Positions 1 to 64,000 of a stretch of DNA of 64,000 nucleotides are shown here, in pieces; positions within the stretch are counted from its first letter, which is position 1, and every line of letters begins with the position of its first letter. Source of the DNA: Flavobacterium sp. 140616W15 (GTDB taxonomy: Bacteria; Bacteroidota; Bacteroidia; Flavobacteriales; Flavobacteriaceae); contig NZ_CP033068.1 of the NCBI RefSeq assembly GCF_003668995.1, positions 3,906,001-3,970,000 on the forward strand. Reading direction: 5' to 3'. The translations under genes were made by a program, and so were the position numbers. The notes beneath the pieces are model-generated. The model searched no databases and had not been told where the DNA came from. It worked only from the letters and a program-made list of their open reading frames with translations.

Positions 1-71
1 TGAGCAAAAGTAATAGTACTCATAAAAAGAGAAACAGTTATAAATAAATTGGTTACGGTAGTTTTCGTCAT
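1..71 (-). CDS. Secreted protein, N-terminal fragment
   Basis: Only the first 23 codons are inside the window; the gene continues past its left edge. The start is the ATG whose complement lies at 69-71. The product begins MTKTTVTNLF followed by a hydrophobic stretch ending in TFAQ, which reads as a Sec signal peptide. Function cannot be judged from this much sequence. It lies 42 bp downstream of the hypothetical gene at 114-515 on the same strand. Confidence 0.55.
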   Translation of the reverse strand, partial: MTKTTVTNLFITVSLFMSTITFA

Positions 72-113
72 GGGGGTCTTAGATTGGTTTAGGTTTAAAT
101 GATAATTTTATAT

Positions 114-515
114 TTATACGATACCTTTTTCAATCATCTCTAACATTACAGGAGATGCGTTCTTAAAGGTAGGCGCTTGCTCAATAATACTTCCCACATT
201 TTTTTTATTTACTTTAAAAGTAATATCCGCATCGGTTGTAAATAATAAAGCAGTAAGGAACGGGTTTTTAATGTAAGGTGCTAAAACAATAAAAGCTTCT
301 TCGAGTGTATGGAAAGTTTCTATTTCTTCTGTTTTATAGCGTGAAGTCAGCGATACACCATAAGTATTGTTTTCGTTGATAACAAGTCGAAAATATATGT
401 TTTTTAATTCGGTGTCGCCTATCGTTTTGGCTAATGTTAGTTTAGCAAAAGTTCCGTTTAGGATACTTTCTTTTACTTTTTGCCAAAATTCGTTTAATAT
501 AGATTCGTAAGACAT
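114..515 (-). CDS. Conserved hypothetical protein, 133 aa
   Basis: A 133-residue soluble protein with no signal peptide or membrane segment. I do not recognise a family. It mixes charged helix-like stretches (start MSYESILNEFWQKVKES) with hydrophobic strands such as FLTALLFTTDADITFKV. Codon use is like that of its neighbours. It is separated from the crotonase gene upstream by 119 bp, so it could have its own promoter or be read through from it. Confidence 0.7.
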   Translation of the reverse strand: MSYESILNEFWQKVKESILNGTFAKLTLAKTIGDTELKNIYFRLVINENNTYGVSLTSRYKTEEIETFHTLEEAFIVLAPYIKNPFLTALLFTTDADITFKVNKKNVGSIIEQAPTFKNASPVMLEMIEKGIV

Positions 516-634
516 GATGTTGTTTTAATTTTATTTTGCGATTTGCGATTTAATCATAAAGTACGTAATGTTTAGCTTAAATCTTCTTTACGAACTTAAC
601 GCGGAAAAAATAGCCTTCTTTGCGGTTAAGAAAC

Positions 635-1417
635 CTATTTTCCTGTAAAAACAGCTTTTCTTTTTTCTAAAAATGCAGTTGTTCCTTCGATGAAATCTTT
701 AGTTCCGAAGCATTTACCGAAAGATTTTATTTCAACTTCATAACCATTTTTGCCATCTTTATAATTAGCATTGATAGCTTTAATTGCTTTAGAAATTGCA
801 ATTGGAGCATTCTTAATTATCTTCTCAGCAATAGTATTGCAATAAGTAATAAGTTCAGCCTGAGGAACGACGTGATTAACTAATCCGTATTCTTTTGCTT
901 CTTCAGCGTTAAGCATTCCTGCAGTCATAATCATTTCCATTGCACGACCTTTACCAATAAGTTGTGGCAAACGTTGCGTTCCTCCATATCCAGGAATAAG
1001 TCCCAGAGAAACTTCAGGTAATCCCATTTTGGCATTATCAGAAGCAATTCTGAAATGACAAGCCATTGCTAATTCTAATCCGCCACCAAGAGCAAAACCA
1101 TTAACAGCTGCAATAACAGGTTTTTTTAGATTTTCGATAAAATCAAACAATTTCTCCTGACCTTCGGCTGCTAAAGCAGTTCCTTCTTCGATCGTATAAT
1201 TTGCAAATTCAGATATATCAGCTCCAGCAACAAAAGCCTTTTCGCCACTTCCGGTTAAAACAATCACACGAACGTCATTGTTTTTTGCTAATAGCTTAAA
1301 AGCTTTTTGTAAATCATTAATAGTCTTCTTATTTAACGCATTAAGCTTAGTCGGACGATTAATTATTATTGTTGCAATTTTCTCTTCGATTGAGATTAAT
1401 ATATTTTCGTAGTTCAT
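635..1417 (-). CDS. Enoyl-CoA hydratase/isomerase (crotonase family)
   Basis: A 260-residue crotonase-fold protein, the usual length for a stand-alone short-chain enoyl-CoA hydratase, which hydrates trans-2-enoyl-CoA in fatty-acid or ketoacid catabolism. The oxyanion-hole segments are AGADIS at 66-71 and GGGLELA at 111-117. The two acid/base glutamates expected for a hydratase are present at E115 and E135 (in LPEVSLGLIPGYGG). Having both favours a true hydratase over an isomerase. The CoA chain-length specificity cannot be read. The start is an ATG 12 bp downstream of the histidine kinase stop, so the two are probably co-transcribed, though a functional link is not obvious. Confidence 0.9.
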   Translation of the reverse strand: MNYENILISIEEKIATIIINRPTKLNALNKKTINDLQKAFKLLAKNNDVRVIVLTGSGEKAFVAGADISEFANYTIEEGTALAAEGQEKLFDFIENLKKPVIAAVNGFALGGGLELAMACHFRIASDNAKMGLPEVSLGLIPGYGGTQRLPQLIGKGRAMEMIMTAGMLNAEEAKEYGLVNHVVPQAELITYCNTIAEKIIKNAPIAISKAIKAINANYKDGKNGYEVEIKSFGKCFGTKDFIEGTTAFLEKRKAVFTGK

Positions 1418-1429
1418 GACACTATTGTT

Positions 1430-2902
1430 TTATGAGTTTGTAATTGGTAGCGTAACCGTAAATGTGGTTCCTTTTCCGTATTCTGTTTCAAAGGTAATTG
1501 TTCCTTTATAATTTTCGATAATGTTTTTTATAATTCCGAGTCCAAGACCCATTCCGCTATTTTTTGTAGTGAATTTTGGTTCAAAAACACGATCAACATC
1601 TTGCTTTTGTATTCCTATTCCATTGTCTTTTACAGTAATTTCAACATTGTCCCCTTTCCTTTTAACTGTAACTAAAATCGATTTGTTGTTTTGAATTTCA
1701 GGAATAGCTTGAGTAGCATTTTTAACTAAATTGGTAATAATTCGGATAAGTTGTGTTCGATCCATTTTAGAAATGATTTCCTCTTCATCACTTTGAAACA
1801 CCAGATATTCTTCGTTAAAGATGTCTAACGAAAGTTCTACAACTTCTACCACATTTAATGTTTCATTTTGTTGCGCAGGCATCGAAGCAAAATTTGAAAA
1901 TGCCGAAGCTACAGCAGACATAGTATCTATTTGCTGAATTAATGTTTCGGAGTAATCATTCAATTTTTGTTTTACATCAGGAGCCGAAGGATCAAATTTT
2001 CTTTGATAACTCTGTACCGTCAGACGCATTGGCGTAAGCGGGTTTTTAATTTCGTGTGCCACTTGTTTTGCCATTTCACGCCAAGCTTCTTCACGTTCGC
2101 TTTGGGCTAGTTTTATGGCGCTTTTTTCAAGCTTTTCAACCATTCCGTTGTAAGACTTGATTAAGAAATTAATCTCTTTGCTACTGGCTTCTAAAACAAT
2201 CTTTTCATTTTTCTGATTCAGATTGGTTTCGCTTAGCTTATCCGAAATAGTTTTTAATGATTTGGTAATGTATGTTGACAGGAAATAAGCTAATGCAAAT
2301 GCTACAATAAGCATAAATGAATAGACCTGTCCTAAACGGATTAAGAAAGTATTCAATTCATTTTCATAATAACCGTCGTCTTCTATGTATGGTAAGTTTA
2401 AGATTCCAAGAGGCTTGAATTTTTCATCTTTAATCAAACTATAAGAAGAACGGTTTTTTACACCATCTTGAGTTTTTATATCTACAAAACGTTTCTCGAT
2501 AGAAGAACGTACTAGTTTTAAGATGTATTCAGGGATTGGAGGAGGAACTTTATCAACGGCAAAAGATTCTTTAGATGATTTTAAAAGTTCTCCTTTAAGA
2601 CTGTAGATATTGATTTCGATATTATGAATTTGAGCTAATTCATGAATTTTATCTTTAAAAATCAGATCTAAGTTAGCCGTTTTTAAAGGATAAGTAGTTG
2701 TAGATAACACATAGTTAATGTGTTCTTTTACTGCATTTTCTTTGCGCTCTAACCGTTCTTGATGGTATTCTTTGGCTTCATTCTTAAATTGAATGATAGA
2801 AATCGAAGCCAGTAAAACAGAAGCCACAACAATCAATACAATCATCGAAAGGAATATCCTAACACGCAACGAAAGCATTGACATTTTGAAGTTCTTAAGC
2901 AT
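1430..2902 (-). CDS. NtrY-like sensor histidine kinase
   Basis: Membrane sensor kinase, about 490 residues from the ATG at 2902. A longer frame opens at a TTG inside a repeat at 2930-2932 and is unlikely. One membrane helix lies near residues 17-40 and another near 190-210, with an extracytoplasmic sensor region between them, then a HAMP-like linker. The H-box AWREMAKQVAHEIKNPLTPM places the phospho-acceptor at about H283 and is the version typical of NtrY-type kinases. The ATPase domain shows the N-box NLVKNATQ, the G1 box DNGIG, and a G2 box GMGLGLG. No response regulator is adjacent, so it is an orphan here. The signal is unknown. Confidence 0.9.
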   Translation of the reverse strand: MLKNFKMSMLSLRVRIFLSMIVLIVVASVLLASISIIQFKNEAKEYHQERLERKENAVKEHINYVLSTTTYPLKTANLDLIFKDKIHELAQIHNIEINIYSLKGELLKSSKESFAVDKVPPPIPEYILKLVRSSIEKRFVDIKTQDGVKNRSSYSLIKDEKFKPLGILNLPYIEDDGYYENELNTFLIRLGQVYSFMLIVAFALAYFLSTYITKSLKTISDKLSETNLNQKNEKIVLEASSKEINFLIKSYNGMVEKLEKSAIKLAQSEREEAWREMAKQVAHEIKNPLTPMRLTVQSYQRKFDPSAPDVKQKLNDYSETLIQQIDTMSAVASAFSNFASMPAQQNETLNVVEVVELSLDIFNEEYLVFQSDEEEIISKMDRTQLIRIITNLVKNATQAIPEIQNNKSILVTVKRKGDNVEITVKDNGIGIQKQDVDRVFEPKFTTKNSGMGLGLGIIKNIIENYKGTITFETEYGKGTTFTVTLPITNS

Positions 2903-2921
2903 AAGTTTTGTTTTCTTTGTT

Positions 2922-2980
2922 TTAGGTTTCAAGTTTCAGATTCCGTCGCAATTGGCAACTTGAAACCAGAAACTTGAAAC
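2922..2980. repeat. Intergenic word-repeat hairpin (TTTCAAGTTTC type)
   Basis: The gap between the histidine kinase and hemJ consists mostly of a self-complementary repeat. GGTTTCAAGTTTC on the left is answered by AACTTGAAACC and GAAACTTGAAAC on the right, so the strand can fold on itself. It contains no reading frame of its own. The phrase is repeated within the arm rather than being a single clean stem. Confidence 0.6.
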
Positions 2981-2989
2981 TAAAAAAAA

Positions 2990-3538
2990 CTATTTCTTCT
3001 CTCGTAATCTTTTATAAAATTTAAATCCGAGCATGATTAAAACAGAAAATAAAAAAATTCCGATTACACCATAAATCCAGTTGATTGCATTTTTTAAAAC
3101 AACTAAAAACACTACAGCAAACAAAATTATCGTTGCTCCTTCATTCCACAAACGCATGAAATTAGTGGTGTATTTTACATTGTCATTTTGCAATTGTTTG
3201 AATATCTGATGGCATTTTCCGTGATATAAATATAATAAAAATACGAAACCAAGCTTTACATGCATCCAAGGCATTTGTAACCAAGCTTTTCCTATATCGG
3301 TAAAAAGCAACATCCAAAAAGCAAAAATACTTGCTAATACTGCTGATGGCCAAGTGATAATGTACCACAATCTGTAGGTCATTATCTTGTATTGCTTTTG
3401 TAAAATTTCTTTCTCAGGAGACGGCTTGTCATTCGCTTCTATTTGGTAAACAAACAAGCGTACAATGTAAAACAGCCCAGCAAACCAAGTGATTACAAAA
3501 ATGAGGTGAAGCGATTTCAGGTAGTTGTAATATTCCAT
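2990..3538 (-). CDS. hemJ: Protoporphyrinogen IX oxidase HemJ (CopD/UPF0093 family)
   Basis: A 182-residue integral membrane protein that fits HemJ, the heme-b-containing enzyme that oxidises protoporphyrinogen IX to protoporphyrin IX in bacteria lacking HemG and HemY. The N-terminus LKSLHLIFVITWFAGLFY carries the invariant histidine at H11. A second conserved block, MPWMHVKLGF, has H93 and K95. About four hydrophobic segments can be counted (residues 8-30, 57-80, 95-106 with its flanks, 133-172). It lies 22 bp downstream of hemH on the same strand, so the last two steps of heme synthesis are probably co-transcribed. This would be the only protoporphyrinogen oxidase visible here. Confidence 0.9.
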   Translation of the reverse strand: MEYYNYLKSLHLIFVITWFAGLFYIVRLFVYQIEANDKPSPEKEILQKQYKIMTYRLWYIITWPSAVLASIFAFWMLLFTDIGKAWLQMPWMHVKLGFVFLLYLYHGKCHQIFKQLQNDNVKYTTNFMRLWNEGATIILFAVVFLVVLKNAINWIYGVIGIFLFSVLIMLGFKFYKRLREKK

Positions 3539-3560
3539 AAAACGTATCTAAAAGAGTTTT

Positions 3561-4580
3561 CTAGTTTTTCTTTTGCCAATCTTTAATCCAATTTCCAACA
3601 GTTTCGCACCATTCATCATCATCATTTAAACATGGAATTGCTAAAAACTCTTCTCCACCGTTTGCTTCAAAATCTTCTTTGGCACGCATAGCAATCTCTT
3701 CTAATGTTTCTAAACAATCAGAAACAAAAGCAGGAGTTACAACTGCAAGATTCTTGATTCCTTTTGCAGGCATTTTATCAATTTCAACATCAGTGTAAGG
3801 CTCAAGCCATTTATCACCAGCCAATCGAGATTGAAAAGTCAAACTGTATTTATCAGCAGGAAGCCCTAATAGTTTTACAACCTGTCTTGTCGTTTCATAA
3901 CATTGGTGGCGGTAACAGAAATCATGCGCTGGAGACGGTGTATTACAACAAGAACCATCAATTTTACAATGTGATTTTGTTATGTCGGTTTTACGAATAT
4001 GACGCTCAGGAATTCCGTGGTAAGAAAATAATAAATGATCGTAATCAAAACCAACCAAATGTTTCTTGATAGAATCGGCAAGGTTTTTAATATAATCAGG
4101 TTTATTGTAAAATGCAGGAACATCAGTAAAAGTCATCTGTGGAAATTTCTTTTTACGAATCTCCTCAGCTTTAACTAAAATTGTTAAAGTCGATGCCATT
4201 GCATATTGAGGATATAAAGGAAAAAGCAACACTTCGGTAACTCCTTTTTCATGTAATTCTTGAAGTCCCTTTTCAATTGTCATACTACCATAACGCATAG
4301 CCAATGAAACGGGAATATCTACTAATGGTTGTATTTTTTTCTGCATTCTTTCAGATATAACCACAAGCGGAGAACCTTCGTCCCACCAGATTTTTTCATA
4401 TGCATGTGCTGATTCTTCTGGTCTTTTTCTTAAGATGATTCCACGAACTAATAATGCTCTCAATAAATACGGAACGTCGATTACGTATTTATCCATTAAA
4501 AATTCATCTAAATATGGTTTTACGTCTTTTGGAGTTGGACTTTCGGGGGAACCCAGATTTACTAATAATACACCTTTCAT
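3561..4580 (-). CDS. hemH: Ferrochelatase
   Basis: Inserts Fe(II) into protoporphyrin IX, the last step of protoheme synthesis. The 339-residue protein starts MKGVLLVNLGSPESP, the standard N-terminus. It shows the catalytic block LLFSYHGIPERH with the metal-handling histidine at H188, FQSRLAG at 250-255, and the acidic SDCLETLEEI with E293 as the likely second metal or proton ligand. A cysteine-containing stretch (C205, C211, C212) follows the active-site histidine. Whether it carries an iron-sulfur cluster cannot be decided from sequence alone. It is upstream of hemJ and downstream of the AraC-type pseudogene on the minus strand. Confidence 0.95.
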   Translation of the reverse strand: MKGVLLVNLGSPESPTPKDVKPYLDEFLMDKYVIDVPYLLRALLVRGIILRKRPEESAHAYEKIWWDEGSPLVVISERMQKKIQPLVDIPVSLAMRYGSMTIEKGLQELHEKGVTEVLLFPLYPQYAMASTLTILVKAEEIRKKKFPQMTFTDVPAFYNKPDYIKNLADSIKKHLVGFDYDHLLFSYHGIPERHIRKTDITKSHCKIDGSCCNTPSPAHDFCYRHQCYETTRQVVKLLGLPADKYSLTFQSRLAGDKWLEPYTDVEIDKMPAKGIKNLAVVTPAFVSDCLETLEEIAMRAKEDFEANGGEEFLAIPCLNDDDEWCETVGNWIKDWQKKN

Positions 4581-4592
4581 TATAATTTTATT

Positions 4593-4620
4593 GCTTTAGG
4601 CTTTAAGCTTTAGGCTTTAA
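4593..4620. repeat. 14-bp tandem repeat, two copies
   Basis: GCTTTAGGCTTTAA occurs twice head to tail (4593-4606 and 4607-4620), immediately before the hemH start codon on the minus strand, so it lies in the hemH leader. It resembles the other word-like intergenic repeats in this window. Confidence 0.7.
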
Positions 4621-4643
4621 GCATTTGTTTGTTTAAATTTTAG

Positions 4644-4651
4644 CAAAAGTA
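4644..4651 (-). promoter_or_regulatory. Candidate -7 element for hemH
   Basis: Read on the minus strand this is TACTTTTG, matching the Bacteroidetes -7 consensus TAnnTTTG. It lies 64 bp before the hemH start codon. A good -33 TTG at the right spacing is not visible, so support is partial. Confidence 0.35.
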
Positions 4652-4725
4652 TAGATTCTTACTTTTCTTAAATTGCGATTAACTATTTTTTAATTATTGT
4701 TTGATATAGAAAACTGATACTGATT

Positions 4726-5597
4726 TTAAACATTAGTATTAATCGACATCAAATATTTCTTGGGAGTCGTTGCGAATTTCTTTTTAAAAGCGGCAATAAA
4801 ATGACTTCCAGTACTATATCCTATTTTCAACCCAACCTCGTTTACGTTATATGAACCGCTATCGAGTAACTTTCGGGCATAGTCCATTTTATAATCAAAT
4901 AAAAAACCATAAACAGTATCACCGTAAATTTGTTTGAAACCCATTTTTAGTTTCTTTAAGTTCAAACCAATTTCATCTGCCAATTCCTGTAAACCTGGTG
5001 GCTCGGCCATATTAGCAATAATGATTTCTTTGGCTTTTCGTATTTTTAAAACATTGTCTTCATCTATTAAAAATGGACATTGTTCGGCATTTGGGTCTTC
5101 GGTTCTATTAAAGTATAAACTTAATAACTCGTAGCCTTTACCCTTGTAATACAAGTTTTTTATAGATGGATGTAGATTATAATGAAATAGTTGACTAAGT
5201 ACAATCGCCATCGATGGACTAATTTTTCCTTCGTTATAATATTTTTTATCCTTGTTGTCGGCGCTCAAGAAAGTTATGTAATCAGCTTCGGTCGAGAATA
5301 ATGCGTGAAATTTTTTGATAGAAACAATTACTGATATTACCCAAGAATTAGGAGCAAGCTCTAAATGAAGTGGCAATTCTTTTGAGGATTGTATAAAAGC
5401 AATGATTTTTCTTCTTGTAGTTCCAATGCATAATTGCCCTGATTGAACAGGAATTTTGCTTTTCCTTTTATACCAAAGTGAAACTGTATCAGGCCACTAC
5501 CGATTTCTCGTTGGGCATTAAATACCTCCGAACTGTCATTCTGAAAACGAATAAGCGTAAAGTCGTCTTCAATTTTAATAATTTCTTGAGAACTCAT
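4726..5597 (-). pseudogene. AraC-family transcriptional regulator, frameshifted
   Basis: Two overlapping frames together encode one AraC/XylS-type regulator of about 290 residues. The first (start 5597) gives an N-terminal sensor segment ending LLLYNPQKNCHFI. The second continues as LPLHLELAPNSWVISV and ends with the double helix-turn-helix, including the block VNEVGLKIGYSTGSHFIAAFKKKF. Adding one A to the A4 run at 5380-5383 joins them as NPQKELPLHLELAPNSW without a break. The gene is therefore either a real pseudogene, a homopolymer sequencing error, or rescued by slippage. It diverges from hemA and sits beside hemH, so it may have regulated heme genes. Domain order is normal otherwise. Confidence 0.8.
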
Positions 5598-5629
5598 AGC
5601 GATATTTTTTTTTGTTAAAAACGAAAGCT

Positions 5630-5661
5630 AACTCTAAATCTTATTTAGAATAACTCTAAAT
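5630..5661. promoter_or_regulatory. Direct repeats with 22-bp period, candidate AraC-type operator
   Basis: AACTCTAAAT occurs at 5630-5639 and again at 5652-5661, exactly 22 bp apart, in the gap between the divergent AraC-type gene and hemA. AraC-family proteins commonly bind paired direct repeats spaced two helical turns apart. The spacer adds a small palindrome (CTAAAT CTT ATTTAG). Assignment to this regulator is inference. Confidence 0.4.
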
Positions 5662-5792
5662 AAAACAATTCGAAAGACTTGATTTTGCTGCAAAAATAAC
5701 GTTTTTTGCATAATTACAACCAATTAGAATTAAAAAAACACATAGCGACACAAATAGTACTTTGAGCGTTACTTTTATAAATACTATAATGA

Positions 5793-5800
5793 TAATTTTG
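5793..5800 (+). promoter_or_regulatory. Candidate -7 element for hemA
   Basis: TAATTTTG matches TAnnTTTG and lies 25 bp before the preferred hemA ATG at 5826. The nearest TTTG upstream (5761-5764) is 28 bp away, longer than the usual 17-23 bp spacer, so the -33 part is weak. Confidence 0.4.
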
Positions 5801-5825
5801 TTGCACTTTTATGATAAGGGTATCT

Positions 5826-7082
5826 ATGGAAAATAATAACGTATCGAAACATCACTATTTTTATTCAGTTGGACTGAGCTATAAAAAAGCTGATGCAGCG
5901 ATTAGAGGTAAGTTTAGTTTGGACGCTGATGCAAAATTGCGCCTGCTGGAACAAGCCAAGAATGAGGGAATTGAAAGTTTAATAGTTACGTCTACTTGTA
6001 ATCGTACCGAAATATACGGGTTTGCTGAGCATCCTTTTCAACTTATAAAATTGATTTGCGAAAACAGCAATGGTTCTATCGAAGAATTTCAAAAAGTAGG
6101 TTTCGTATATAAAAATCATGAAGCAATTAATCATCTCTTTAAAGTAGGAACTGGTTTAGACAGTCAGATCTTGGGAGATTTTGAGATTATTGCACAAATA
6201 AAATCAAGCTTTACACAATCAAAATCTTTAGGTTTGGCCAATACTTTTATCGAAAGATTAGTAAACGCTGTGATTCAAGCTAGTAAGAAAATTAAAAATG
6301 AAACCGAAATAAGTTCAGGTGCCACTTCAGTATCTTTTGCTTCGGTTCAATATATTATAAAAAACGTAGAAGATATCGGTAACAAAAACATCTTGTTGTT
6401 TGGTACAGGTAAGATTGGTAGAAATACATGTGAGAATTTAGTAAAACATACTAAAAACGAACATATTACTTTGATAAATCGTACTAAAGATAAAGCCGAA
6501 AAACTAGCTGGTAAATTAAATCTTATTGTAAAAGATTATTCAGAGTTACATCTTGAACTACAAAAGGCCGACGTTGTTGTTGTAGCAACTGGAGCACAAA
6601 ACCCTACGGTTGATAAAGCAATCCTAAATCTTAAGAAACCATTATTGATTTTGGACTTATCGATTCCTAAGAACGTAAATGAAAATGTAGAAGAACTGGA
6701 AGGAGTTACACTAATCCACATGGATTATTTGTCACAACTTACAGATGAAACATTAGAGAATCGTAAAAAACACATTCCTGCAGCCGAAGCTATTATCGAA
6801 GAAATTAAGGAAGAATTTGTAAACTGGACCAAAGGGAGAAAATTTGCACCAACGATAAATGCTTTGAAAGAAAAACTGAATGCTATAAAAAATTCAGAAT
6901 TGGATTTCCAAAGTAAAAAAATAGCTGATTTTAATGAGGAACAAGCCGAAATTATCAGCGCAAGAATCATTCAGAAAATTACAACACATTTTGCCAATCA
7001 CCTAAAAGATGATGATACTATGGTAGATGAAAGTATCGAATGGATCGAAAAAGTATTTAAAATAGGAGTGGGTGCAAAATAA
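5826..7082 (+). CDS. hemA: Glutamyl-tRNA reductase
   Basis: First committed step of the C5 heme pathway: NADPH-dependent reduction of Glu-tRNA to glutamate-1-semialdehyde. I start at ATG 5826 (MENNNVSKHHYFYSVGLSYK), since the extra five codons from 5811 run into the promoter region. The protein is 418 residues. The catalytic domain has TSTCNRTEIYG with the nucleophilic cysteine at C58. The NADPH-binding domain shows NILLFGTGKIGR near residue 190. The C-terminal helical dimerisation domain follows. It heads the plus-strand heme run and diverges from the AraC-type pseudogene. hemL, which would take its product onward, is not in the window. Confidence 0.95.
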   Translation: MENNNVSKHHYFYSVGLSYKKADAAIRGKFSLDADAKLRLLEQAKNEGIESLIVTSTCNRTEIYGFAEHPFQLIKLICENSNGSIEEFQKVGFVYKNHEAINHLFKVGTGLDSQILGDFEIIAQIKSSFTQSKSLGLANTFIERLVNAVIQASKKIKNETEISSGATSVSFASVQYIIKNVEDIGNKNILLFGTGKIGRNTCENLVKHTKNEHITLINRTKDKAEKLAGKLNLIVKDYSELHLELQKADVVVVATGAQNPTVDKAILNLKKPLLILDLSIPKNVNENVEELEGVTLIHMDYLSQLTDETLENRKKHIPAAEAIIEEIKEEFVNWTKGRKFAPTINALKEKLNAIKNSELDFQSKKIADFNEEQAEIISARIIQKITTHFANHLKDDDTMVDESIEWIEKVFKIGVGAK

Positions 7083-7088
7083 AATTTT

Positions 7089-7118
7089 AACCATTAAGAG
7101 ATTAAGAAAAGTTAAGTT
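7089..7118 (+). repeat. ACCATTAAG repeat, left copy flanking GxxExxY gene
   Basis: A 30-bp sequence beginning AACCATTAAGAGATTAAG. The same sequence recurs in direct orientation at 7575-7604 with two mismatches by eye. Its first 17 bases from ACC recur in inverted orientation at 7686-7702 with one mismatch. The three copies bracket the GxxExxY gene between hemA and hemC. Confidence 0.8.
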
Positions 7119-7156
7119 TTTTATTCTTTAAAGAATGGTGAAAAAATGATGTTCTT

Positions 7157-7561
7157 ATGACAAAAAAGGAGGTTACTCAATTGGCTTATGAAATTACTGG
7201 CTTTGCAATTAAAGTTCATAGAGCACTTGGGCCTGGTCTTTTAGAAAGTATTTATGAGCAATGCCTTAAATATGAATTAGAACAAAATGGATATGATGTA
7301 AAACAACAATTAGTAGTTAAAATTGATTATTATGATCTTGAATTAGAGTCAGATCTAAAAATAGATTTATTAGTCAATGATTGTGTTGTTGTCGAGTTAA
7401 AAGCAATAGAAAATTTATTACCAATTCATGAAGCGCAATTATTAACATACATGAAATTATTGCAGAGACCTCAAGGGTTATTAATTAATTTTAATACTTT
7501 AAACATAACAAAATCAATGAAACCGCTTGTGAACGAGTTTTTTTCTAGATTACAAGATTAG
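7157..7561 (+). CDS. GxxExxY protein (PD-(D/E)XK-like fold)
   Basis: A 134-residue protein of the GxxExxY family, named for the motif seen here as GLLESIY (G27, E30, Y33) after the HRALGPG block. Further on, D70, E80 and K82 in KIDLLVN...VVVELKA fit a PD-(D/E)XK nuclease-type core, followed by the conserved HEAQLLTYMK helix. The family's biochemical role is not established as far as I know. It has no link to heme synthesis, yet it sits between hemA and hemC, bounded by direct and inverted copies of a short repeat. This suggests it arrived as a small cassette. Base composition is somewhat more A+T-rich than in the hem genes. Confidence 0.85.
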   Translation: MTKKEVTQLAYEITGFAIKVHRALGPGLLESIYEQCLKYELEQNGYDVKQQLVVKIDYYDLELESDLKIDLLVNDCVVVELKAIENLLPIHEAQLLTYMKLLQRPQGLLINFNTLNITKSMKPLVNEFFSRLQD

Positions 7562-7574
7562 GAAAAAGAAATAG

Positions 7575-7604
7575 AACCATTAAGAAATGAAGAAAAGTTA
7601 AGTT
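7575..7604 (+). repeat. ACCATTAAG repeat, second direct copy
   Basis: Starts 14 bp after the GxxExxY stop codon and matches the 7089-7118 copy at 28 of 30 positions by hand count. Copies in the same orientation on both sides of the gene could allow excision by recombination. Confidence 0.8.
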
Positions 7605-7685
7605 CTAAATTAGTAAAACTTGATTCTTAATGATTTTAAATATAATAATTAGCAACTTAAAAACTAAAGACAATGCTTAATGAAT

Positions 7686-7702
7686 CTTAATATCTTAATG
7701 GT
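7686..7702 (-). repeat. ACCATTAAG repeat, inverted copy
   Basis: CTTAATATCTTAATGGT is the reverse complement of ACCATTAAGATATTAAG, one mismatch from the left copy. Together with the left copy it gives the 7089-7702 segment terminal inverted repeats of about 17 bp. It ends 33 bp before the hemC start codon. Confidence 0.75.
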
Positions 7703-7735
7703 GAAAAAAGCAACTTTTAGTTTTAAAAAATAATA

Positions 7736-8662
7736 ATGACAGACAAAATCATAAGAATAGGAACTCGCGATAGCGAATTGGCTCTTTGGCAAGCGCATAC
7801 GGTCGATAAAAAACTAAACGATTTAGGATATAAAACCCAAATTATTGCGGTTAAATCACAAGGAGATATATTACTTGACAAACCACTTTACGAACTCGGA
7901 ATAACTGGGATCTTTACGAAAACACTTGATATTGCTATGATTAATGGCGAAATAGATATTGCAGTGCATTCTATGAAAGATGTTCCTACGGCTTTGCCAA
8001 AAGGAATTGTTCAGGCAGCCGTTTTGGAAAGAGCCAATTCATTAGATATTTTGGTTCATAAAGGGAATCTAGACTTCTTAAATGAGTCAGCTACTATTGC
8101 AACTGGAAGTTTACGTCGTCAGGCGCAATGGTTAAACAAATACCCAAATCATAAAGTAGTCGATTTACGTGGAAATGTAAATACACGCATGCAAAAGTTA
8201 AACGATAGTGATTGGAGCGGAGCCGTTTTTGCAGCAGCCGGATTAGAAAGAATCAATTTAAAACCAGGAGATTATATTAATCTGGATTGGATGATTCCGG
8301 CACCTGCTCAAGGTGCAATGGTAGTTGTAGCAATGGAGAATGATAATTTTGCATTGGATGCCCTGACCCAACTTAACGATATCGAAACTGAAATAGTTAC
8401 CTATATCGAACGTCAGTTTTTAAGAACATTAGAAGGAGGTTGTACCGCACCAATAGGAGCTTTGGTTCAATATAATGAAGAAGAAGATACACTTCATTTT
8501 CAAGGCGCTTTGTTTTCATTGGATGGAAAAGTTAAAATGGAAATAGATAAGACTGTTCCAATTGAAGAATGGAAAAAATTAGGATTTAATATGGCAAAAG
8601 AAATTCTTGAAAACGGTGGGGCTGAATTGATGAAAACGATTAAAGAATCTCTAAAAAAATAA
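7736..8662 (+). CDS. hemC: Porphobilinogen deaminase (hydroxymethylbilane synthase)
   Basis: Joins four porphobilinogens into hydroxymethylbilane. The 308-residue protein begins IRIGTRDSELALWQA, the standard N-terminal signature. It has HSMKDVPT with the catalytic aspartate at D82, GSLRRQAQ and DLRGNVNTR arginine-rich substrate-binding blocks at 124-151, and LEGGCTAPIGA with C236 as the attachment cysteine for the dipyrromethane cofactor. The stop codon overlaps the hemD start by one base (TAATG), implying translational coupling. The 174 bp before it are filled by the repeat cassette around the GxxExxY gene. Confidence 0.95.
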   Translation: MTDKIIRIGTRDSELALWQAHTVDKKLNDLGYKTQIIAVKSQGDILLDKPLYELGITGIFTKTLDIAMINGEIDIAVHSMKDVPTALPKGIVQAAVLERANSLDILVHKGNLDFLNESATIATGSLRRQAQWLNKYPNHKVVDLRGNVNTRMQKLNDSDWSGAVFAAAGLERINLKPGDYINLDWMIPAPAQGAMVVVAMENDNFALDALTQLNDIETEIVTYIERQFLRTLEGGCTAPIGALVQYNEEEDTLHFQGALFSLDGKVKMEIDKTVPIEEWKKLGFNMAKEILENGGAELMKTIKESLKK

Positions 8663-9327
8663 TGGCAAAATCAATTCAAATATTATCTACAAAAGTACTT
8701 TCTAGCATTCAAAAACAAGAATTGCAAAAAGCAAATATTGATTTAGTCGAAGCAAATTTCATTGAAACCCAAAATAAACCTTTTAAGATTCAAGATATCA
8801 ATGAAAATTTGATATTTACAAGTCAGAATGCGGTTCATAGCGTTTTATCTGATCCAAAATCAGAAGAATTAAAAAGTAAAAATGTCTTTTGTGTTGGTTT
8901 AAAAACAAAGATATTATTATCTGAAAGCGGATTTAATGTAATAGCTTATACAGGTTACGCAGCGGATTTAGCCGAAATAATAACTCTGATTTATGCTAAT
9001 GAAAGCTATACTTTTTTTAGTGGAAACCTTCGCAGAGAAACATTGCCTAAAGCACTAAAAGATGCTGGGGTAAAATTAAATGAGATTAAAGTGTACGAAA
9101 CTACCTTAACACCTCAAAAAATTACTTCACCAGTAGATGGAATCATGTTTTATAGTCCATCTGGAATTGAAAGTTATCTGAAAGACAATACTATTAAAAA
9201 TGAAAAATGCTTTTGTATTGGAGAAACCACAGCAGAAGCTTTAGAAAAAATTACAAAAAATATCATCATCGCAGATCAACCAACTGTAGAAGATGTTATA
9301 GAAGATGTTTTACACGAATATAAATAA
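8662..9327 (+). CDS. hemD: Uroporphyrinogen-III synthase
   Basis: Cyclises hydroxymethylbilane with inversion of ring D. The family is poorly conserved in sequence. The call rests on length (221 residues), position between hemC and hemE, and recognisable HemD features: IFTSQNAVHSV near residue 51, the VFCVGLKTKILL strand, and the C-terminal IMFYSPSGIESYL and CFCIGETTAEAL blocks. The start ATG overlaps the hemC stop by one base. Confidence 0.88.
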   Translation: MAKSIQILSTKVLSSIQKQELQKANIDLVEANFIETQNKPFKIQDINENLIFTSQNAVHSVLSDPKSEELKSKNVFCVGLKTKILLSESGFNVIAYTGYAADLAEIITLIYANESYTFFSGNLRRETLPKALKDAGVKLNEIKVYETTLTPQKITSPVDGIMFYSPSGIESYLKDNTIKNEKCFCIGETTAEALEKITKNIIIADQPTVEDVIEDVLHEYK

Positions 9328-9375
9328 AACTTTGCAACTCTGTCACTTTGTGGCTTTGCACCTAAAATAAAAACC

Positions 9376-10401
9376 ATGTTAAAAAACGACCTATTCTTAA
9401 AAGCTTTAAAAGGAGAAACAGTTCAACGTCCACCAGTTTGGATGATGCGTCAGGCAGGAAGATATTTACCAGAATTTATCGCTTTGCGTGATAAATATGA
9501 TTTTTTCACCCGTTGTCAAACTCCAGAATTAGCTGCAGAAATCACTGTACAGCCTATTCGTCGCATTGATCCAGATGCTGCAATTTTATTTTCGGATATC
9601 TTAGTAGTTCCACAAGCAATGGGAATTGAAGTATTGATGAAAGAGAATTTTGGTCCGTTTTTGCCAAATCCTATTCGTACAATGCAGGATGTTCAAAGAG
9701 TTTACATTCCGGACATTCAAGAGAGCCTTGGTTACGTAATGGATGCAATTAAACTAACAAAGGAAATGCTGAATGATGAGGTGCCTTTAATTGGTTTTGC
9801 AGGTTCGCCTTGGACAATTTTCTGCTATGCTGTAGAAGGTAAAGGTTCTAAAAGTTTTGATACTGCAAAAGGATTTTGTTTTTCAAACCCAGCAGCAGCA
9901 CACACATTGTTACAAAAAATTACAGACACAACCATTTTATATTTAAAAGAGAAGGTAAAAGCAGGAGTTGATGCTGTTCAAATTTTTGACTCATGGGGAG
10001 GAATGCTTTCACCTGTTGATTATCAAGAGTTTTCATGGAAATACATGAACCAAATTGTTGAAGCTTTGGCTGATCATGCTCCAGTAATTGTTTTCGGAAA
10101 AGGATGCTGGTTTGCTTTAGGCGAAATGGGACAAAGTCGTGCTTCGGCATTAGGAGTTGACTGGACTTGTTCAGCAAGAAATGCTCGTTATTTATCTGGA
10201 GGAAATATTACACTACAAGGTAATTTTGATCCATCAAGATTACTCTCACCAATTCCAACCATTAAAAAAATGGTACATGAAATGATTGATGAGTTTGGAA
10301 AAGATAAATATATTGTAAATTTAGGTCATGGAATTTTGCCACATATTCCTGTAGATCATGCAAAAGCATTTATTGATGCGGTTAAGGAATACGGCAATTA
10401 G
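9376..10401 (+). CDS. hemE: Uroporphyrinogen decarboxylase
   Basis: Decarboxylates the four acetate side chains of uroporphyrinogen III to give coproporphyrinogen III. The 341-residue protein carries the N-terminal signature [17 protein letters not shown] (18-34). ILFSDIL contains D74, the expected pyrrole-binding aspartate. [26 protein letters not shown] and the C-terminal [16 protein letters not shown] are the other standard blocks. It is 48 bp after hemD; that gap holds a short word-like phrase (CTTTGCAACTCTGTCACTTTG). The hem order is interrupted downstream by three non-heme genes before hemF. Confidence 0.95.
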
Positions 10402-10418
10402 TATATAGTTATCGGTTG

Positions 10419-10450
10419 CAGATTTCAGACTCACTAAAGGCTGAAATCTG
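10419..10450 (+). terminator. Hairpin after hemE
   Basis: CAGATTTCAG, a 12-base loop, then CTGAAATCTG: a perfect 10-bp stem 18 bp after the hemE stop. There is no T-run behind it, so it may be a pause or processing hairpin rather than a true intrinsic terminator. Confidence 0.4.
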
Positions 10451-10539
10451 TTGCTGAAAATAAATATTTCGGTACGAGATGAAAGACCTAATTGGATAAA
10501 TGTTTGTTTATTTGATGTTTTAAAAGAATGGGAAAATAA

Positions 10540-11193
10540 ATGCTCGCAAACATAAACTTTCATAGAAACTCACCATTCACTTTTATAGAGTATGGTTTTT
10601 ATGCCTATTATGCGTCTGTATTTTTGATGGTTTGGTTATATCCTGAACAATACAATGTTAGCTTGATAAACGATTTAGCAGTATTAATCGTTTTTGAATT
10701 TATAATGGTTCATTCAGGAGTTTTTATGGCAGTTTTACCAAAGAGGTACTCTATTTTGGTCTTTTTTCCCATGTTTGGTCTTTTTGCATATAGTTTTAAT
10801 AATTCTGTTATTGATACAAATATTTTTTATATTTATTTGCTGACAGTTTTAAATAGAATGCGATTTGCTTTTTCAAATGTTAGTATTGAAGTTAGAGCAA
10901 TAGAAATCGCAAAATCAGTTTTTCGAGCTATATTATATTGTACCCTACTTTGTGCCACTGCATTAGGAAATGAGTTTATACCAAAATTGGGACTTACCTC
11001 CGAATTTTTGCAGAAATATCATTACTTTGATACAATTAAATCTAGTGGGTTAATTATGGAAAAGCCTTATATAGCAATGTGTATGGGTTTTTTATATTAT
11101 TCATTACCCGTTTTATTTTTCTTGTTCAGAATAATAAAACGTGCTCATCATTCTTATTTTGTAAATGAAAGAGTGATAAAAAGATATTCTTAA
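10540..11193 (+). CDS. Membrane protein of unknown function in the heme region
   Basis: A 217-residue protein that I cannot place in a family. It has about five or six hydrophobic segments (roughly residues 15-35, 42-66, 70-88, 93-108, 128-145 and 180-198) and ends in a basic tail (RIIKRAHHSYFVNERVIKRYS), so the C-terminus is probably cytoplasmic. It carries no heme-binding CXXCH or other cofactor motif. The start is an ATG preceded by GGGAAAATAA. It lies between hemE and hemF in the same orientation, which invites a role tied to heme or its transport, but that is position only. Confidence 0.75.
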   Translation: MLANINFHRNSPFTFIEYGFYAYYASVFLMVWLYPEQYNVSLINDLAVLIVFEFIMVHSGVFMAVLPKRYSILVFFPMFGLFAYSFNNSVIDTNIFYIYLLTVLNRMRFAFSNVSIEVRAIEIAKSVFRAILYCTLLCATALGNEFIPKLGLTSEFLQKYHYFDTIKSSGLIMEKPYIAMCMGFLYYSLPVLFFLFRIIKRAHHSYFVNERVIKRYS

Positions 11194-11259
11194 ATTGCTG
11201 AAATGTTGATGATGCAATAGATAATATTAGAAACTTTGCAGAAAATAAAATATTAAAAT

Positions 11260-11640
11260 ATGCTAAACAAAGGATTACGAGACGAAGAAAGTACCCGAAT
11301 AGACAATGTGCTTAAAGTATTAATGTCTATTGGATTCTTGCCTAAGTTTTGGAATGTAGAAGACACGAGTCTTATAGATAATGACCTTAAAAACTTTGGT
11401 TTAAGCGTGGAGAGCCTAGTTAATCTTAGCGAAAAAGATTTAATTACACTTCTGGTTCGATGTCATTTAGATTGGAATCAATTAGAGTTATTTGGAGATT
11501 TTCTAGTTAAATTCTCAATTGTTGAAAATTATAATTTTTCAGGAAAAGCAATTGCTATTTATGAATATATTCAACAAGAAAGCAAGACTTTTTCATTTGG
11601 AATCATTAGCAAAATAGCTTCAGCAAAAGCAAATTTATAA
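11260..11640 (+). CDS. Hypothetical protein, 126 aa, in the heme region
   Basis: A soluble 126-residue protein of unknown family. It looks mostly helical and mildly acidic, starting MLNKGLRDEESTRIDNVLKVLMSIGFLPKFW. It has no signal peptide or membrane segment. It is separated by 66 bp from the unknown membrane protein upstream and by 10 bp from the acetyltransferase downstream, and is probably in the same transcript that runs into hemF. Confidence 0.7.
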   Translation: MLNKGLRDEESTRIDNVLKVLMSIGFLPKFWNVEDTSLIDNDLKNFGLSVESLVNLSEKDLITLLVRCHLDWNQLELFGDFLVKFSIVENYNFSGKAIAIYEYIQQESKTFSFGIISKIASAKANL

Positions 11641-11650
11641 TCAAGTGTTA

Positions 11651-12184
11651 ATGTATAAAAATGTGGACTTTCAAATAACGATCTTAACTTCAAAAGATGC
11701 AGTAAGTCTTCATGAATTAATGCTTTCGAATACGGAACAGTTTAAAAGATATTTTCCTAAAACACTAGCTAAAAATCTAACACTTGAAGCTTCAGAAAGG
11801 TATATTTTGGAGAAACATCAAGAGATTCAATTGAATTCTGAACTTACATATGCAATTAAAGAAAATAGGACTGGTAAAATTGCAGGGTTAATTATTATCA
11901 AAAAATTGAATTGGGAGACCAAACAAGGTGAATTTGCTTATTGTATTGGATTAGAATATCAAGGAAAGGGCTGGATGTCTGAGGCCGTAAGTCAAATTTC
12001 AAATTATGTGTTCAATGAATTACAATTGAAAACATTACAAATCATTTCTCATAAAACAAATTTCGGAAGTATTAAAGTCGCAAAAAAATGCGGATTCATA
12101 TGGAGAAAAACATTAATAAATGAATTTACTCCAACAGATGAACTTCCTTTAGATATGGAACTATACGAACTAACAACAAGATGA
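11651..12184 (+). CDS. GNAT-family N-acetyltransferase (RimJ/RimL-like)
   Basis: A 177-residue GNAT protein counted from the ATG at 11651; a GTG two codons earlier is less likely. The acetyl-CoA-binding region is seen in EFAYCIGLEYQGKGWMSEAV, with the QGKGWM turn in place of the usual R/Q-x-x-G-x-G/A. The C-terminal half has the SHKTNFGSIKVAKKCGF block typical of the RimJ/RimL subgroup. The substrate is unknown. Its stop overlaps the hemF start by four bases (ATGA), so translation of the two is coupled. Confidence 0.82.
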   Translation: MYKNVDFQITILTSKDAVSLHELMLSNTEQFKRYFPKTLAKNLTLEASERYILEKHQEIQLNSELTYAIKENRTGKIAGLIIIKKLNWETKQGEFAYCIGLEYQGKGWMSEAVSQISNYVFNELQLKTLQIISHKTNFGSIKVAKKCGFIWRKTLINEFTPTDELPLDMELYELTTR

Positions 12185-13086
12185 AAGAACAATTTTATAA
12201 ATACATACAAAGTCTTCAAGATACAATAGTTACAGGATTAGAAGCAGTTGATGGTCAAGTGAAATTCCGCGAAGACATCTGGGAACGCCCAGAAGGCGGA
12301 GGAGGAAGAACACGTGTAATCGAAAACGGAGCTGTCTTTGAAAAAGGCGGTGTTAATATATCGGCAGTTCATGGTAAATTACCAGAAGCCATGCAAAAAA
12401 TGTTCAATGTAGGTGAAGCTGATTTTTTTGCATGTGGATTAAGTTTGGTGTTACATCCAAAAAGTCCAATGGTTCCTACGGTACATGCCAATTGGCGTTA
12501 TTTTGAAATGTATGATGAGAAAGGAAAAGTAATTCAGCAATGGTTTGGCGGAGGACAGGATTTAACGCCTTATTATTTGTTTGAAGAAGATGCTAAGCAC
12601 TTTCATCAGACTTGTAAAACAGCTTGTGATAAGCATAATCCAGGGTTTTACCCAAAATATAAAAAACAATGCGACGCTTATTTCTGGAATGCACATCGCA
12701 ACGAAGCTCGAGGAATTGGAGGATTGTTCTTTGATTATTGCAAGGCTACAGATGACATGAGTATGCAGGATTGGTATAATTTTGTTACTGAAGTAGGAAA
12801 TAGTTTTCTAGAAGCTTATGTTCCAATTGTAGAAAGAAGAAAAGCTTTATCATATACTGAAGAGCAAAGAAAATGGCAAGAAATTCGTCGTGGTCGTTAT
12901 GTTGAGTTTAATCTAGTTCATGATAAAGGTACCTTATTTGGTTTAAAAACTAATGGTCGAATCGAGAGCATATTAATGAGTTTGCCACCTCATGTACAAT
13001 GGGTTTATGATCATCATCCCGAAGCAGGGAGTGATGAGGAAAAATTAATAAAAGTGTTAGAAAACCCAGTTGATTGGATTCAATAA
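12181..13086 (+). CDS. hemF: Oxygen-dependent coproporphyrinogen III oxidase
   Basis: Oxidatively decarboxylates coproporphyrinogen III to protoporphyrinogen IX using O2, without a metal or SAM. The 301-residue protein has EGGGGRTRVIENG (38-50), the VHANWRYFE strand, WFGGGQDLTPYY and NEARGIGGLFFDY, all standard HemF blocks. The use of HemF rather than HemN for this step fits an aerobic lifestyle. Any HemN would be elsewhere. It starts inside the end of the acetyltransferase gene (4-bp overlap). Confidence 0.95.
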   Translation: MKEQFYKYIQSLQDTIVTGLEAVDGQVKFREDIWERPEGGGGRTRVIENGAVFEKGGVNISAVHGKLPEAMQKMFNVGEADFFACGLSLVLHPKSPMVPTVHANWRYFEMYDEKGKVIQQWFGGGQDLTPYYLFEEDAKHFHQTCKTACDKHNPGFYPKYKKQCDAYFWNAHRNEARGIGGLFFDYCKATDDMSMQDWYNFVTEVGNSFLEAYVPIVERRKALSYTEEQRKWQEIRRGRYVEFNLVHDKGTLFGLKTNGRIESILMSLPPHVQWVYDHHPEAGSDEEKLIKVLENPVDWIQ

Positions 13087-13120
13087 TAATTTTTAAAATC
13101 TAGATTAAACAGGATATATC

Positions 13121-13140
13121 GCTCCACTGGAGCTTTGCTT
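13121..13140 (+). terminator. Short hairpin after hemF
   Basis: GCTCCA C TGGAGC followed by TTTGCTT, 35 bp after the hemF stop. The stem is six base pairs with a one-base centre, so in practice the loop would open further. It is a weak terminator candidate, or a copy of a dispersed intergenic motif. Confidence 0.35.
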
Positions 13141-13178
13141 AGAAAATATATTAAATTGACTTATCATAGATATAGAAA

Positions 13179-14123
13179 ATGGATCTAAAACTGATTTATA
13201 TTATGTTTTTTACAGGAGTTTTTGGGTGTTATGCTCAAAAAGATTCTCTTCAAAATTCATATTTTAAATCATATAATGATAAAGTAACAGCGAGTATTTA
13301 CTATCTGGATACATCCAATAATTTTCAGATCGTTTACCCTGTTTCAGAAAAGGAGAACGCAACACTTGATTTGATTCCAAATCGAAAAGAACAATTAGGA
13401 GTTTCGCTTTCGTTTAAGTTTGTTGATTTGTCATTTGGCTTTTCACCAAAATTTTTAAATGCAAATAAAGATAATATTGACTCTAAGCTTTTAAATTTTA
13501 ATGCAAGATTGTATCATAAACAATGGATGCAAAGCTTTACTTATTTTTATCAAAAAGGGTTTTATGTAAGTCAAGATGGTATAAATGCTGCTTTTCCAGG
13601 ATTTCGTTCCTTAAAAATAGGAGGTGCTACATCTTATATTTTCAATAAAAAATTCTCGTATAAGGCAATTGCTGGTCAGAACGAGTCGCAGACGAAGAGC
13701 GCAGGGAGTTTTATTCCTAATTTTTCGGCTTATTACACTAACATAAAATACAAATCGCCAGAGGATAGAATAAACGGAGATGTATATTTATTTTCGCTAG
13801 CACCATCTTATTTTTATAATTTGGTTTTAGGAAAACATCTTTTGGTTTCAGCTGGATTATCTATAGGTGCCGGAGTCTACGTTACTGATGGAGAGACAAA
13901 GGTGCTTTATGAAATTGATACAAGTTTTAAAATGGGTTACAATTCCGATTCATTTTTCGTGTTTATGAATGTTAATCATCTCAATTTTATTCAGGATGAA
14001 ACTAATACTATTGGTTTAAACGATAATATATCAACATTTAAGATTACGGCGGGTTATCGATTTAATGCTCCAAAAAAAGTGACTGAGATTTATGATAAAA
14101 TAAATCAAAAAACAGGATTATAA
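13179..14123 (+). CDS. Outer-membrane beta-barrel protein, DUF4421-like
   Basis: A 314-residue secreted protein with a signal peptide (MDLKLIYIMFFTGVFGCYAQ). The rest is made of alternating amphipathic strands ending in aromatics, as in a small outer-membrane barrel. The layout, with an early LIPNRKEQLGVSLSFKFVDLSFGF block, resembles Bacteroidetes DUF4421 proteins. I am moderately sure of that family and know no function for it. The C-terminal residues after the last strand (KKVTEIYDKINQKTGL) are not the usual barrel end. It ends at a bidirectional terminator facing the next gene. Confidence 0.65.
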   Translation: MDLKLIYIMFFTGVFGCYAQKDSLQNSYFKSYNDKVTASIYYLDTSNNFQIVYPVSEKENATLDLIPNRKEQLGVSLSFKFVDLSFGFSPKFLNANKDNIDSKLLNFNARLYHKQWMQSFTYFYQKGFYVSQDGINAAFPGFRSLKIGGATSYIFNKKFSYKAIAGQNESQTKSAGSFIPNFSAYYTNIKYKSPEDRINGDVYLFSLAPSYFYNLVLGKHLLVSAGLSIGAGVYVTDGETKVLYEIDTSFKMGYNSDSFFVFMNVNHLNFIQDETNTIGLNDNISTFKITAGYRFNAPKKVTEIYDKINQKTGL

Positions 14124-14124
14124 A

Positions 14125-14159
14125 AAAAATGGCTAACATATTGAATGTTAACCATTTTT
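14125..14159. terminator. Bidirectional terminator
   Basis: A-run, then ATGGCTAACAT, a short loop, ATGTTAACCAT and a T-run, lying between convergent genes (DUF4421-like and the 598-aa secreted protein). The stem has one mismatch. A near-identical core occurs in the terminator at 26691-26726. Confidence 0.85.
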
Positions 14160-14174
14160 AGAAATATATCTAAA

Positions 14175-15971
14175 TTATTTACCAAGTTCCTCAACAAAAT
14201 CTAAGGTTTGTAAAATAATATTTTTGTTTGATTGTAGCGAATTCAATTTCAATTCAAACTTCAATTTGTTGTTTTTTAATTTTTTAGAAGACAAAATTGA
14301 AATATCACTAAACTGTTTTGCTAATTGGTCGAGCCTTTTAACATCCGCAATTTTAGGTTTTTCAGAATTTTTATAAGCATTTGCTGTTTCAGCAATGTTT
14401 AATTTTGCCAAAAAGTAATTTGTTTTTAGTTCTTTTTGAGTGTCTTTTGCAAACCCACCATCACCAGACTGTAAGTAATCAAGACTATTTCCTATTACTA
14501 TCACATCATTATCTTTAAGGATAAACATGTCACCGTATTCTTTGGTTCCTGTTATTTCGTAATAATTACCCTTTTGTACCAATAGGTTTTTACGAACACC
14601 TAATTGAATCAATTTGTCGCCAAAAGTAGGATGAGTAGAAGTGAAAATTATAGAAAAAAGCGGAACTGTCTTTTCTATTTTTTTTAGGACTTCAGTTTCT
14701 TCATAATTCTCGTCGTATTCATACGTTTTTTTAGTTATCTCTATTTCTTTGGTGCCGTATAAAAACATGCTTAAATCACCATCAAATAATCTTGCAGTAG
14801 CTTCTTCATCAACAATAGTCGAAATCAAATCAGTTACAATAGCAATATCTTCCTTCTGGAATTTAGGATTATCTAATATCTTACTTGTTAACAATGGAAT
14901 ATTTTCCAGTGCTGCTTTAGAATTAATGTGGTACGATAAATATCCTAATGGTTTTTGGTTAGGGAAATATTTAAAAATTCGATTATTAATTCTTCTATTG
15001 GTTATTTTACCTGCAATTGTAGCAATAGGATCACTATATTCAACAATTTGTTCCAAGCGAGCACCGTTATTGTCAAAATAAAAATCAATGTTCATTCCTT
15101 TTACAAAATCACCATAATTTTTTTGTGTAGGTAAAAATTCTTTATAGGTTGTAAATGGATATAAAACACCAAAACTTTTATAAAATGAAGACATAGCAGT
15201 ACCATAATCAACCCAGGAACTAATATCGGCATTCGCAGTTATTTTATCAGAAGTTGGAGCAGTAAAACCATTTTCAAAAAGAGCTTTAACAAAGTTCGTT
15301 TGTTCAATTAGTTGTAAACTATCAAAAGCGACACGTTCTCTTTCATATTTTTTAAAATCTTCATCGGCTATAAGACTATCTATTCGAATTCTTTCTTCCA
15401 TTTCCTCTTCAGTTTCTTCAGCTGGCTCTTCAACAGTTTCTTCTGTAGCTACTTCGAGAGTTACTTCTTCTTGAATAGAATCATTTTCGTATAGATTAGA
15501 AGGATATTTTTTGGTAAACTCAATAATTACAAAGTAGTTATCATTCCATGCTATTGAAGTTTTTTTATCTCCAGTTGTTAAAAGAGTATATAGAGGAAAC
15601 TCTTGAATTGTAGCTTGTGGTAACGAATCGGCTTCTTTTTTTGCATTTAATTTTTGCATGAAGTCCTTGATTTTACTTCTGTTTCTTACCGGAATTGTAA
15701 TTTGATAATATGGAGTTTCGCCAGTAAAATTTCCGTTAACGGTTGTCTTCTGGTCTAATTTAAAAAGATCTGCATATAGTTGAAAATCAAAATCGGCATT
15801 TTTTTCCTTGTATTGCTTTATTAATGAATGATTTAATACATCAGCGACACTTACTTTTTTCGAAAGTTGGTCGCCATTAAACTGTATAAAATAATCGTAT
15901 TTTTTAGAAATTGCCTGACTATTGGCTACTAAAGTTATTAATAGAATTAAATAAGTAAAGAACTGTTTCAT
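14175..15971 (-). CDS. Secreted protein of unknown function, 598 aa
   Basis: A long exported protein with a clear signal peptide (MKQFFTYLILLITLVANSQA). A strongly acidic low-complexity region near residues 165-200 (TEETVEEPAEETEEEMEER) separates an N-terminal domain from a larger C-terminal domain. It has no sorting domain or membrane anchor. The C-terminal part, with repeated long hydrophobic strands and a SILSSKKLKNNKLKFELKLN segment, vaguely resembles DUF4836-type Bacteroidetes proteins; I would not assert that. It is 41 bp downstream of the lipoprotein gene on the same strand, and the two are probably co-expressed. Confidence 0.75.
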   Translation of the reverse strand: MKQFFTYLILLITLVANSQAISKKYDYFIQFNGDQLSKKVSVADVLNHSLIKQYKEKNADFDFQLYADLFKLDQKTTVNGNFTGETPYYQITIPVRNRSKIKDFMQKLNAKKEADSLPQATIQEFPLYTLLTTGDKKTSIAWNDNYFVIIEFTKKYPSNLYENDSIQEEVTLEVATEETVEEPAEETEEEMEERIRIDSLIADEDFKKYERERVAFDSLQLIEQTNFVKALFENGFTAPTSDKITANADISSWVDYGTAMSSFYKSFGVLYPFTTYKEFLPTQKNYGDFVKGMNIDFYFDNNGARLEQIVEYSDPIATIAGKITNRRINNRIFKYFPNQKPLGYLSYHINSKAALENIPLLTSKILDNPKFQKEDIAIVTDLISTIVDEEATARLFDGDLSMFLYGTKEIEITKKTYEYDENYEETEVLKKIEKTVPLFSIIFTSTHPTFGDKLIQLGVRKNLLVQKGNYYEITGTKEYGDMFILKDNDVIVIGNSLDYLQSGDGGFAKDTQKELKTNYFLAKLNIAETANAYKNSEKPKIADVKRLDQLAKQFSDISILSSKKLKNNKLKFELKLNSLQSNKNIILQTLDFVEELGK

Positions 15972-16012
15972 TTATGGTTAGAGTTTGTTTTAGGGATTAT
16001 AAATTGTGTGTA

Positions 16013-16645
16013 CTAAGGAGTTAATCGGATTGTATTATTCATTAAAGATGATTTCTTAAGCACGCTGTACATGCTTTGTTTTAAAAAAACGGTCTTTTTA
16101 TTTTTAGATATCTTACTGTTCGGGTTTTCAGAAATTGCAATATCACGGTCAAAAGTATAAATAGAGATAATGTTTGCCTGTTCTAAATCCTGTTTCTTCT
16201 TTTGGTCTTTTACCAAGTTTTCAGGAACAGGATAAGAAGCAATTCTCTCAAAGCCTTTTGTACTACTGTTAAAATGTATTTGATCACTTTGGTTATTAAT
16301 GCTATTCACAACAGCATTAAGCGCCTTTAAATTCGCGTAATTCAGTTTAATAATGAAAATATAATTCTGAAAATCGGTTTTGGTGTTTACTCCTGTAATT
16401 CCTTCAATTTTTAAGGCTTTCGCTTTAAAATCGGCTAATTTTTTTGTGATTTCTTGTTCATTTGGAATTTTCACACCATCAACTTCTTCAAGCCAAATGG
16501 CAGATTTTGTTTTGAACCATGATTTCGAAAAATCAATCATAAGCGTATATTCACCACTTTGGTCATCATGGTGTTTGATTCGTTCTGTTATCTCAAAACA
16601 TCCAGTTAAGAGTAAACAGCAACATAAAGCGAGAAATTTCTTCAT
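16013..16645 (-). CDS. Lipoprotein of unknown function, 210 aa
   Basis: The N-terminus MKKFLALCCCLLLTGC is a lipoprotein signal with the lipidated cysteine at C16. It has the unusual feature of three consecutive cysteines inside the hydrophobic core. The mature part is a soluble mixed alpha/beta domain without a motif I recognise. It begins a two-gene unit with the 598-residue secreted protein. The gene diverges from hemB across 229 bp. Confidence 0.75.
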   Translation of the reverse strand: MKKFLALCCCLLLTGCFEITERIKHHDDQSGEYTLMIDFSKSWFKTKSAIWLEEVDGVKIPNEQEITKKLADFKAKALKIEGITGVNTKTDFQNYIFIIKLNYANLKALNAVVNSINNQSDQIHFNSSTKGFERIASYPVPENLVKDQKKKQDLEQANIISIYTFDRDIAISENPNSKISKNKKTVFLKQSMYSVLKKSSLMNNTIRLTP

Positions 16646-16782
16646 TCTGCAAATTTAAATCTAAATATTTGAAAAACCATGATATAAGAAGATTCTGAAA
16701 AAATATTTTTAAAACAGTAAATTTTAGATAATATTAACGCATTCTAAACAATGCTAAAAGCCTTATTCTGTTGATTTTTCTT

Positions 16783-16790
16783 TAACTTTG
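16783..16790 (+). promoter_or_regulatory. Candidate -7 element for hemB
   Basis: TAACTTTG matches TAnnTTTG, 84 bp before the hemB start. A convincing -33 TTG is not seen at 17-23 bp. If used, it gives hemB a leader of roughly 75-80 nt. Confidence 0.4.
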
Positions 16791-16874
16791 CGACACAATT
16801 TTAATTTCAACTTTAAAATGAATGTGAAGTCGATTTTGCAGTAGCATTCTTTTAAAAAAATATAAAAATCATAT

Positions 16875-17867
16875 ATGTTCCCACTACAAAGAAACCGCCG
16901 TTTAAGAACTAATGAATCTATTCGCTCTTTAGTTCGTGAAACTACCCTAAGTCCAAACGATTTTATGCTTCCGATGTTTATTGCAGAAGGAAAAGATGTA
17001 AAAATCGAAATTCCATCAATGCCAGGAATCTACCGTCATTCGTTGGATAACACCATCAAAGAAGTAAAAGAAGCTTGGGCACTCGGTATTAAAGCAGTAA
17101 ATCTTTATGTAAAAGTTAGTGAGAACCTTAAAGACAATAAAGGGGTAGAATCTTGGAACAAAGACGGATTAATGCAACAAAGCATCCGTGCAATTAAAGA
17201 TGCTGTCCCAGAAATGATTGTTATGCCTGATGTGGCACTAGACCCCTACTCTATTTATGGACATGACGGAATCATAGAAAAAGGGCAAGTGATAAACGAT
17301 GCAACTGTAGATGCACTAACTCGCATGAGTTTAAGTCATGCCGATGCAGGAGCAGATTTTGTTGCACCAAGTGATATGATGGACGGTCGTGTTCTGGCAA
17401 TCAGAAGAGCATTAGAAGAAAACGGACATCACAATGTGGGAATTATGAGTTATAGTGCTAAGTACGCTTCGGCATTTTACGGTCCATTTCGTGATGCTTT
17501 AGATTCTGCACCAGTAGATCTTCAAGAAGTCCCAAAAGACAAAAAAACATACCAAATGGATTATGCTAACCGTATCGAAGGAATTCGCGAAGCATTGCTA
17601 GATGTAGAAGAAGGTGCTGATATTGTTATGGTAAAACCAGGAATGGCATATCTAGATATTGTTCGAGAGGTAAAAAATGCAGTTCATGTTCCAGTAGCTG
17701 TATATCAAGTCTCAGGTGAATATGCAATGGTAAAGGCTGCTGCAGAAAGAGGATGGCTAGATCACGATAAAATTATGATTGAGCAATTATATTGCATTAA
17801 GAGAGCCGGGGCCAGTATTATCTCGACTTACTTTGCCAAAGAAGCAGCAGTAATATTAAACAAATAA
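16875..17867 (+). CDS. hemB: Porphobilinogen synthase (delta-aminolevulinate dehydratase)
   Basis: Condenses two aminolevulinates into porphobilinogen. The 330-residue protein has the two active-site lysines, K196 in SYSAKYASAFYGPFRDA and K254 in MVKPGMAYLDIV. At the metal site it reads MPDVALDPYSIYGHDG, with aspartates (D119, D123, D131) where zinc enzymes have cysteines. This is the Mg/K-type rather than the Zn-type enzyme. It is separate from the hemA-hemF run, with its own upstream region, and is followed after one base by a cytochrome c gene. Confidence 0.95.
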   Translation: MFPLQRNRRLRTNESIRSLVRETTLSPNDFMLPMFIAEGKDVKIEIPSMPGIYRHSLDNTIKEVKEAWALGIKAVNLYVKVSENLKDNKGVESWNKDGLMQQSIRAIKDAVPEMIVMPDVALDPYSIYGHDGIIEKGQVINDATVDALTRMSLSHADAGADFVAPSDMMDGRVLAIRRALEENGHHNVGIMSYSAKYASAFYGPFRDALDSAPVDLQEVPKDKKTYQMDYANRIEGIREALLDVEEGADIVMVKPGMAYLDIVREVKNAVHVPVAVYQVSGEYAMVKAAAERGWLDHDKIMIEQLYCIKRAGASIISTYFAKEAAVILNK

Positions 17868-17868
17868 C

Positions 17869-18267
17869 ATGAAGAAAATACTACTGGTATTAGTAATACT
17901 TGCATTCGTTTCTTGTAAAAAAGAAGAGAAAGTAACGATAGATAATTCAGGAATGCCAAGCGAAGAAACGGCTACTTTAACTGCTAAAACTCCAGAAGAA
18001 TTAGGAAAAGCAATTTTTGAAGGACAAGGAAATTGTTTTGCTTGTCATCAGGTAGACCAAAAAGTTATAGGCCCAAGCATTAAAGAAATCGCTAAAATAT
18101 ACAAAGAGAAAAACGGAGATATGGTTGCATTTCTTAAAGGAAAAGGGGATCCGATTGTTGATCCAAGTCAGTTTGAAGTCATGAAGACCAATTTTCCTGT
18201 AACGCAAGCTATGTCTGACGAAGAACTTAAAGCAATCGAAACTTATTTTTATAGCTTTTTAAAGTAG
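17869..18267 (+). CDS. Lipoprotein c-type cytochrome
   Basis: A 132-residue periplasmic monoheme cytochrome c. The lipobox LAFVSC places lipidation at C16, so it is membrane-anchored. The heme-attachment motif is CFACH (C56, C59, H60), preceded by GKAIFEGQGN as in class I cytochromes. The likely distal methionine lies in the region MKTNFPVTQAMSDEEL. It is one base after hemB, so heme supply and a heme protein are transcribed together. The electron-transfer partner is unknown. Confidence 0.88.
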   Translation: MKKILLVLVILAFVSCKKEEKVTIDNSGMPSEETATLTAKTPEELGKAIFEGQGNCFACHQVDQKVIGPSIKEIAKIYKEKNGDMVAFLKGKGDPIVDPSQFEVMKTNFPVTQAMSDEELKAIETYFYSFLK

Positions 18268-18348
18268 GAGCTGATCACGCTTTCCGCTATATCTTTATGT
18301 TTTTAAAGGAAAAACATAAAGGATGTCGCTTCAATCGTGGCTAAAAAA

Positions 18349-18384
18349 ACAAAAACCATTCGTAGATACGAATGGTTTTTTTTA
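18349..18384 (+). terminator. Intrinsic terminator of hemB-cytochrome c
   Basis: AAACCATTCGTA, a two-base loop, TACGAATGGTTT and a run of T. This is a strong stem with a U-tract, 80 bp after the cytochrome stop, and clearly the end of this transcript. Confidence 0.9.
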
Positions 18385-18420
18385 TACCTGCAAGGTTTTC
18401 AGAACCACAACTTTGTACTT

Positions 18421-18498
18421 CTGAGCGGAGTCGAAGAACCTCACAAGTACTTCCATAATATAAGGACACCTTTGTCAAAGTTTTGAACTTTGACAAAG
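18421..18498. repeat. Dispersed CTGAGCGGAGTCGAAG motif and 11-bp inverted repeat
   Basis: CTGAGCGGAGTCGAAG at 18421-18436 is the reverse complement of the CTTCGACTCCGCTCAG motif that I associate with intergenic repeats in flavobacteria. A two-mismatch copy, CTTTGACTCTGCTCAG, is at 56788-56803. Next to it CTTTGTCAAAG (18470-18480) pairs perfectly with CTTTGACAAAG (18488-18498). The reading frame through here (TTG at 18483) is repeat sequence, not the start of ogt. Confidence 0.6.
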
Positions 18499-18560
18499 CT
18501 CACGATGAAAGTCCACAAAGAATTGCAGGCCTTAAGCATTATTTTCTTTACTTTTATAAA

Positions 18561-19037
18561 ATGGAAACAGCGTACATTAATTCACCTTTAGGAATCACCA
18601 AAATTGTTGGCGATGAAAACGGAATCTCAGAGATTACCGTTGCTAACGCTGGAGACAATGGGGTTTCTGATAAAATTGCAACAGAGTTGCAAGAAGCTGT
18701 TTCGCAATTAAACGACTATTTTTTAGGCAAAAGAATAGAATTTGATTTTAAGCTAAACCCCAAAGGAACAGATTTTCAACAAAGAGTTTGGAAAGGATTA
18801 CTTGAGATTCCTTTTGGTAAAACCATGAGTTATTTAGAACTATCCAAAAAGTTAGGAGATGTTAAAGCTATTCGTGCCGTAGCATCTGCAAATGGGAAAA
18901 ATCCACTTTGGATTGTTGTTCCTTGTCATCGCGTAATAGGAACTGATGGATCACTAACAGGATATGCTGGAGGATTATGGCGTAAGAAATGGTTATTAGA
19001 ACATGAAAATCCAGTAAAACAGCAAAGTCTATTTTAG
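18561..19037 (+). CDS. ogt: Methylated-DNA-protein-cysteine S-methyltransferase
   Basis: Suicide repair protein that takes the methyl group from O6-methylguanine onto its own cysteine. The 158-residue protein starts at ATG 18561 (METAYINSPLGITKIVG). An upstream TTG extension would translate the palindromic repeat. The active site is WIVVPCHRVIGTDG with acceptor C122. The helix-turn-helix with its DNA-contacting arginine is in VKAIRAVASANGKNP. It lacks the Ada regulatory domain. It is followed after 134 bp by a PolB-like exonuclease. Confidence 0.93.
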   Translation: METAYINSPLGITKIVGDENGISEITVANAGDNGVSDKIATELQEAVSQLNDYFLGKRIEFDFKLNPKGTDFQQRVWKGLLEIPFGKTMSYLELSKKLGDVKAIRAVASANGKNPLWIVVPCHRVIGTDGSLTGYAGGLWRKKWLLEHENPVKQQSLF

Positions 19038-19117
19038 TTTGCCAAGATTAATTTCACGAATTTTGAAAGTGTCAAAATTTAAGTACATTTATACAGGCGA
19101 TGAATTAGTTTTTAATG

Positions 19118-19170
19118 CAGTCTAAATATCTAAGAAGCCAGCCGTCTAACCAATCTAAGAAGTCTAAATT
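19118..19170. repeat. TCTAAGAAGTCTA word repeat
   Basis: The leader of the exonuclease gene is built from variants of TCTAA/TCTAAGAAG, including ATCTAAGAAGTCTA at 19153-19166. The same 14-mer occurs twice near 53476 and 53512, about 34 kb away. Confidence 0.65.
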
Positions 19171-19171
19171 A

Positions 19172-19885
19172 ATGATTGAAAAAATAAACTTAAACAACAT
19201 CCTTTTTCTAGATATAGAAACCGTTCCTGAAACAGCAGCGTTTGGAGAACTAGATGATGAGATGAAAGAACTCTGGGAGCATAAAACACAATATCAGCGA
19301 AAAGAGGATTTTACACCCGAAGAATTTTATGACCGTGCAGGAATTTGGGCTGAGTTTGGTAAGATTGTTTGTATATCTGTAGGGTATTTTACCATCAAAG
19401 GAGATATTCGAAATTTTCGAGTGACATCATTTTTTGGAGATGAGATAAAAATCCTTAAAGATTTCAATAATCTACTAAACAACCATTACAATAAACCGTA
19501 CCATGTTTTATGCGGGCATAACGCAAAGGAATTCGATATTCCATTTATCGCTAGACGAATGATTATCAATCAAATTGCAATTCCAGACAAGCTGAATCTA
19601 TTTGGAAAAAAACCATGGGAAATTCCACATCTGGATACCTTAGAGCTTTGGAAATTTGGTGATTATAAACATTTTACTTCCTTAAAACTATTGACAAAAA
19701 TCCTCGGAATCCCTTCTCCAAAAGGAGATATTGACGGAAGTCAGGTCGGACATGTTTTTTATGTAGAGAAAGATATTGATAGAATCGTAACCTATTGTGA
19801 AAAAGACACCATCGCTGTAGCGCAAATCTTCCTTCGCTTGCGACGTGAAGATTTATTGATTGATGATGAGATTATTCATGTTTAG
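19172..19885 (+). CDS. Predicted PolB-like 3'-5' exonuclease
   Basis: A 237-residue DnaQ/PolB-type exonuclease without a polymerase domain. The start is ATG 19172; the frame is open to 19115, but that part is repeat sequence. Exo I is LFLDIETVPE with D14 and E16. Exo II is in HVLCGHNAKEFDIPFIARRM. Exo III, with its C-terminal aspartate, is in RIVTYCEKDTIAVAQIFLR. These match stand-alone exonucleases of the PF10108 type found in many bacteria. The role is presumably DNA repair or nucleic-acid turnover, and the specific substrate is unknown. Confidence 0.88.
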   Translation: MIEKINLNNILFLDIETVPETAAFGELDDEMKELWEHKTQYQRKEDFTPEEFYDRAGIWAEFGKIVCISVGYFTIKGDIRNFRVTSFFGDEIKILKDFNNLLNNHYNKPYHVLCGHNAKEFDIPFIARRMIINQIAIPDKLNLFGKKPWEIPHLDTLELWKFGDYKHFTSLKLLTKILGIPSPKGDIDGSQVGHVFYVEKDIDRIVTYCEKDTIAVAQIFLRLRREDLLIDDEIIHV

Positions 19886-20038
19886 CTTTTTAAGTTGCAA
19901 AGGGACAGAGGATAAATAGACAACAATAAAAAAATACGTTTTAACGTCTTTGCGAGAAATAATTAATACAAAGAAATTAATTAAAATGTTTTAAGCAATA
20001 CGCTAATACATCTTGTATGCTTTAATAAAACTTAAAAA

Positions 20039-21115
20039 ATGACACATCCAGAAATAGCTTTTTTAAGAATGGCTTCACAAAAAATATTGAAGACCAATTT
20101 TCATGAACCTCAAGAAATTGTAAAACATTTGGGAGCTATGCAGGCGCAAGATTATTCGATGGCAAAATGGGCAATTGGTTCACGATGTGATGCTTCAGAA
20201 AAGAGTATTGAAGAAGCAATTAATTCTGGCAAAATTATTCGAACACATATTTTACGCCCAACTTGGCATTTTGTTTCTGCAGATGATATTTATTGGATGT
20301 TAGATATTTCAGGGCCTCAGGTAAAAAAAATTGTGCTTTCTGCAGCTAGAAAAAATGGTTTTGACGAAAAGAAATTAGATAAAGTTAATTCATCAATCCA
20401 AAAGATATTAGCAGGGAACAATTCATTGACTCGTGATGAAATTATGCAAGAACTTGACGTTAAGAAAAATTCGGGTGATGGATTTTTCAATAGCACCATC
20501 ATTATGATGAATGCAGAATTAGATGGTCTAGTTTGTAACGGAAAAATGAAAGGAAAGCAGTTAACATATTCATTACTAGAAGAGAAAGTCCCAAAAACAA
20601 ATACTAAACTAACAAAAGAGGAAGGGCTGGCAAAATTAGCAAAACGATATTTTGAAAGTCATGGACCTGCAACATTATTAGATTTTACATGGTGGTCAGG
20701 TTTTCCAGCTACAATAGCAAAATTGGCTATTTATTCAGTTGAATCAGAGCTAGATTCTATTGAAGTTGATGGTAAAAAGTATTGGTTTAAAAAAGGCCTT
20801 CCTTCAGAAATTAATACTCCGAAAAGTATCCATTTTCTACCTTCGTTTGATGAGATTCTAATTTCATATAAAACGCGAGAAATCACTATTGCAAAAGAGC
20901 ATCAAGCCAATGCTTTCACAAACAACGGTATCTTTTGGCCTATAATAATAGAAGACGAAAAAGTCATTGGAACATGGAAACGAGCAGCAAAAAAGGAACA
21001 TACAAAGATAGAAACCAATTTTTTTGAGACGATTTCTGCAGACAAAAAGAGTCTTGTTTTGGAAGCTATCACTCCTTTTGAGAACTACTTAGAAACTAAA
21101 ATTATTATAGAATAA
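20039..21115 (+). CDS. Winged-helix DNA-binding protein, AlkZ-like DNA glycosylase family
   Basis: A 358-residue protein of the HTH_42 (PF06224) superfamily, which contains the interstrand-crosslink glycosylase AlkZ/YcaQ. The N-terminal block HLGAMQAQDYSMAKWAIGSR carries the Q-x-Q pair (Q35, Q37) used for catalysis in AlkZ. THILRPTWHFVSADD follows, the other typical block. The C-terminal half contains FLPSFDEILISYKTRE. The glycosylase activity is inferred from the motif only. Together with ogt and the exonuclease nearby it makes a loose group of repair-type genes. Confidence 0.8.
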   Translation: MTHPEIAFLRMASQKILKTNFHEPQEIVKHLGAMQAQDYSMAKWAIGSRCDASEKSIEEAINSGKIIRTHILRPTWHFVSADDIYWMLDISGPQVKKIVLSAARKNGFDEKKLDKVNSSIQKILAGNNSLTRDEIMQELDVKKNSGDGFFNSTIIMMNAELDGLVCNGKMKGKQLTYSLLEEKVPKTNTKLTKEEGLAKLAKRYFESHGPATLLDFTWWSGFPATIAKLAIYSVESELDSIEVDGKKYWFKKGLPSEINTPKSIHFLPSFDEILISYKTREITIAKEHQANAFTNNGIFWPIIIEDEKVIGTWKRAAKKEHTKIETNFFETISADKKSLVLEAITPFENYLETKIIIE

Positions 21116-21225
21116 ACTGAGGTTTTATGCGAAATAGAAGGTTTTAAACAAATACTTCTCGTTTGCTAAGTAAAATGATTGTGCATATTATGGCTAAATA
21201 ATTACATTTACAAAAAATTATAATT

Positions 21226-22665
21226 ATGGTGTTAAGTAGATTTTGGCTAGCGATATTTATTTCGTCAATTGCTTTTATTGTAATCAGTTTGTTTACTGGT
21301 AATACATATACTATTGATTATGTTTTGAATGGTAAGAAAGATGAACCTATTTTAATCTCTGAAAAATATATTGAGCAAATTCCAGCGTTTGTAAGAGATA
21401 GTATTAAGAAAGCACCAGACAATACTGTTATTATCAATCGTGATGCTTCAAATGCAGATACAACCTACGTTTATAAAAACAAAACGGTAAAGATTTTTAG
21501 CGGTGTTCAAAAATCAGATGGCTTATTACCAACTTGTAAGAGCACTTTAGTCGATTTAATTCTTCCACTTATTGCTTATCTGGCTTTTTTCTGCGGATTG
21601 ATGGAGCTTTTAATTATTTCAGGAGCTTCAGGGAAATTAGCAAAAGGCTTGAGTCCAGTGTTTGTAAAAGTGTTTCCTAGTATTCCAAAAAATCACCCAT
21701 CGATTTCGTATATGACCTTAAATTTTGCAGCTAACTTCTTAGGATTAGATTCTGCAGCTACTCCCTTTGGTCTTAAAGCCATGGAAAGTTTACAAGAAAT
21801 AAATCCAGATAAGGACAAAGCCAGTGATGCACAAATTATGTTTATGTGTTTGCATGCATCAGGTCTTACATTAATTGCGACTTCCATTATCGGATATCGT
21901 GCTGCTGCTGGTGCTACTAATCCAGCCGATGTAATGTTGCCTTGTATTATTACCTCTTTTATCGGGACAATTGCTGCTTTTTTAATTGTTGGTGTTAAAC
22001 AAAAAATCAATTTCAAGAGTGCTTCTTTAGTTTTAGGATTGATGGTTATGATTGCTGCCATAGTTGGACTTTTATTCTATGTAAATAGTTTAGATTTAAT
22101 TGGTAAAAACTTCTTTACATCAAATCTTTCAGGATTGATATTGTTTGCAATCATTGGTTTTACGTTGGTTTTCTCTCTTAGACATGAGAAAAAATTTATT
22201 GCTGCTGAGACTACCGTTTTTGATGCATTTGTAGTAGGAGCAAACAATGGAGTTAAAACAGGAGTTACTATCTTCCCTTATGTTTTAGGAATGTTAGTAG
22301 CTATCTCATTATTTAGAAACAGTGGTTTGTTTGAAATTATCAGCCATTGGATAGCATTTATTTTTTCGAATATGGGAGTGAGCAAAGAAATCACCGATGC
22401 GTTACCAGTTGCAATGCTTCGTCCTTTTAGTTCTGCGGGTTCACGAGGTTTCTTGATTGATTCGATGAATACTTTTGGAGCAGATTCTATGACAGGAAGA
22501 TTGAGTAGTATTTTTCAATGTAGTGCCGAAAGTACTTTTTACGTAATTGCAGTTTACTTTGGGTCAGTAAACATAAAAAACACCCGTTACGCATTAGGAA
22601 CTATGCTTTTGGTAGATGTAATTTGTGTGATTACAGCTATATTTGTGGCGAGTTGGTTTTTTTAA
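21226..22665 (+). CDS. SpmA-SpmB fusion, nucleoside-recognition (Gate) membrane protein
   Basis: A 479-residue integral membrane protein in which the two spore-maturation proteins SpmA and SpmB are joined. The first half carries SYMTLNFAANFLGLDSAATPFGLKAM, characteristic of SpmA. The second half carries ANNGVKTGVTIFPYVLGML and LPVAMLRPFSSAGSRGF, characteristic of SpmB. A soluble extracytoplasmic insert (about residues 28-95) follows the first helix. Such fusions are common in non-sporulating Bacteroidetes, where the transported substrate is unknown. The 25-residue peptide gene follows 42 bp later. Confidence 0.85.
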   Translation: MVLSRFWLAIFISSIAFIVISLFTGNTYTIDYVLNGKKDEPILISEKYIEQIPAFVRDSIKKAPDNTVIINRDASNADTTYVYKNKTVKIFSGVQKSDGLLPTCKSTLVDLILPLIAYLAFFCGLMELLIISGASGKLAKGLSPVFVKVFPSIPKNHPSISYMTLNFAANFLGLDSAATPFGLKAMESLQEINPDKDKASDAQIMFMCLHASGLTLIATSIIGYRAAAGATNPADVMLPCIITSFIGTIAAFLIVGVKQKINFKSASLVLGLMVMIAAIVGLLFYVNSLDLIGKNFFTSNLSGLILFAIIGFTLVFSLRHEKKFIAAETTVFDAFVVGANNGVKTGVTIFPYVLGMLVAISLFRNSGLFEIISHWIAFIFSNMGVSKEITDALPVAMLRPFSSAGSRGFLIDSMNTFGADSMTGRLSSIFQCSAESTFYVIAVYFGSVNIKNTRYALGTMLLVDVICVITAIFVASWFF

Positions 22666-22707
22666 TAAGTAGAATTTAAATTAAAAATTATATAAATATA
22701 AAACAGT

Positions 22708-22785
22708 ATGAGAATTAGTAAATACACCAAATACATTGCAATTGCACTAATGTTGCTTTTTTTAGTTACGAGTCTATTAGCTTAA
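22708..22785 (+). CDS. 25-residue single-span membrane peptide
   Basis: An ATG-initiated frame of 25 codons plus TAA, beginning MRISKYTKY and continuing as a hydrophobic helix (IAIALMLLFLVTSLLA). It therefore reads as a short basic N-terminus and one membrane span. It is too short for ordinary gene finding. It is in the same direction as, and between, the SpmA-SpmB fusion and a lipoprotein gene, 16 bp before the latter's ATG. It could be a small membrane protein or a leader peptide of the lipoprotein gene. No homology could be checked. Confidence 0.5.
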   Translation: MRISKYTKYIAIALMLLFLVTSLLA

Positions 22786-22801
22786 ACGTTAGTTGATTAA
22801 T

Positions 22802-23554
22802 ATGAATAGAATTTATATTACGTTGTTTTTGTTGGCTCTGGTAAGTTGTAAAAAAGAACCAGCAACAGTAGGTCCAAAGTGGACTAAGGAAGACAAAAAA
22901 GAAATGACTGCAAAGCCAGCATTTAACAGGACTACCCCAAAAATAGATACGATTTATATTTCTGGGAATGAAGAAATAGGAGCGAGTAACTATGTTTTAG
23001 CTTCTCTTTTAGATAAGAAAATTGATAAAGACAGTCTAATAACTGTTCAATACAGACTTGATTTCTTTACTAATAAAACAAAAGTTGGTTCTGAGAAAGT
23101 TACCATTGACCCATTTACCGAAGGTTCGAATTGGGGCGCTACATATGGTTTATCAGATGAGGACAATGCTACGGTATCACCTTTTATCCACATCAGTTTT
23201 GGTTATGAGGCTTGTGGATATAATCGACGACACTATTTGTATTATCTGAAAAATAATAACGTACAGCTTGTGCACGATTGGGACTCTATGAGTGACGGTG
23301 GTTGGGGAAGTTGGTTAGAATTTGGAGGAATAAATCCTAAAAATGAACCTGTTTCTTTTTATAGCAAAAGAGTTTCTTACGGCGGTAAAGAAGATGTTAA
23401 TGATGAAGATATGGGAACCGTTGAACATTCGGATTCTATCGTATTTCATTTGAAAAACAACAAATGGGAAAAACGTTTGTTAACCCCAAAGGAAAAGGTA
23501 TACTGGAAAAAAGACATTACTTTTAATGAATTTTATCCTCAATTTGCAGAATAA
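22802..23554 (+). CDS. Lipoprotein of unknown function, 250 aa
   Basis: Starts at ATG 22802 (MNRIYITLFLLALVSC), giving a lipobox with lipidation at C16. The frame opens nine bases earlier with TTG, which is less likely. The mature domain is soluble and rich in aromatic and acidic residues (WGATYGLSDEDNATV, DWDSMSDGGWGSWLEFGG) without a motif I recognise. It ends just before a strong bidirectional terminator. Confidence 0.75.
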   Translation: MNRIYITLFLLALVSCKKEPATVGPKWTKEDKKEMTAKPAFNRTTPKIDTIYISGNEEIGASNYVLASLLDKKIDKDSLITVQYRLDFFTNKTKVGSEKVTIDPFTEGSNWGATYGLSDEDNATVSPFIHISFGYEACGYNRRHYLYYLKNNNVQLVHDWDSMSDGGWGSWLEFGGINPKNEPVSFYSKRVSYGGKEDVNDEDMGTVEHSDSIVFHLKNNKWEKRLLTPKEKVYWKKDITFNEFYPQFAE

Positions 23555-23585
23555 AAAAAGCCTCGCAACAACGAGGCTTTTTCGT
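23555..23585. terminator. Bidirectional terminator
   Basis: A-run, AAAGCCTCG, loop CAACAA, CGAGGCTTT and a T-run. It begins directly at the lipoprotein stop codon and serves the convergent metalloprotease gene from the other side. Confidence 0.92.
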
Positions 23586-23602
23586 TTTTAGTAAGCAACA
23601 AT

Positions 23603-26379
23603 TTATTTCTTAACGAATTTTTTAACGATTCTTTTTCCGCCGTTATTTAATTCTATGATGTAAATACCAGTATTCAAGCTGCTAACATCTATCGATGTTC
23701 CGCTTAATTGTCCTGCAGTTACTTGCTGTCCAAGATTATTTGTAATCCTGAAAGTAGCTCCATCACTTTTTGCTAACGAAACATTCAACTCATTATTAAC
23801 AGGATTTGGATATAAGGCAAAACTTGTATTATCATTAGTTTCTATTAATCCTGCAGTTACTTCTGGAGTTACAATTGCACCAGCAGCAGTAATATTCACA
23901 GAGTAATCCTCTACTTGACCATAAGAAAAAGCTTCACAAGAAGTTGGAATTCCGTTGTATTTCATAGCAACTCTCAATCGTGTAGTCCCAAGAGTGGCCG
24001 AAGCTGGAATTGTAATTGTTCCAGTTACAGGAGTTGTTGTAGAAGTTGCTTTTGTCCAAACAGTTTCGCCTGTATCTGCAAAATCACCATCTTGGTTATA
24101 ATCTATAAAAACAGCATAACCTTCACTGTAAGTTGTAGATGTCCATGCAGGAGTTATTGTGATAGTATAAGCAGTTCCAGCAGCTACATTGGTTGAAATT
24201 GATGTAAAGTTTTCATAACCAGCTGTACCTGTTGAGGTATTGTTAATTGTACCAAATACAACCTTACCGATTCTTTCGTCGGCAGTATTGTTTCCTTGTG
24301 ACGCACAATAGGTAACAGTATTGGCTAGTGTTGTTACATTTACAGTATTACTTGCTGGCGAAACATTTCCTGCAGCATCTTTGGCTTTTACACTAAAACT
24401 ATAAGCAGTTAAAGCAGTTAGCCCAGTTACAGTATAAGTTGTAGTTGTAGATGAGCCTTTAAGAGTTGTTCCTTGATAAATATCGTATCCAGTTACGGCT
24501 ACATTATCTGTTGCTGCAGTCCATGATAAATTAGTAGTTGTTCCAGTTGTTCCAGAAGCTGCAAGAGCAGTTGGAGCTGTAGGGGCAATTGTGTCTGTAG
24601 AACCAACATAAGAAGCTCCAACACCTACTGCATAAAATGCGTCAGTTGTTGCAATTACCTCTGGTGATCCAGCGCCATATAAATCAATAGCTGATTGTAT
24701 CCCAGATGTTCTGGCATTTGCAAAAGTAGAATTAGCAGTTAGATAAACACTCTCTAAACGATAAGCAATTTTTGCAGCTTTATCAATTGTAATTCCTGTT
24801 ACACTATAAGAGCTACCAATATCATTTGTTCCTGTCTTACCTACAGACAAGATATAAAACCAATGGTTTAATACACCCGAATTTGTATGAACACCACAAT
24901 AATCATTGGCTTGAGTAGGGGTTCCGCAATTAATAACTTTCCAATTTGTACCGCCATAAGTATCAGGTTGCCCTTCGGCTTTAGGGTTACTCATAGAACG
25001 AAGAGAAAGATGACCAGCTCTTCTTTCTATATCTTCACCAATTAGCCAAATAGATTTAGAAGGCGCGGCATAATACTCAATACAAGCTCCCCAAATATCA
25101 GAGAAACCTTCATTCATCGCACCTGATTCTTTTTGATAGGCTAAGTTTGCTGTATAAGTACAAACGGCATGACCAATTTCGTGTCCAGCAACATCAATAG
25201 CAGTTAAGATATCAAAGTAAGTTCCACTTCCGTCACCATAAGTCATTACGCTACCATCCCAGTAGGCATTATCGTATGCATTACTGTAGTGTACATAGCT
25301 TTTTATGATAGCACCTGCATTATTAAAACTATTTCTACCATGCACTGTTGACCAATAATCATACGTTTTTTCAGCTCCCCAATGGGCGTCAAGTGCACCA
25401 TTATCTTTGTTCGTATTTGCATATTCAGCAGCAGTCCAGTTATTATCTGCATCTGTAAAATTTACTGCAGCAGTATAACTAGTTCCTTTTTTCATATTAT
25501 ACGTGTTTATGCCTAAACCTCTTGTTGCATCTGCTAGTATATATGAAGATCCACTTAAAGTTGTTTGAATTACCTGAGTTCCGCTATAACGTGTAGCCGC
25601 ATTTGCTGCAACAAAAGCCATTTTAGAACCGGCATCGTCTTTTAGTTTTTTTGCATTAACATTAGTTGATTTTAACTTACTACCATGAGCATGTTCTCCA
25701 AGATGCTTTATAGTTGCATTATAAAACAGTACTTGACCGTTTTCAGCATCGATGTATAAATCCCCCTGCTTACAGGATTTGTTGCGTAAATGTCAAATTT
25801 ATAGGCTAAACGAACCTTGTCGGTTGTTCTGTTAGTACCTTGATCCTCCATAGATGGCAATAACACTAGTTCTCCTTTTGGTTTTTCATAACCAATCTCT
25901 TTAGCGTCATTAGGTGTTTCCCAAAGGTATTGCTTGGCACCAGTGTAGCTAACTGCTCTATTAAAAGCATCTTGAGCTGAAAGTTTTGGTTTTGTATTTA
26001 CTTTATCGATGTTGTAATACTCACCATTCATAGAAACTAATTTACCGTCTTTTGAATGTAAAGTGTAGTTTGCAAACTCTACTTTAACGCCTTGTTCATA
26101 CAATTGAAATTTTTCATGTGTGTAGCCCTGTGGATCAGATTCTGTTTTGACTCTTGCAAAGGATTGATTTTCTTTTAAACCTAATTGATCCTGAAATACC
26201 TTTTGAGAATCAGAACCTTTGTAGGTTGATTTGTCACTAAAGGTGATTAGACTAGGTTGTCCATTTTCGGATACATTTTTTTGGCTTACGCGCTTATCTG
26301 TTATTTGCGCAAATGCCGATAAAGAGAATGTAAGCACAACAGCTGTTGTTGTGGCAATTTGGGGTAATGTACTTTTCAT
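23603..26379 (-). pseudogene. M4 (thermolysin-like) metalloprotease with T9SS sorting domain, frameshifted
   Basis: Two frames make one large secreted protease. The upstream frame (start 26379) encodes a signal peptide ending SAFAQ and an FTP/PepSY-type propeptide. The downstream frame has the M4 catalytic site GHEIGHAV (H147, E148, H151 of that frame) and third ligand E171 in GAMNEGFSDIWG. A fibronectin type III domain, a GEVED domain and a Por C-terminal sorting domain starting FALYPNPV and ending IVKKFVKK follow. Adding one G to the G5 run (plus-strand C5 at 25762-25766) restores SRGDLYIDAENGQVLFYN across the break. The downstream frame alone has no signal peptide, so as read the enzyme would not be secreted. 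Confidence 0.88.
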
Positions 26380-26747
26380 AATCGATTTGGGGTTAAATGT
26401 TAATTTGATAATTTGTTTATAAATGAATTAAAGCATGTAGGTAAATACTTTAATTAATAATAAAATTATAAACATTTTGTTAAATAAAAACACATAATTT
26501 CCTTTAATCGATAAAATACAACATTTGTTGTGGAATATTTAATAAATAATAACATTATATTAATAATAGTCAGAAATAACTTGTTTTTATTATTAAATCA
26601 TTGTTTTTCAAATTAGCTAACATATTGTTTTTTAATTAATTATGAGTGTTCCTGTTTTAATATGGAGAGGACTGCAGGGTAGTTGAAATTAAAAAAGGCT
26701 AACATGTAAAAATGTTAGCCTTTTTTAGGATTTTTTAGAATGAATCG
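26380..26747. other. Intergenic region, 368 bp
   Basis: Very A+T-rich spacer upstream of the M4 protease and downstream of the CoA-transferase operon. It contains one terminator (26691-26726, listed separately) and a small palindrome ACAACA TT TGTTGT at 26518-26531, about 140 bp before the protease start. I see no gene and no convincing promoter. Confidence 0.6.
26691..26726. terminator. Terminator of the CoA-transferase operon
   Basis: A6, GGCTAACAT, loop, ATGTTAGCC, T6, 22 bp beyond the scoB stop on the minus strand. The stem is perfect over at least 15 bp counting the A/T arms. The core is shared with the terminator at 14125-14159. Confidence 0.9.
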
Positions 26748-27404
26748 TTAATCGATAATCATTTCAGGAATGTCACCTTCAATTATTAAGTTTGCTTCGG
26801 TTGAAACTATAATGTGTTCAACAGAAACACCAGGAGCTCGTTCTAAAAGTTTAAAACCTTTTGGAGTTATTTCTAAAACAGCCAATTCGGTAACAACTTT
26901 CTTTACACAACCAACTCCAGTTAACGGTAAACTGCATTTTTTTAGTATTTTAGACTCACCTGCTTTGTTTACATGCATCATGGCAACAATAATGTTTTCT
27001 GCAGAAGCTACTAGATCCATTGCACCACCCATTCCTTTTACCATTTTTCCAGGAATTTTCCAATTGGCAATATCTCCATTTTCAGAAACTTCCATAGCTC
27101 CAAGAATAGTTAAGTCTACTTTTTGGCTACGAATCATTCCAAAGCTAAAAGCTGAATCAAAGAAACTAGCTCCAGGCAATGTGGTTATGGTTTGTTTTCC
27201 TGCATTAATAACATCTGCATCTTCTTCTCCTTCAAAAGGGAAAGGCCCCATTCCTAGAACACCGTTTTCGCTTTGAAATTCGACATCAATTCCTTTCGGA
27301 ATATAGTTTGCTACCAATGTTGGTATTCCGATGCCTAAATTCACAAAAAAACGGTCTTTAAGCTCTTGTGCAATTCGTTTTGCAATATCTTCTTTTGTTA
27401 ACAT
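26748..27404 (-). CDS. scoB: 3-oxoacid CoA-transferase subunit B
   Basis: Beta subunit of succinyl-CoA:3-ketoacid CoA-transferase, which moves CoA between succinyl-CoA and acetoacetate. The 218-residue protein has VNLGIGIPTLVANY, the catalytic glutamate in QSENGVLGMGP (E46), and GAMEVSENGDIANWKIPGK with KGMGGAMDLV. These are the family's standard blocks. It is downstream of subunit A on the same strand with a 92-bp gap filled by repeats. Confidence 0.93.
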   Translation of the reverse strand: MLTKEDIAKRIAQELKDRFFVNLGIGIPTLVANYIPKGIDVEFQSENGVLGMGPFPFEGEEDADVINAGKQTITTLPGASFFDSAFSFGMIRSQKVDLTILGAMEVSENGDIANWKIPGKMVKGMGGAMDLVASAENIIVAMMHVNKAGESKILKKCSLPLTGVGCVKKVVTELAVLEITPKGFKLLERAPGVSVEHIIVSTEANLIIEGDIPEMIID

Positions 27405-27407
27405 ATC

Positions 27408-27502
27408 TTTTTTAATGTGTCAATTTTTTAATGTGCCAATTTGATAATTTAAACCATTCAGTGAGAATTATCTAATTGTCTCATTATCTCAATTATCTAA
27501 TT
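27408..27502. repeat. Two tandem/direct repeats between scoA and scoB
   Basis: A 16-bp unit, TTTTTTAATGTGTCAA, is repeated head to tail with one mismatch (27408-27423, 27424-27439). Then AATTATCTAATT occurs at 27466-27477 and 27491-27502. The last copy overlaps the scoA stop codon, so the gene's 3' end is itself made of repeat sequence. Confidence 0.7.
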
Positions 27503-28198
27503 TCTCTGTCTTACCGTACGCTGCTCAATTCTCTTCTCAAATTTTTCTCCCTGAAAAATGCGTTGAACCATAATTCCAGGAATATGAATTTGATTGGGAT
27601 CTAATGTTCCAGCAGGAACCAGTTCTTCAACTTCGGCAATGGTGATTTTTGCTCCCCCAGCCATGCAGGCATTAAAGTTTCTAGCTGTTCCTTTAAAGAT
27701 AAGATTTCCAGCTTCATCGCCTTTCCATGCTTTTACAATTGCAAAATCGGCTTTGAATGCTTCTTCCATAATATGCATTTTTCCATTAAATTCACGAACT
27801 TCTTTGCCTTCGGCAACTTCTGTCCCATAACCTGCAGGAGTAAAAAAAGCAGGGATTCCGGCTTGTGCTGAACGGCAACGTTCTGCTAATGTTCCTTGTG
27901 GAATGAGTTCTACATCTAATTCTCCAGAAAGCATCTGACGTTCGAATTCAGCATTTTCACCAACATAAGAAGAAATCATTTTCTTGATTTGCTTTTTTTG
28001 CAATAATAACCCTAAACCAAAATCATCTACACCTGCATTGTTTGAGATACAAGTAAGCCCTGAGGTTTCTGTTTTTACCAATTCGGCAATAGTATTTTCT
28101 GGAATGCCACATAAACCAAATCCGCCAAACATAATTGTCATGTCGTTTTTAATTCCTTGAATTGCTTCCTGAACGGTGTTGACTTTTTTACTAATCAT
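27497..28198 (-). CDS. scoA: 3-oxoacid CoA-transferase subunit A
   Basis: Alpha subunit partner of scoB. The 233-residue protein shows [21 protein letters not shown] N-terminal glycine-rich sequence (seen as [14 protein letters not shown]), [16 protein letters not shown], and [20 protein letters not shown], typical of SCOT alpha subunits. The pair would let the cell use ketoacids or acetoacetate, and could act alongside the crotonase seen at the left end, though the two are not linked here. The C-terminus EQRTVRQRN lies within the edge of the repeat tract. Confidence 0.93.
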
Positions 28199-28320
28199 AT
28201 TATTTGTCTTGTATTGACGTATATTTTTGATAAAAATACCAATTTTAGATTAAATTATAACGATTTCGTAAAAAATAAATCTACAAGGTAATTTGTGGGA
28301 TATAATTTAACAACGATTGT

Positions 28321-28488
28321 GATTAACCGCAAAGGGCGCTAAGGTTTACGCAAAGTTGGCAAAGCTTAATCTATAAATAACTTTGCGAACTTTGTGCTTT
28401 TATCTTTGTGAACTTTGTGGTAAATTTTTAAGCCACAGATTACCCTGATTAAAAGGATTTAAAAACTTTGCGTGCTTTGCGGTTAATC
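28321..28488. repeat. Repeat element with 14-bp terminal inverted repeats (AACCGCAAAG family)
   Basis: GATTAACCGCAAAG at 28321-28334 is a perfect inverted match of CTTTGCGGTTAATC at 28475-28488. The 168-bp interior repeats phrases such as ACTTTGCG, AACTTTGTG and CTTTGTGAACTTTG, plus GCCACAGATT. A related segment starting AACCGCAAAGGGC and ending in AATCTGTGGC is at 40441-40525. The element contains no reading frame. Confidence 0.75.
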
Positions 28489-28526
28489 TTTTATTTTTTT
28501 GGATTAATCTGCATTCAATTTGTTCC

Positions 28527-28582
28527 AAAAAAAATCCTTTTGCGTCTTCCGAAAAATCAGAAGCAACAAAAGGATATTTTTA
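28527..28582 (-). terminator. Terminator of the ricT-gldH-pbp1A transcript
   Basis: Outer stem AAATCCTTTTG / CAAAAGGAT with an inner GTCTTC / GAAG pairing, and A/T runs on both sides, 22 bp after the pbp1A stop on the minus strand. Confidence 0.8.
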
Positions 28583-28603
28583 TTTTATAGAAATGAATTT
28601 AAA

Positions 28604-30907
28604 CTACAGTTCGAATTCGTCTGTGTTTTGCTCAATGTCTGTTGTGTCTTTGACTTTTGGAGCCGAGTAGCAATCTACTTTTATCGAAAGATTTGAAGGT
28701 CTTTCAAATTCAGATTTTGATACTTGTAAAGCAGGATCGGCATAACAAAGTTTCATGAAATAACCCCAAACAGGTAAGGCTGCTGTTGCACCTTGTCCGT
28801 AGGTAATACTTTTAAAACGTGCCGAACGGTCTTCACAACCTACCCAAACACCCGTTACTAAGTTTGGAACCATACCCATGAACCAACCATCTGACTGATT
28901 TTGTGTTGTTCCTGTTTTTCCAGCAATAGGATTACGGAACATGTATGGATATCCTGTCCAGCGTTTGTCTCCACTACCGCCCCCTTCAGTGCGTAAACGT
29001 GAACCTGAACCACTTTCGGTAACTCCTTGAAGCAATTTAATTACTGCAAAGGCAATGTCTTTATTTAGTACATCGTGAGATTCTGGAATTGGCTCATAAA
29101 TTACTTCACCGCTTTTATTTTCAATTCGGTTTAGGAACTGTGGTTTTACATAAACACCTTGGTTTGCAAATGTGCTGTAAGCAGCAACCATATCTTCGAC
29201 TGTGATTTCAACAGCACCTAATGCGATTGAAGGTTGTACTGGAATTTGAGATTTTACACCTAGTTTATGTGCTAGTTCAACTACCGCTTCAGGACCAACA
29301 CGGTCAATTAATTTTGCTGATACAGTGTTGATAGAGTTAGCTAAACCTTGTTTTAAAGTTACCATTCCGCGATATCTGTTATCAGAGTTTCTTGGTTCCC
29401 AATCGGCTGTAACATGATGACGTCCTTTGTGAATCATAAATGGACCATCAAGAATAGAGTCGCAAGGAGACATATTTAGTTGCTCAATTGCAGCTGCATA
29501 AACAAACGGTTTGAATGTAGAACCTACTTGTCTAGCCCCTTGCCCTACGTGATCGTATTGAAAATATTTATAATTGATTCCACCAACCCAAGCCTTAATA
29601 CTACCCGTTTGTGGTTCCATTGCCATTAAACCTGCTTGTAAAAAGTGTTTGTAATAACGTATAGAATCTAAAGGGGTCATGATTGTATCTCTTTCTCCTT
29701 TCCAGGTAAACACAGTCATTTTTGTTTTTTCGCTAAATGATTTTATGATTTCTTCATCGCTTTTATCGGCAGCTTTCATTACTGACCAACGGTACGAAGA
29801 TTTCATAGCTTGATTTATAATTCGTTGCGTTTCAGCTTCAGAAATATTAACAAAAGGAGCATTTTTATTTGTTTTTGATTGTAAGAAAAACTCTTCCTGT
29901 AAGTTTTTCATATGTGCCGCAACTGCTTCTTCAGCATGTAATTGCATTCTAGAATCAATAGTAGTATATATTTTTAGACCATCTTTGTAAATGTTGTAGT
30001 CTGAACCGTCTGGTTTTTTATTCTCAGCTACCCATTTTTTCATATAATCACGTAGGTATTCTCTAAAGTAAGTTGCCGTTCCTTCTCGGTGACTTTCTAG
30101 TTTAAACTTCAGTGAGATAGGAAGGGCTTGTAACTTGTTTTTTTGATCCTCTGTAATCATACCTGCTTTTTCCATTTGGGCAAGTACAACGTTACGACGA
30201 TTTTTAACTCCTTGCGGATTTCTTACGGGATTGTATAAACCTGAGTTCTTGAACATTCCGACTAATATTGCCGATTCGTCCATTGTTAAATCTTTCGGTT
30301 CCTTAGAAAAATAGGTTTGTGCAGCAGAACTTACACCAACGGAATAATTACCAAAGTCATATACGTTGCAATACATTGCAATTATTTCATTTTTAGTATA
30401 TTGTCTTTCTAAACGAATGGCAATAATCCATTCTTTTACTTTTTGTACAATTCTAAAAGGTAAAAATTTTGATCCTTCTCCGTGAAATAATTGTTTGGCT
30501 AATTGTTGCGTAAGGGTACTTGCTCCTCCACTAGTTCCTAAACTTGCAATAGCTCTTAAAGTTCCACGTCCGTCGATACCCGAATGTTCGTAAAAACGCT
30601 CATCTTCAGTTGCTACAAGTGCTTCAACAAGACTTTTAGGTAAGTCAGAATATTTTAACTGTGACCTGTTTGTCTGGAAATACTTACCAATAACTACTCC
30701 ATCTGAGGAGATGATTTCAGTAGCTAAATTAGAATCAGGATTTTCTAAGTCTTCAAATGAAGGCATAGAACCAAAGATTCCCCATGAAGCAAATAAGAAA
30801 AAGGTAATAACACCTAATAAACCATAACCGAAAATTTTCCAAAAGGTCTTTTTGTAATAATTTATGTCTTTATCAGTTTTTGTTGGATTGTTTTTTTTAG
30901 CAGCCAT
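28604..30907 (-). CDS. Class A penicillin-binding protein (PBP1A-type)
   Basis: Bifunctional peptidoglycan synthase of 767 residues. A cytoplasmic tail and one membrane helix (about 23-45) precede the glycosyltransferase-51 domain, seen as ATEDERFYEHSGID (catalytic E101) and GGASTLTQQLAKQLF. The transpeptidase has the nucleophile in GSTFKPF (S463, K466), SIN at 525-527 and KTGTT at 664-668. The C-terminus ends in an acidic tail (EQNTDEFEL). It is the last gene of an apparent operon ricT-gldH-pbp1A, 11 bp after gldH. Confidence 0.95.
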   Translation of the reverse strand: MAAKKNNPTKTDKDINYYKKTFWKIFGYGLLGVITFFLFASWGIFGSMPSFEDLENPDSNLATEIISSDGVVIGKYFQTNRSQLKYSDLPKSLVEALVATEDERFYEHSGIDGRGTLRAIASLGTSGGASTLTQQLAKQLFHGEGSKFLPFRIVQKVKEWIIAIRLERQYTKNEIIAMYCNVYDFGNYSVGVSSAAQTYFSKEPKDLTMDESAILVGMFKNSGLYNPVRNPQGVKNRRNVVLAQMEKAGMITEDQKNKLQALPISLKFKLESHREGTATYFREYLRDYMKKWVAENKKPDGSDYNIYKDGLKIYTTIDSRMQLHAEEAVAAHMKNLQEEFFLQSKTNKNAPFVNISEAETQRIINQAMKSSYRWSVMKAADKSDEEIIKSFSEKTKMTVFTWKGERDTIMTPLDSIRYYKHFLQAGLMAMEPQTGSIKAWVGGINYKYFQYDHVGQGARQVGSTFKPFVYAAAIEQLNMSPCDSILDGPFMIHKGRHHVTADWEPRNSDNRYRGMVTLKQGLANSINTVSAKLIDRVGPEAVVELAHKLGVKSQIPVQPSIALGAVEITVEDMVAAYSTFANQGVYVKPQFLNRIENKSGEVIYEPIPESHDVLNKDIAFAVIKLLQGVTESGSGSRLRTEGGGSGDKRWTGYPYMFRNPIAGKTGTTQNQSDGWFMGMVPNLVTGVWVGCEDRSARFKSITYGQGATAALPVWGYFMKLCYADPALQVSKSEFERPSNLSIKVDCYSAPKVKDTTDIEQNTDEFEL

Positions 30908-30918
30908 ATAAATCTATT

Positions 30919-31398
30919 CTAATCTTTTTTTTCAATTCTAAAACCTACATCAGTAATTCCCTCAAGTTGTTGTACACCAGGTACTTTTCCAGACTCTCTA
31001 ACTGCTTGTTTGATGTGAACTTTGTATTTCCCTTTAAATTTAACGTCCTCTTTGTAAAAGAGTTTACTTTCTTTTATATCCGTAAATCCATTGCCCATTA
31101 AAGTTCCATCGGGGTGTGCCATTTGGTATTCAAGGGTATCTACTTTGGTGAATCCGCTTTGGGTTTCAATAGCAACAATTAAAAATATATTATTGAAAGG
31201 ATAATTGTTATTATCTCTCAAATTTACAAATAAATTGTATCGTTTGGTTGAATCTAATTCTGGTAAATTAAATGTTACAATACTATCTTTATGCCAGGCA
31301 GATCCAACAGATTTGTATTCATCAAATACTCTTTTTTTATCGCATGAAAAAAGAAGTATAGCCATCAAAAGAAGAATCGCGCTATTTTTTATTCTCAT
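30919..31398 (-). CDS. gldH: Gliding-motility lipoprotein GldH
   Basis: A 159-residue lipoprotein: MRIKNSAILLLMAILLFSC, lipidated at C19. The mature part matches GldH in layout, with VFDEYKSVGSAWHKDSIVTFNLPELDS, YNLFVNLRDNNNYPFNN and the late GITDVGFRIEK. GldH is one of the lipoproteins required for gliding in Flavobacterium johnsoniae and is tied to the type IX secretion and motility machinery. Its start overlaps the end of ricT by 17 bp. Occurrence with ricT and pbp1A is a common Flavobacteriaceae arrangement as far as I recall. Confidence 0.88.
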   Translation of the reverse strand: MRIKNSAILLLMAILLFSCDKKRVFDEYKSVGSAWHKDSIVTFNLPELDSTKRYNLFVNLRDNNNYPFNNIFLIVAIETQSGFTKVDTLEYQMAHPDGTLMGNGFTDIKESKLFYKEDVKFKGKYKVHIKQAVRESGKVPGVQQLEGITDVGFRIEKKD

Positions 31399-32701
31399 TT
31401 TTTGTAATAATTATTGGTTTTCTAGGGCCAGCTGGTTTCTTATCATTCGCAGCATTATTGTTTGGCTTATTGTTATTATTGTTTCCAGCTGGCTTATTGC
31501 CTTTTGGATTTTGATTTTTGGGTGCTTGATTGTTAGGAGCAATTGCAGGAGCTGCAGCAGCATTTTCACCAATAGTTTTGCGTTTTTTAGCTGGTTTTTT
31601 CTTTCTTTTAGGTTGATCAAAACGAGTTAAACTTTCTTGCCCCATAGCATTATTAAAGTCTTTTTCAGGCTCTTGAGTAACTTCTATTGCAAAATCTTCA
31701 AGTGATGAAACTCTTTTTTTGAGTTTGTTTTCGGCAACGATTTCTTTTACCTGATCAATTTTTAAAACATGCCAATTTGCAAAGTTATTTGTGTAAGCAA
31801 ACCACATTAATCCTTTAAAAATGTCTTGTTTTTGGCAAACAGCATCTCCTTTTTCGGTAACTAATTTAGTATCATAATCAGGAAAATCTTTAAGAGCATC
31901 CATGTAAGTATCTAGCTCATAATTTAAACAACACTTTAGTTTTCCGCATTGTCCAGCCAATTTTTGTGGATTTAAAGATAATTGTTGGTAACGTGCCGCA
32001 GAGGTATTTACACTTCTAAAGTCAGTCAACCAAGTTGAACAGCATAATTCTCTTCCACATGAACCAATTCCTCCTAAACGAGCTGCTTCTTGACGGAAAC
32101 CAACTTGTTTCATTTCGACTCTGGTACTGAACTCTTTAGCAAAATCTTTAATTAAAAGTCTGAAATCGACTCTGTCATTTGCAGTATAATAAAATGTGGC
32201 TTTAGACCCATCTCCTTGAAATTCAATGTCTGAGATTTTCATTTCTAGTTTTTGAGCAATCGCTAACTCACGTGCACGAACTTTCATTGGTTCTTCTCTT
32301 TCACGAGCCGCCGACCAGATATCGATATCTTTTTGTGAGGCTTTGCGGTAAATTTTAGGAACTTCGTTACTTGCAGGATTAACACCTTTTTTCTTCATTT
32401 GAATTTTTACTAATTCGCCTGTAAGAGTTACTATTCCTATATCATGTCCTGGAGACGCTACAGTTGCAACAATATCTCCAATACTTAAAGTTAATTTATC
32501 TACGTTTCTAAAGAATTCTTTTCTACCATTTTTAAAACGTACTTCAACACAATCAAAAGGAGCTTCTCCGTTAGGTAAACTCATATTGGAAAGCCAATCA
32601 AAAACGGTTAATTTGTTGCAGCTATCGGTGCCGCAAGTCCCATTATTTTTACAACCCTTAGGTGCGCCACCATCAGAAGTTGAACAACTTGTACATGCCA
32701 T
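31382..32701 (-). CDS. ricT: PSP1-domain protein, RicT/YaaT family
   Basis: A 439-residue protein whose central part is the PSP1 domain, with VEVRFKNGRKEFFRN, GIGSCGRELCCSTWL and QCGKLKCCLNYELD cysteine clusters that in RicT proteins bind an iron-sulfur cluster. The N-terminus adds a cysteine-rich segment (MACTSCSTSDGG and CKNNGTCGTDSC). The C-terminal 90 residues are a low-complexity, Lys/Asn/Pro-rich tail (NKPAGNNNNNKPNNN). In Bacillus RicT acts with RicA and RicF on RNase Y-dependent mRNA processing. Whether this applies here is unknown. Confidence 0.88.
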   Translation of the reverse strand: MACTSCSTSDGGAPKGCKNNGTCGTDSCNKLTVFDWLSNMSLPNGEAPFDCVEVRFKNGRKEFFRNVDKLTLSIGDIVATVASPGHDIGIVTLTGELVKIQMKKKGVNPASNEVPKIYRKASQKDIDIWSAAREREEPMKVRARELAIAQKLEMKISDIEFQGDGSKATFYYTANDRVDFRLLIKDFAKEFSTRVEMKQVGFRQEAARLGGIGSCGRELCCSTWLTDFRSVNTSAARYQQLSLNPQKLAGQCGKLKCCLNYELDTYMDALKDFPDYDTKLVTEKGDAVCQKQDIFKGLMWFAYTNNFANWHVLKIDQVKEIVAENKLKKRVSSLEDFAIEVTQEPEKDFNNAMGQESLTRFDQPKRKKKPAKKRKTIGENAAAAPAIAPNNQAPKNQNPKGNKPAGNNNNNKPNNNAANDKKPAGPRKPIIITKNENKK

Positions 32702-33139
32702 AATTTTATATGTAGTGTTGCAATTAATGCAACTTAAGTTCTTAAAAAGATTAATGTGTAAAGATAGTATTTTTTTTAGTTTGCTTTTTAATGGATTAAC
32801 ACTAATGCTACGTTAAATACAAAAGGCAGTACTATTTAAGAGAAAATTCTCTTGTTATTTATTTGTCTTAGTTAAAAGAACTTACTATTTAAGAATAGTT
32901 TTTTTAACCAAAAAAGCTATTCTGATTATTCTAAAATAATTATTTAAACTTATATTTGGGTTATATTTATAGGTTTTATCTTAAAATCTTAAGCTCGAGT
33001 ATTGATTAAAAAAACGAAATATCCCTCATTGACATGAGTCATTCGCTACAACTTTGCAAATTATTATTTTGCTGTTGAGATTACTGTCAATACCTTCAAA
33101 TATTATCAATCTATTTTATACTATTTACAACAAAAAACC
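32702..33139. other. Intergenic region, 438 bp, between divergent genes
   Basis: Contains the palindrome GTTGCA ATTAA TGCAAC at 32717-32733, 16 bp before the ricT start. It also has a small stem AAGAGAA/TTCTCTT at 32837-32852, and a hairpin AGAATAG-T-run / A-run-CTATTCT at 32892-32923. A -7-like TATATTTG on the plus strand lies at 32951-32958, which could serve the lipoprotein gene at 33140 with a long leader. A hairpin between two divergent genes has no obvious terminator role. No coding frame of note. Confidence 0.55.
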
Positions 33140-34156
33140 ATGAACAAATTATTTTACGTTTTATTCGCAATCCCTTTTTTTATTAGCTGTACGAATAAAA
33201 AGTCTTTAGATCAAAAAAATATAAATTCAGCTAAAAAAGACACTACTCCTACCAGTGTTGCAACAGTAGAAACGCAAAAAATATCTGATTTGGATATATA
33301 TAATGTTAATTCAATTTTTGGCGAAAAAGATACCATTGCGTTAATATCATTGTCTGATAAATATCAATTAAGCGAACATAAAGACTCTCTTGCTATTCCT
33401 GATGTCAAAAAATTAGGAGAAAAAGACGCTCAATATCTAGTATTGAATTCGACATATAGAAATAGAATGCTATCTAAAATGAAAATATCAGAAAAAGATA
33501 GTGTTTATGTCTACGATTATGCTACTAATAATATCAATGTATTTTCTGTGAAATCCCTACAAGTAGTAGCAGCTATAAATGTATACGGAGCCGATTGGCC
33601 TTATTCACAACATGATTATATGATTGGATTTGCACTAGATCCTCAATTGCTAAAAGGATTTAACTCCTATTATTTGAATACTCTAGTTTGCATTGGCTCA
33701 AAGAATCCTTTTGCAATGAAGCAATTGAAAGCCATAAAATGGAAAGAAACAACAATTGCTAAGGCACCTGCTACGGCTCTAAATCCAGAATATAATAATT
33801 TGATAAAAACGGCAAGCAAAAAAATGGCTTATAGTTATAAATCAAATGGATTTGAATACTTTTTACAGGATTATCTAAAAGAAGAAACAGTAGTGTTGAG
33901 AAGGCTAATTGTTAAAGAAGAAAAAACAAACCAGATAGTTTGTGACAAGTATTACCGTGAGAGCGAAGGCAACTCGATTGCACAATTAAATGACAATAGT
34001 GAAGATAAAGAAGTTAGTCAATGGACTGGTAAACTGTTTAAGAATAAACCTGAGGTGGTTTTTGGTTTTGAATACGTTTCTTTCGGTTGCCCAGGGATTT
34101 CATTCTTAGATAAAAATGAACCTGACATCTTTTTAAATTGTGATAACAGACATTAA
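33140..34156 (+). CDS. Lipoprotein of unknown function, 338 aa
   Basis: Lipoprotein signal MNKLFYVLFAIPFFISC with lipidation at C17. A Ser/Thr/Lys-rich linker (residues 18-50) leads to a globular domain of about 280 residues that I do not recognise. Two or three cysteines occur late (C203 area, C320s). It is monocistronic: divergent from ricT and convergent with the ferredoxin gene, with a strong terminator directly after it. Confidence 0.75.
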   Translation: MNKLFYVLFAIPFFISCTNKKSLDQKNINSAKKDTTPTSVATVETQKISDLDIYNVNSIFGEKDTIALISLSDKYQLSEHKDSLAIPDVKKLGEKDAQYLVLNSTYRNRMLSKMKISEKDSVYVYDYATNNINVFSVKSLQVVAAINVYGADWPYSQHDYMIGFALDPQLLKGFNSYYLNTLVCIGSKNPFAMKQLKAIKWKETTIAKAPATALNPEYNNLIKTASKKMAYSYKSNGFEYFLQDYLKEETVVLRRLIVKEEKTNQIVCDKYYRESEGNSIAQLNDNSEDKEVSQWTGKLFKNKPEVVFGFEYVSFGCPGISFLDKNEPDIFLNCDNRH

Positions 34157-34167
34157 TTTAACCTTAT

Positions 34168-34217
34168 AAAAAAGAAAAACCTATTCATTTGATATTTAGA
34201 ATAGGTTTTTCTTTTTA
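34168..34217. terminator. Strong bidirectional terminator
   Basis: AAAAAGAAAAACCTATTC, 12-base loop, GAATAGGTTTTTCTTTTT: an 18-bp perfect stem whose right end overlaps the ferredoxin stop codon. It separates two convergent transcripts. Confidence 0.93.
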
Positions 34218-34445
34218 AGTTTCTTTTACCGTAATGATTTTTACTGGGCAGGCTTTTGCGGCCAATTCACAGCTTTCTACAATAGTATGATTTGATGACT
34301 TTAAAGTAAAAAAGCCTTTTGCATTTACTGAGTGTATCAAAACTGATTTTCCATCTTTTTTTGACATCTGAAAATGTAAAGAATCCATTTCTACACAGTA
34401 ATTACACCCAATACACTTGTCTCTTTGTAATGTTACAATAACCAT
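34215..34445 (-). CDS. Small 4Fe-4S ferredoxin
   Basis: A 76-residue soluble ferredoxin. The cysteines are CIGCNYC (C11, C14, C17) and later SCELAAKACP (C59, C66), so it can hold one Fe4S4 cluster with a spare cysteine, as in monocluster ferredoxins. Its ATG overlaps the stop of the U32 gene by one base, so it is translationally coupled to it. That placement suggests it delivers electrons to, or helps maintain, the U32-family enzyme. Confidence 0.9.
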   Translation of the reverse strand: MVIVTLQRDKCIGCNYCVEMDSLHFQMSKKDGKSVLIHSVNAKGFFTLKSSNHTIVESCELAAKACPVKIITVKET

Positions 34446-35686
34446 TATACCTCAACAATTTTATATAATTTATCAGACATTCTGATTCTGAAAGGAAGTT
34501 TGAAGGTACAATCATCCCCTTTTGTTGCTTTATCAGCTACAATGTCATTTACATACATTTCGTCGATTACCATTTCCTGAGCCCCTGTACTTGGCCCAGT
34601 TACAAGAATTCTATCCCCAATTTTAATGTCGTAAGCTTCAATTTTAAATTGCCCAACTTCAGCTTTTGGAAAAAAGTGAGTTCCTTTACCTACATAGACT
34701 TTCTTTTGCGTTGCTGCTGATCCCGGAATATCGCTCCATTCACCTAGTTCTTGTCCTAGGTAATACCCTGACCAAAAACCACGATTGTAAACAGTATTCA
34801 AAGCTTCCATCCAGGTTGCCGTTTTATCATTTGAAAAAGTACCATCGTAATAGGAATCGATAGCTTCGCGATATGTTTTTATTACTGTTGCCACATATTC
34901 GGGAGCACGTCCACGACCTTCTATTTTTAAAACCTGAATTCCAGAATCGATTACTTGATCAAGAAAATCCAGCGTACATAAATCTTTAGGAGACATCAAA
35001 TACTCGTTATCGACTTCGATTTCAAAACCAGTTTCTTGGTCTATAACAGTATATTTTTTACGACAATTTTGCTTGCAAGCGCCACGGTTTGCCGAGGAGT
35101 TATGCGAATGTAAACTCAAATAGCACTTTCCTGATACTGCCATACATAAAGCACCATGTCCAAAAATTTCGATTTCAACTAAATTTCCATTCGGACCTTT
35201 TATTTGTTCTTTCTCAATTTGATCCGTAATACTTTTTACCTGACGTAGACTCAATTCTCGACTTAGAACCATTGTGTCTGCAAATAAGCTGTAAAATTTT
35301 ATGGTTTCGATATTGGTCACATTCAGCTGTGTCGAAATATGTACTTCCATACCAATTGTTCTTGCCATCGCAATTACGGCTTGATCGGATGCAATTACGG
35401 CTGTAATATTGGCTTCTTTGGCTTTGTTTAACAACGTTTTTACAACCGATAAATCGTGGTCATAAATAATTGTGTTTAGCGTAAGGTAACTTCGAACGTT
35501 TTTGGTTGCACAACGAGCAGCAATTTCTTGCAAATCGTCCATAGTAAAGTTTACCGTTGAACGTGCTCGCATGTTGAGTTGTTCTACTCCAAAATAAATA
35601 GAATCTGCGCCATTATCAAGCGCAGCCTGAAGTGACTCAAAGCTCCCTGCGGGAGCCATAAGTTCAATTGTATTGTTTATTGTCAT
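34445..35686 (-). CDS. trhP: Peptidase U32-family tRNA hydroxylation protein (TrhP-like)
   Basis: A 413-residue U32-family protein. The signature EIFGHGALCMAVSGKCYLS and the following SSANRGACKQNCRKKY supply the cysteine set (C in ALC, GKC, GAC, QNC) expected to bind an iron-sulfur cluster. The N-terminus IELMAPAGSFESLQAALDNGAD is typical. The C-terminal 85 residues form the U32-associated barrel domain. In E. coli TrhP makes 5-hydroxyuridine at tRNA position 34 using prephenate-derived chemistry. RlhA is a paralog acting on rRNA, so the substrate is not certain. TrhO, which performs the same modification with O2, is the gene immediately upstream. Confidence 0.82.
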   Translation of the reverse strand: MTINNTIELMAPAGSFESLQAALDNGADSIYFGVEQLNMRARSTVNFTMDDLQEIAARCATKNVRSYLTLNTIIYDHDLSVVKTLLNKAKEANITAVIASDQAVIAMARTIGMEVHISTQLNVTNIETIKFYSLFADTMVLSRELSLRQVKSITDQIEKEQIKGPNGNLVEIEIFGHGALCMAVSGKCYLSLHSHNSSANRGACKQNCRKKYTVIDQETGFEIEVDNEYLMSPKDLCTLDFLDQVIDSGIQVLKIEGRGRAPEYVATVIKTYREAIDSYYDGTFSNDKTATWMEALNTVYNRGFWSGYYLGQELGEWSDIPGSAATQKKVYVGKGTHFFPKAEVGQFKIEAYDIKIGDRILVTGPSTGAQEMVIDEMYVNDIVADKATKGDDCTFKLPFRIRMSDKLYKIVEV

Positions 35687-35692
35687 GATGGA

Positions 35693-37051
35693 TTAGTCTA
35701 AAATTTTATAGATTTTATCCGACAATCTAATTCTAAAGGGAACTTCAAAAGTAACTCTATCTCCTTTTTTAGCAGTAGTATTTACAGTGTCGTTAACCAT
35801 CATTTTTTCTAAAACCAATTCTTGGTTACCTGTAGTTGGTCCAGAGATTAAGATGGTGTCACCAGTGTTTAACTCTTGATTTTCGATAGTAAAAAGACCA
35901 ACTTGTGCTTTTACATAGTAATGTTCAGCTTTACCAAGAAGTACTTTTTTTACTTTTATTTTCTGGCGAATATCTGCTGGTTTCTCAGCCGCTGCCAAAG
36001 CTGTATCCGGTAGTTCACCAGAATGTTTGAATTTTAAATTTTCTGATTTTCCTTTTCTAAACACTTTGTTCCCAACTTGTTTTCCAGTTCTCATTCTTAC
36101 CTGATCTACCAAAGGCATATGTATAACTTCAAGGCATTCTGTAGAACAGCAGTTTTCCATTGCCGATTTACATTCATCACATTGGATAAACAATAAATGA
36201 CATCCGTCATTCTCACAATTGGTATGATTGTCACAAGGTTTTCCACATTGATGACATTGTGAAATAATATCATCAGTGATTCTTTCGCCTAGACGATTAT
36301 CAAATACAAAGTTTTTACCAATGAACTTACTTTCTAAACCTTCTTCTTCAAGTTGTTTTTTGTAATTAATGATTCCACCTTCTAGTTGATATACATTCTT
36401 AAACCCTTGATGTTTAAAGTAAGCACTTGCTTTCTCACAACGAATTCCACCTGTGCAGTACATTACCAAGTTTTTATCTTCTTTATGATTTTGAAGTTGC
36501 TCGTTAATTATCGGTAAACTTTCTCTAAAAGTTTCTACATCTGGAGTTATGGCACCTTTAAAATGACCAACTTCACTTTCATAGTGATTTCTAAAATCAA
36601 CTACAATTGTATTTGGATCTTCTAGGATATCGTTAAATTCTTTGGCCTTCAGGTGAACGCCTATATCTGTAACATCAAAAGTATCGTCGTTAAGACCGTC
36701 AGCAACAATTTTGTCACGTACTTTAATGGTTAATTTTAAAAAGGAGTGATCATCATGCTCAACAGCAATATTCAAGCGTAAGTCTTTCATGAAGTCATAG
36801 ACTTCTAAAGTTGCTCTAAAAGCTTCTAAATTTTCTTCCGGAATACTCATTTGAGCATTTATTCCTTCGTTGGCAACGTAGATTCGGCCTAAAGCATCGA
36901 GTGCGTTCCAGGCTAGAAATAAATCATCGCGAAATTTTTTGGGATCTTGAATTTTTGCATACGCATAGAAAGACAACGTAAGACGTTGTTTACCTGCATC
37001 ATCAATCATGATGGCTCTTTCTTCTGCGCTCAAAGTGTTATACAGTTGCAT
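35693..37051 (-). CDS. trhO: tRNA uridine-34 hydroxylase TrhO (rhodanese family) with U32-type C-terminal domain
   Basis: A 452-residue TrhO/YceA-type protein from the ATG at 37051; the frame stays open upstream through repeat sequence. It has an N-terminal acylphosphatase-like domain, a rhodanese domain with active-site C199 in VMYCTGGIRCEKAS, and a cysteine-rich zinc-type region (CHQCGKPCDNHTNC onward). About 85 residues at the end are absent from the TrhO proteins I know. That end aligns with the C-terminus of the neighbouring U32 protein at 46 of 85 positions by hand. TrhO oxidises U34 to ho5U. The extra domain suggests both enzymes recognise the same RNA. Confidence 0.88.
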   Translation of the reverse strand: MQLYNTLSAEERAIMIDDAGKQRLTLSFYAYAKIQDPKKFRDDLFLAWNALDALGRIYVANEGINAQMSIPEENLEAFRATLEVYDFMKDLRLNIAVEHDDHSFLKLTIKVRDKIVADGLNDDTFDVTDIGVHLKAKEFNDILEDPNTIVVDFRNHYESEVGHFKGAITPDVETFRESLPIINEQLQNHKEDKNLVMYCTGGIRCEKASAYFKHQGFKNVYQLEGGIINYKKQLEEEGLESKFIGKNFVFDNRLGERITDDIISQCHQCGKPCDNHTNCENDGCHLLFIQCDECKSAMENCCSTECLEVIHMPLVDQVRMRTGKQVGNKVFRKGKSENLKFKHSGELPDTALAAAEKPADIRQKIKVKKVLLGKAEHYYVKAQVGLFTIENQELNTGDTILISGPTTGNQELVLEKMMVNDTVNTTAKKGDRVTFEVPFRIRLSDKIYKILD

Positions 37052-37116
37052 GCTATAAACAGTTTTAAGTTGAGAAATATTTTGAGGTGCAAAGGTAAGG
37101 AAAAAGTTATGAAATT

Positions 37117-37295
37117 GCAAAGGCTCAGAGTTGCAAAGGTTCAAAGGCTTAATAAAGAGGCACTAAGGTTTCGAAAGATTGAAGGAGAAAGAACAAAGAC
37201 TGCAAACAAAAAAAGCACTAAATTAATAGTGCTTTTTTAAATCTTTGCTTCTTTTGAACCTCAGAATCTGAGCAACTCAGAACCTTAGGAGCTTA
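37117..37295. repeat. Word-repeat element around a terminator
   Basis: Left arm phrases GCAAAGGCTCAGAGTTGCAAAG and AGGTTCAAAGGC face right arm phrases CTTTGCTTCTTTTGAACCTCAG and GAGCAACTCAGAACCTTAGG, giving imperfect complementarity over the whole gap, with the terminator at its centre. It abuts the bacilliredoxin stop and overlaps the open but untranslated upstream part of the trhO frame. Confidence 0.6.
37208..37238 (-). terminator. Terminator of the bacilliredoxin gene
   Basis: AAAAAAGCACTA, short loop, TAGTGCTTTTTT: perfect 12-bp stem, 62 bp after the stop on the minus strand, at the centre of the word-repeat element. Confidence 0.88.
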
Positions 37296-37299
37296 AATA

Positions 37300-37710
37300 T
37301 TAACAGTGCTCGTTGAAAGCATCTTTTAAGTTTTCTGCAATTAATTCAGCTGGGCGACCTTCGATGTGGTGACGCTCAAGCATATGAACTAACTCTCCAT
37401 TTTTAAATAATGCCATACTTGGCGAAGATGGAGGAAAAGGGAACATATGTTGTCTAGCTGCATCAACAGCTTCTTTATCAACTCCTGCAAAAACTGTGAT
37501 TAAATGGTCCGGTTTTTTAGCACCTTCTAAGCTCATTTTTGCTCCTGGACGTGCGTTTCTTGCTGCACATCCACATACTGAATTTACAACTACTAGTGTT
37601 GTTCCTTCTGATTTGATTGCGTTATCAACTTCTGCTGCACTATGTAAATCTTGAAAACCTGCAGTTGTTAATTCAGCTTGCATTGGTTTTACCATTTCTT
37701 CTGGATACAT
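37300..37710 (-). CDS. BrxA/BrxB-family bacilliredoxin
   Basis: A 136-residue thioredoxin-fold protein of the YphP/YqiW family. The CGC motif (C46, C48) in [17 protein letters not shown] replaces the usual [36 protein letters not shown] is the family's C-terminal signature. In Bacillus these proteins remove bacillithiol from mixed disulfides. Whether this organism makes bacillithiol cannot be told from the window. Monocistronic. Confidence 0.92.
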
Positions 37711-37809
37711 ATTTTTATTTTTTTAGTTTAACTTTTTCGAATTGCAAAGTTACAAAGTTTAAAAACAAGAACTTTAATTCAGGTATAAAGTTTTGTTATA
37801 GTTTAATTC

Positions 37810-38607
37810 TTATTTGCTGAACTTTTTTTGATATGGATACGTTTCGTAAACGGTATTGTCCTCATTAATAGTGAATCCCTTTGCTGCATCTTCTCTTGCA
37901 AGCCCAACTAAGGCAACCACTTCTTCTTTTGGTTTTCCTAATTTCAGCCAACAAATTGCTTTATAATATTTTGCATCCGAAAATTGTGGGTAGATTTTTA
38001 ATGCTTTATCAAAAATTGCAATTGCTTCATCCCATTTTTGTAGTTCATATTTTGCTATCGCCTGATAAAAATATGCCGTAGGATGTTCTAATTGTTGTCT
38101 ATTTTTGTAAATGTCATTTACATAATCGTCAAAAACCTTTTCCGCTTTATCATATTCGTTTAATTGTAAATAGCAAAGTCCGATATAAAAACTATAGGTA
38201 TGATCCATTACATAACCATTTCCATAAAGTTTAATGCATTCTTCCAGATCTTTGATCGCTTCTTTATATGTTCTTGAAAAAATGCATTTTATAAAACCTC
38301 TATAGGGAAGCCATTCCTGTTTATTATATAAAACAGCCTTGTCTAAAAAAGACATTCCAACCTCGTACTTTTTGCATTTAAAATACGGCATTGCTTTTTG
38401 TTGCCATAAATAAGCTATTGTGCTGTCTTTTTTTAAACCTTCATCGATACAGCTTTGCCATTCTTGCATTTGGAATGTATAATTGTATTTATAAGCACAA
38501 CTATCCAGAGATTGTTTAACAATAGCGTCTTGTGTCTTGTTTTTGGGAACTTGTGCAAATGTGAGAAAGGGAATTAAAAAGCTGCAACCTAAAATAATTT
38601 TTTTCAA
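37810..38607 (-). CDS. Secreted TPR-repeat protein
   Basis: A 265-residue exported protein with signal peptide MKKIILGCSFLIPFLTFAQ. The rest is tetratricopeptide repeats. The clearest are in YSFYIGLCYLQLNEYDKAE, AYFYQAIAKYELQKWDEAI and AKYYKAICWLKLGKPKEEV, each with the W/L-G/A-Y pattern of helix A and B. It is probably a periplasmic protein-protein adaptor. The partner is unknown. It lies 16 bp downstream of crtY on the same strand, perhaps only read-through. Confidence 0.82.
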   Translation of the reverse strand: MKKIILGCSFLIPFLTFAQVPKNKTQDAIVKQSLDSCAYKYNYTFQMQEWQSCIDEGLKKDSTIAYLWQQKAMPYFKCKKYEVGMSFLDKAVLYNKQEWLPYRGFIKCIFSRTYKEAIKDLEECIKLYGNGYVMDHTYSFYIGLCYLQLNEYDKAEKVFDDYVNDIYKNRQQLEHPTAYFYQAIAKYELQKWDEAIAIFDKALKIYPQFSDAKYYKAICWLKLGKPKEEVVALVGLAREDAAKGFTINEDNTVYETYPYQKKFSK

Positions 38608-38623
38608 TGGTTATCGTTTAGAG

Positions 38624-39799
38624 TTAGAATTTCTTTGAAAGAAAAATCACTCTAAATAACGCTTTTATAAATGGTATTTTAGGACACTTTAAAATAACTT
38701 TAACATCTTCAATAAAGTTAGTTTCTTCGTCTAAGAACTTAAAAATCAACACTGGGTTTCCTTTTTGAAACATATCTGAAAATATGTCACTTCCGAGCTC
38801 GTTATTTCTGTCGAGTATATCTAATAAGAGCAAGTCATAAAACCAGAACTTATCTTTTTTATGGAACGAGGACATTTTAATTGGTGTCGAAGGTTTAGTA
38901 TTTTGAGTTTCAAGAAACGCAACCAATTGTGTCGATTTTTTATCTGATTTCCTGAATGTGTACCCTGTACTCGCCTTTGTCCATCCACCTGCTGTACCAA
39001 TGTTCAGTACACGTTTAGTGTTTCTCTTCCAAAAGGGGTAACAGGTCATCGGAATACTTCCTTTTTCTTTCTCAACTATCTCATAATCTTGAATGCCTAA
39101 ATTATGAATATAGCTTTTAATCTCCGATTCGTATTCCTGTTTTTCTAAAAGGGTATGCGAAAATAAGGTATATTCTACTAAAGCTTCTTTTTCTGATGTT
39201 GGCAAAACATACATGAACCGAGTGTTGTTTTTTTGTTCAACTGAAAAATCCATGAATGTAACTTGTTCCGGATTAAGAAGATCTTGTTTGCTTTTGATGA
39301 ACCACCCAATAAAGTGCTGCTGTAAAACAGGATATTGTTGTTGGTTTTCGATTAATGCTTTGTTATAAATGCTATTTAAAAGTTGATTGCAAGTAAATGT
39401 ATTAGTCGAAGTCGCTACAAAAACATGTGTGTCAAGTTCATTAATATCAGTTACTTTGTCGTTAAGAAAGGTAACATTCTTTTGTTCCTTGATAAATTCA
39501 AAAACAAAATTATAAAAGTCTAAACTACGAATTTGATTGTATTGATAAGGACTTAAACCTAAATTTCTTTTAAAGCTTTCATTGGCAAATAATGCGGTAT
39601 CCCATTTTTTTGAAATGACACTTTCCCAAATTGAGGACTCTTTTTGCCAAAAACACCAAGTCCGGTCATTGGTTTTTTTTAAATCCTCATCAATTAATAA
39701 AATAGTTTTTCCAATAAACTTCTCAGATAGCACCATCTTATAAACTGTCATCATTGCTGATAAACCAGTTCCTGTAAAAATGTAATCGAAATGCTTCAT
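38624..39799 (-). CDS. crtY: Lycopene beta-cyclase
   Basis: A 391-residue flavoprotein of the CrtY family that forms the beta-ionone rings of carotene from lycopene. The N-terminus YIFTGTGLSAMMTVYKM is the dinucleotide-binding fold, followed by LLIDEDLKKTNDRTWCFW, a hallmark of CrtY. Later NIGTAGGWTKASTGYTF matches the conserved C-terminal block. In Flavobacterium this leads to zeaxanthin-type yellow pigment. The other crt genes are not in the window, so the pathway is split. Confidence 0.9.
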   Translation of the reverse strand: MKHFDYIFTGTGLSAMMTVYKMVLSEKFIGKTILLIDEDLKKTNDRTWCFWQKESSIWESVISKKWDTALFANESFKRNLGLSPYQYNQIRSLDFYNFVFEFIKEQKNVTFLNDKVTDINELDTHVFVATSTNTFTCNQLLNSIYNKALIENQQQYPVLQQHFIGWFIKSKQDLLNPEQVTFMDFSVEQKNNTRFMYVLPTSEKEALVEYTLFSHTLLEKQEYESEIKSYIHNLGIQDYEIVEKEKGSIPMTCYPFWKRNTKRVLNIGTAGGWTKASTGYTFRKSDKKSTQLVAFLETQNTKPSTPIKMSSFHKKDKFWFYDLLLLDILDRNNELGSDIFSDMFQKGNPVLIFKFLDEETNFIEDVKVILKCPKIPFIKALFRVIFLSKKF

Positions 39800-39821
39800 G
39801 TTTTGGTAGTACTATTTTTAT

Positions 39822-39829
39822 CAAAAATA
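39822..39829 (-). promoter_or_regulatory. Candidate -7 element for crtY
   Basis: Read on the minus strand as TATTTTTG, a TAnnTTTG match 22 bp before the crtY ATG. A TTG equivalent lies about 26 bp further out, slightly beyond the usual spacing. Confidence 0.4.
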
Positions 39830-39941
39830 GGTAATTTTAATTCGTTGCGTTTATTCAATAATTTTTTTTATAACCATATAAGTAAAAACAAGTTTAAGGG
39901 CTTTATTTTAATGAAGTTATATGACTTACATGGTTGATTTT

Positions 39942-40406
39942 TTATTCTTTCAACTTTGCTAATATTACTTCAAAGTCTTTTGCATTGCGATAGTTTGTGT
40001 CTTGGAATATGATTTCATTTTCGGGATTTAAAGCACAAATGATTGGGTAAGCTAGTTGATTGTTAACGGTGCCTAACTGAATCGCTAATTCGTTAACTCC
40101 GCTTGAGTTTCCGTTTGATTTATAATTGAATTTTTGATTATTGAAACGGATTGTTCTTTTTTCTTCTGCATGTAAATCAATAAAATAGAATTCGGAGTTG
40201 AGTTGAGCTATTATAGTTTTGTTTTTAAAAGTTGAGTTTTTCATCGCCTGACAATATTTGCACCAATCGGTGTGGATAAAAACAATAACTTTCCGTTTTT
40301 GAATTTGCTGTAAACTGTCTATTTGTTCAAACGAATAGGAACGTAGTTGAGCAAATCCATTGGAGTTAATCCCTATCAAGAAAATAATTAGAATTAGCTT
40401 TTTCAT
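39942..40406 (-). CDS. Exported thioredoxin-fold protein
   Basis: A 154-residue protein with a signal peptide (MKKLILIIFLIGINSNGFAQ) and a periplasmic thioredoxin-like domain whose active site is DWCKYCQAMK (C49, C52). The STFKNKTIIAQLNSEFYFIDLHAEEK stretch is typical of the thioredoxin_7/DUF255-like group. It lies 132 bp downstream of the TonB receptor on the same strand, so it may help the receptor system handle thiols or a metal, but the pairing is inference. Confidence 0.83.
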   Translation of the reverse strand: MKKLILIIFLIGINSNGFAQLRSYSFEQIDSLQQIQKRKVIVFIHTDWCKYCQAMKNSTFKNKTIIAQLNSEFYFIDLHAEEKRTIRFNNQKFNYKSNGNSSGVNELAIQLGTVNNQLAYPIICALNPENEIIFQDTNYRNAKDFEVILAKLKE

Positions 40407-40440
40407 TTGTTTTTGTTTTGTTTTTTGTCAGCGATAATTT

Positions 40441-40525
40441 AACCGCAAAGGGCACAGTCCCTATAACTATCGGGATACGCGAAGTACACAATGGTTTGAA
40501 ATTCTTTTAATTTTTATAATCTGTG
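40441..40525. repeat. AACCGCAAAG-family repeat, second copy
   Basis: Begins AACCGCAAAGGGCAC and ends in AATCTGTGGC, both phrases shared with the 28321-28488 element (there AACCGCAAAGGGCGC and GCCACAGATT). The middle differs. It lies between the TonB receptor stop and the thioredoxin-like gene. Confidence 0.6.
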
Positions 40526-40538
40526 GCATAAATTATTT

Positions 40539-42815
40539 TCACCTCAGGTTATAGCGTAATCCAAAGAAACTGCGTATTCCTTGATTTGGAGCATAAACAT
40601 ATGTTGTGTCGAATGTCATTCCGTATGGGTTACTTGGAGTTGCAAGTACTTTTCCGTTTGCATCGTAGTCAACATTTTTATCAAAAGGATCGTTTGTTCT
40701 GGAAATCAAGAATGGATTGTTTCGTTTTGGAGTAAAGTTAAGTAGGTTTTTAATTCCTGCATACAACTCAAAATTTTTCCAACCTGTGTAGGTAAACTGA
40801 ATATTTTGCAAACTATACCATGGCGAGTTTGGGTCTCTAGGATCGTTATCGCCTAATAAAGGTAATTTCATTGAGCTGTATAAATTTCCGGTATAATCAA
40901 TTCCTAAATCAATTGGATTGATTTTATACGAAACACTCCAAGTTGCTGTAAATTTTTCTGTTAAATATGGTCTTTCACGGACTCCGTTTTCAATATTTGT
41001 AACATCCATGATCGTTGCGCCAGCAATTAACTTTAATCCGTTATTGAAGTTTACGTCAATGTTTGTGCTGATTCCCTGACTTACAGCGTGCCCATCAATG
41101 TTGTCATAAATGATTTTGTTTGGGTCTGTATCGTAATCCGCAATTATTTTATTGCTAAATCGAGTATGAAAAGCAGTCGTTTCGATACCAATAAATGTAC
41201 CACTGTTAAAGTATATTTTCTTGATGTAGTTTATATTGGCATTGATTGATTTTTCAGGATTTAGATTATTAGCAATAACTACTTCTCTTGAACCAGTTAG
41301 AGCGGCATGGTCTTCTGTAAATAAATTCACTACTCGATATCCGGTTCCAGCATTAAAACGAAGGATATTATTGTCATTGAATTTTAATTTATAGGCAAAT
41401 CTAGGTGTTACAATGTTCCCGTGGATAGAGTTATAATCGTATCGAAGTCCTAGGAGTATTTTGTGTTTTTCTGTAAATGTTATTTCATCTTGCAAAAATA
41501 TACCAGGCAACCATGTTTTGTCTGGATTGTTTTTTCCTTGCACTTGTGTAGAAGTTGTATTGTCGTCATAATAAGTGTAACGTGACGCTATTCCTGCTAG
41601 CAAATCGTTATTTTTAATTTTCTTATCCCAAGTAAGTTGAGCAAAACCTATTTTTTGGTTGGCAATATAAGAGGTAGTTCCGTAGCGACTGTCCTGATAG
41701 TGTACATTACCTGAGAATGAGAATATCAGTTTTTCATCAGTCGGTAATTGATAGCTTCCTATAAGTTCGGCACGTTTGGTATAAACGCTTTCTCCATAAA
41801 TTTCATCACCACCTCTGTATTTTTTCTCCCAGCGCAAATCGCCACCCCAGCGATCTTCATACATGCCACGCCCTGCAATAGTGAAGATTCTATTTTCTTT
41901 TCTTTTAAAAGTCCATTTTTGAAATACTGATACGCGATCCTGAAGCGTGACATCTGTGAAGCCATCATTATCATTGTCGATTCTTTGGTTGTAATTAAAA
42001 TAATTAACTCCCAGTAAAGCTGTTGCATTTTTTCCAGCATTGAATTTTACTCCTAAATCTACATTTGTTTCCAGCCAACTCGTTGTAAAAACATCAGCAG
42101 AAAAAACGGGTGCATTGTCTGCACTTTTTGTTATGATGTTAATTAAACCTCCAACAGCCTCACTTCCGTATAAAGATGATGCTGGGCCTTTCACAATTTC
42201 TATCCTTTCAACCAGTGAATTCGGAATTCCTGATAATCCATAAACGGTTGATAAACTGCTCACAATTGGCATTCCATCAATCATTACTGCAGTATAAGGA
42301 CCTTCGAGACCATTTATATGAATGTCTCCAGTGTTACAAACACCACAATTAAGCTGAGGACGGACTCCATTTACATTTTGCAAAGCTTCATAAATATTAG
42401 CTGTTGGGTTTTTCTTAAAAAATACTGGTGTGTAAACTTCTACAGGAACAGCACTTTCTAGCCTTTTTATCGCCTTTAATGTACCTGAAATTACTACTTC
42501 GTTTAGCTCGTTTTCATCGCTAGATAATTCAAAATCTAAAGTCAATGTTTGATTTTCTTTTGTAGAAATGCTTTTTGTTAAAGTTTGTAATCCAAGGGAT
42601 GAAATTTGAATTTTATAATTGCCTTGAGGAACATTTTCTAATTTGTAATATCCTAAACTATCGGTTTGGGTTTTGTAATTAGTTTTTAATAATTGAACAT
42701 TCGCTTGTAGGTTCTCTTGATTTTCAATAGTTACTCTACCAGAAATTGTAGCTGTATTTTGTGAAAATGAGATCTGAAGTACCGAAAACAGCGCTATTGT
42801 AAATAAATATTTCAT
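40539..42815 (-). CDS. TonB-dependent outer-membrane receptor, probably for a metal
   Basis: A 758-residue receptor: signal peptide, a carboxypeptidase-regulatory-like domain (about 22-100), a plug (about 105-235) with VYGLSGIPNSLVERIEIVKGPASSLYGSEAVGGLINI split over two blocks, and a beta-barrel ending in RSFFGLRYNLR. The plug carries an unusual cysteine pair in LNCGVCNTGDIHI (C157, C160). The substrate is not encoded in the sequence. The neighbourhood (MerC, Fur-family regulator, CXXC proteins) points to a metal ion or complex. Confidence 0.9.
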   Translation of the reverse strand: MKYLFTIALFSVLQISFSQNTATISGRVTIENQENLQANVQLLKTNYKTQTDSLGYYKLENVPQGNYKIQISSLGLQTLTKSISTKENQTLTLDFELSSDENELNEVVISGTLKAIKRLESAVPVEVYTPVFFKKNPTANIYEALQNVNGVRPQLNCGVCNTGDIHINGLEGPYTAVMIDGMPIVSSLSTVYGLSGIPNSLVERIEIVKGPASSLYGSEAVGGLINIITKSADNAPVFSADVFTTSWLETNVDLGVKFNAGKNATALLGVNYFNYNQRIDNDNDGFTDVTLQDRVSVFQKWTFKRKENRIFTIAGRGMYEDRWGGDLRWEKKYRGGDEIYGESVYTKRAELIGSYQLPTDEKLIFSFSGNVHYQDSRYGTTSYIANQKIGFAQLTWDKKIKNNDLLAGIASRYTYYDDNTTSTQVQGKNNPDKTWLPGIFLQDEITFTEKHKILLGLRYDYNSIHGNIVTPRFAYKLKFNDNNILRFNAGTGYRVVNLFTEDHAALTGSREVVIANNLNPEKSINANINYIKKIYFNSGTFIGIETTAFHTRFSNKIIADYDTDPNKIIYDNIDGHAVSQGISTNIDVNFNNGLKLIAGATIMDVTNIENGVRERPYLTEKFTATWSVSYKINPIDLGIDYTGNLYSSMKLPLLGDNDPRDPNSPWYSLQNIQFTYTGWKNFELYAGIKNLLNFTPKRNNPFLISRTNDPFDKNVDYDANGKVLATPSNPYGMTFDTTYVYAPNQGIRSFFGLRYNLR

Positions 42816-42837
42816 TTTATATAAATTATATTTTAGA

Positions 42838-42845
42838 CAAATCTA
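42838..42845 (-). promoter_or_regulatory. Candidate -7 element for the TonB receptor
   Basis: Minus-strand TAGATTTG (TAnnTTTG), 22 bp before the receptor ATG. A TTTG lies 14 bp further upstream on that strand (42860-42863), a little closer than usual. Confidence 0.4.
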
Positions 42846-42897
42846 AAAATTATATTCGACAAATAAAATTCTTACGCAGTTAAATATCATTCTTCAA

Positions 42898-42932
42898 TTA
42901 AAAAGCGGTTTATTACGAACAATGAACCGCTT
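42898..42932 (-). terminator. Terminator of the FAD-dependent reductase gene
   Basis: On the minus strand AAGCGGTT, 14-base loop, AACCGCTT then T-rich, 67 bp after the reductase stop. This separates the reductase from the TonB receptor gene. Confidence 0.75.
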
Positions 42933-42998
42933 ACATTTAATTGAAAACAAATCTATCTATAGCTAATAAATAATGGCATTAATAAAATTGTATTTCAA

Positions 42999-43910
42999 CT
43001 AAGTGAAATCTTCCTCTATAAGTTCCTTGTTTATTATAGCACCAGCTACAGACCCAGAAGAAACAGCCAGAGCTAGTGATCGTCCAACGGTACAATTGTC
43101 ACCTGCTGCATAAATCCCGTTGATAGTTGTTTTCTGAAAAGAATCAACTTTTATAAGTCCTTGATCTGTTATTTCGCAACCTAATTCTTGTAGCACATAG
43201 GAGTGCTGTTCAAAAGGAGGTTTTGCATAAAGTGCTTTAATAGCTGTTTTTGTTCCGTTTTTAAAAACAATATTTATTATTTTTCCATCATTGTGCTGAA
43301 AGTAATCTATTTGATCTTCTACAATGGTAATATTGTTTCTTTCAAGTATATCGTTTTGCTCTTTGGTTAGTGATGTTTCACCATTCGTAAAAACGCTTAG
43401 GTCTTTTGTCCAATTGGAAATCATTTTTGTAAATTCAAAACCAATGGCTCCGTTTGCAATAATGCCAGTTCTTTCATTTTTTACCTCATATCCGTGGCAA
43501 TATGGGCAATGTAATACTGAAATTCCCCAGCATTCTGCAAACCCATTTATTTGTGGAAATAGATCTTTTAAGCCAGTTGCAAAAAGTAGTTTCCTACCAG
43601 TAAATGTTTCTCCTTTTTCTGTTTTTATCTCAAAATTAGTTTCTCCTTTTAGAGCTTTGCTAACTTTGTCTTCTAAAAAAGTCACAGTTGGATATTTTAA
43701 GACTTGTTTTTTTGCCCTAGTATTTATATCCGAGGGTTTTTTTCCGTCGTGAGTTATGAAATTGTGTGAATATGGGGTTTGTTGGTTGCAAGGCTTACCG
43801 CTATCAATGATTAACACTTTTCGCAACGAACGTCCTAAAGCCATTGCTGCTGAAAAGCCTGCATAACTACCACCAATTATTATAACATCATATTTGTTGC
43901 TATTTATCAT
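42999..43910 (-). CDS. NAD(P)/FAD-dependent thioredoxin-reductase-like protein
   Basis: A 303-residue two-dinucleotide-binding-domain flavoprotein. The FAD-binding motif is IIIGGSYAGFSAAMAL at 10-25. The redox pair is HCPYCHGYE (C135, C138), the CPYC variant seen in thioredoxin-reductase-like proteins of uncertain substrate. The C-terminal FAD block is GIYAAGDNCTVGRSLALAVSSG. It is 128 bp downstream of merC. Its partner could be the exported thioredoxin-like protein only if electrons cross the membrane, so a cytosolic thiol partner is more likely. Confidence 0.87.
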   Translation of the reverse strand: MINSNKYDVIIIGGSYAGFSAAMALGRSLRKVLIIDSGKPCNQQTPYSHNFITHDGKKPSDINTRAKKQVLKYPTVTFLEDKVSKALKGETNFEIKTEKGETFTGRKLLFATGLKDLFPQINGFAECWGISVLHCPYCHGYEVKNERTGIIANGAIGFEFTKMISNWTKDLSVFTNGETSLTKEQNDILERNNITIVEDQIDYFQHNDGKIINIVFKNGTKTAIKALYAKPPFEQHSYVLQELGCEITDQGLIKVDSFQKTTINGIYAAGDNCTVGRSLALAVSSGSVAGAIINKELIEEDFT

Positions 43911-44038
43911 TATTTTATATTTTAGAATTGCGAAATATTTCTAGGTTTAGGGAATGGGTTTGTGTTTAAAAGCTACCTTTTTAGATAATCAGTAACATTA
44001 TTTTGGGCACAAAGATTATTTTAATTTGCTGCAGTATT

Positions 44039-44389
44039 TTATTCTTGTTTTTTATGACCTAGGTAATTTATAAAATGACCAACTATCATCCCAATTCCCC
44101 CAATAAAGATTAGGTAGGTGTGAACATCTAATATAATTTCTATAATTATACTTATGAAAATTAGTGTTATTGATAAAACCAGAATACTACTAACAAGTAG
44201 AGTCGCTTTTTTTACTATTTTTATAACTGCAAAAAAACCGATGGATGCAAAAAGTAAATCGATTGTAGGATTATGGGTTATGCCAAGTGGAAGTATTGTT
44301 AATATAGGAAACACTAAACAATGTACGAGGCATATCGTTGCGCTTGAAATCCCTAAAAAGTCCCAATTAAAAGTTGTTTTTGTCTTCAT
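44039..44389 (-). CDS. MerC-domain membrane protein
   Basis: A 116-residue protein with about four membrane helices and the MerC signature SSATICLVHCLVFPIL near residues 15-30, whose cysteine-histidine-cysteine arrangement can hold a soft or borderline metal. There is no MerA or MerR here, so mercury resistance is unlikely. In Bacteroidetes such genes often sit beside a Fur-family regulator and a TonB receptor. It diverges from that regulator, and its promoter overlaps the two palindromes described at 44409-44458. Confidence 0.87.
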   Translation of the reverse strand: MKTKTTFNWDFLGISSATICLVHCLVFPILTILPLGITHNPTIDLLFASIGFFAVIKIVKKATLLVSSILVLSITLIFISIIIEIILDVHTYLIFIGGIGMIVGHFINYLGHKKQE

Positions 44390-44408
44390 ATTGTGTATAT
44401 TAGCTTAA

Positions 44409-44423
44409 TGCAATTATGTTGCA
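44409..44423. promoter_or_regulatory. Palindromic operator, copy 1 (TGCAA-N5-TTGCA)
   Basis: TGCAATTATGTTGCA, with arms TGCAA/TTGCA around a 5-bp centre. It lies between merC and the Fur-family gene, with its centre 36 bp from the second copy. Probably bound by the adjacent Fur-type regulator. Confidence 0.6.
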
Positions 44424-44449
44424 AATATAGAAAATTATTTCAAATGCAA
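44422..44449 (-). promoter_or_regulatory. merC promoter
   Basis: On the minus strand: TTG (44447-44449), 17 bp, then TATATTTG (44422-44429). This is a full match to the Bacteroidetes -33/-7 consensus. The -33 triplet falls inside operator copy 2 and the -7 box touches operator copy 1, so binding at either would block polymerase. Confidence 0.65.
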
Positions 44450-44458
44450 CTATGTTGC
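44446..44458. promoter_or_regulatory. Palindromic operator, copy 2 (GCAAC-TAT-GTTGC)
   Basis: GCAACTATGTTGC is a perfect 5+3+5 palindrome, 15 bp before the Fur-family start codon. It shares TGCAA(C/T)TATGTTGC with copy 1. Confidence 0.62.
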
Positions 44459-44473
44459 GTTAATATTTTATTC

Positions 44474-44851
44474 ATGAAAATTACCCGTAATACCGTGGCC
44501 AAAGGAGCCATTTTAGATTTAATTACCAATTCAGATTCGGCATTATCTCATTCAGAGATTCATAAATTGACTCAGGACTTATGTGATCGGGTTACGATTT
44601 ATAGAATTTTAGACCGTTTGGTCAATGAAGATGTCATCCATAAAATCGTAAATCTTGATGGAACTATTAAATATGCTAAATGCCATCATGAGAATCATGT
44701 GCATATTCACAATCATGTACACTTTAGTTGTGAAAAATGTTTGAAAGTTACTTGTATGGAAAACGTCCAACCAAGCTATATAATTCCCCGTAATTATAAG
44801 GTTAACGATGTGAATTTTACTCTTTCGGGATTGTGTCCGAATTGTTTATAA
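44474..44851 (+). CDS. Fur-family metalloregulator (Zur-like)
   Basis: A 125-residue Fur-family repressor starting at ATG 44474; the open frame upstream runs through the operators. The winged helix is in the N-terminal half (SHSEIHKLTQDLCDRVTIYRILDRL). The dimerisation half is histidine-rich (KCHHENHVHIHNHVHFSC). It has two structural CXXC pairs, CEKC (C86, C89) and CPNC (C121, C124). The high His/Cys content suggests zinc or a related metal rather than iron, but this cannot be settled by reading. It probably represses itself and the merC unit through the two palindromes between them. Confidence 0.87.
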   Translation: MKITRNTVAKGAILDLITNSDSALSHSEIHKLTQDLCDRVTIYRILDRLVNEDVIHKIVNLDGTIKYAKCHHENHVHIHNHVHFSCEKCLKVTCMENVQPSYIIPRNYKVNDVNFTLSGLCPNCL

Positions 44852-44886
44852 TCTTATTTAACATTTAGACAAGGCTAAAAATAATG

Positions 44887-44916
44887 TTTGAGCAATGCAA
44901 TTTTTGTATATATTTG
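44887..44916 (+). promoter_or_regulatory. Promoter of the Nramp gene
   Basis: TTTG at 44887-44890, 18 bp, then TATATTTG at 44909-44916: a full match to the Bacteroidetes promoter pattern, with the -7 box 19 bp before the ATG at 44936. It confirms that the longer frame opening at 44888 is not translated. The spacer contains GCAATGCAATTTTTG, faintly like half of the nearby operator. Confidence 0.7.
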
Positions 44917-44935
44917 CTTTAATAATTTTTATGAA

Positions 44936-46804
44936 ATGACTAAATCTCTAGAAGAAGTTAACCAATCGGTTCAAACGCAAAATAAAAAATCTGTTTTTAG
45001 AAAAATATTAGCTTTTCTTGGTCCTGCTTATTTAGTGAGCGTTGGATACATGGATCCAGGAAACTGGGCGACTGATATTGCGGGTGGAAGCCAATTTGGA
45101 TATGCTTTACTTTGGGTTTTGTTAATGAGTAACTTAATGGCTCTGTTATTGCAAAGTCTTAGTGCTAGATTAGGAATTGTAACCCAACGTGATTTAGCAC
45201 AAGCTTCAAGAGAAACCTATTCTAAATTCATCAATTATATATTATACATTCTTGCCGAAGTCGCCATTGCTGCCTGTGATCTTGCCGAGGTTTTAGGAAT
45301 GGCAATTGGTATAAATTTATTATTTGATATTCCGCTGATTGAAGGGGTTTTAATTACTGTATTAGATACTTTTTTATTGCTTTTCTTGATTAATAAAGGC
45401 ATTCGAAAAATGGAAGCTTTTATAATTGTCTTGGTTGCAATTATAGGTTTTTCTTTTGTTTTTGAAATGATTTTTGCTGAACCTGAACTAGATAAGGTAA
45501 TGTATGGATTGATCCCATCACTTCCTAATTCTGCAGCTTTATATATTGCAATTGGTATTATCGGAGCAACAGTAATGCCTCATAATTTATACCTGCATTC
45601 TTCTTTGGTACAAACTAGAAAATTTGACAGAAGCCCAGCAGGAATCAAACAGGCATTAAAATACAATCTGATAGATTCAACGATTGCTCTTAATCTTGCT
45701 TTTTTTGTAAACGCTGCTATCTTAATTCTTGCTGCTGCCACCTTTCATCGAAATGGGATGTTTGAAGTTGCTGAGATTCAAGATGCGCATCAGTTTCTAG
45801 AACCACTTTTAGGAACCAAATGGGCGCCAATCCTCTTTGCGGTTGCTTTAATTGCTGCAGGGCAGAGTTCAACAATTACTGGAACTCTAGCGGGTCAAAT
45901 TGTTATGGAAGGCTATTTGAATTTAAGAATCCAACCTTGGGTTCGTCGAATTATAACACGTTTAATTGCTATTGTGCCTGCTGTAGTCGTAATCATGATT
46001 TATGGCGAAAGTGTAACAGGAAAACTGCTGATTTTGAGTCAGGTAATCCTGAGTTTGCAATTAGGGTTTGCAATTATACCTTTGATACATTTTGTGAGCG
46101 ATAAAACAAAGATGAAAGGGTTTCATATTAGTAGATTAACTCAGGTTACGGCGTGGATTATTGCTTTAATTATTGTATCATTAAATGGGAAATTAGTTTA
46201 TGATGAAATAAGTGGTTGGTTAGAAGCTTCTGAGAATCCAATTATATTATGGGTTACAGTGGTACCTTTGGCAATAGCCTTTTTAGTTTTATTACTTTAT
46301 ATTGTTTTTAAACCATTTATTGCACGAGCAAAATCGGACATACAAAATCATTCCCCTCATAACCTTTCTTTACGTTTTTCTGTAAAAGAGACTTACAGTA
46401 AAAAGAATATTGCGATTTCTGTTGATTTCTCTAATGCAGATGAGGCAGCAATTAACAGCGCCTTTGAATTAGGAGGGATAGATGCTAATTATACTTTAAT
46501 TCATGTGGTAGAAACGGTTGGTGCTCTTATGTATGGTCAAAATGTTGATGACCATGAAACGACAATCGATGAAAAACTGTTGTTAGAATATAAAGAGATG
46601 CTTACAGCAAAAGGATTTAAAATCGAGACTGAACTTGGATTTGGCAAACCAAACAATATTATTCCGATCATTGTAAACAAAGGAAGTTTTGATATTTTGG
46701 TTATGGGAACGCATGGACATACGGGCTTCAAAGATTTAATTTTTGGAACAACAGTAGACAAATTGCGTCATAAAATTTCGATACCTTTGTTTATTGTTAA
46801 ATAA
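44936..46804 (+). CDS. mntH: Nramp divalent-metal transporter fused to a UspA domain
   Basis: A 622-residue fusion. Residues 1-470 are an Nramp (MntH-type) proton-coupled Mn2+/Fe2+ importer with DPGNW (D40-W44) in the first helix and VMPHNLYLHSSL (M214, H216) in the sixth, the metal-site residues. Residues about 488-622 are a universal-stress-protein domain with the nucleotide-binding signature GTHGHTGFKDLIFGTTVDKL. Such a C-terminal Usp could sense ATP or stress and gate transport; that is inference. The start at ATG 44936 follows a good promoter. The DtxR-family regulator is downstream. Confidence 0.9.
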   Translation: MTKSLEEVNQSVQTQNKKSVFRKILAFLGPAYLVSVGYMDPGNWATDIAGGSQFGYALLWVLLMSNLMALLLQSLSARLGIVTQRDLAQASRETYSKFINYILYILAEVAIAACDLAEVLGMAIGINLLFDIPLIEGVLITVLDTFLLLFLINKGIRKMEAFIIVLVAIIGFSFVFEMIFAEPELDKVMYGLIPSLPNSAALYIAIGIIGATVMPHNLYLHSSLVQTRKFDRSPAGIKQALKYNLIDSTIALNLAFFVNAAILILAAATFHRNGMFEVAEIQDAHQFLEPLLGTKWAPILFAVALIAAGQSSTITGTLAGQIVMEGYLNLRIQPWVRRIITRLIAIVPAVVVIMIYGESVTGKLLILSQVILSLQLGFAIIPLIHFVSDKTKMKGFHISRLTQVTAWIIALIIVSLNGKLVYDEISGWLEASENPIILWVTVVPLAIAFLVLLLYIVFKPFIARAKSDIQNHSPHNLSLRFSVKETYSKKNIAISVDFSNADEAAINSAFELGGIDANYTLIHVVETVGALMYGQNVDDHETTIDEKLLLEYKEMLTAKGFKIETELGFGKPNNIIPIIVNKGSFDILVMGTHGHTGFKDLIFGTTVDKLRHKISIPLFIVK

Positions 46805-46805
46805 A

Positions 46806-46898
46806 ATTGCTGAGTTACTGAGATTCTAAGGTTCTAAGATTTTTAAAATCTAAAGAAAGCCTTAGAACCTTTGTGTCTTTGTGCCTTAGAACCTTAAA
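46806..46898. repeat. AAGGTTCTAAG word repeat between Nramp gene and dtxR-type gene
   Basis: AAGGTTCTAAG at 46828-46838 pairs perfectly with CTTAGAACCTT at 46861-46871 and again at 46885-46895. ATTTTTAAAAT fills the centre of the first hairpin. The element starts two bases after the Nramp stop and ends five bases before the next ATG, so it forms the whole intercistronic region. Confidence 0.75.
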
Positions 46899-46902
46899 AA
46901 AA

Positions 46903-47556
46903 ATGACCTTCTCAGAAGAAAACTACTTAAAAGCTATTTATCATTTAACCACTTCTTCAGAAGCTGAGGTTAGTACCAATGCTATTGCTGAAATGATGGA
47001 AACTAAAGCATCATCGGTTACAGATATGCTTAAGAAATTATCCGAAAAGGATTTGATTAATTATAAAAAATACCAAGGAGTTTCGCTTACAGAAAACGGA
47101 AAACTAGCAGCCAAAATGATTGTTCGTAAACACCGTTTATGGGAAGTATTCTTGGTAGATAAACTTGATTTCTCTTGGGATGAGGTTCATGATATTGCCG
47201 AACAATTGGAGCATATCAAATCTGAACAATTAATTAATAAACTGGATGATTTTCTGGGTAATCCAACAGAAGATCCGCACGGAGACCCAATTCCTGATGC
47301 TCAAGGACGAATTATTAAAGTCGAAAAACAACTGCTTTCAGAACTTAATGAAAAGCAAATTGGTATTTGTGTAGGGGTAAAAGATACTTCATCAGAGTTT
47401 TTGCAATATCTCGATAAACAAGAAATAGCTTTAGGCTCAAAAATTGAATGTCTATCAAAAGAAAGCTTCGATTTGTCTCTAAAAATTAAAGTAAATGAAA
47501 AAGAACTAACTATTTCTAATAAAATAGCTTCAAACCTATTTGTGAAGTTGCTATAG
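46903..47556 (+). CDS. DtxR/MntR-family metal-dependent regulator
   Basis: A 217-residue iron/manganese-dependent repressor. The start is ATG 46903 (MTFSEENYLKAIYHL), since the ten codons before it are repeat sequence. The winged helix covers VSTNAIAEMMETKASSVTDMLKKL. The metal-binding and dimerisation region contains RKHRLWEVFLVDKLDFSWDEVHDIAEQLEHI and DPHGDPIP. A C-terminal FeoA/SH3-like domain ends the protein. Position after the Nramp transporter and facing feoAB suggests it controls both. A candidate site is the 20-bp palindrome upstream of feoA. Confidence 0.9.
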   Translation: MTFSEENYLKAIYHLTTSSEAEVSTNAIAEMMETKASSVTDMLKKLSEKDLINYKKYQGVSLTENGKLAAKMIVRKHRLWEVFLVDKLDFSWDEVHDIAEQLEHIKSEQLINKLDDFLGNPTEDPHGDPIPDAQGRIIKVEKQLLSELNEKQIGICVGVKDTSSEFLQYLDKQEIALGSKIECLSKESFDLSLKIKVNEKELTISNKIASNLFVKLL

Positions 47557-47559
47557 AAA

Positions 47560-47785
47560 AGGTACTGAGGTACTAAGGTTCAAAGGTTAGTTTTGAGTGT
47601 ATACTCTGTTTTACAGATATAAGGAACCCAAACATTTTTATCCTAACCTAGAGCATCAGCTCGGTTACTGAGATTTCTATAAATAAAATTTAAAAGGTTC
47701 AAAGGTTGCCACGTTTATACATAAACTGAGCAACCTTTGAACCTTTGTTTCTTAGTGTCTTTTTAATCTTAGTACCTCAGTACCT
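47560..47785. repeat. 226-bp repeat element with perfect 18-bp terminal inverted repeats
   Basis: AGGTACTGAGGTACTAAG at 47560-47577 is exactly complementary to CTTAGTACCTCAGTACCT at 47768-47785. Inner phrases also pair (GGTTCAAAGGTT on the left, AACCTTTGAACC on the right). The element exactly fills the gap between two convergent genes, starting 3 bp after the dtxR-type stop and ending 4 bp before the stop of the small FeoB partner gene. It encodes nothing visible and has no clear U-tract terminator. Confidence 0.85.
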
Positions 47786-47789
47786 ATTC

Positions 47790-47912
47790 TTAATGACAAC
47801 CGCAGTCATTGTCTCCGCAGTTTTTCTTATTTTTAGGTTTCCAGAAAAATTTGCGAATTAAGAAAGCAATTGCTACTGCTAAAATTGCAAAAGCTATAAT
47901 TTCTTGTATCAT
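47790..47912 (-). CDS. FeoB-associated Cys-rich membrane protein, 40 aa
   Basis: Forty residues: MIQEIIAFAILAVAIAFLIR forms one membrane helix, a basic stretch KFFWKPKNKKN follows, and the end CGDNDCGCH has three cysteines and a histidine. This is the pattern of the FeoB-associated Cys-rich proteins found next to feoB in many anaerobes and Bacteroidetes. It starts 6 bp after the feoB stop, so it is in the same operon. A metal-relay or FeoC-like role is plausible. It is too short for standard length cutoffs. Confidence 0.85.
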   Translation of the reverse strand: MIQEIIAFAILAVAIAFLIRKFFWKPKNKKNCGDNDCGCH

Positions 47913-47918
47913 AATGCA

Positions 47919-50018
47919 TTATTTTAAGAATTGATAAGCAACCAAAGCTGCAATATAAGCTAATCCACTCATTAACACTAGTTGAACTATTGGCCATTTC
48001 CATGAGTTTGTTTCCTTTTTGGTAATTGCAATTGTACTGGCACATTGTAATGCAAATGCATAAAATAATAACAAGGAGATTCCTGAAGCAAAATTGAATA
48101 TTTTTTCACCAGTTTGAGGATTAATTTCTTCTTGCATTTTACTTTTTATTGTAGCCTCATCATCAGTACCTCCTACGCTGTAAATCGTTGCTAATGTACC
48201 CACAAATACTTCTCTAGCAGCAAAAGAACTTATGATTGCAATACCAATTTTCCAATCGTATCCTAAAGGAGAAATTACAGGCTCGATGGTTTTACCCATT
48301 ATTCCAATGTAAGAGTTCTCTATTTTTTGTGAAGCAACAGCTTCTTCGTATTCAAATTCATCTAGAGGCTTGTCTTTGTGTCTTTCTGTTACAATGGCTT
48401 CCGCTTCATTAAAGTTCTTTCCGGGTCCGTACGAGGCTAAAAACCATAAAACAACAGATATTGCTAAGATTATCTTTCCTGCACCAAAAACAAACGCTTT
48501 TGTTTTTTCGACTACATTAATAAAAACATTCTTGAATAATGGTGTTTTGTAGTTTGGCATTTCAACTACGAAATACGTTTTGTTTTTTATTTTTAGTATT
48601 TTATTTAAAACATAAGCCGATAGAATTGCCATCCCAAAACCTAGAAGATACAATAACATCAAGGTCAATCCTTGCAAGTTAAGGAATCCAAAAAGGCGTT
48701 CGTCGGGAATTACTAATGCAATGATAATTGTATAAACAGGCAATCTAGCCGAGCAGGTAGTAAATGGTGTAACCAAAATAGTGATTAACCGCTCTTTCCA
48801 GTTTTCAATGTTACGAGTTGCCATAATTGCAGGAATTGCACAAGCTGTTCCAGAAATTAATGGAACCACACTCTTCCCTGATAATCCAAATTTACGCATG
48901 ATCTTATCCATAAGGAAAACAACACGACTCATATATCCACTTTCTTCAAGTATAGAAATGAAAAGGAATAAGAACGCAATTTGTGGAATAAATATCAAGA
49001 TTCCACCAATTCCGGGGATAATCCCCTGAGAAATTAAATCAGTTAAGATTCCACTTGGTAATCTTTCAGAAGCTAATGTACTTAATGATGCAAATGTACC
49101 GTCGATAAAATCCATTGGTATAGCCGCCCATTGAAATATAGCTTGAAATATAATAAACAATATGGCAAAAAACACAGCATAACCCCATACTTTATGAGTT
49201 AATATGCGGTCTAGTTTCGCACGGAAATCTGTAGCTATTGTATGGTCTACTTTTAACCCTTCTTTTAAAACATCATTTATAAATTGATATCTCTTAATTG
49301 TCTCTTTTTGTTGCAAACGTTTTAACTCAGAGTGCGATTTAGTAAAGGTACTTCTGACTTCGTTTCTATCAAGATTTAAAAAGTTAACATCTTGAGTGAT
49401 TACCAACCATAATTTGTACAATAGTTGATTAGGAAAAGCATGTTGCAAGCTTTTAAAATACTCCGGGTCAATAACTGATGCGTTCAAGCACGGTTCAGTC
49501 GGAATGTTTTTGTAGTCAACAATTATATTCTTAAGCTCTTCGATTCCCTGTCCTTTGCGAGAACTGATCAAAGCAATTTTTGTCTTTAAATGTTCTTCAA
49601 GATATGGAATATCTAGAGTGATTCCTTTAGATTGCATTCTATCAGCCATATTAATAACTAATATTGTTGGAATTTCAAGGTCTTTTATTTGAGTATAAAG
49701 AAGTAAGTTTCGTTTTAGATTCTCAACATCTGTAACAACCAATGCTACATCTGGATATAATTTGTCGTTTTTGTTCAACAAAAGTTCAATAACCATGTTC
49801 TCATCGATAGAGCTGGCATTTAAACTATATGTTCCTGGTAAGTCAAGAATGTTGGCTTTGATATTGTTGGGTAATTTACAGAAACCCATTTTTTTCTCAA
49901 CAGTAATTCCTGGATAGTTTCCTACTTGTTGATTAAGACCTGTTAATTGATTAAAAACCGAAGTTTTTCCCGTATTTGGATTACCTATTAAGGCTACATT
50001 TATATTTTGGATACTCAT
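47919..50018 (-). CDS. feoB: Ferrous iron transport protein B
   Basis: A 699-residue Fe2+ importer. The N-terminal GTPase has G1 GNPNTGKTS (12-20), G3 DLPGTYS (59-65) and the G4-type NMAD. The membrane part has two Gate domains: GILTDLISQGIIPGIGGILIF begins the first, and the ISGTACAIPAIMATRN and FTTCSARLPVYTII cysteine-containing loops are characteristic. Length is normal for Bacteroidetes FeoB without a fused FeoA. It forms an operon with feoA upstream (8-bp gap) and the 40-residue Cys-rich protein downstream. Confidence 0.95.
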   Translation of the reverse strand: MSIQNINVALIGNPNTGKTSVFNQLTGLNQQVGNYPGITVEKKMGFCKLPNNIKANILDLPGTYSLNASSIDENMVIELLLNKNDKLYPDVALVVTDVENLKRNLLLYTQIKDLEIPTILVINMADRMQSKGITLDIPYLEEHLKTKIALISSRKGQGIEELKNIIVDYKNIPTEPCLNASVIDPEYFKSLQHAFPNQLLYKLWLVITQDVNFLNLDRNEVRSTFTKSHSELKRLQQKETIKRYQFINDVLKEGLKVDHTIATDFRAKLDRILTHKVWGYAVFFAILFIIFQAIFQWAAIPMDFIDGTFASLSTLASERLPSGILTDLISQGIIPGIGGILIFIPQIAFLFLFISILEESGYMSRVVFLMDKIMRKFGLSGKSVVPLISGTACAIPAIMATRNIENWKERLITILVTPFTTCSARLPVYTIIIALVIPDERLFGFLNLQGLTLMLLYLLGFGMAILSAYVLNKILKIKNKTYFVVEMPNYKTPLFKNVFINVVEKTKAFVFGAGKIILAISVVLWFLASYGPGKNFNEAEAIVTERHKDKPLDEFEYEEAVASQKIENSYIGIMGKTIEPVISPLGYDWKIGIAIISSFAAREVFVGTLATIYSVGGTDDEATIKSKMQEEINPQTGEKIFNFASGISLLLFYAFALQCASTIAITKKETNSWKWPIVQLVLMSGLAYIAALVAYQFLK

Positions 50019-50026
50019 TGCAAATT

Positions 50027-50257
50027 CTATTTGATTATTTCTACTTCAATTACACGTGCTGTTTCTATTCGAATAGCTACATGTGAACCATTAATATTCA
50101 AATATAAAGGACCTCCAAATGGAGCAATTTGAAGTAATTCGACCATGTTACCTGGTAAGCAACCCATTTCTAATAATTTCAACGGAACGAGATCAATATC
50201 AAATTCTTTGATAGTGGCTTTTTCGCCTTTTTTAAGGGAGTGGATAGAGTGTTTCAA
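50027..50257 (-). CDS. feoA: Ferrous iron transport protein A
   Basis: A 76-residue SH3-like cytoplasmic protein that assists FeoB. The sequence GEKATIKEFDIDLVPLKLLEMGCLPGNMVELLQIAPFGGP (seen as two blocks, 11-25 and 26-50) is standard FeoA, as is GSHVAIRIETARVIEVE at the end. The start codon is TTG (50255-50257); no ATG in frame fits. It is the first gene of the feo operon, 15 bp downstream of a 20-bp palindrome. Confidence 0.92.
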   Translation of the reverse strand: MKHSIHSLKKGEKATIKEFDIDLVPLKLLEMGCLPGNMVELLQIAPFGGPLYLNINGSHVAIRIETARVIEVEIIK

Positions 50258-50272
50258 GTTTATTTAGATTGA

Positions 50273-50292
50273 ATTAATATTGCAATATTAAT
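50273..50292. promoter_or_regulatory. 20-bp perfect palindrome upstream of feoA, candidate metalloregulator operator
   Basis: ATTAATATTGCAATATTAAT is perfectly self-complementary over 20 bp and lies 15 bp before the feoA start. DtxR- and Fur-family proteins bind such sites. The nearby DtxR-type regulator is the best candidate. It differs from the TGCAA(C/T) operators near merC, so a different protein is implied. Confidence 0.6.
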
Positions 50293-50440
50293 CATTTAAT
50301 ATTTATTTAAGGTCGTTTTATCCTACGGTTTCAATGTTTTAAGATATAATTCACATATGAAATCAGATTCATTAAAAGTTAAATGAAAATCGTTTATTCA
50401 GGGAATTAACTCTTTTGAAAGGAATTTTAAATTGGAAAAC

Positions 50441-51106
50441 TTATTCAGCAGATAAAAAGTTAATATCTTCTATTAGTTTTTGAATATCTTCCTTTTTGGT
50501 TCCGTCGTAAAAACCACGAACGCGTCTTTTTTGATCTACTAAAATAAAGTTCTCAGTATGCACCATATCGTATAATTGATCAGGTCTTCCCAGTTTTACA
50601 GCCAAATATGACTTTCTAGCCATGGTGTAAATTTCTTTTTTGTCACCAGTAACAAGATTCCATTTGCTGTCAATGACACCATTTTTTATAGCATATGCTT
50701 TTAGAACAGGAACACTATCCGTTTCAGGAAACACAGTATGTGAAAGTAACTTTACTTTTGGATTATTTAAAACCGCTTTTTGAACATCGGCCAAATTAGC
50801 TGTCATTTTTGGACAGATAGAACCACAAGTTGTAAAAAAGAAATCGGCTACATATATTTTTCCATCATAATCTTTTTGAGTAATTGTATCCCCGTTCTGA
50901 TTTACAAAAGAGAAATCAGCAATTGTATGATATTTGCTTTTGTATTGCATGGTGCTATCAACCAGTTCCGGATTTACATCGGTTGGATTATAAATAGGTA
51001 ATGTTTTACTAGGTTTTAATGCAGAATAGAACAATGAAATTGTAACAGCAGAAAATACGAATAATACCAAGAAAAATTTCCTGTATTTGTAGAGTAAAGA
51101 TTTCAT
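50441..51106 (-). CDS. SCO1/SenC-family protein
   Basis: A 221-residue membrane-anchored thioredoxin-fold protein from the ATG at 51106. One N-terminal helix (about 11-30) anchors it facing the periplasm. The copper-binding motif is TTCGSICPKM (C94, C98), and the third ligand is the histidine in DMVHTENF. SCO proteins deliver copper to cytochrome oxidase or keep its CuA cysteines reduced. No oxidase genes are adjacent. It has its own transcript. Confidence 0.9.
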   Translation of the reverse strand: MKSLLYKYRKFFLVLFVFSAVTISLFYSALKPSKTLPIYNPTDVNPELVDSTMQYKSKYHTIADFSFVNQNGDTITQKDYDGKIYVADFFFTTCGSICPKMTANLADVQKAVLNNPKVKLLSHTVFPETDSVPVLKAYAIKNGVIDSKWNLVTGDKKEIYTMARKSYLAVKLGRPDQLYDMVHTENFILVDQKRRVRGFYDGTKKEDIQKLIEDINFLSAE

Positions 51107-51262
51107 AAAAATAATTTGGTGCAAAAGTACAAAAACCTCTATTTAAATAAGGTAACATTGTTTTTTTTAACCAAATTATAGGATGCGCTTTTTTATTGTA
51201 AGTGTTTTACTGTTTTATTTTTATTGAATAATTAGCAATTTTGAGTTTTGAAAATAAAAATC

Positions 51263-51295
51263 TTGTTTTTATTCAAAAAAATAGCAATACGTTTG
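51263..51295 (+). promoter_or_regulatory. Promoter of the first M13 peptidase gene
   Basis: TTG (51263-51265), 22 bp, TACGTTTG (51288-51295), 23 bp before the ATG at 51319. The surrounding sequence (TTTTATTCAAAA, then CAATA, GTTTGTGAA) is shared with the region before the second M13 gene. Confidence 0.6.
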
Positions 51296-51318
51296 TGAAT
51301 ACTAAACCAAAACAAATT

Positions 51319-53379
51319 ATGAAAAAACAAATTAATAAGCATTTATTGTTTGCTATTCCTGCAGTGTTAGGATTTTCAATGTCTCAAGCGCAAAATGTGG
51401 CGCCCAAAGCATCAGGTATTGATGTTTCTTTAATGGACAAAAGTGTTAAGCCAAGTCAAGATTTCTTTCGTTATGTAAACGGAACTTGGTTAGATAAAAC
51501 AGAAATTCCAAGTGATAGAAATGCATGGGGAAGCTTTAATGAACTACGTCAGAAGACAGATGACGATGCTTTGGCTATTTTAAAGGAAGCTTCAAAAAGT
51601 CAAAAGTACAAATCAAGTACAGAGCAAGGAAAAGCAATTGCGCTTTTTAATACAATCTTAGATACTATTGGAAGAAATAAGCAGGGAATTAAACCACTAA
51701 AACCTTATTTGACTAAAATAGACGCTATCAAAAATGTAGCAGATTTACAGAATTTCTTAATAGAAATGGAACCTTTAGGAGGGGCAGGTTTTTTTGGAAT
51801 TTATGTTAGTGCAGACAAAAAGAACAGTAAAATAAATACTGTTAGTTTAAGTGTTGGCAGATTAGGTTTGTCTGACAAAGATTATTATATATCTGAAGAT
51901 AAGGACTCTAAAGAGAAGCGTGCTAAGTATGAGCTTCATATTGCAAGAATGTTGCAGTTTATAGGTGAGTCTCCACAAAAGGCTAAAGAGAGTGCTGCAC
52001 AAATTTTAGTTTTAGAGACTGCTATGTCGGCTCCAAGATTAGACCGTGTTGAGCGTAGAGATGGAAGATTACAATATAATCCAACTGCAGTTGCGGATCT
52101 TAAAAAGATGACCCCAGCTATCCAATGGGATAAATATCTTGCAGGTATTGGAATGGCAAAAGCAGATACGATTATTGTAACACAACCTCGTTACATGAAA
52201 GCGTTACAAACAATTTTTACCGAAAACAAAGTTGCTGCTTGGAAAGAATACTTAAAATGGTGTGCTTTAAATAGAGTAACTTCCCAGTTAACTACAGAAA
52301 TAGAAGATGCTAGTTTTGATTTCTACGGAAAAACATTAACAGGAGCAATGAAACAACGCCCAAGTGAAGAAAGAGCACTTCAGGTGATAAACCAAGTTGT
52401 CGGAGAATCTTTAGGGAAATTGTATGTTGAAAAAATGTTTCCTGCTGAAGCAAAAGTAAAAGCGGAGAAAATGATTCAGAATATAGTTTTGGCATACCAA
52501 AATCGTATTACTAATTTGCCTTGGATGTCAGCAGCAACTAAAACAAAAGCAATTGAAAAACTTAATAAAATTGCAATAAAGATTGGTTACCCTGACAAAT
52601 GGAAAGATTATAGTGCCTTAGTTATTAAAGATGTAAAAGAGGGAGGAAGTTATTTTGACAATAGCCTTAACCTAGCTAAATGGAGCTATAATGATAACAT
52701 TTCTAAATACAAACAGCCAGTTGATAAAACGGTATGGGGAATGTCACCACAAACAGTAAATGCATATTACAACCCATCCTATAACGAGATCGTATTCCCA
52801 GCGGCTATTTTGCAACCTCCTTTCTACAATTATCAAGCTGATGAAGCAGTAAATTACGGTGGAATCGGTGCTGTAATTGGACATGAAATTTCTCATGGTT
52901 TTGATGATTCAGGAGCACGTTACAACGCAGATGGAAACCTAGTTGATTGGTGGACTGCAGATGATTTAAAGCAATTTACTGCTTTAGGAACAGCACTAGC
53001 AAATCAATATAGCGCATTAGAGCCTTTACCAGGAATTCATGTAGATGGAAAGTTTACATTAGGAGAAAACATTGGTGATTTAGGTGGTATAAATGCTGCA
53101 TACGACGGATTACAATTGTATTTAAAAGCGAATGGAAATCCAGGATTAATAGATGGATTTACTCCTGAGCAACGTTTCTTTATATCATGGGCAACAGTTT
53201 GGAGAACCAAAAGCCGTGATGAAGCAATAAAAAGTCAGGTTAAAACAGATCCACACTCTCCAGGAATGTACCGTGCTTATGTACCGTTACAAAATGTAGA
53301 TGCTTTTTATGAAGCATTCTCTATAAAACCAGGAGATGGCATGTACATCGAACCATCAAAGCGAGTTAAAATTTGGTAA
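51319..53379 (+). CDS. M13 (neprilysin-like) metallopeptidase, paralog 1
   Basis: A 686-residue exported zinc peptidase starting at ATG 51319 with signal peptide MKKQINKHLLFAIPAVLGF...SQAQ. The zinc site is GHEISHGFDD (H522, E523, H526) with third ligand E583 in ENIGDLGG. The C-terminus ends RVKIW. M13 enzymes cut short peptides. The protein is soluble or periplasmic, with no membrane anchor. A second copy of the same length is at 54652-56712, with an inverted EamA gene between them. Confidence 0.93.
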   Translation: MKKQINKHLLFAIPAVLGFSMSQAQNVAPKASGIDVSLMDKSVKPSQDFFRYVNGTWLDKTEIPSDRNAWGSFNELRQKTDDDALAILKEASKSQKYKSSTEQGKAIALFNTILDTIGRNKQGIKPLKPYLTKIDAIKNVADLQNFLIEMEPLGGAGFFGIYVSADKKNSKINTVSLSVGRLGLSDKDYYISEDKDSKEKRAKYELHIARMLQFIGESPQKAKESAAQILVLETAMSAPRLDRVERRDGRLQYNPTAVADLKKMTPAIQWDKYLAGIGMAKADTIIVTQPRYMKALQTIFTENKVAAWKEYLKWCALNRVTSQLTTEIEDASFDFYGKTLTGAMKQRPSEERALQVINQVVGESLGKLYVEKMFPAEAKVKAEKMIQNIVLAYQNRITNLPWMSAATKTKAIEKLNKIAIKIGYPDKWKDYSALVIKDVKEGGSYFDNSLNLAKWSYNDNISKYKQPVDKTVWGMSPQTVNAYYNPSYNEIVFPAAILQPPFYNYQADEAVNYGGIGAVIGHEISHGFDDSGARYNADGNLVDWWTADDLKQFTALGTALANQYSALEPLPGIHVDGKFTLGENIGDLGGINAAYDGLQLYLKANGNPGLIDGFTPEQRFFISWATVWRTKSRDEAIKSQVKTDPHSPGMYRAYVPLQNVDAFYEAFSIKPGDGMYIEPSKRVKIW
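53167..53225 (+). repeat. 59-bp stretch identical to 56500-56558
   Basis: Within the two M13 paralogs, bases 53167-53225 and 56500-56558 match at every position by eye, including synonymous sites, while the flanking codons differ. The run starts GAGCAACGTTTC and ends TGATGAAGC. A 50-bp identical run lies just upstream (53101-53150 in this copy). Confidence 0.75.
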
Positions 53380-53388
53380 AATAATATA

Positions 53389-53426
53389 CAAAAAACGGCT
53401 GTCTTATTAAAGACAGCCGTTTTTTA
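53389..53426. terminator. Terminator of M13 paralog 1
   Basis: A-run, ACGGCTGTCTT, loop, AAGACAGCCGT, T-run; 9 bp after the stop. Symmetric enough to serve the convergent EamA gene as well. Confidence 0.92.
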
Positions 53427-53473
53427 TTTAAGTATTATGCGTTTTGCCTAAAATCTATTTTTCATAAATGCCA

Positions 53474-53525
53474 ATATCTAAGAAGTCTAAAAGTCTAAGC
53501 CAGTCTAAATAATCTAAGAAGTCTA
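53474..53525. repeat. TCTAAGAAGTCTA word repeat
   Basis: ATCTAAGAAGTCTA occurs at 53476-53489 and 53512-53525 with further TCTAA phrases between. The second copy contains the EamA stop codon (53523-53525), so the gene now ends within the repeat. The same 14-mer is found at 19153-19166. Confidence 0.7.
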
Positions 53526-54446
53526 TTTCTTTATCTTCCGAATGGAAGAATTTACGAGATACAAACCAATTAAAGTTACTAAAACACCAATTACAATGGC
53601 AAGGGTAAGTGTTTCGTTAAAAAGAATGAAGCCCAATAATATTGCAACAATTGGATTGATATAAGCATAAATGCTACTAACTTCTTTTGGTAAATGTTGT
53701 AGCGTATATATAAAAGCAATAAAAGTTAAAACAGATCCAATAATAACCAAATAAGCAATTGACCACCAAGACGAAGCTGGGATTTTATCCAAAGCCATAT
53801 TCGTTCCAGTTACTTCGGTTACACCAAAAAGAATAAAACTCGAAATAAGCATTTGTAATCCTAAACTAAAATAAGGATTAAAGCTGGATGCTTTTTTCAT
53901 GGTATGCAAAATTCCAAATGCCCAAGTTATAGTTGAAGCTACTGATAAAAAGATTCCGAATTGAAATTCAGGATTAATAAAATCGGCAAGATGGTCGATA
54001 AAAATAATGCAAACCCCGGCGAAACATATTAAAATTCCAGCCACAGCTAGTTTAGCAATTCGTTCTCCTTTAAAAAAGCAAATAACAACAATCCATATTG
54101 GGAAAATTGCGCCAATAATTGCACCCAAACCACTACTGATATATTTTACACCCCAAGTACTTAACCCGTTACTACAAACAAAATTTAAGATACTCAAAAC
54201 TAAAATTGTTTGCCATTGTTTCCCTTTAGGCCAAGGTTCTTTTTTGAGTATAAAGTAACCAACATATAAAATTCCACCAATAAATTGTCTGATAGTTGCC
54301 AGTTGTAAAGCTGGCATATGCTTAACACCTTCTTTTGATGCTAGCCATGTTGTTCCCCAAAAAAAACTCACCCAACACAAAGCGAGAATCGGTAAACCAA
54401 TTGATTCAACTTTATTAGAAAAGGCCTGCTGGATTTTAGCTCTCAC
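53523..54446 (-). CDS. EamA/DMT-family transporter
   Basis: A 307-residue drug/metabolite exporter with ten predicted membrane helices and the two EamA halves, the first beginning PILALCWVSFFWGTTWLASKEG and the second around FLSVASTITWAFGILHTMKK. The substrate is not predictable. The start is GTG (54444-54446), with no nearby ATG that keeps the first helix. The basic end (NSSIRKIKK) precedes a stop lying within a repeat. It lies inverted between the two M13 peptidase genes. Confidence 0.88.
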   Translation of the reverse strand: MRAKIQQAFSNKVESIGLPILALCWVSFFWGTTWLASKEGVKHMPALQLATIRQFIGGILYVGYFILKKEPWPKGKQWQTILVLSILNFVCSNGLSTWGVKYISSGLGAIIGAIFPIWIVVICFFKGERIAKLAVAGILICFAGVCIIFIDHLADFINPEFQFGIFLSVASTITWAFGILHTMKKASSFNPYFSLGLQMLISSFILFGVTEVTGTNMALDKIPASSWWSIAYLVIIGSVLTFIAFIYTLQHLPKEVSSIYAYINPIVAILLGFILFNETLTLAIVIGVLVTLIGLYLVNSSIRKIKK

Positions 54447-54618
54447 GTACTGATGATTTTATGATGTAAATATTCAGAAATTAATTTGAATTACTATCAT
54501 GAAATTACTTTACTTATAAGTTTTATTCTAAATCTGTAACATTTTTTTTAAATTTAGACCAATCTAGTTGCAAGCTTAAATCTAACAAAAAACAACATTT
54601 TATTCAAAATAATAACAA

Positions 54619-54626
54619 TAAGTTTG
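54619..54626 (+). promoter_or_regulatory. -7 element of the second M13 peptidase gene
   Basis: TAAGTTTG, 25 bp before the ATG at 54652. It is embedded in sequence resembling the first paralog's promoter (TTTTATTCAAAA upstream, GTTTGTGAA at the box), so the promoter was duplicated with the gene. The -33 TTG of copy 1 is not kept. Confidence 0.5.
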
Positions 54627-54651
54627 TGAAACTATAAAACCTTATTTAAAA

Positions 54652-56712
54652 ATGAAAAAACACAATAGTAAGAATTTGCTATTTGCAATTCCTGCAATGT
54701 TAGGATTTGCAATGTGTCAGGCACAAAGTCAGACACCTTCAGTATCAGGTATTGACATCTCTTTAATGGATAAGAATGTTAAGCCAAGTGAAGATTTTTT
54801 CCGTTATGTAAATGGAACTTGGTTGGCCAAAACGGAGATTCCTAGCGATAGGACAACTTGGGGAAGTTTTAATGAGTTGCTGAAGAAGACAGATGCAAAT
54901 TCATTGGCTATTTTAAAAGAAGCATCGAAAAATCCAAAATATAAATCAAATACAGATCAAGGAAAAGCGATCAGTCTTTTTAACACAATACTAGATACGG
55001 TTGGAAGAAACAAACAAGGAATTGCGCCTTTAAAACCATATCTTAAAAAAATCGATGCAATAAAAAATGTTGCTGATTTAGAGAAGTTCTTAACTGAAAT
55101 AGAACCTATTGGCGGAATTGGTTTTTTTGGAGTTTATGTAAGTGCTGATGATAAAAACAGTACTAAAAATTCAGTTAGTCTTGGTTTAGGTGGATTAGGC
55201 TTACCAGACAAAGACTACTACACAGCTGAGGATAAAGACTCAAAAGAAAAACGTGAAAAATATGTACTTCATGTAGCTAGAATGTTGCAATATGTGGGAG
55301 AAACTCCTGCGGTTGCTAAACAAAATGCTGAAAAAATATTAGCATTAGAAATCGAAATGTCTAAACCAAGATTAGATAGAGTAGAACGCAGAGATAGCAG
55401 ATTACAATACAATCCGACTTCAATTGCTGATTTGCAAAAAATGACACCAACCATTAACTGGAAAAATTACCTTTCAGGAATCGGAATGGCTAAAGTAGAT
55501 ACAGTTATCGTATTACAACCAAGATACATGAAAGCTTTAGAAACTATTTTTAAAGAAAATAATGTTGGTGCTTGGAAGGAATATATGAAATGGTACTTGT
55601 TGAGAGCAACAGCATCACAATTATCTACAGAAATTGAAGTAGCAAATTTTGATTTTTACGGAAAAACTTTAACAGGAGCAATTAAGCAACGTCCACGTGA
55701 AGAAAGAGCGCTTCAGGTAGTAAACCAAACTATCGGAGAAGCATTAGGAAAATTATATGTAGAGAAATTATTTCCAGCTGAAGCGAAAGTAAAAGCTCAG
55801 AAAATGATCCAAAATGTAATTTTAGCATACCAAAACAGAATAAACAATCTAACTTGGATGTCTGCTGAAACTAAAGTTAAAGCAATCGAGAAGTTAAATA
55901 AGATTACAATTAAAATTGGTTATCCAGACAAATGGATAGATTATTCGGCTTTACAAGTTAAAAGTCTGCCAGAAGGAGGAAGCTATTTTGATAACATGAG
56001 AAGTTATTCTAAATGGAGTTTTGAAAAAGGACTTTCAGATTTGAATAAACCAGTAGATAAAACAGAATGGGGAATGTCACCACAAACTGTAAATGCATAT
56101 TACAATCCATCGTATAACGAAATTGTATTTCCAGCGGCAATATTGCAACCCCCATTTTATAATTATGAAGCAGATGAAGCTGTAAATTATGGTGGAATCG
56201 GAGCAGTAATCGGACATGAGATTTCTCATGGATTTGATGATTCAGGGGCGCGTTACAATGCAGAAGGAAATCTTGTTGATTGGTGGACTGAAAATGATTT
56301 GAAAGAATTTACAAAATTAGGAGACGCACTTGCGAATCAATATAGCGCATTAGAGCCACTTCCAGGAATTCATGTAGATGGTAAGTTTACATTGGGAGAA
56401 AACATAGGTGATTTAGGTGGAGTAAATGCTGCTTACGACGGATTACAATTGTATTTAAAAGCGAATGGAAATCCAGGATTAATTGATGGATATACTCCAG
56501 AGCAACGTTTCTTTATATCATGGGCAACAGTTTGGAGAACCAAAAGCCGTGATGAAGCTTTGAAAAATCAAGTAAAAACAGATCCACACTCTCCAGGAAT
56601 GTATCGTGCATATGTGCCAATCCAAAACATGGACACGTTTTACGAAGCTTTTTCTATTAAAAAAGGAGATAAAATGTATCTAGAACCAGAGAAAAGAGTA
56701 AAAATCTGGTAA
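54652..56712 (+). CDS. M13 (neprilysin-like) metallopeptidase, paralog 2
   Basis: A 686-residue paralog of 51319-53379, identical in length and with the same active-site numbering: GHEISHGFDD (H522, E523, H526) and ENIGDLGG (E583). The signal peptide ends in QAQ. The two proteins are highly alike across the catalytic half and differ more in the N-terminal half, for example LNRV-type versus LLRATASQL near residue 325. The C-terminus RVKIW is shared. It is followed by its own terminator. Confidence 0.93.
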   Translation: MKKHNSKNLLFAIPAMLGFAMCQAQSQTPSVSGIDISLMDKNVKPSEDFFRYVNGTWLAKTEIPSDRTTWGSFNELLKKTDANSLAILKEASKNPKYKSNTDQGKAISLFNTILDTVGRNKQGIAPLKPYLKKIDAIKNVADLEKFLTEIEPIGGIGFFGVYVSADDKNSTKNSVSLGLGGLGLPDKDYYTAEDKDSKEKREKYVLHVARMLQYVGETPAVAKQNAEKILALEIEMSKPRLDRVERRDSRLQYNPTSIADLQKMTPTINWKNYLSGIGMAKVDTVIVLQPRYMKALETIFKENNVGAWKEYMKWYLLRATASQLSTEIEVANFDFYGKTLTGAIKQRPREERALQVVNQTIGEALGKLYVEKLFPAEAKVKAQKMIQNVILAYQNRINNLTWMSAETKVKAIEKLNKITIKIGYPDKWIDYSALQVKSLPEGGSYFDNMRSYSKWSFEKGLSDLNKPVDKTEWGMSPQTVNAYYNPSYNEIVFPAAILQPPFYNYEADEAVNYGGIGAVIGHEISHGFDDSGARYNAEGNLVDWWTENDLKEFTKLGDALANQYSALEPLPGIHVDGKFTLGENIGDLGGVNAAYDGLQLYLKANGNPGLIDGYTPEQRFFISWATVWRTKSRDEALKNQVKTDPHSPGMYRAYVPIQNMDTFYEAFSIKKGDKMYLEPEKRVKIW

Positions 56713-56730
56713 TATCATATTTACACAAGA

Positions 56731-56768
56731 AAATAGGTTGTTTCATTAGTGAACAGCCTATTTTTTTT
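56731..56768 (+). terminator. Terminator of M13 paralog 2
   Basis: AATAGGTTGTTTC, short loop, GAACAGCCTATT, T8. The stem has one G-T pair and a bulge; 19 bp after the stop. Confidence 0.82.
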
Positions 56769-56853
56769 ACCCAAAACTGAGTCTGTCCTTTGACTCTGCT
56801 CAGGATAACACTTCTGATTGCTGCAACTTGTAACTGTGGCTAAAAACGGAATA

Positions 56854-57513
56854 CTACTTCACCCCTTCCCACTCTGCGTAAAATTGTGAAAGGAATGTTT
56901 CCATAAATCGATGTCTTTCGGCTGCGATTTGTTTTCCGGTTTCTGTATTCATTTTATCTTTCAGCAACAACAATTTCTCATAGAAGTGATTAATTGTCGG
57001 TGCATTATTCTTTTTATATTCTTCTTTTGTCATATTGGTAATCGGGGCAATACTAGGATCATAAATAGTTCTATCTTTATATCCTCCATAATGAAATGCT
57101 CTTGCTACTCCAATAGCACCAATAGCATCCAAGCGATCTGCATCTTGCACAATATCTAATTCTGTAGAAGTAAATTTTTTCTCAAAATTACCTCCTTTAT
57201 ACGATATGTTTTCGATGATCTTTACGACATGTGCTATAATATCTTCTGAGACATGTTCTGATTCCAGAAACAAACGTGCTGTTTTGGGTCCGATAGTCTC
57301 ATCTCCGTTATGAAACTTACTATCGGCAATATCATGCAACAAAGCCCCTAATTTTACCACTGTGCTATCACAAGGAGTGTTTTTAGCAATTAAAAGTGCA
57401 TTTTTATATACTCGTTCAATATGAAACCAATCATGCCCTCCTTCGGCATCATTTAGCTTATCTTTTACAAAAATGATTGTTTTGTTTATTAAGTCAGAAT
57501 TATTCATATTCAT
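56854..57513 (-). CDS. HD-domain phosphohydrolase
   Basis: A 219-residue metal-dependent phosphohydrolase of the YedJ-like group. The HD ligands are seen in GGHDWFHIERVYKNA, LGALLHDIADSKFH (the HD pair) and VQDADRLDAIGAIGVARAF, where the final aspartate completes the site. The substrate is unknown, probably a nucleotide. The gene is monocistronic, flanked on its 3' side by a copy of the dispersed CTTTGACTCTGCTCAG motif at 56788-56803. Confidence 0.88.
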   Translation of the reverse strand: MNMNNSDLINKTIIFVKDKLNDAEGGHDWFHIERVYKNALLIAKNTPCDSTVVKLGALLHDIADSKFHNGDETIGPKTARLFLESEHVSEDIIAHVVKIIENISYKGGNFEKKFTSTELDIVQDADRLDAIGAIGVARAFHYGGYKDRTIYDPSIAPITNMTKEEYKKNNAPTINHFYEKLLLLKDKMNTETGKQIAAERHRFMETFLSQFYAEWEGVK

Positions 57514-57615
57514 GTATTTAATTAATGCTTCTTTACAAAACTAAAAAAAGCAAACAGATTTTATTGATTAAGTGGATTTAAATAGGGTAGATTTAGCTCT
57601 AAATCCTCATTTTAA

Positions 57616-57664
57616 ATAAAAAATGTTGATTGTCAAAGTCTTGAAAACCTTAACAATCAACATT
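57616..57664 (-). terminator. Terminator of the plsC-desaturase transcript
   Basis: On the minus strand AATGTTGATTGT, 19-base loop, ACAATCAACATT then T6: perfect 12-bp stem, 76 bp after the desaturase stop. Confidence 0.78.
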
Positions 57665-57739
57665 AACTATTTATATTTTTTCAAAGTTCAGTTTCAAAGT
57701 CAAAATTCAATTTTAAATCTAAACTCAGAAATCTTAAAT

Positions 57740-58732
57740 TTAAAGTCTTGCTGGTTCAACCCATTTAAAGATATGTGATTCTTGAGGAATAACTAATCTT
57801 TCAGAAATCTTAGCCATTCTTCCTGGTAACTTCATTAAATAATCACGGGCTTTTTCAGCTTCATCTGTAAGTCCACCGATTTTATCAATTTCCCATTTAT
57901 CAATTAACTTTTGCATGATATCAACATAATCACTAGCTGTGTAAACACCTATACGTTGTGCTGAGTCAGAGAATTGCTCAAAAGCAGAACTTATTTTTTG
58001 TCCAGATTCTCTCAAGAAGTGTGCAGGCATAACGATTTTTGCTTTCATCATATATTGAAAAGCAAGCATCATTTCGCTTGGATCTACTTGAAAAATACGG
58101 TTAACAAATTCGCTATATGCATGATGATGACGCATTTCGTCACCAGCAATCATTTTACACATTTTAGACAATTTGTTATCACCATATTTCTTAGCCATTT
58201 GTGCCACTCTGTTATGCGAAACATAAGTTGCAAGCTCCTGGAAACTAGTATAAACAAAGTTCTTGTATGGATCTGTTCCTGTTCCGATATCAAAACCATC
58301 GTTGATTAAATGCTGGGTAGTCATTTCTATTTCGCGCATGTTTACACGACCAGACAAATACAAATATTTGTTTAGTAAATCACCATGGCGGTTTTCTTCA
58401 CCCGTCCATTGTCTGATCCATTTAGACCAACCGTTTCCACCATTTTCAACTTGATTGATGCCTTCTACATCCATTAACCAAGATTCATAAGTAGGCAAAG
58501 CCTCTTCAGTAATAGTATCACCAACTAAAGTTACCCAAAAATCGTATGGTAAATCCTTAGCTATTTCGCGTAGTTCTTTTACTTCTTCAAAAAAAGTATC
58601 TTTTTCAGAATTAGGTAAAAAATCTGACGGTTGCCAAATCTTTTCAACAGGTATTAAATACTGTTCAACGAAGCTGTCTACGTTTTTCTCTAAAAACTGC
58701 ATTACTTCTAATCGAATGTTCTTTATAGACAT
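57740..58732 (-). CDS. Acyl-[acyl-carrier-protein] desaturase
   Basis: A 330-residue soluble ferritin-like diiron desaturase (plant stearoyl-ACP type), which introduces a double bond into acyl-ACP to make unsaturated membrane lipids. The iron ligands are in TGEENRHGDLLNKYLYLSGR (E113, H116) and AGDEMRHHHAYSEF, with the earlier glutamate in the helix around TEEALPTYESW. It needs ferredoxin as an electron donor. It starts 10 bp after plsC, so the two membrane-lipid genes are one unit. Confidence 0.92.
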   Translation of the reverse strand: MSIKNIRLEVMQFLEKNVDSFVEQYLIPVEKIWQPSDFLPNSEKDTFFEEVKELREIAKDLPYDFWVTLVGDTITEEALPTYESWLMDVEGINQVENGGNGWSKWIRQWTGEENRHGDLLNKYLYLSGRVNMREIEMTTQHLINDGFDIGTGTDPYKNFVYTSFQELATYVSHNRVAQMAKKYGDNKLSKMCKMIAGDEMRHHHAYSEFVNRIFQVDPSEMMLAFQYMMKAKIVMPAHFLRESGQKISSAFEQFSDSAQRIGVYTASDYVDIMQKLIDKWEIDKIGGLTDEAEKARDYLMKLPGRMAKISERLVIPQESHIFKWVEPARL

Positions 58733-58742
58733 TTTATATAAT

Positions 58743-59477
58743 TTAAATTTTAACTCCTTCTACTACAGCCTTTTCCGACTTTTCCATTATCGTTGCAAAA
58801 TCATAATCTTTCACTGCTAACGGTTTATGAATGGTAAAGGTAAGATGATTTCCTAAACCCACGGGAAAAAAGCCAAATTTTACCATTTTCCATGAGTTAT
58901 TAATACTAACTGGTACAACATATGCTGATGGTGCATATTTGCATAATATTTTCAAACCGCTTTGTGCAAATTCCTTCGGTTTACCAGTTTTACTTCGAGT
59001 ACCTTCAGGAAAAATTACAGCAGAACGATTGTATTTTTCTATATATTCAGACAATCCTTTAATTGCTGGAATGGCTTGTTTAGGATCTTTTCTGTCAATT
59101 AGGACAGAACCCCCATGACGTAAATTATAAGACACACTTGGTATCCCTGAACCTAACTCCTTCTTACTTACAAATTTACAATGAAAACGGCGTAAATACC
59201 AAATCATTGCTACAATATCGTACATGCTTTGGTGATTTGAAACAAAAATAATAGGAACCCCCTCAGGAATCAGTTCTCTATTCTCAAATTTATAGGTTGT
59301 CCCAATGAGATTGGTGCATTTTACCAAAAAGAAATTAAGGTAATCAACACTTTTTTTATGCGCCTGGTAGCCAAAAACATTAAGACAAACCCATTGAATT
59401 GGATGGAAAATTGCTAGACAAAATCCAAAACACAAATAATAAACAACGGATATAGGGTACGAAATTAGTTTTTGCAT
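58743..59477 (-). CDS. plsC: 1-acyl-sn-glycerol-3-phosphate acyltransferase
   Basis: A 244-residue membrane-associated acyltransferase that makes phosphatidate from lysophosphatidate. The start is ATG 59477; the frame is open to 59582 but passes through the promoter of the divergent rnpA. The catalytic motif is SNHQSMYD (H82, D87) and the substrate-binding motif FPEGTRSKTG. One N-terminal hydrophobic helix anchors it. It is the first gene of the plsC-desaturase unit and diverges from rnpA. Confidence 0.92.
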   Translation of the reverse strand: MQKLISYPISVVYYLCFGFCLAIFHPIQWVCLNVFGYQAHKKSVDYLNFFLVKCTNLIGTTYKFENRELIPEGVPIIFVSNHQSMYDIVAMIWYLRRFHCKFVSKKELGSGIPSVSYNLRHGGSVLIDRKDPKQAIPAIKGLSEYIEKYNRSAVIFPEGTRSKTGKPKEFAQSGLKILCKYAPSAYVVPVSINNSWKMVKFGFFPVGLGNHLTFTIHKPLAVKDYDFATIMEKSEKAVVEGVKI

Positions 59478-59494
59478 GCTTAAAAAATTAGGTG

Positions 59495-59502
59495 CAAAAG
59501 TA
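59495..59502 (-). promoter_or_regulatory. Candidate -7 element for plsC
   Basis: Minus-strand TACTTTTG, 17 bp before the plsC ATG, matching TAnnTTTG. A TTTG lies about 30 bp further out, longer than usual. Confidence 0.42.
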
Positions 59503-59561
59503 ATAAATATATTTTTAGCGCTAATTAAATCGCAAATAATAATAGGTTTGTTGTTAAATTG

Positions 59562-59569
59562 TACCTTTG
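59562..59569 (+). promoter_or_regulatory. Candidate -7 element for rnpA
   Basis: TACCTTTG matches TAnnTTTG, 33 bp before the rnpA ATG at 59603. It excludes the TTG at 59567 as a start. A TTTG sits only 11 bp upstream, so the -33 element is uncertain. Confidence 0.48.
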
Positions 59570-59602
59570 TTACATAATTCACAGTTTTTTCAAAATCAAA
59601 AA

Positions 59603-60025
59603 ATGAGCTTTACTTACCCAAAAAAAGAACGCCTAAAAAGCAAAACAACAATTGGACTACTCTTTTCTGAAGGGAAATCAGTTTCTAAATATCCGTTGCG
59701 CTTAGTTTATTACTCAGGTGATATAAAGCAAGATGAGAAAATAAAAATGGGTGTTTCGACATCTAAAAAATATTTCAAGAAAGCGGTTGACCGCAATTAC
59801 TTCAAACGTGTTTTACGTGAAACTTACCGATTAAACAAACATATTTTACTTGACAATTTAGACAAGCCCTATTCGTTTATGCTTTTTTATCAAACAAAAG
59901 ACAGGCTGTCTTATGACGAAATCAACACCAAAACGATTCAATTGTTTGAAAAATTTTTACTTCAAGTAAACCCAAAACCTGAAACTGAAGCTAAAACAGA
60001 TTTACAAAACGATACTATTCAATAG
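59603..60025 (+). CDS. rnpA: Ribonuclease P protein component
   Basis: A 140-residue basic protein that binds RNase P RNA and helps process tRNA 5' ends. It starts at ATG 59603 (MSFTYPKKERLKSKTTIGLLF). The RNR signature is KKAVDRNYFKRVLRETYRL. A poorly conserved acidic/Gln tail extends past the core domain. It is not next to rpmH or dnaA as in many bacteria. Here it precedes a CtpA-type protease after 97 bp, an arrangement I associate with Flavobacteriaceae. Confidence 0.93.
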   Translation: MSFTYPKKERLKSKTTIGLLFSEGKSVSKYPLRLVYYSGDIKQDEKIKMGVSTSKKYFKKAVDRNYFKRVLRETYRLNKHILLDNLDKPYSFMLFYQTKDRLSYDEINTKTIQLFEKFLLQVNPKPETEAKTDLQNDTIQ

Positions 60026-60122
60026 TTTTTGACTCCATAAATCGTGTTTCCTTACTGACCCGCATTAATGTTGCTGAATTATTCTTATTTTAGTACTCTG
60101 AAATTTAAGATAAATCACAAAC

Positions 60123-61760
60123 ATGGTCACGTTTTTCAAAAAAAAAATTATAATTCCTATTGTTGCAGCTGCGTTTTTATTCATTGGAACCAGTTTCAAA
60201 GATGACTTCTTTGAAATTGCCAAACAAATAGAAATCTTCACAACCTTATTTAAAGCTGTTAACACCAATTATGTAGACGAAACCAACCCTGGTGATTTAA
60301 TGGACAAAGCCGTTAAAAGCATGTTGGGGAGTTTAGATCCTTACACGGTTTACTTTAACGAACAGGATGTTATCAATTTTAAAATCAATAATACTGGGGA
60401 ATATACTGGAATTGGTGCTATGATTACTCGCAAAGCCGATCGATTAATTATAAAAGAACAGTATAAAGATTATCCTGCCGATAAAGCGGGACTTAAAGCT
60501 GGTGACGAAATCATTCAGATTGGTGATGTGTTAATTGCTGATTTCAAAGATGATGCTTCGCAATTGCTAAAAGGGGCTAAAAACACCAAAATTGCCATTA
60601 AATATATACGCCAAGGAAAAACCAATACTACTAATATTATTCTAGATGAAATAGATATCAAATCGGTTCCTTTCTATGGAATGATTGACTCAAAAACAGG
60701 ATATATTGTTTTGGCTCATTTTAGCCGTAAAGCTTCTGCCGAAACACAAAGTGCATTAGAACAACTTAAACGTGATGGTGCTACTCAGATTGTTTTGGAT
60801 TTGAGAGGAAATCCAGGCGGGCTTCTTAACGAAGCTGTAAACATATGCAACCTTTTTGTTCCGAAAAACGAAGTTATTGTAACTACAAAATCAAGAATCG
60901 AAAAACATAACAATACCTACAAAACAACCAAAGAGCCTATAGACACACAAATTCCATTGGCAATTTTGGTTAACGGAAGAAGTGCCTCAGCATCAGAAAT
61001 TGTTTCGGGAGCATTACAAGATTTAGATCGTGCTGTTGTTCTTGGAAGTCGCAGTTTTGGAAAGGGTTTGGTACAACGTTCTGTTGATCTTACTTACGGA
61101 ACTCAGCTAAAAGTAACTATTTCGCGTTACTATACTCCTTCTGGGCGCTGCATTCAGGCCCTAGACTATGCTCATAAAGACAAAAATGGTGTAGCTACAA
61201 AAACGGATGCTAAAAACTTTAATGCTTTTAAAACCAGAAAAGGCAGAACTGTTTATGATGGTGGTGGAGTTATGCCTGATATTGAATTAGACGACGCTAA
61301 ATTGAGTGCAATCACCAATGCTTTATTAAAAAACAACGGTATTTTCGACTATGCAACAAGTTACTATTATAAAAATCCAAATCTTGGAACTCAGATCCCT
61401 ACTCTAACCGATGCTGATTATAGTAACTTTAAACAGTTTTTAAAAACGAATAAAATCACTTTTGATACTGAAACTGAAACAGCATTAAAGAATACTTTGG
61501 CTGCTGCCAAAAAAGAAAAAATAGACGAAACGATTACTTCAGAATATCAGCAATTATTGAATGCCCTTGAAAAAAGTGAGACTACTTTACTTGACAAGAA
61601 TCAAAAAGAAATCAAGAATTTGATTTTAGAAGAACTAATAAAAAGATACCAATACCAAGAAGGTTTGTATCAATACTATATTAAAAACAACTCTGAGATT
61701 AAAAAGGCCGTTGGGGTTTTGAACAATCAAACGGAATATAAGTCAATCTTAAAAATGTAA
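60123..61760 (+). CDS. S41-family C-terminal processing protease
   Basis: A 545-residue exported serine protease of the CtpA/Prc type. The N-terminal hydrophobic segment (MVTFFKKKIIIPIVAAAFLF) is a signal or anchor. The PDZ domain spans about 90-170 (GEYTGIGAMI start). The catalytic dyad is S289 in GRSASASEIVSGALQD and K314 in SRSFGKGLVQ, 25 residues apart as in Prc. A long C-terminal helical region follows. Substrates are misfolded or tagged envelope proteins. Confidence 0.92.
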   Translation: MVTFFKKKIIIPIVAAAFLFIGTSFKDDFFEIAKQIEIFTTLFKAVNTNYVDETNPGDLMDKAVKSMLGSLDPYTVYFNEQDVINFKINNTGEYTGIGAMITRKADRLIIKEQYKDYPADKAGLKAGDEIIQIGDVLIADFKDDASQLLKGAKNTKIAIKYIRQGKTNTTNIILDEIDIKSVPFYGMIDSKTGYIVLAHFSRKASAETQSALEQLKRDGATQIVLDLRGNPGGLLNEAVNICNLFVPKNEVIVTTKSRIEKHNNTYKTTKEPIDTQIPLAILVNGRSASASEIVSGALQDLDRAVVLGSRSFGKGLVQRSVDLTYGTQLKVTISRYYTPSGRCIQALDYAHKDKNGVATKTDAKNFNAFKTRKGRTVYDGGGVMPDIELDDAKLSAITNALLKNNGIFDYATSYYYKNPNLGTQIPTLTDADYSNFKQFLKTNKITFDTETETALKNTLAAAKKEKIDETITSEYQQLLNALEKSETTLLDKNQKEIKNLILEELIKRYQYQEGLYQYYIKNNSEIKKAVGVLNNQTEYKSILKM

Positions 61761-61782
61761 TTCAATAAAAAATAGATTTTAT

Positions 61783-61826
61783 AAAAAATGCAAAAAGGAA
61801 TGTTTTTCTTTTTGCATTTTTTTTTT
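61783..61826. terminator. Terminator of the S41 protease gene
   Basis: AAAAAATGCAAAAAG, 10-base loop, CTTTTTGCATTTTTT and further T: 15-bp stem 22 bp after the stop, facing the convergent hydrolase gene. Confidence 0.88.
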
Positions 61827-61882
61827 GGAAGTACAAGTCTATACCCTAAAATCAATTATACTCAACTAGTTAATTTTCATCA

Positions 61883-62884
61883 TTATAAAGTGAGCCAATT
61901 AACTACATCTTTAAATACTTCATCCCAATGATAGCTATCCTCTAAAGGATTTCCGTTAGCATCAAATTCTTTCTTTTCATAATTATGGCTATAGTTAGGA
62001 TAAGCTTTGAGTTTTATATTGCTTTTTGGTAATAAGAAAGGTAGTAAATCATTGTGTGCTGAACCTATATCGGCCGATCCATACACAACCAATATTGGAT
62101 TTTTAAATTTTCGTAGGCTCTCATAACTCATATTTTCGTTATGACTCAACCAGTTATTAAAATTTACATTATCCTTAAACGCTATTTTATTTGCAGGAAT
62201 GTTTTTGTAATCATCTATTAATTTATCAATTTCTAATTGAGAAGCTTCATCATTATTTGTCCCAAAACCCTTAACTCGCTCACGCAAAATGCTTTCGGTT
62301 ACTCTATTAAAGGGATCTGCCGACATACAAACTAGTTTTGCAATTTTTGTATTATTCTCTGCTAGTTTACACGCTACTCTGTAACCTTCAGAATGTCCGA
62401 TAACAAAGATGGAATCTTTTATGGTCCTTTTATCACCATATAAATAGTTTATAACCGATTGTACCTGACTAACTCTGTATCCTAAATTATTGTTTTTTAT
62501 ATACTCTAGAGGTACTTCTCCGTTTGAATCTAGATAACCGTTTGCATCTTTATCGTAGCTACCGATTAAAGGAATTCCTTTTCTTGCAATAATGATAAAA
62601 TTAAATTTTTCAGAATACTCCTTAATACTAAACGGAATCAGAGAATTAGATACTTCTTGATCATAAAAAATTACTGGCAGAGGCAATGAACCTTGAATAA
62701 ACAAAATTGTAGGCTTTGGCACTTTAGAATCGCTTTTAGATATCAAAAAGACAATTGTATCGTTCTTTGACTTCAGGGATATTTTATCAAACCCTGCTTT
62801 TTGCAAATGGAAATCTTCTCCGCTTTGTGCATGCATAACAAAACACGAAAATGAAGCTATTATAAAATACCTAAGGATGCTCAT
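61883..62884 (-). CDS. Exported alpha/beta hydrolase
   Basis: A 333-residue secreted hydrolase with a signal peptide (MSILRYFIIASFSCFVMHAQ). The nucleophile elbow is VIGHSEGYR with S165. The likely acid is in VVYGSADIGSAHND and the histidine in NYSHNYEKKE. IARKGIPLIGSYD supplies the oxyanion region. The substrate is unknown. It is monocistronic. Confidence 0.82.
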   Translation of the reverse strand: MSILRYFIIASFSCFVMHAQSGEDFHLQKAGFDKISLKSKNDTIVFLISKSDSKVPKPTILFIQGSLPLPVIFYDQEVSNSLIPFSIKEYSEKFNFIIIARKGIPLIGSYDKDANGYLDSNGEVPLEYIKNNNLGYRVSQVQSVINYLYGDKRTIKDSIFVIGHSEGYRVACKLAENNTKIAKLVCMSADPFNRVTESILRERVKGFGTNNDEASQLEIDKLIDDYKNIPANKIAFKDNVNFNNWLSHNENMSYESLRKFKNPILVVYGSADIGSAHNDLLPFLLPKSNIKLKAYPNYSHNYEKKEFDANGNPLEDSYHWDEVFKDVVNWLTL

Positions 62885-63003
62885 TTATTAAATTTAAATT
62901 GTTTCTATATTCTTACATAAACAAATATATCCTATAAATATCATTTTTACTAATCGGTTATTTAATTTGAATGTTTGGACAAAGCCAAAAAAAATATTCG
63001 CAA

Positions 63004-63324
63004 TTAACTTTTAATCATTTCTATATGCGGGATATCATCTTCAAGATACATCTCATTAGTTTGTATAAAACCATGGCTTTCATAGAATTTTTTCAAATAT
63101 AATTGCGCTCCAACAGTGATATCGGTTTTACCAAAATGAGTTTTGATTCCTGCAATTGCTTCTGTCATTAAATCATGTCCCCATTTTTTATCCCGATAAT
63201 CCGGACTTACAACTACTCTTCCTATAGAAGCGCTATCAAAATCTAAAACATCAAAAATCTCATTATTCTTTTTATAAAGCATCATTCTAATTTGATTCCC
63301 TAAATCATTATTTACAATATCCAT
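63004..63324 (-). pseudogene. ElaA-type GNAT acetyltransferase, N-terminally truncated
   Basis: The 106-residue frame matches the C-terminal two-thirds of ElaA-type acetyltransferases: ASIGRVVVSPDYRDKKWGHDLMTEAI (acetyl-CoA site, spread over 32-57), ITVGAQLYLKKFYESHGF and YLEDDIPHIEM. A full ElaA is about 150 residues and begins with a block containing VFVVEQ and a CPYQD-like motif. That part is missing, and an in-frame TGA lies about 25 bp upstream of the ATG. No remnant of the missing part is seen in other frames up to the double-glycine peptide gene. It may be non-functional or a minimal variant. Confidence 0.72.
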
Positions 63325-63414
63325 TTTTTTGAAAAGTAAACAGAAAGGTCATTTAATTAAAAACAACCTTTCTTAAATTAATTGAATATAAAATTTAAAT
63401 TAAATACTTGGGCT

Positions 63415-63564
63415 TCAAATATATTGTCTAATACCGTCCCAAAAATGACACCAATCAAAATCTGCGGGAACATTACCTCCTTCTAGTTTAGCCAAGATCT
63501 CATCTTCTTGAATATTTTCGCTCATTTTTTTAAAATTATCTAAGCCTAACTTTCTGCTTTCCAT
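63415..63564 (-). CDS. Small peptide with double-glycine leader, candidate RiPP/bacteriocin precursor
   Basis: A 49-residue frame with ATG at 63562-63564. Residues 1-30 form a charged leader with the hydrophobic pattern LGLDNFKKMSENIQEDEIL and the cleavage-type end LAKLEGG (G29, G30). The remaining 19 residues, NVPADFDWCHFWDGIRQYI, are aromatic-rich with one cysteine. Double-glycine leaders are cut by C39-peptidase ABC exporters. No such exporter or modification enzyme is in the window, though the right edge is close. It sits between the truncated ElaA gene and a divergent XRE regulator. No homology search was possible. Confidence 0.6.
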   Translation of the reverse strand: MESRKLGLDNFKKMSENIQEDEILAKLEGGNVPADFDWCHFWDGIRQYI

Positions 63565-63745
63565 GTTTTTTTATTTTAAATTAATTATTAAAGAAAAAAA
63601 TCACAATCATTTCCTTGGTCTCTCCAGCGCAGGTTTAAAAGCAAATAATCACAATATCAAACAAACATATTTATGCTTTTTCTTACATTATTGGTTTTGT
63701 TTTTATTAATATTGTAAATAAATTATTCTATTTCTTACAATTCAT

Positions 63746-64000
63746 ATAAATAAGATTGGTCTTAAAATTAAAGCAAGAAGAAAAAATCAAGGATTATCGC
63801 AAGATAACATAGCATTTGAATTAGGTACTAATCAACCTTCTTATGCTAGATTAGAAAAAGAAGATGATAGAATCAGTATTACAAGACTAATAAAAATCGC
63901 AAATATTCTCAATACCTCAGTTTCAATGTTAATAAATGAAAATTTCGGCACTTTAGAAATTAACGAAAAACCTAAAGATTGTATTAGTAATATAGTCCAA
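63746..64000 (+). CDS. XRE-family helix-turn-helix regulator, partial
   Basis: The frame reads through the right edge. It encodes a Cro/CI-type helix-turn-helix: IGLKIKARRKNQGLSQDNIA, then FELGTNQPSYARLEKEDDRI and the helix TRLIKIANILNTSVSMLI. Such proteins normally start just before IGLK or similar. Here there is no ATG, GTG or TTG in frame at the expected place. The codon where ATG would fit (63746-63748) reads ATA, and the frame stays open upstream without a good start. The real start is therefore uncertain and coordinates are approximate. It diverges from the double-glycine peptide gene. Confidence 0.65.
   Translation, partial: MNKIGLKIKARRKNQGLSQDNIAFELGTNQPSYARLEKEDDRISITRLIKIANILNTSVSMLINENFGTLEINEKPKDCISNIVQ

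Follow-up and report, generated by a model that had tools for sequence, protein, structure and literature searches.

The peptide gene near the right end of the window, the 64,000-nucleotide stretch of DNA analysed here (positions 3906001-3970000 of the single-contig 4.94-Mb genome of Flavobacterium sp. 140616W15), is very probably what remains of a decayed RiPP-type cluster, that is, one for a ribosomally made, modified peptide. The start of an enzyme gene fused to part of another gene, an intact elaA nearby and a broken XRE regulator frame make a decayed peptide cluster the most likely reading, which rests on homology, gene order, predicted fold, the breaks and the fusion. Counting in its favor are the homology of the precursor, its invariant Gly-Gly and Cys-His pairs, the intact clusters of relatives, the fused enzyme start and the kinship of the XRE frame, together with the census of exporters in relatives, the fold of the enzyme, the broken XRE and elaA frames, the missing enzyme in the own genome, and a second fossil cluster in the genus.

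The precursor peptide is encoded by a 49-codon frame on the minus strand (63415..63564), recognized as an open reading frame and by a profile match. The frame, its leader end LAKLEGG and the single core cysteine were all as originally described. The double-glycine leader ends at residues 29-30, the core reads NVPADFDWCHFWDGIRQYI, and a Cys-His pair lies at residues 39-40. When the window and its right flank, 2111 stop-to-stop frames in all, were searched with a precursor profile built from 12 relatives, excluding the window, the peptide was found with an E value of 8.2e-10, and the next frame scored 3.6. Checked in relatives, both the frame and the GG are kept, and G29, G30, C39 and H40 are invariant in all 13 aligned precursors (window included). 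In 20,000 rounds of core shuffling, none placed a Cys-His in the first 16 residues across all 13, a control that overstates the independence of the precursors because they are mutually related; for single precursors the rate was 0.9% to 19.6%, and for the window core 4.6%. This last rate and the length of only 49 codons are what could be said for a chance open frame, a reading that is practically ruled out by the match to the window-excluded profile and by the expected neighbors on both sides.

Precursors were taken to be small double-glycine frames near the enzymes. The listings required a Gly pair or similar, and another required a Cys at most 14 residues after it without requiring His; frames without a Cys soon after the Gly pair were possibly overlooked by them. 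GG and CH also occur in three unaligned frames, one a remnant in the genome G849 and two in G985, and a similar frame in G845 was left uncounted, as it came only from a search requiring CH and lies approximately 5 kb from the enzyme. The best matches of the 13 precursors to NCBIfam had E values of 0.016 and 0.04 (two families, one member each), and the best to Pfam 0.045 (one member). The peptide search covered 299 genomes of the genus (own included) and 299 of the family. In the genus it gave two relatives besides the own genome, F. enshiense DK69 and F. amniphilum KYPY10. The family search gave the own genome and one weak match with three stops (G268), which was excluded, as was G194, one of nine genomes from the family search, where a stop interrupts the match and the frame it overlaps looks, by eye, of a different kind. 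The set of genome contigs searched with the window peptide gave no match.

Intact clusters are present in F. enshiense and F. amniphilum, where a protein of 400 or 402 aa comes after the precursor and, further on, a C39 peptidase/ABC exporter and an HlyD protein. The opposite strand in F. amniphilum encodes an XRE protein and a flippase (PF01943). The window has the same order of precursor and enzyme start as both Flavobacterium relatives. An exporter related to that of F. amniphilum (C39 domain, E 6e-34) was matched in 11 of the 14 relatives' loci; there was no match in L079, L080 and L115, and in L009 it starts only at residue 65. XRE matches were found in only three of the 14, in addition to an HTH_3 gene in L115. 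With other family members lying near C39-type exporters, the predicted double-glycine precursor with a divergent XRE gene is supported, but the idea of a small stand-alone module is not, since the window locus is incomplete relative to its relatives and its XRE frame is broken. As in known C39-processed double-glycine clusters (PF03412 exporters), the leader ends in GG and most relatives' loci encode the exporter; unlike them, the window locus has none, and E 0.016 is the lowest value at which any precursor matches Pfam or NCBIfam. A different Flavobacterium, G849 (L115), has a precursor remnant without the usual leader start, accompanied by pieces of the enzyme and of HlyD, with the exporter unmatched, and by its gene content this locus is a second fossil cluster of the same kind in the genus. 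Plasmid carriage of the F. amniphilum enzyme was rejected, as it had no match among 72,556 plasmid records.

Some of these loci encode further proteins. Two with GGILGACH or GGIMGACH precursors (L082 and L116) also contain aldo/keto reductase and methyltransferase genes, called by Pfam in L082 and by similarity in L116, where the enzyme frame is longer (549 aa). In L078 (7227-7949), an Rce1-like membrane protein (E 2.5e-5) is encoded between precursor and enzyme. Counterparts were identified by similarity in L009, L083, L085 and L115, that of L083 being Rce1-like weakly and below the cut-off. Such a membrane protein possibly serves self-protection.

The enzyme of the relatives is predicted to adopt the fold of an alpha-ketoglutarate HExxH oxygenase, with 10-12% identity to the solved HExxH domain of ChlB (8s5f) and to SjiH (22ob); by sequence there was no convincing match in the PDB. 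The HExxH motif itself was found in none of the 12 members examined. Ten have HQxxH instead and two have lost both His; a later Glu (position 317) is present in 10 of the 12 and is Asp in one. This alignment left out L079, where the frame has no N-terminus, as well as G849, G985 and G845. The NCBIfam model TIGR04267 gave a tentative match to one of the 12 (E 7e-4). The relatives' enzymes differ from the HExxH oxygenases of TIGR04267 by their HQxxH, and the window retains only the first ~30 codons of such an enzyme; the description of the HExxH oxygenases themselves is taken from PDB titles and the NCBIfam name. In L080 (8674-11346) and L081 (7814-10456), one precursor is flanked by two enzyme copies. 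One copy of each pair lacks both motif His, reminiscent of a catalytic subunit with its partner.

The piece of this enzyme left in the window is part of a GNAT-like frame of 106 aa (63004-63324, minus strand), which had been taken for an acetyltransferase without its N-terminal third. The GNAT domain is indeed incomplete: the best Pfam match is PF13673, of which positions 31-126 of 128 are covered, and the match to PRK10314 (ElaA) spans positions 43-148 of 153 with 63.5 bits, below the cut-off of 171. What stands in front is the start of the peptide-associated oxygenase-like enzyme (63234..63324, minus strand), identified by BLASTP and profile and running on into the elaA fragment, so this is not a simple loss from elaA. 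The first 37 residues share 9 of 22 aligned positions with the F. amniphilum enzyme (BLASTP E 1e-5, a single comparison). A profile of the enzyme N-terminus found the frame at E 2.8e-7, with the next-best frame at 0.072, and a profile of the whole enzyme at 4e-5, with the next at 1.3. The remainder (63004..63241, minus strand), identified by DNA identity, belongs to an extra elaA copy, whose 3' part follows the enzyme start in frame and shares 93% of its DNA, over 241 columns, with the genome's intact elaA. At the fusion point (63234-63241), TTTTGATA is common to the fragment and the intact elaA, and the enzymes of the three relatives inspected have GATTTTGA. Judged from these matches, the "truncated ElaA" is a fusion of an enzyme start with the 3' part of an extra elaA; its 3' part resembles the ElaA acetyltransferase of PRK10314, whereas its N-terminal part comes from another gene.

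The intact elaA (148 aa, L002:8518-8964) is located 4.2 kb to the right in the extended locus L002, which covers 4.4 kb to the left of the peptide and 15 kb to its right. Between it and the fragment is a third, broken copy (L002:7042-7477), 92.4% identical to the intact one. The original prediction, in which elaA lost its 5' end to the insertion of a small complete peptide/regulator module, has in its favor that the peptide and XRE frames adjoin the elaA fragment, but it is very unlikely, as a simple insertion is ruled out by the intact copy elsewhere, the fragment is an extra copy behind an enzyme start, and the module is incomplete relative to relatives. The extra copies differ by ~7% from the intact elaA, compared with 11% for the elaA of the nearest relative, which would fit their import from relatives.

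The regulator diverges from the peptide gene as originally described, and the frame contains an HTH_3 domain (E 3.2e-12), but it is a remnant rather than a complete gene (63746..64000, plus strand, ending ~45 bases past the window). It has no ATG, GTG or TTG start codon, with ATA where the F. amniphilum relative starts, and it stops early, within a stretch of T. Out of seven XRE/HTH proteins compared, the closest is that of the intact F. amniphilum cluster (35% identity, E 2e-19); the other six gave E 1.9e-6 or weaker. Between the broken elaA copy and the peptide there is also a gene, by eye flippase-like, whose pieces lie in several frames. The flippase genes of F. amniphilum and G350 both belong to PF01943, and the split pieces gave one weak match to the F. 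amniphilum flippase (E 0.009). As a member of the cluster, this gene beyond XRE was rejected, its two longer pieces having no Pfam match. A probable second HTH remnant is located at L002:6689-6913, on the basis of short matches (68% over 25 residues) to HTH proteins that relatives encode at this position; its sole Pfam match is to another family.

The start of the enzyme remnant is separated from the peptide gene by a terminator-like hairpin of 13 pairs followed by a T-rich stretch (63342..63373, minus strand). A terminator scan of the window end (1.1 kb) gave one where 0.2 were expected. Of the 12 loci folded (window included), 11 have a hairpin after the precursor, with differing sequences and without a shuffle control; L084, where the gap is 19 bases, has none, and L079, L081 and L117 were left out of the folding. 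Bacteroidota promoters follow a different consensus from the sigma-70 one, and a scan with the latter gave nine sites where 7.5 were expected, close to chance. Known RNA families were not found near the peptide.

Both the hairpin and the peptide frame are unbroken, which counts against decay, as expression may persist, and so do the span of the enzyme match, ~30 codons, the few XRE matches in relatives' loci and the lack of this cassette at the corresponding site of the 30 relatives examined. The peptide might thus still be used, expressed and exported in trans by another C39 exporter, unmodified, as a signal or competitor. The intact frame with its leader and GG, the hairpin, and C39 domains elsewhere in the genome favor this: five matches were found in four neighborhoods, two of them in proteins of 716 and 723 aa. 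The checks suggested originally had a mixed outcome: the frame and its GG are kept in relatives, and the genome does encode C39 domains, but none lies near the peptide and L002 gave no exporter match. Continued use is unlikely, in that the regulator frame is broken, no enzyme was found in the genome, and the 716- and 723-aa exporters already have their own double-glycine peptides beside them. Such peptides were listed near three of the four C39 neighborhoods. Searches with enzyme queries found no full oxygenase-like enzyme in the own genome, nor did TIGR04267; the enzyme-query searches missed the fused piece too, and are thus insensitive to short remnants. The window cluster itself has only the ~30-codon start fused to the elaA fragment. 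Elsewhere in the own genome (3662000-3681000, L089), ten small frames of 48-72 aa, mostly with double-glycine leaders, adjoin a C39 exporter split into two frames, flanked by eye by rimM and an acyl-CoA dehydrogenase gene. The Cys-His cluster of F. enshiense (L006) sits between neighbors similar to these.

The decayed cluster is situated in what is most likely a gene-exchange site, judging by the comparison of relatives. One edge is an S41 peptidase gene (60123..61760, plus strand; PF03572, E 2.6e-50) and the other is the intact elaA, outside the window. An elaA match was found in 56 of 61 genus genomes (own included). Of the 55 others, 30 were examined, the 29 best-scoring and G338, the next in the list, and all 30 have elaA and S41 together. 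In 25, the interval holds nothing or only OmpA-like genes, plus a transporter-like gene in two; the OmpA-like call is by PF00691 for L067, the sole one tested, and by eye for the rest. Three of the 30 have double-glycine peptide cassettes at the site (G302, G347 and G350) and two have other cargo (G340 and G354); the window's cassette was absent from this site in all 30. The G302 cassette encodes a 50-aa peptide, a 156-aa protein and a hydrolase, and those of G347 and G350 a peptide, a radical-SAM protein (domain found) and a hydrolase.

The window also encodes a neighboring alpha/beta hydrolase-like protein (61883..62884, minus strand; weak NCBIfam match, no Pfam match over the cut-off), which is 68% identical to the hydrolase of the G350 radical-SAM cassette at the same site (L093:3340-4353), and a hydrolase outside the window is 90% identical to that of G302. 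From these identities to the G350 and G302 cassettes, the site in the own genome seems to retain parts of more than one cassette. A 50-aa VGGGNSSGSC peptide, a 156-aa protein without a Pfam match and a hydrolase are encoded together at this site in the nearest relative examined (L066 10544-12157). Radical-SAM cassettes between elaA and S41 in L093 (3340-7908) and L075 (6736-9660) have peptides ending in THAESTYVRK or TYTESTYVRR, and the radical-SAM enzyme of L093 is nearest to YhhB, below its cut-off. The radical-SAM peptides of Bacteroidota described by TIGR04149 share the short GG leader, but their enzyme and core differ and the window peptide has no match to TIGR04149; the same-site peptide of G350 matches it weakly (E 0.0076, 16.1 bits against a cut-off of 25).

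We propose the following for regulation, for what the hairpin does, for the modification and where it occurs, for cleavage after GG and for the order of events. In intact relatives, XRE, where encoded on the other strand, would control the double-glycine precursor, and the hairpin after it would lead to more precursor than enzyme. The oxygenase-like enzyme would modify the core around the invariant Cys-His pair, and the C39 ABC exporter with its HlyD partner would cut after GG and export the product. The enzyme start in the window may have become linked to the 3' part of an extra elaA copy through recombination at a few bases common to both, and the exporter would have been lost, leaving only the precursor, the hairpin, the enzyme start and the broken XRE frame.

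The cluster class most likely lacks a name in the family libraries searched, with the window copy as a fossil. More tentatively, and with well under even confidence, the intact relatives may represent an unnamed Bacteroidota peptide class in which a divergent HQxxH oxygenase acts at the Cys-His pair, the window being its fossil. If so, the HQxxH enzyme could, for example, hydroxylate His or link thiol and imidazole, and the fossil would sit where peptide cassettes come and go. The intact family is of more interest than the remnant in the window, which is minor: a precursor family in which Cys-His follows GG is now defined, along with a matching enzyme for whose fold there are solved structures to compare. 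The findings suggest that such clusters decay into orphan precursor frames resembling small modules, and that some Flavobacterium genomes have differing peptide cassettes at the elaA-S41 site.
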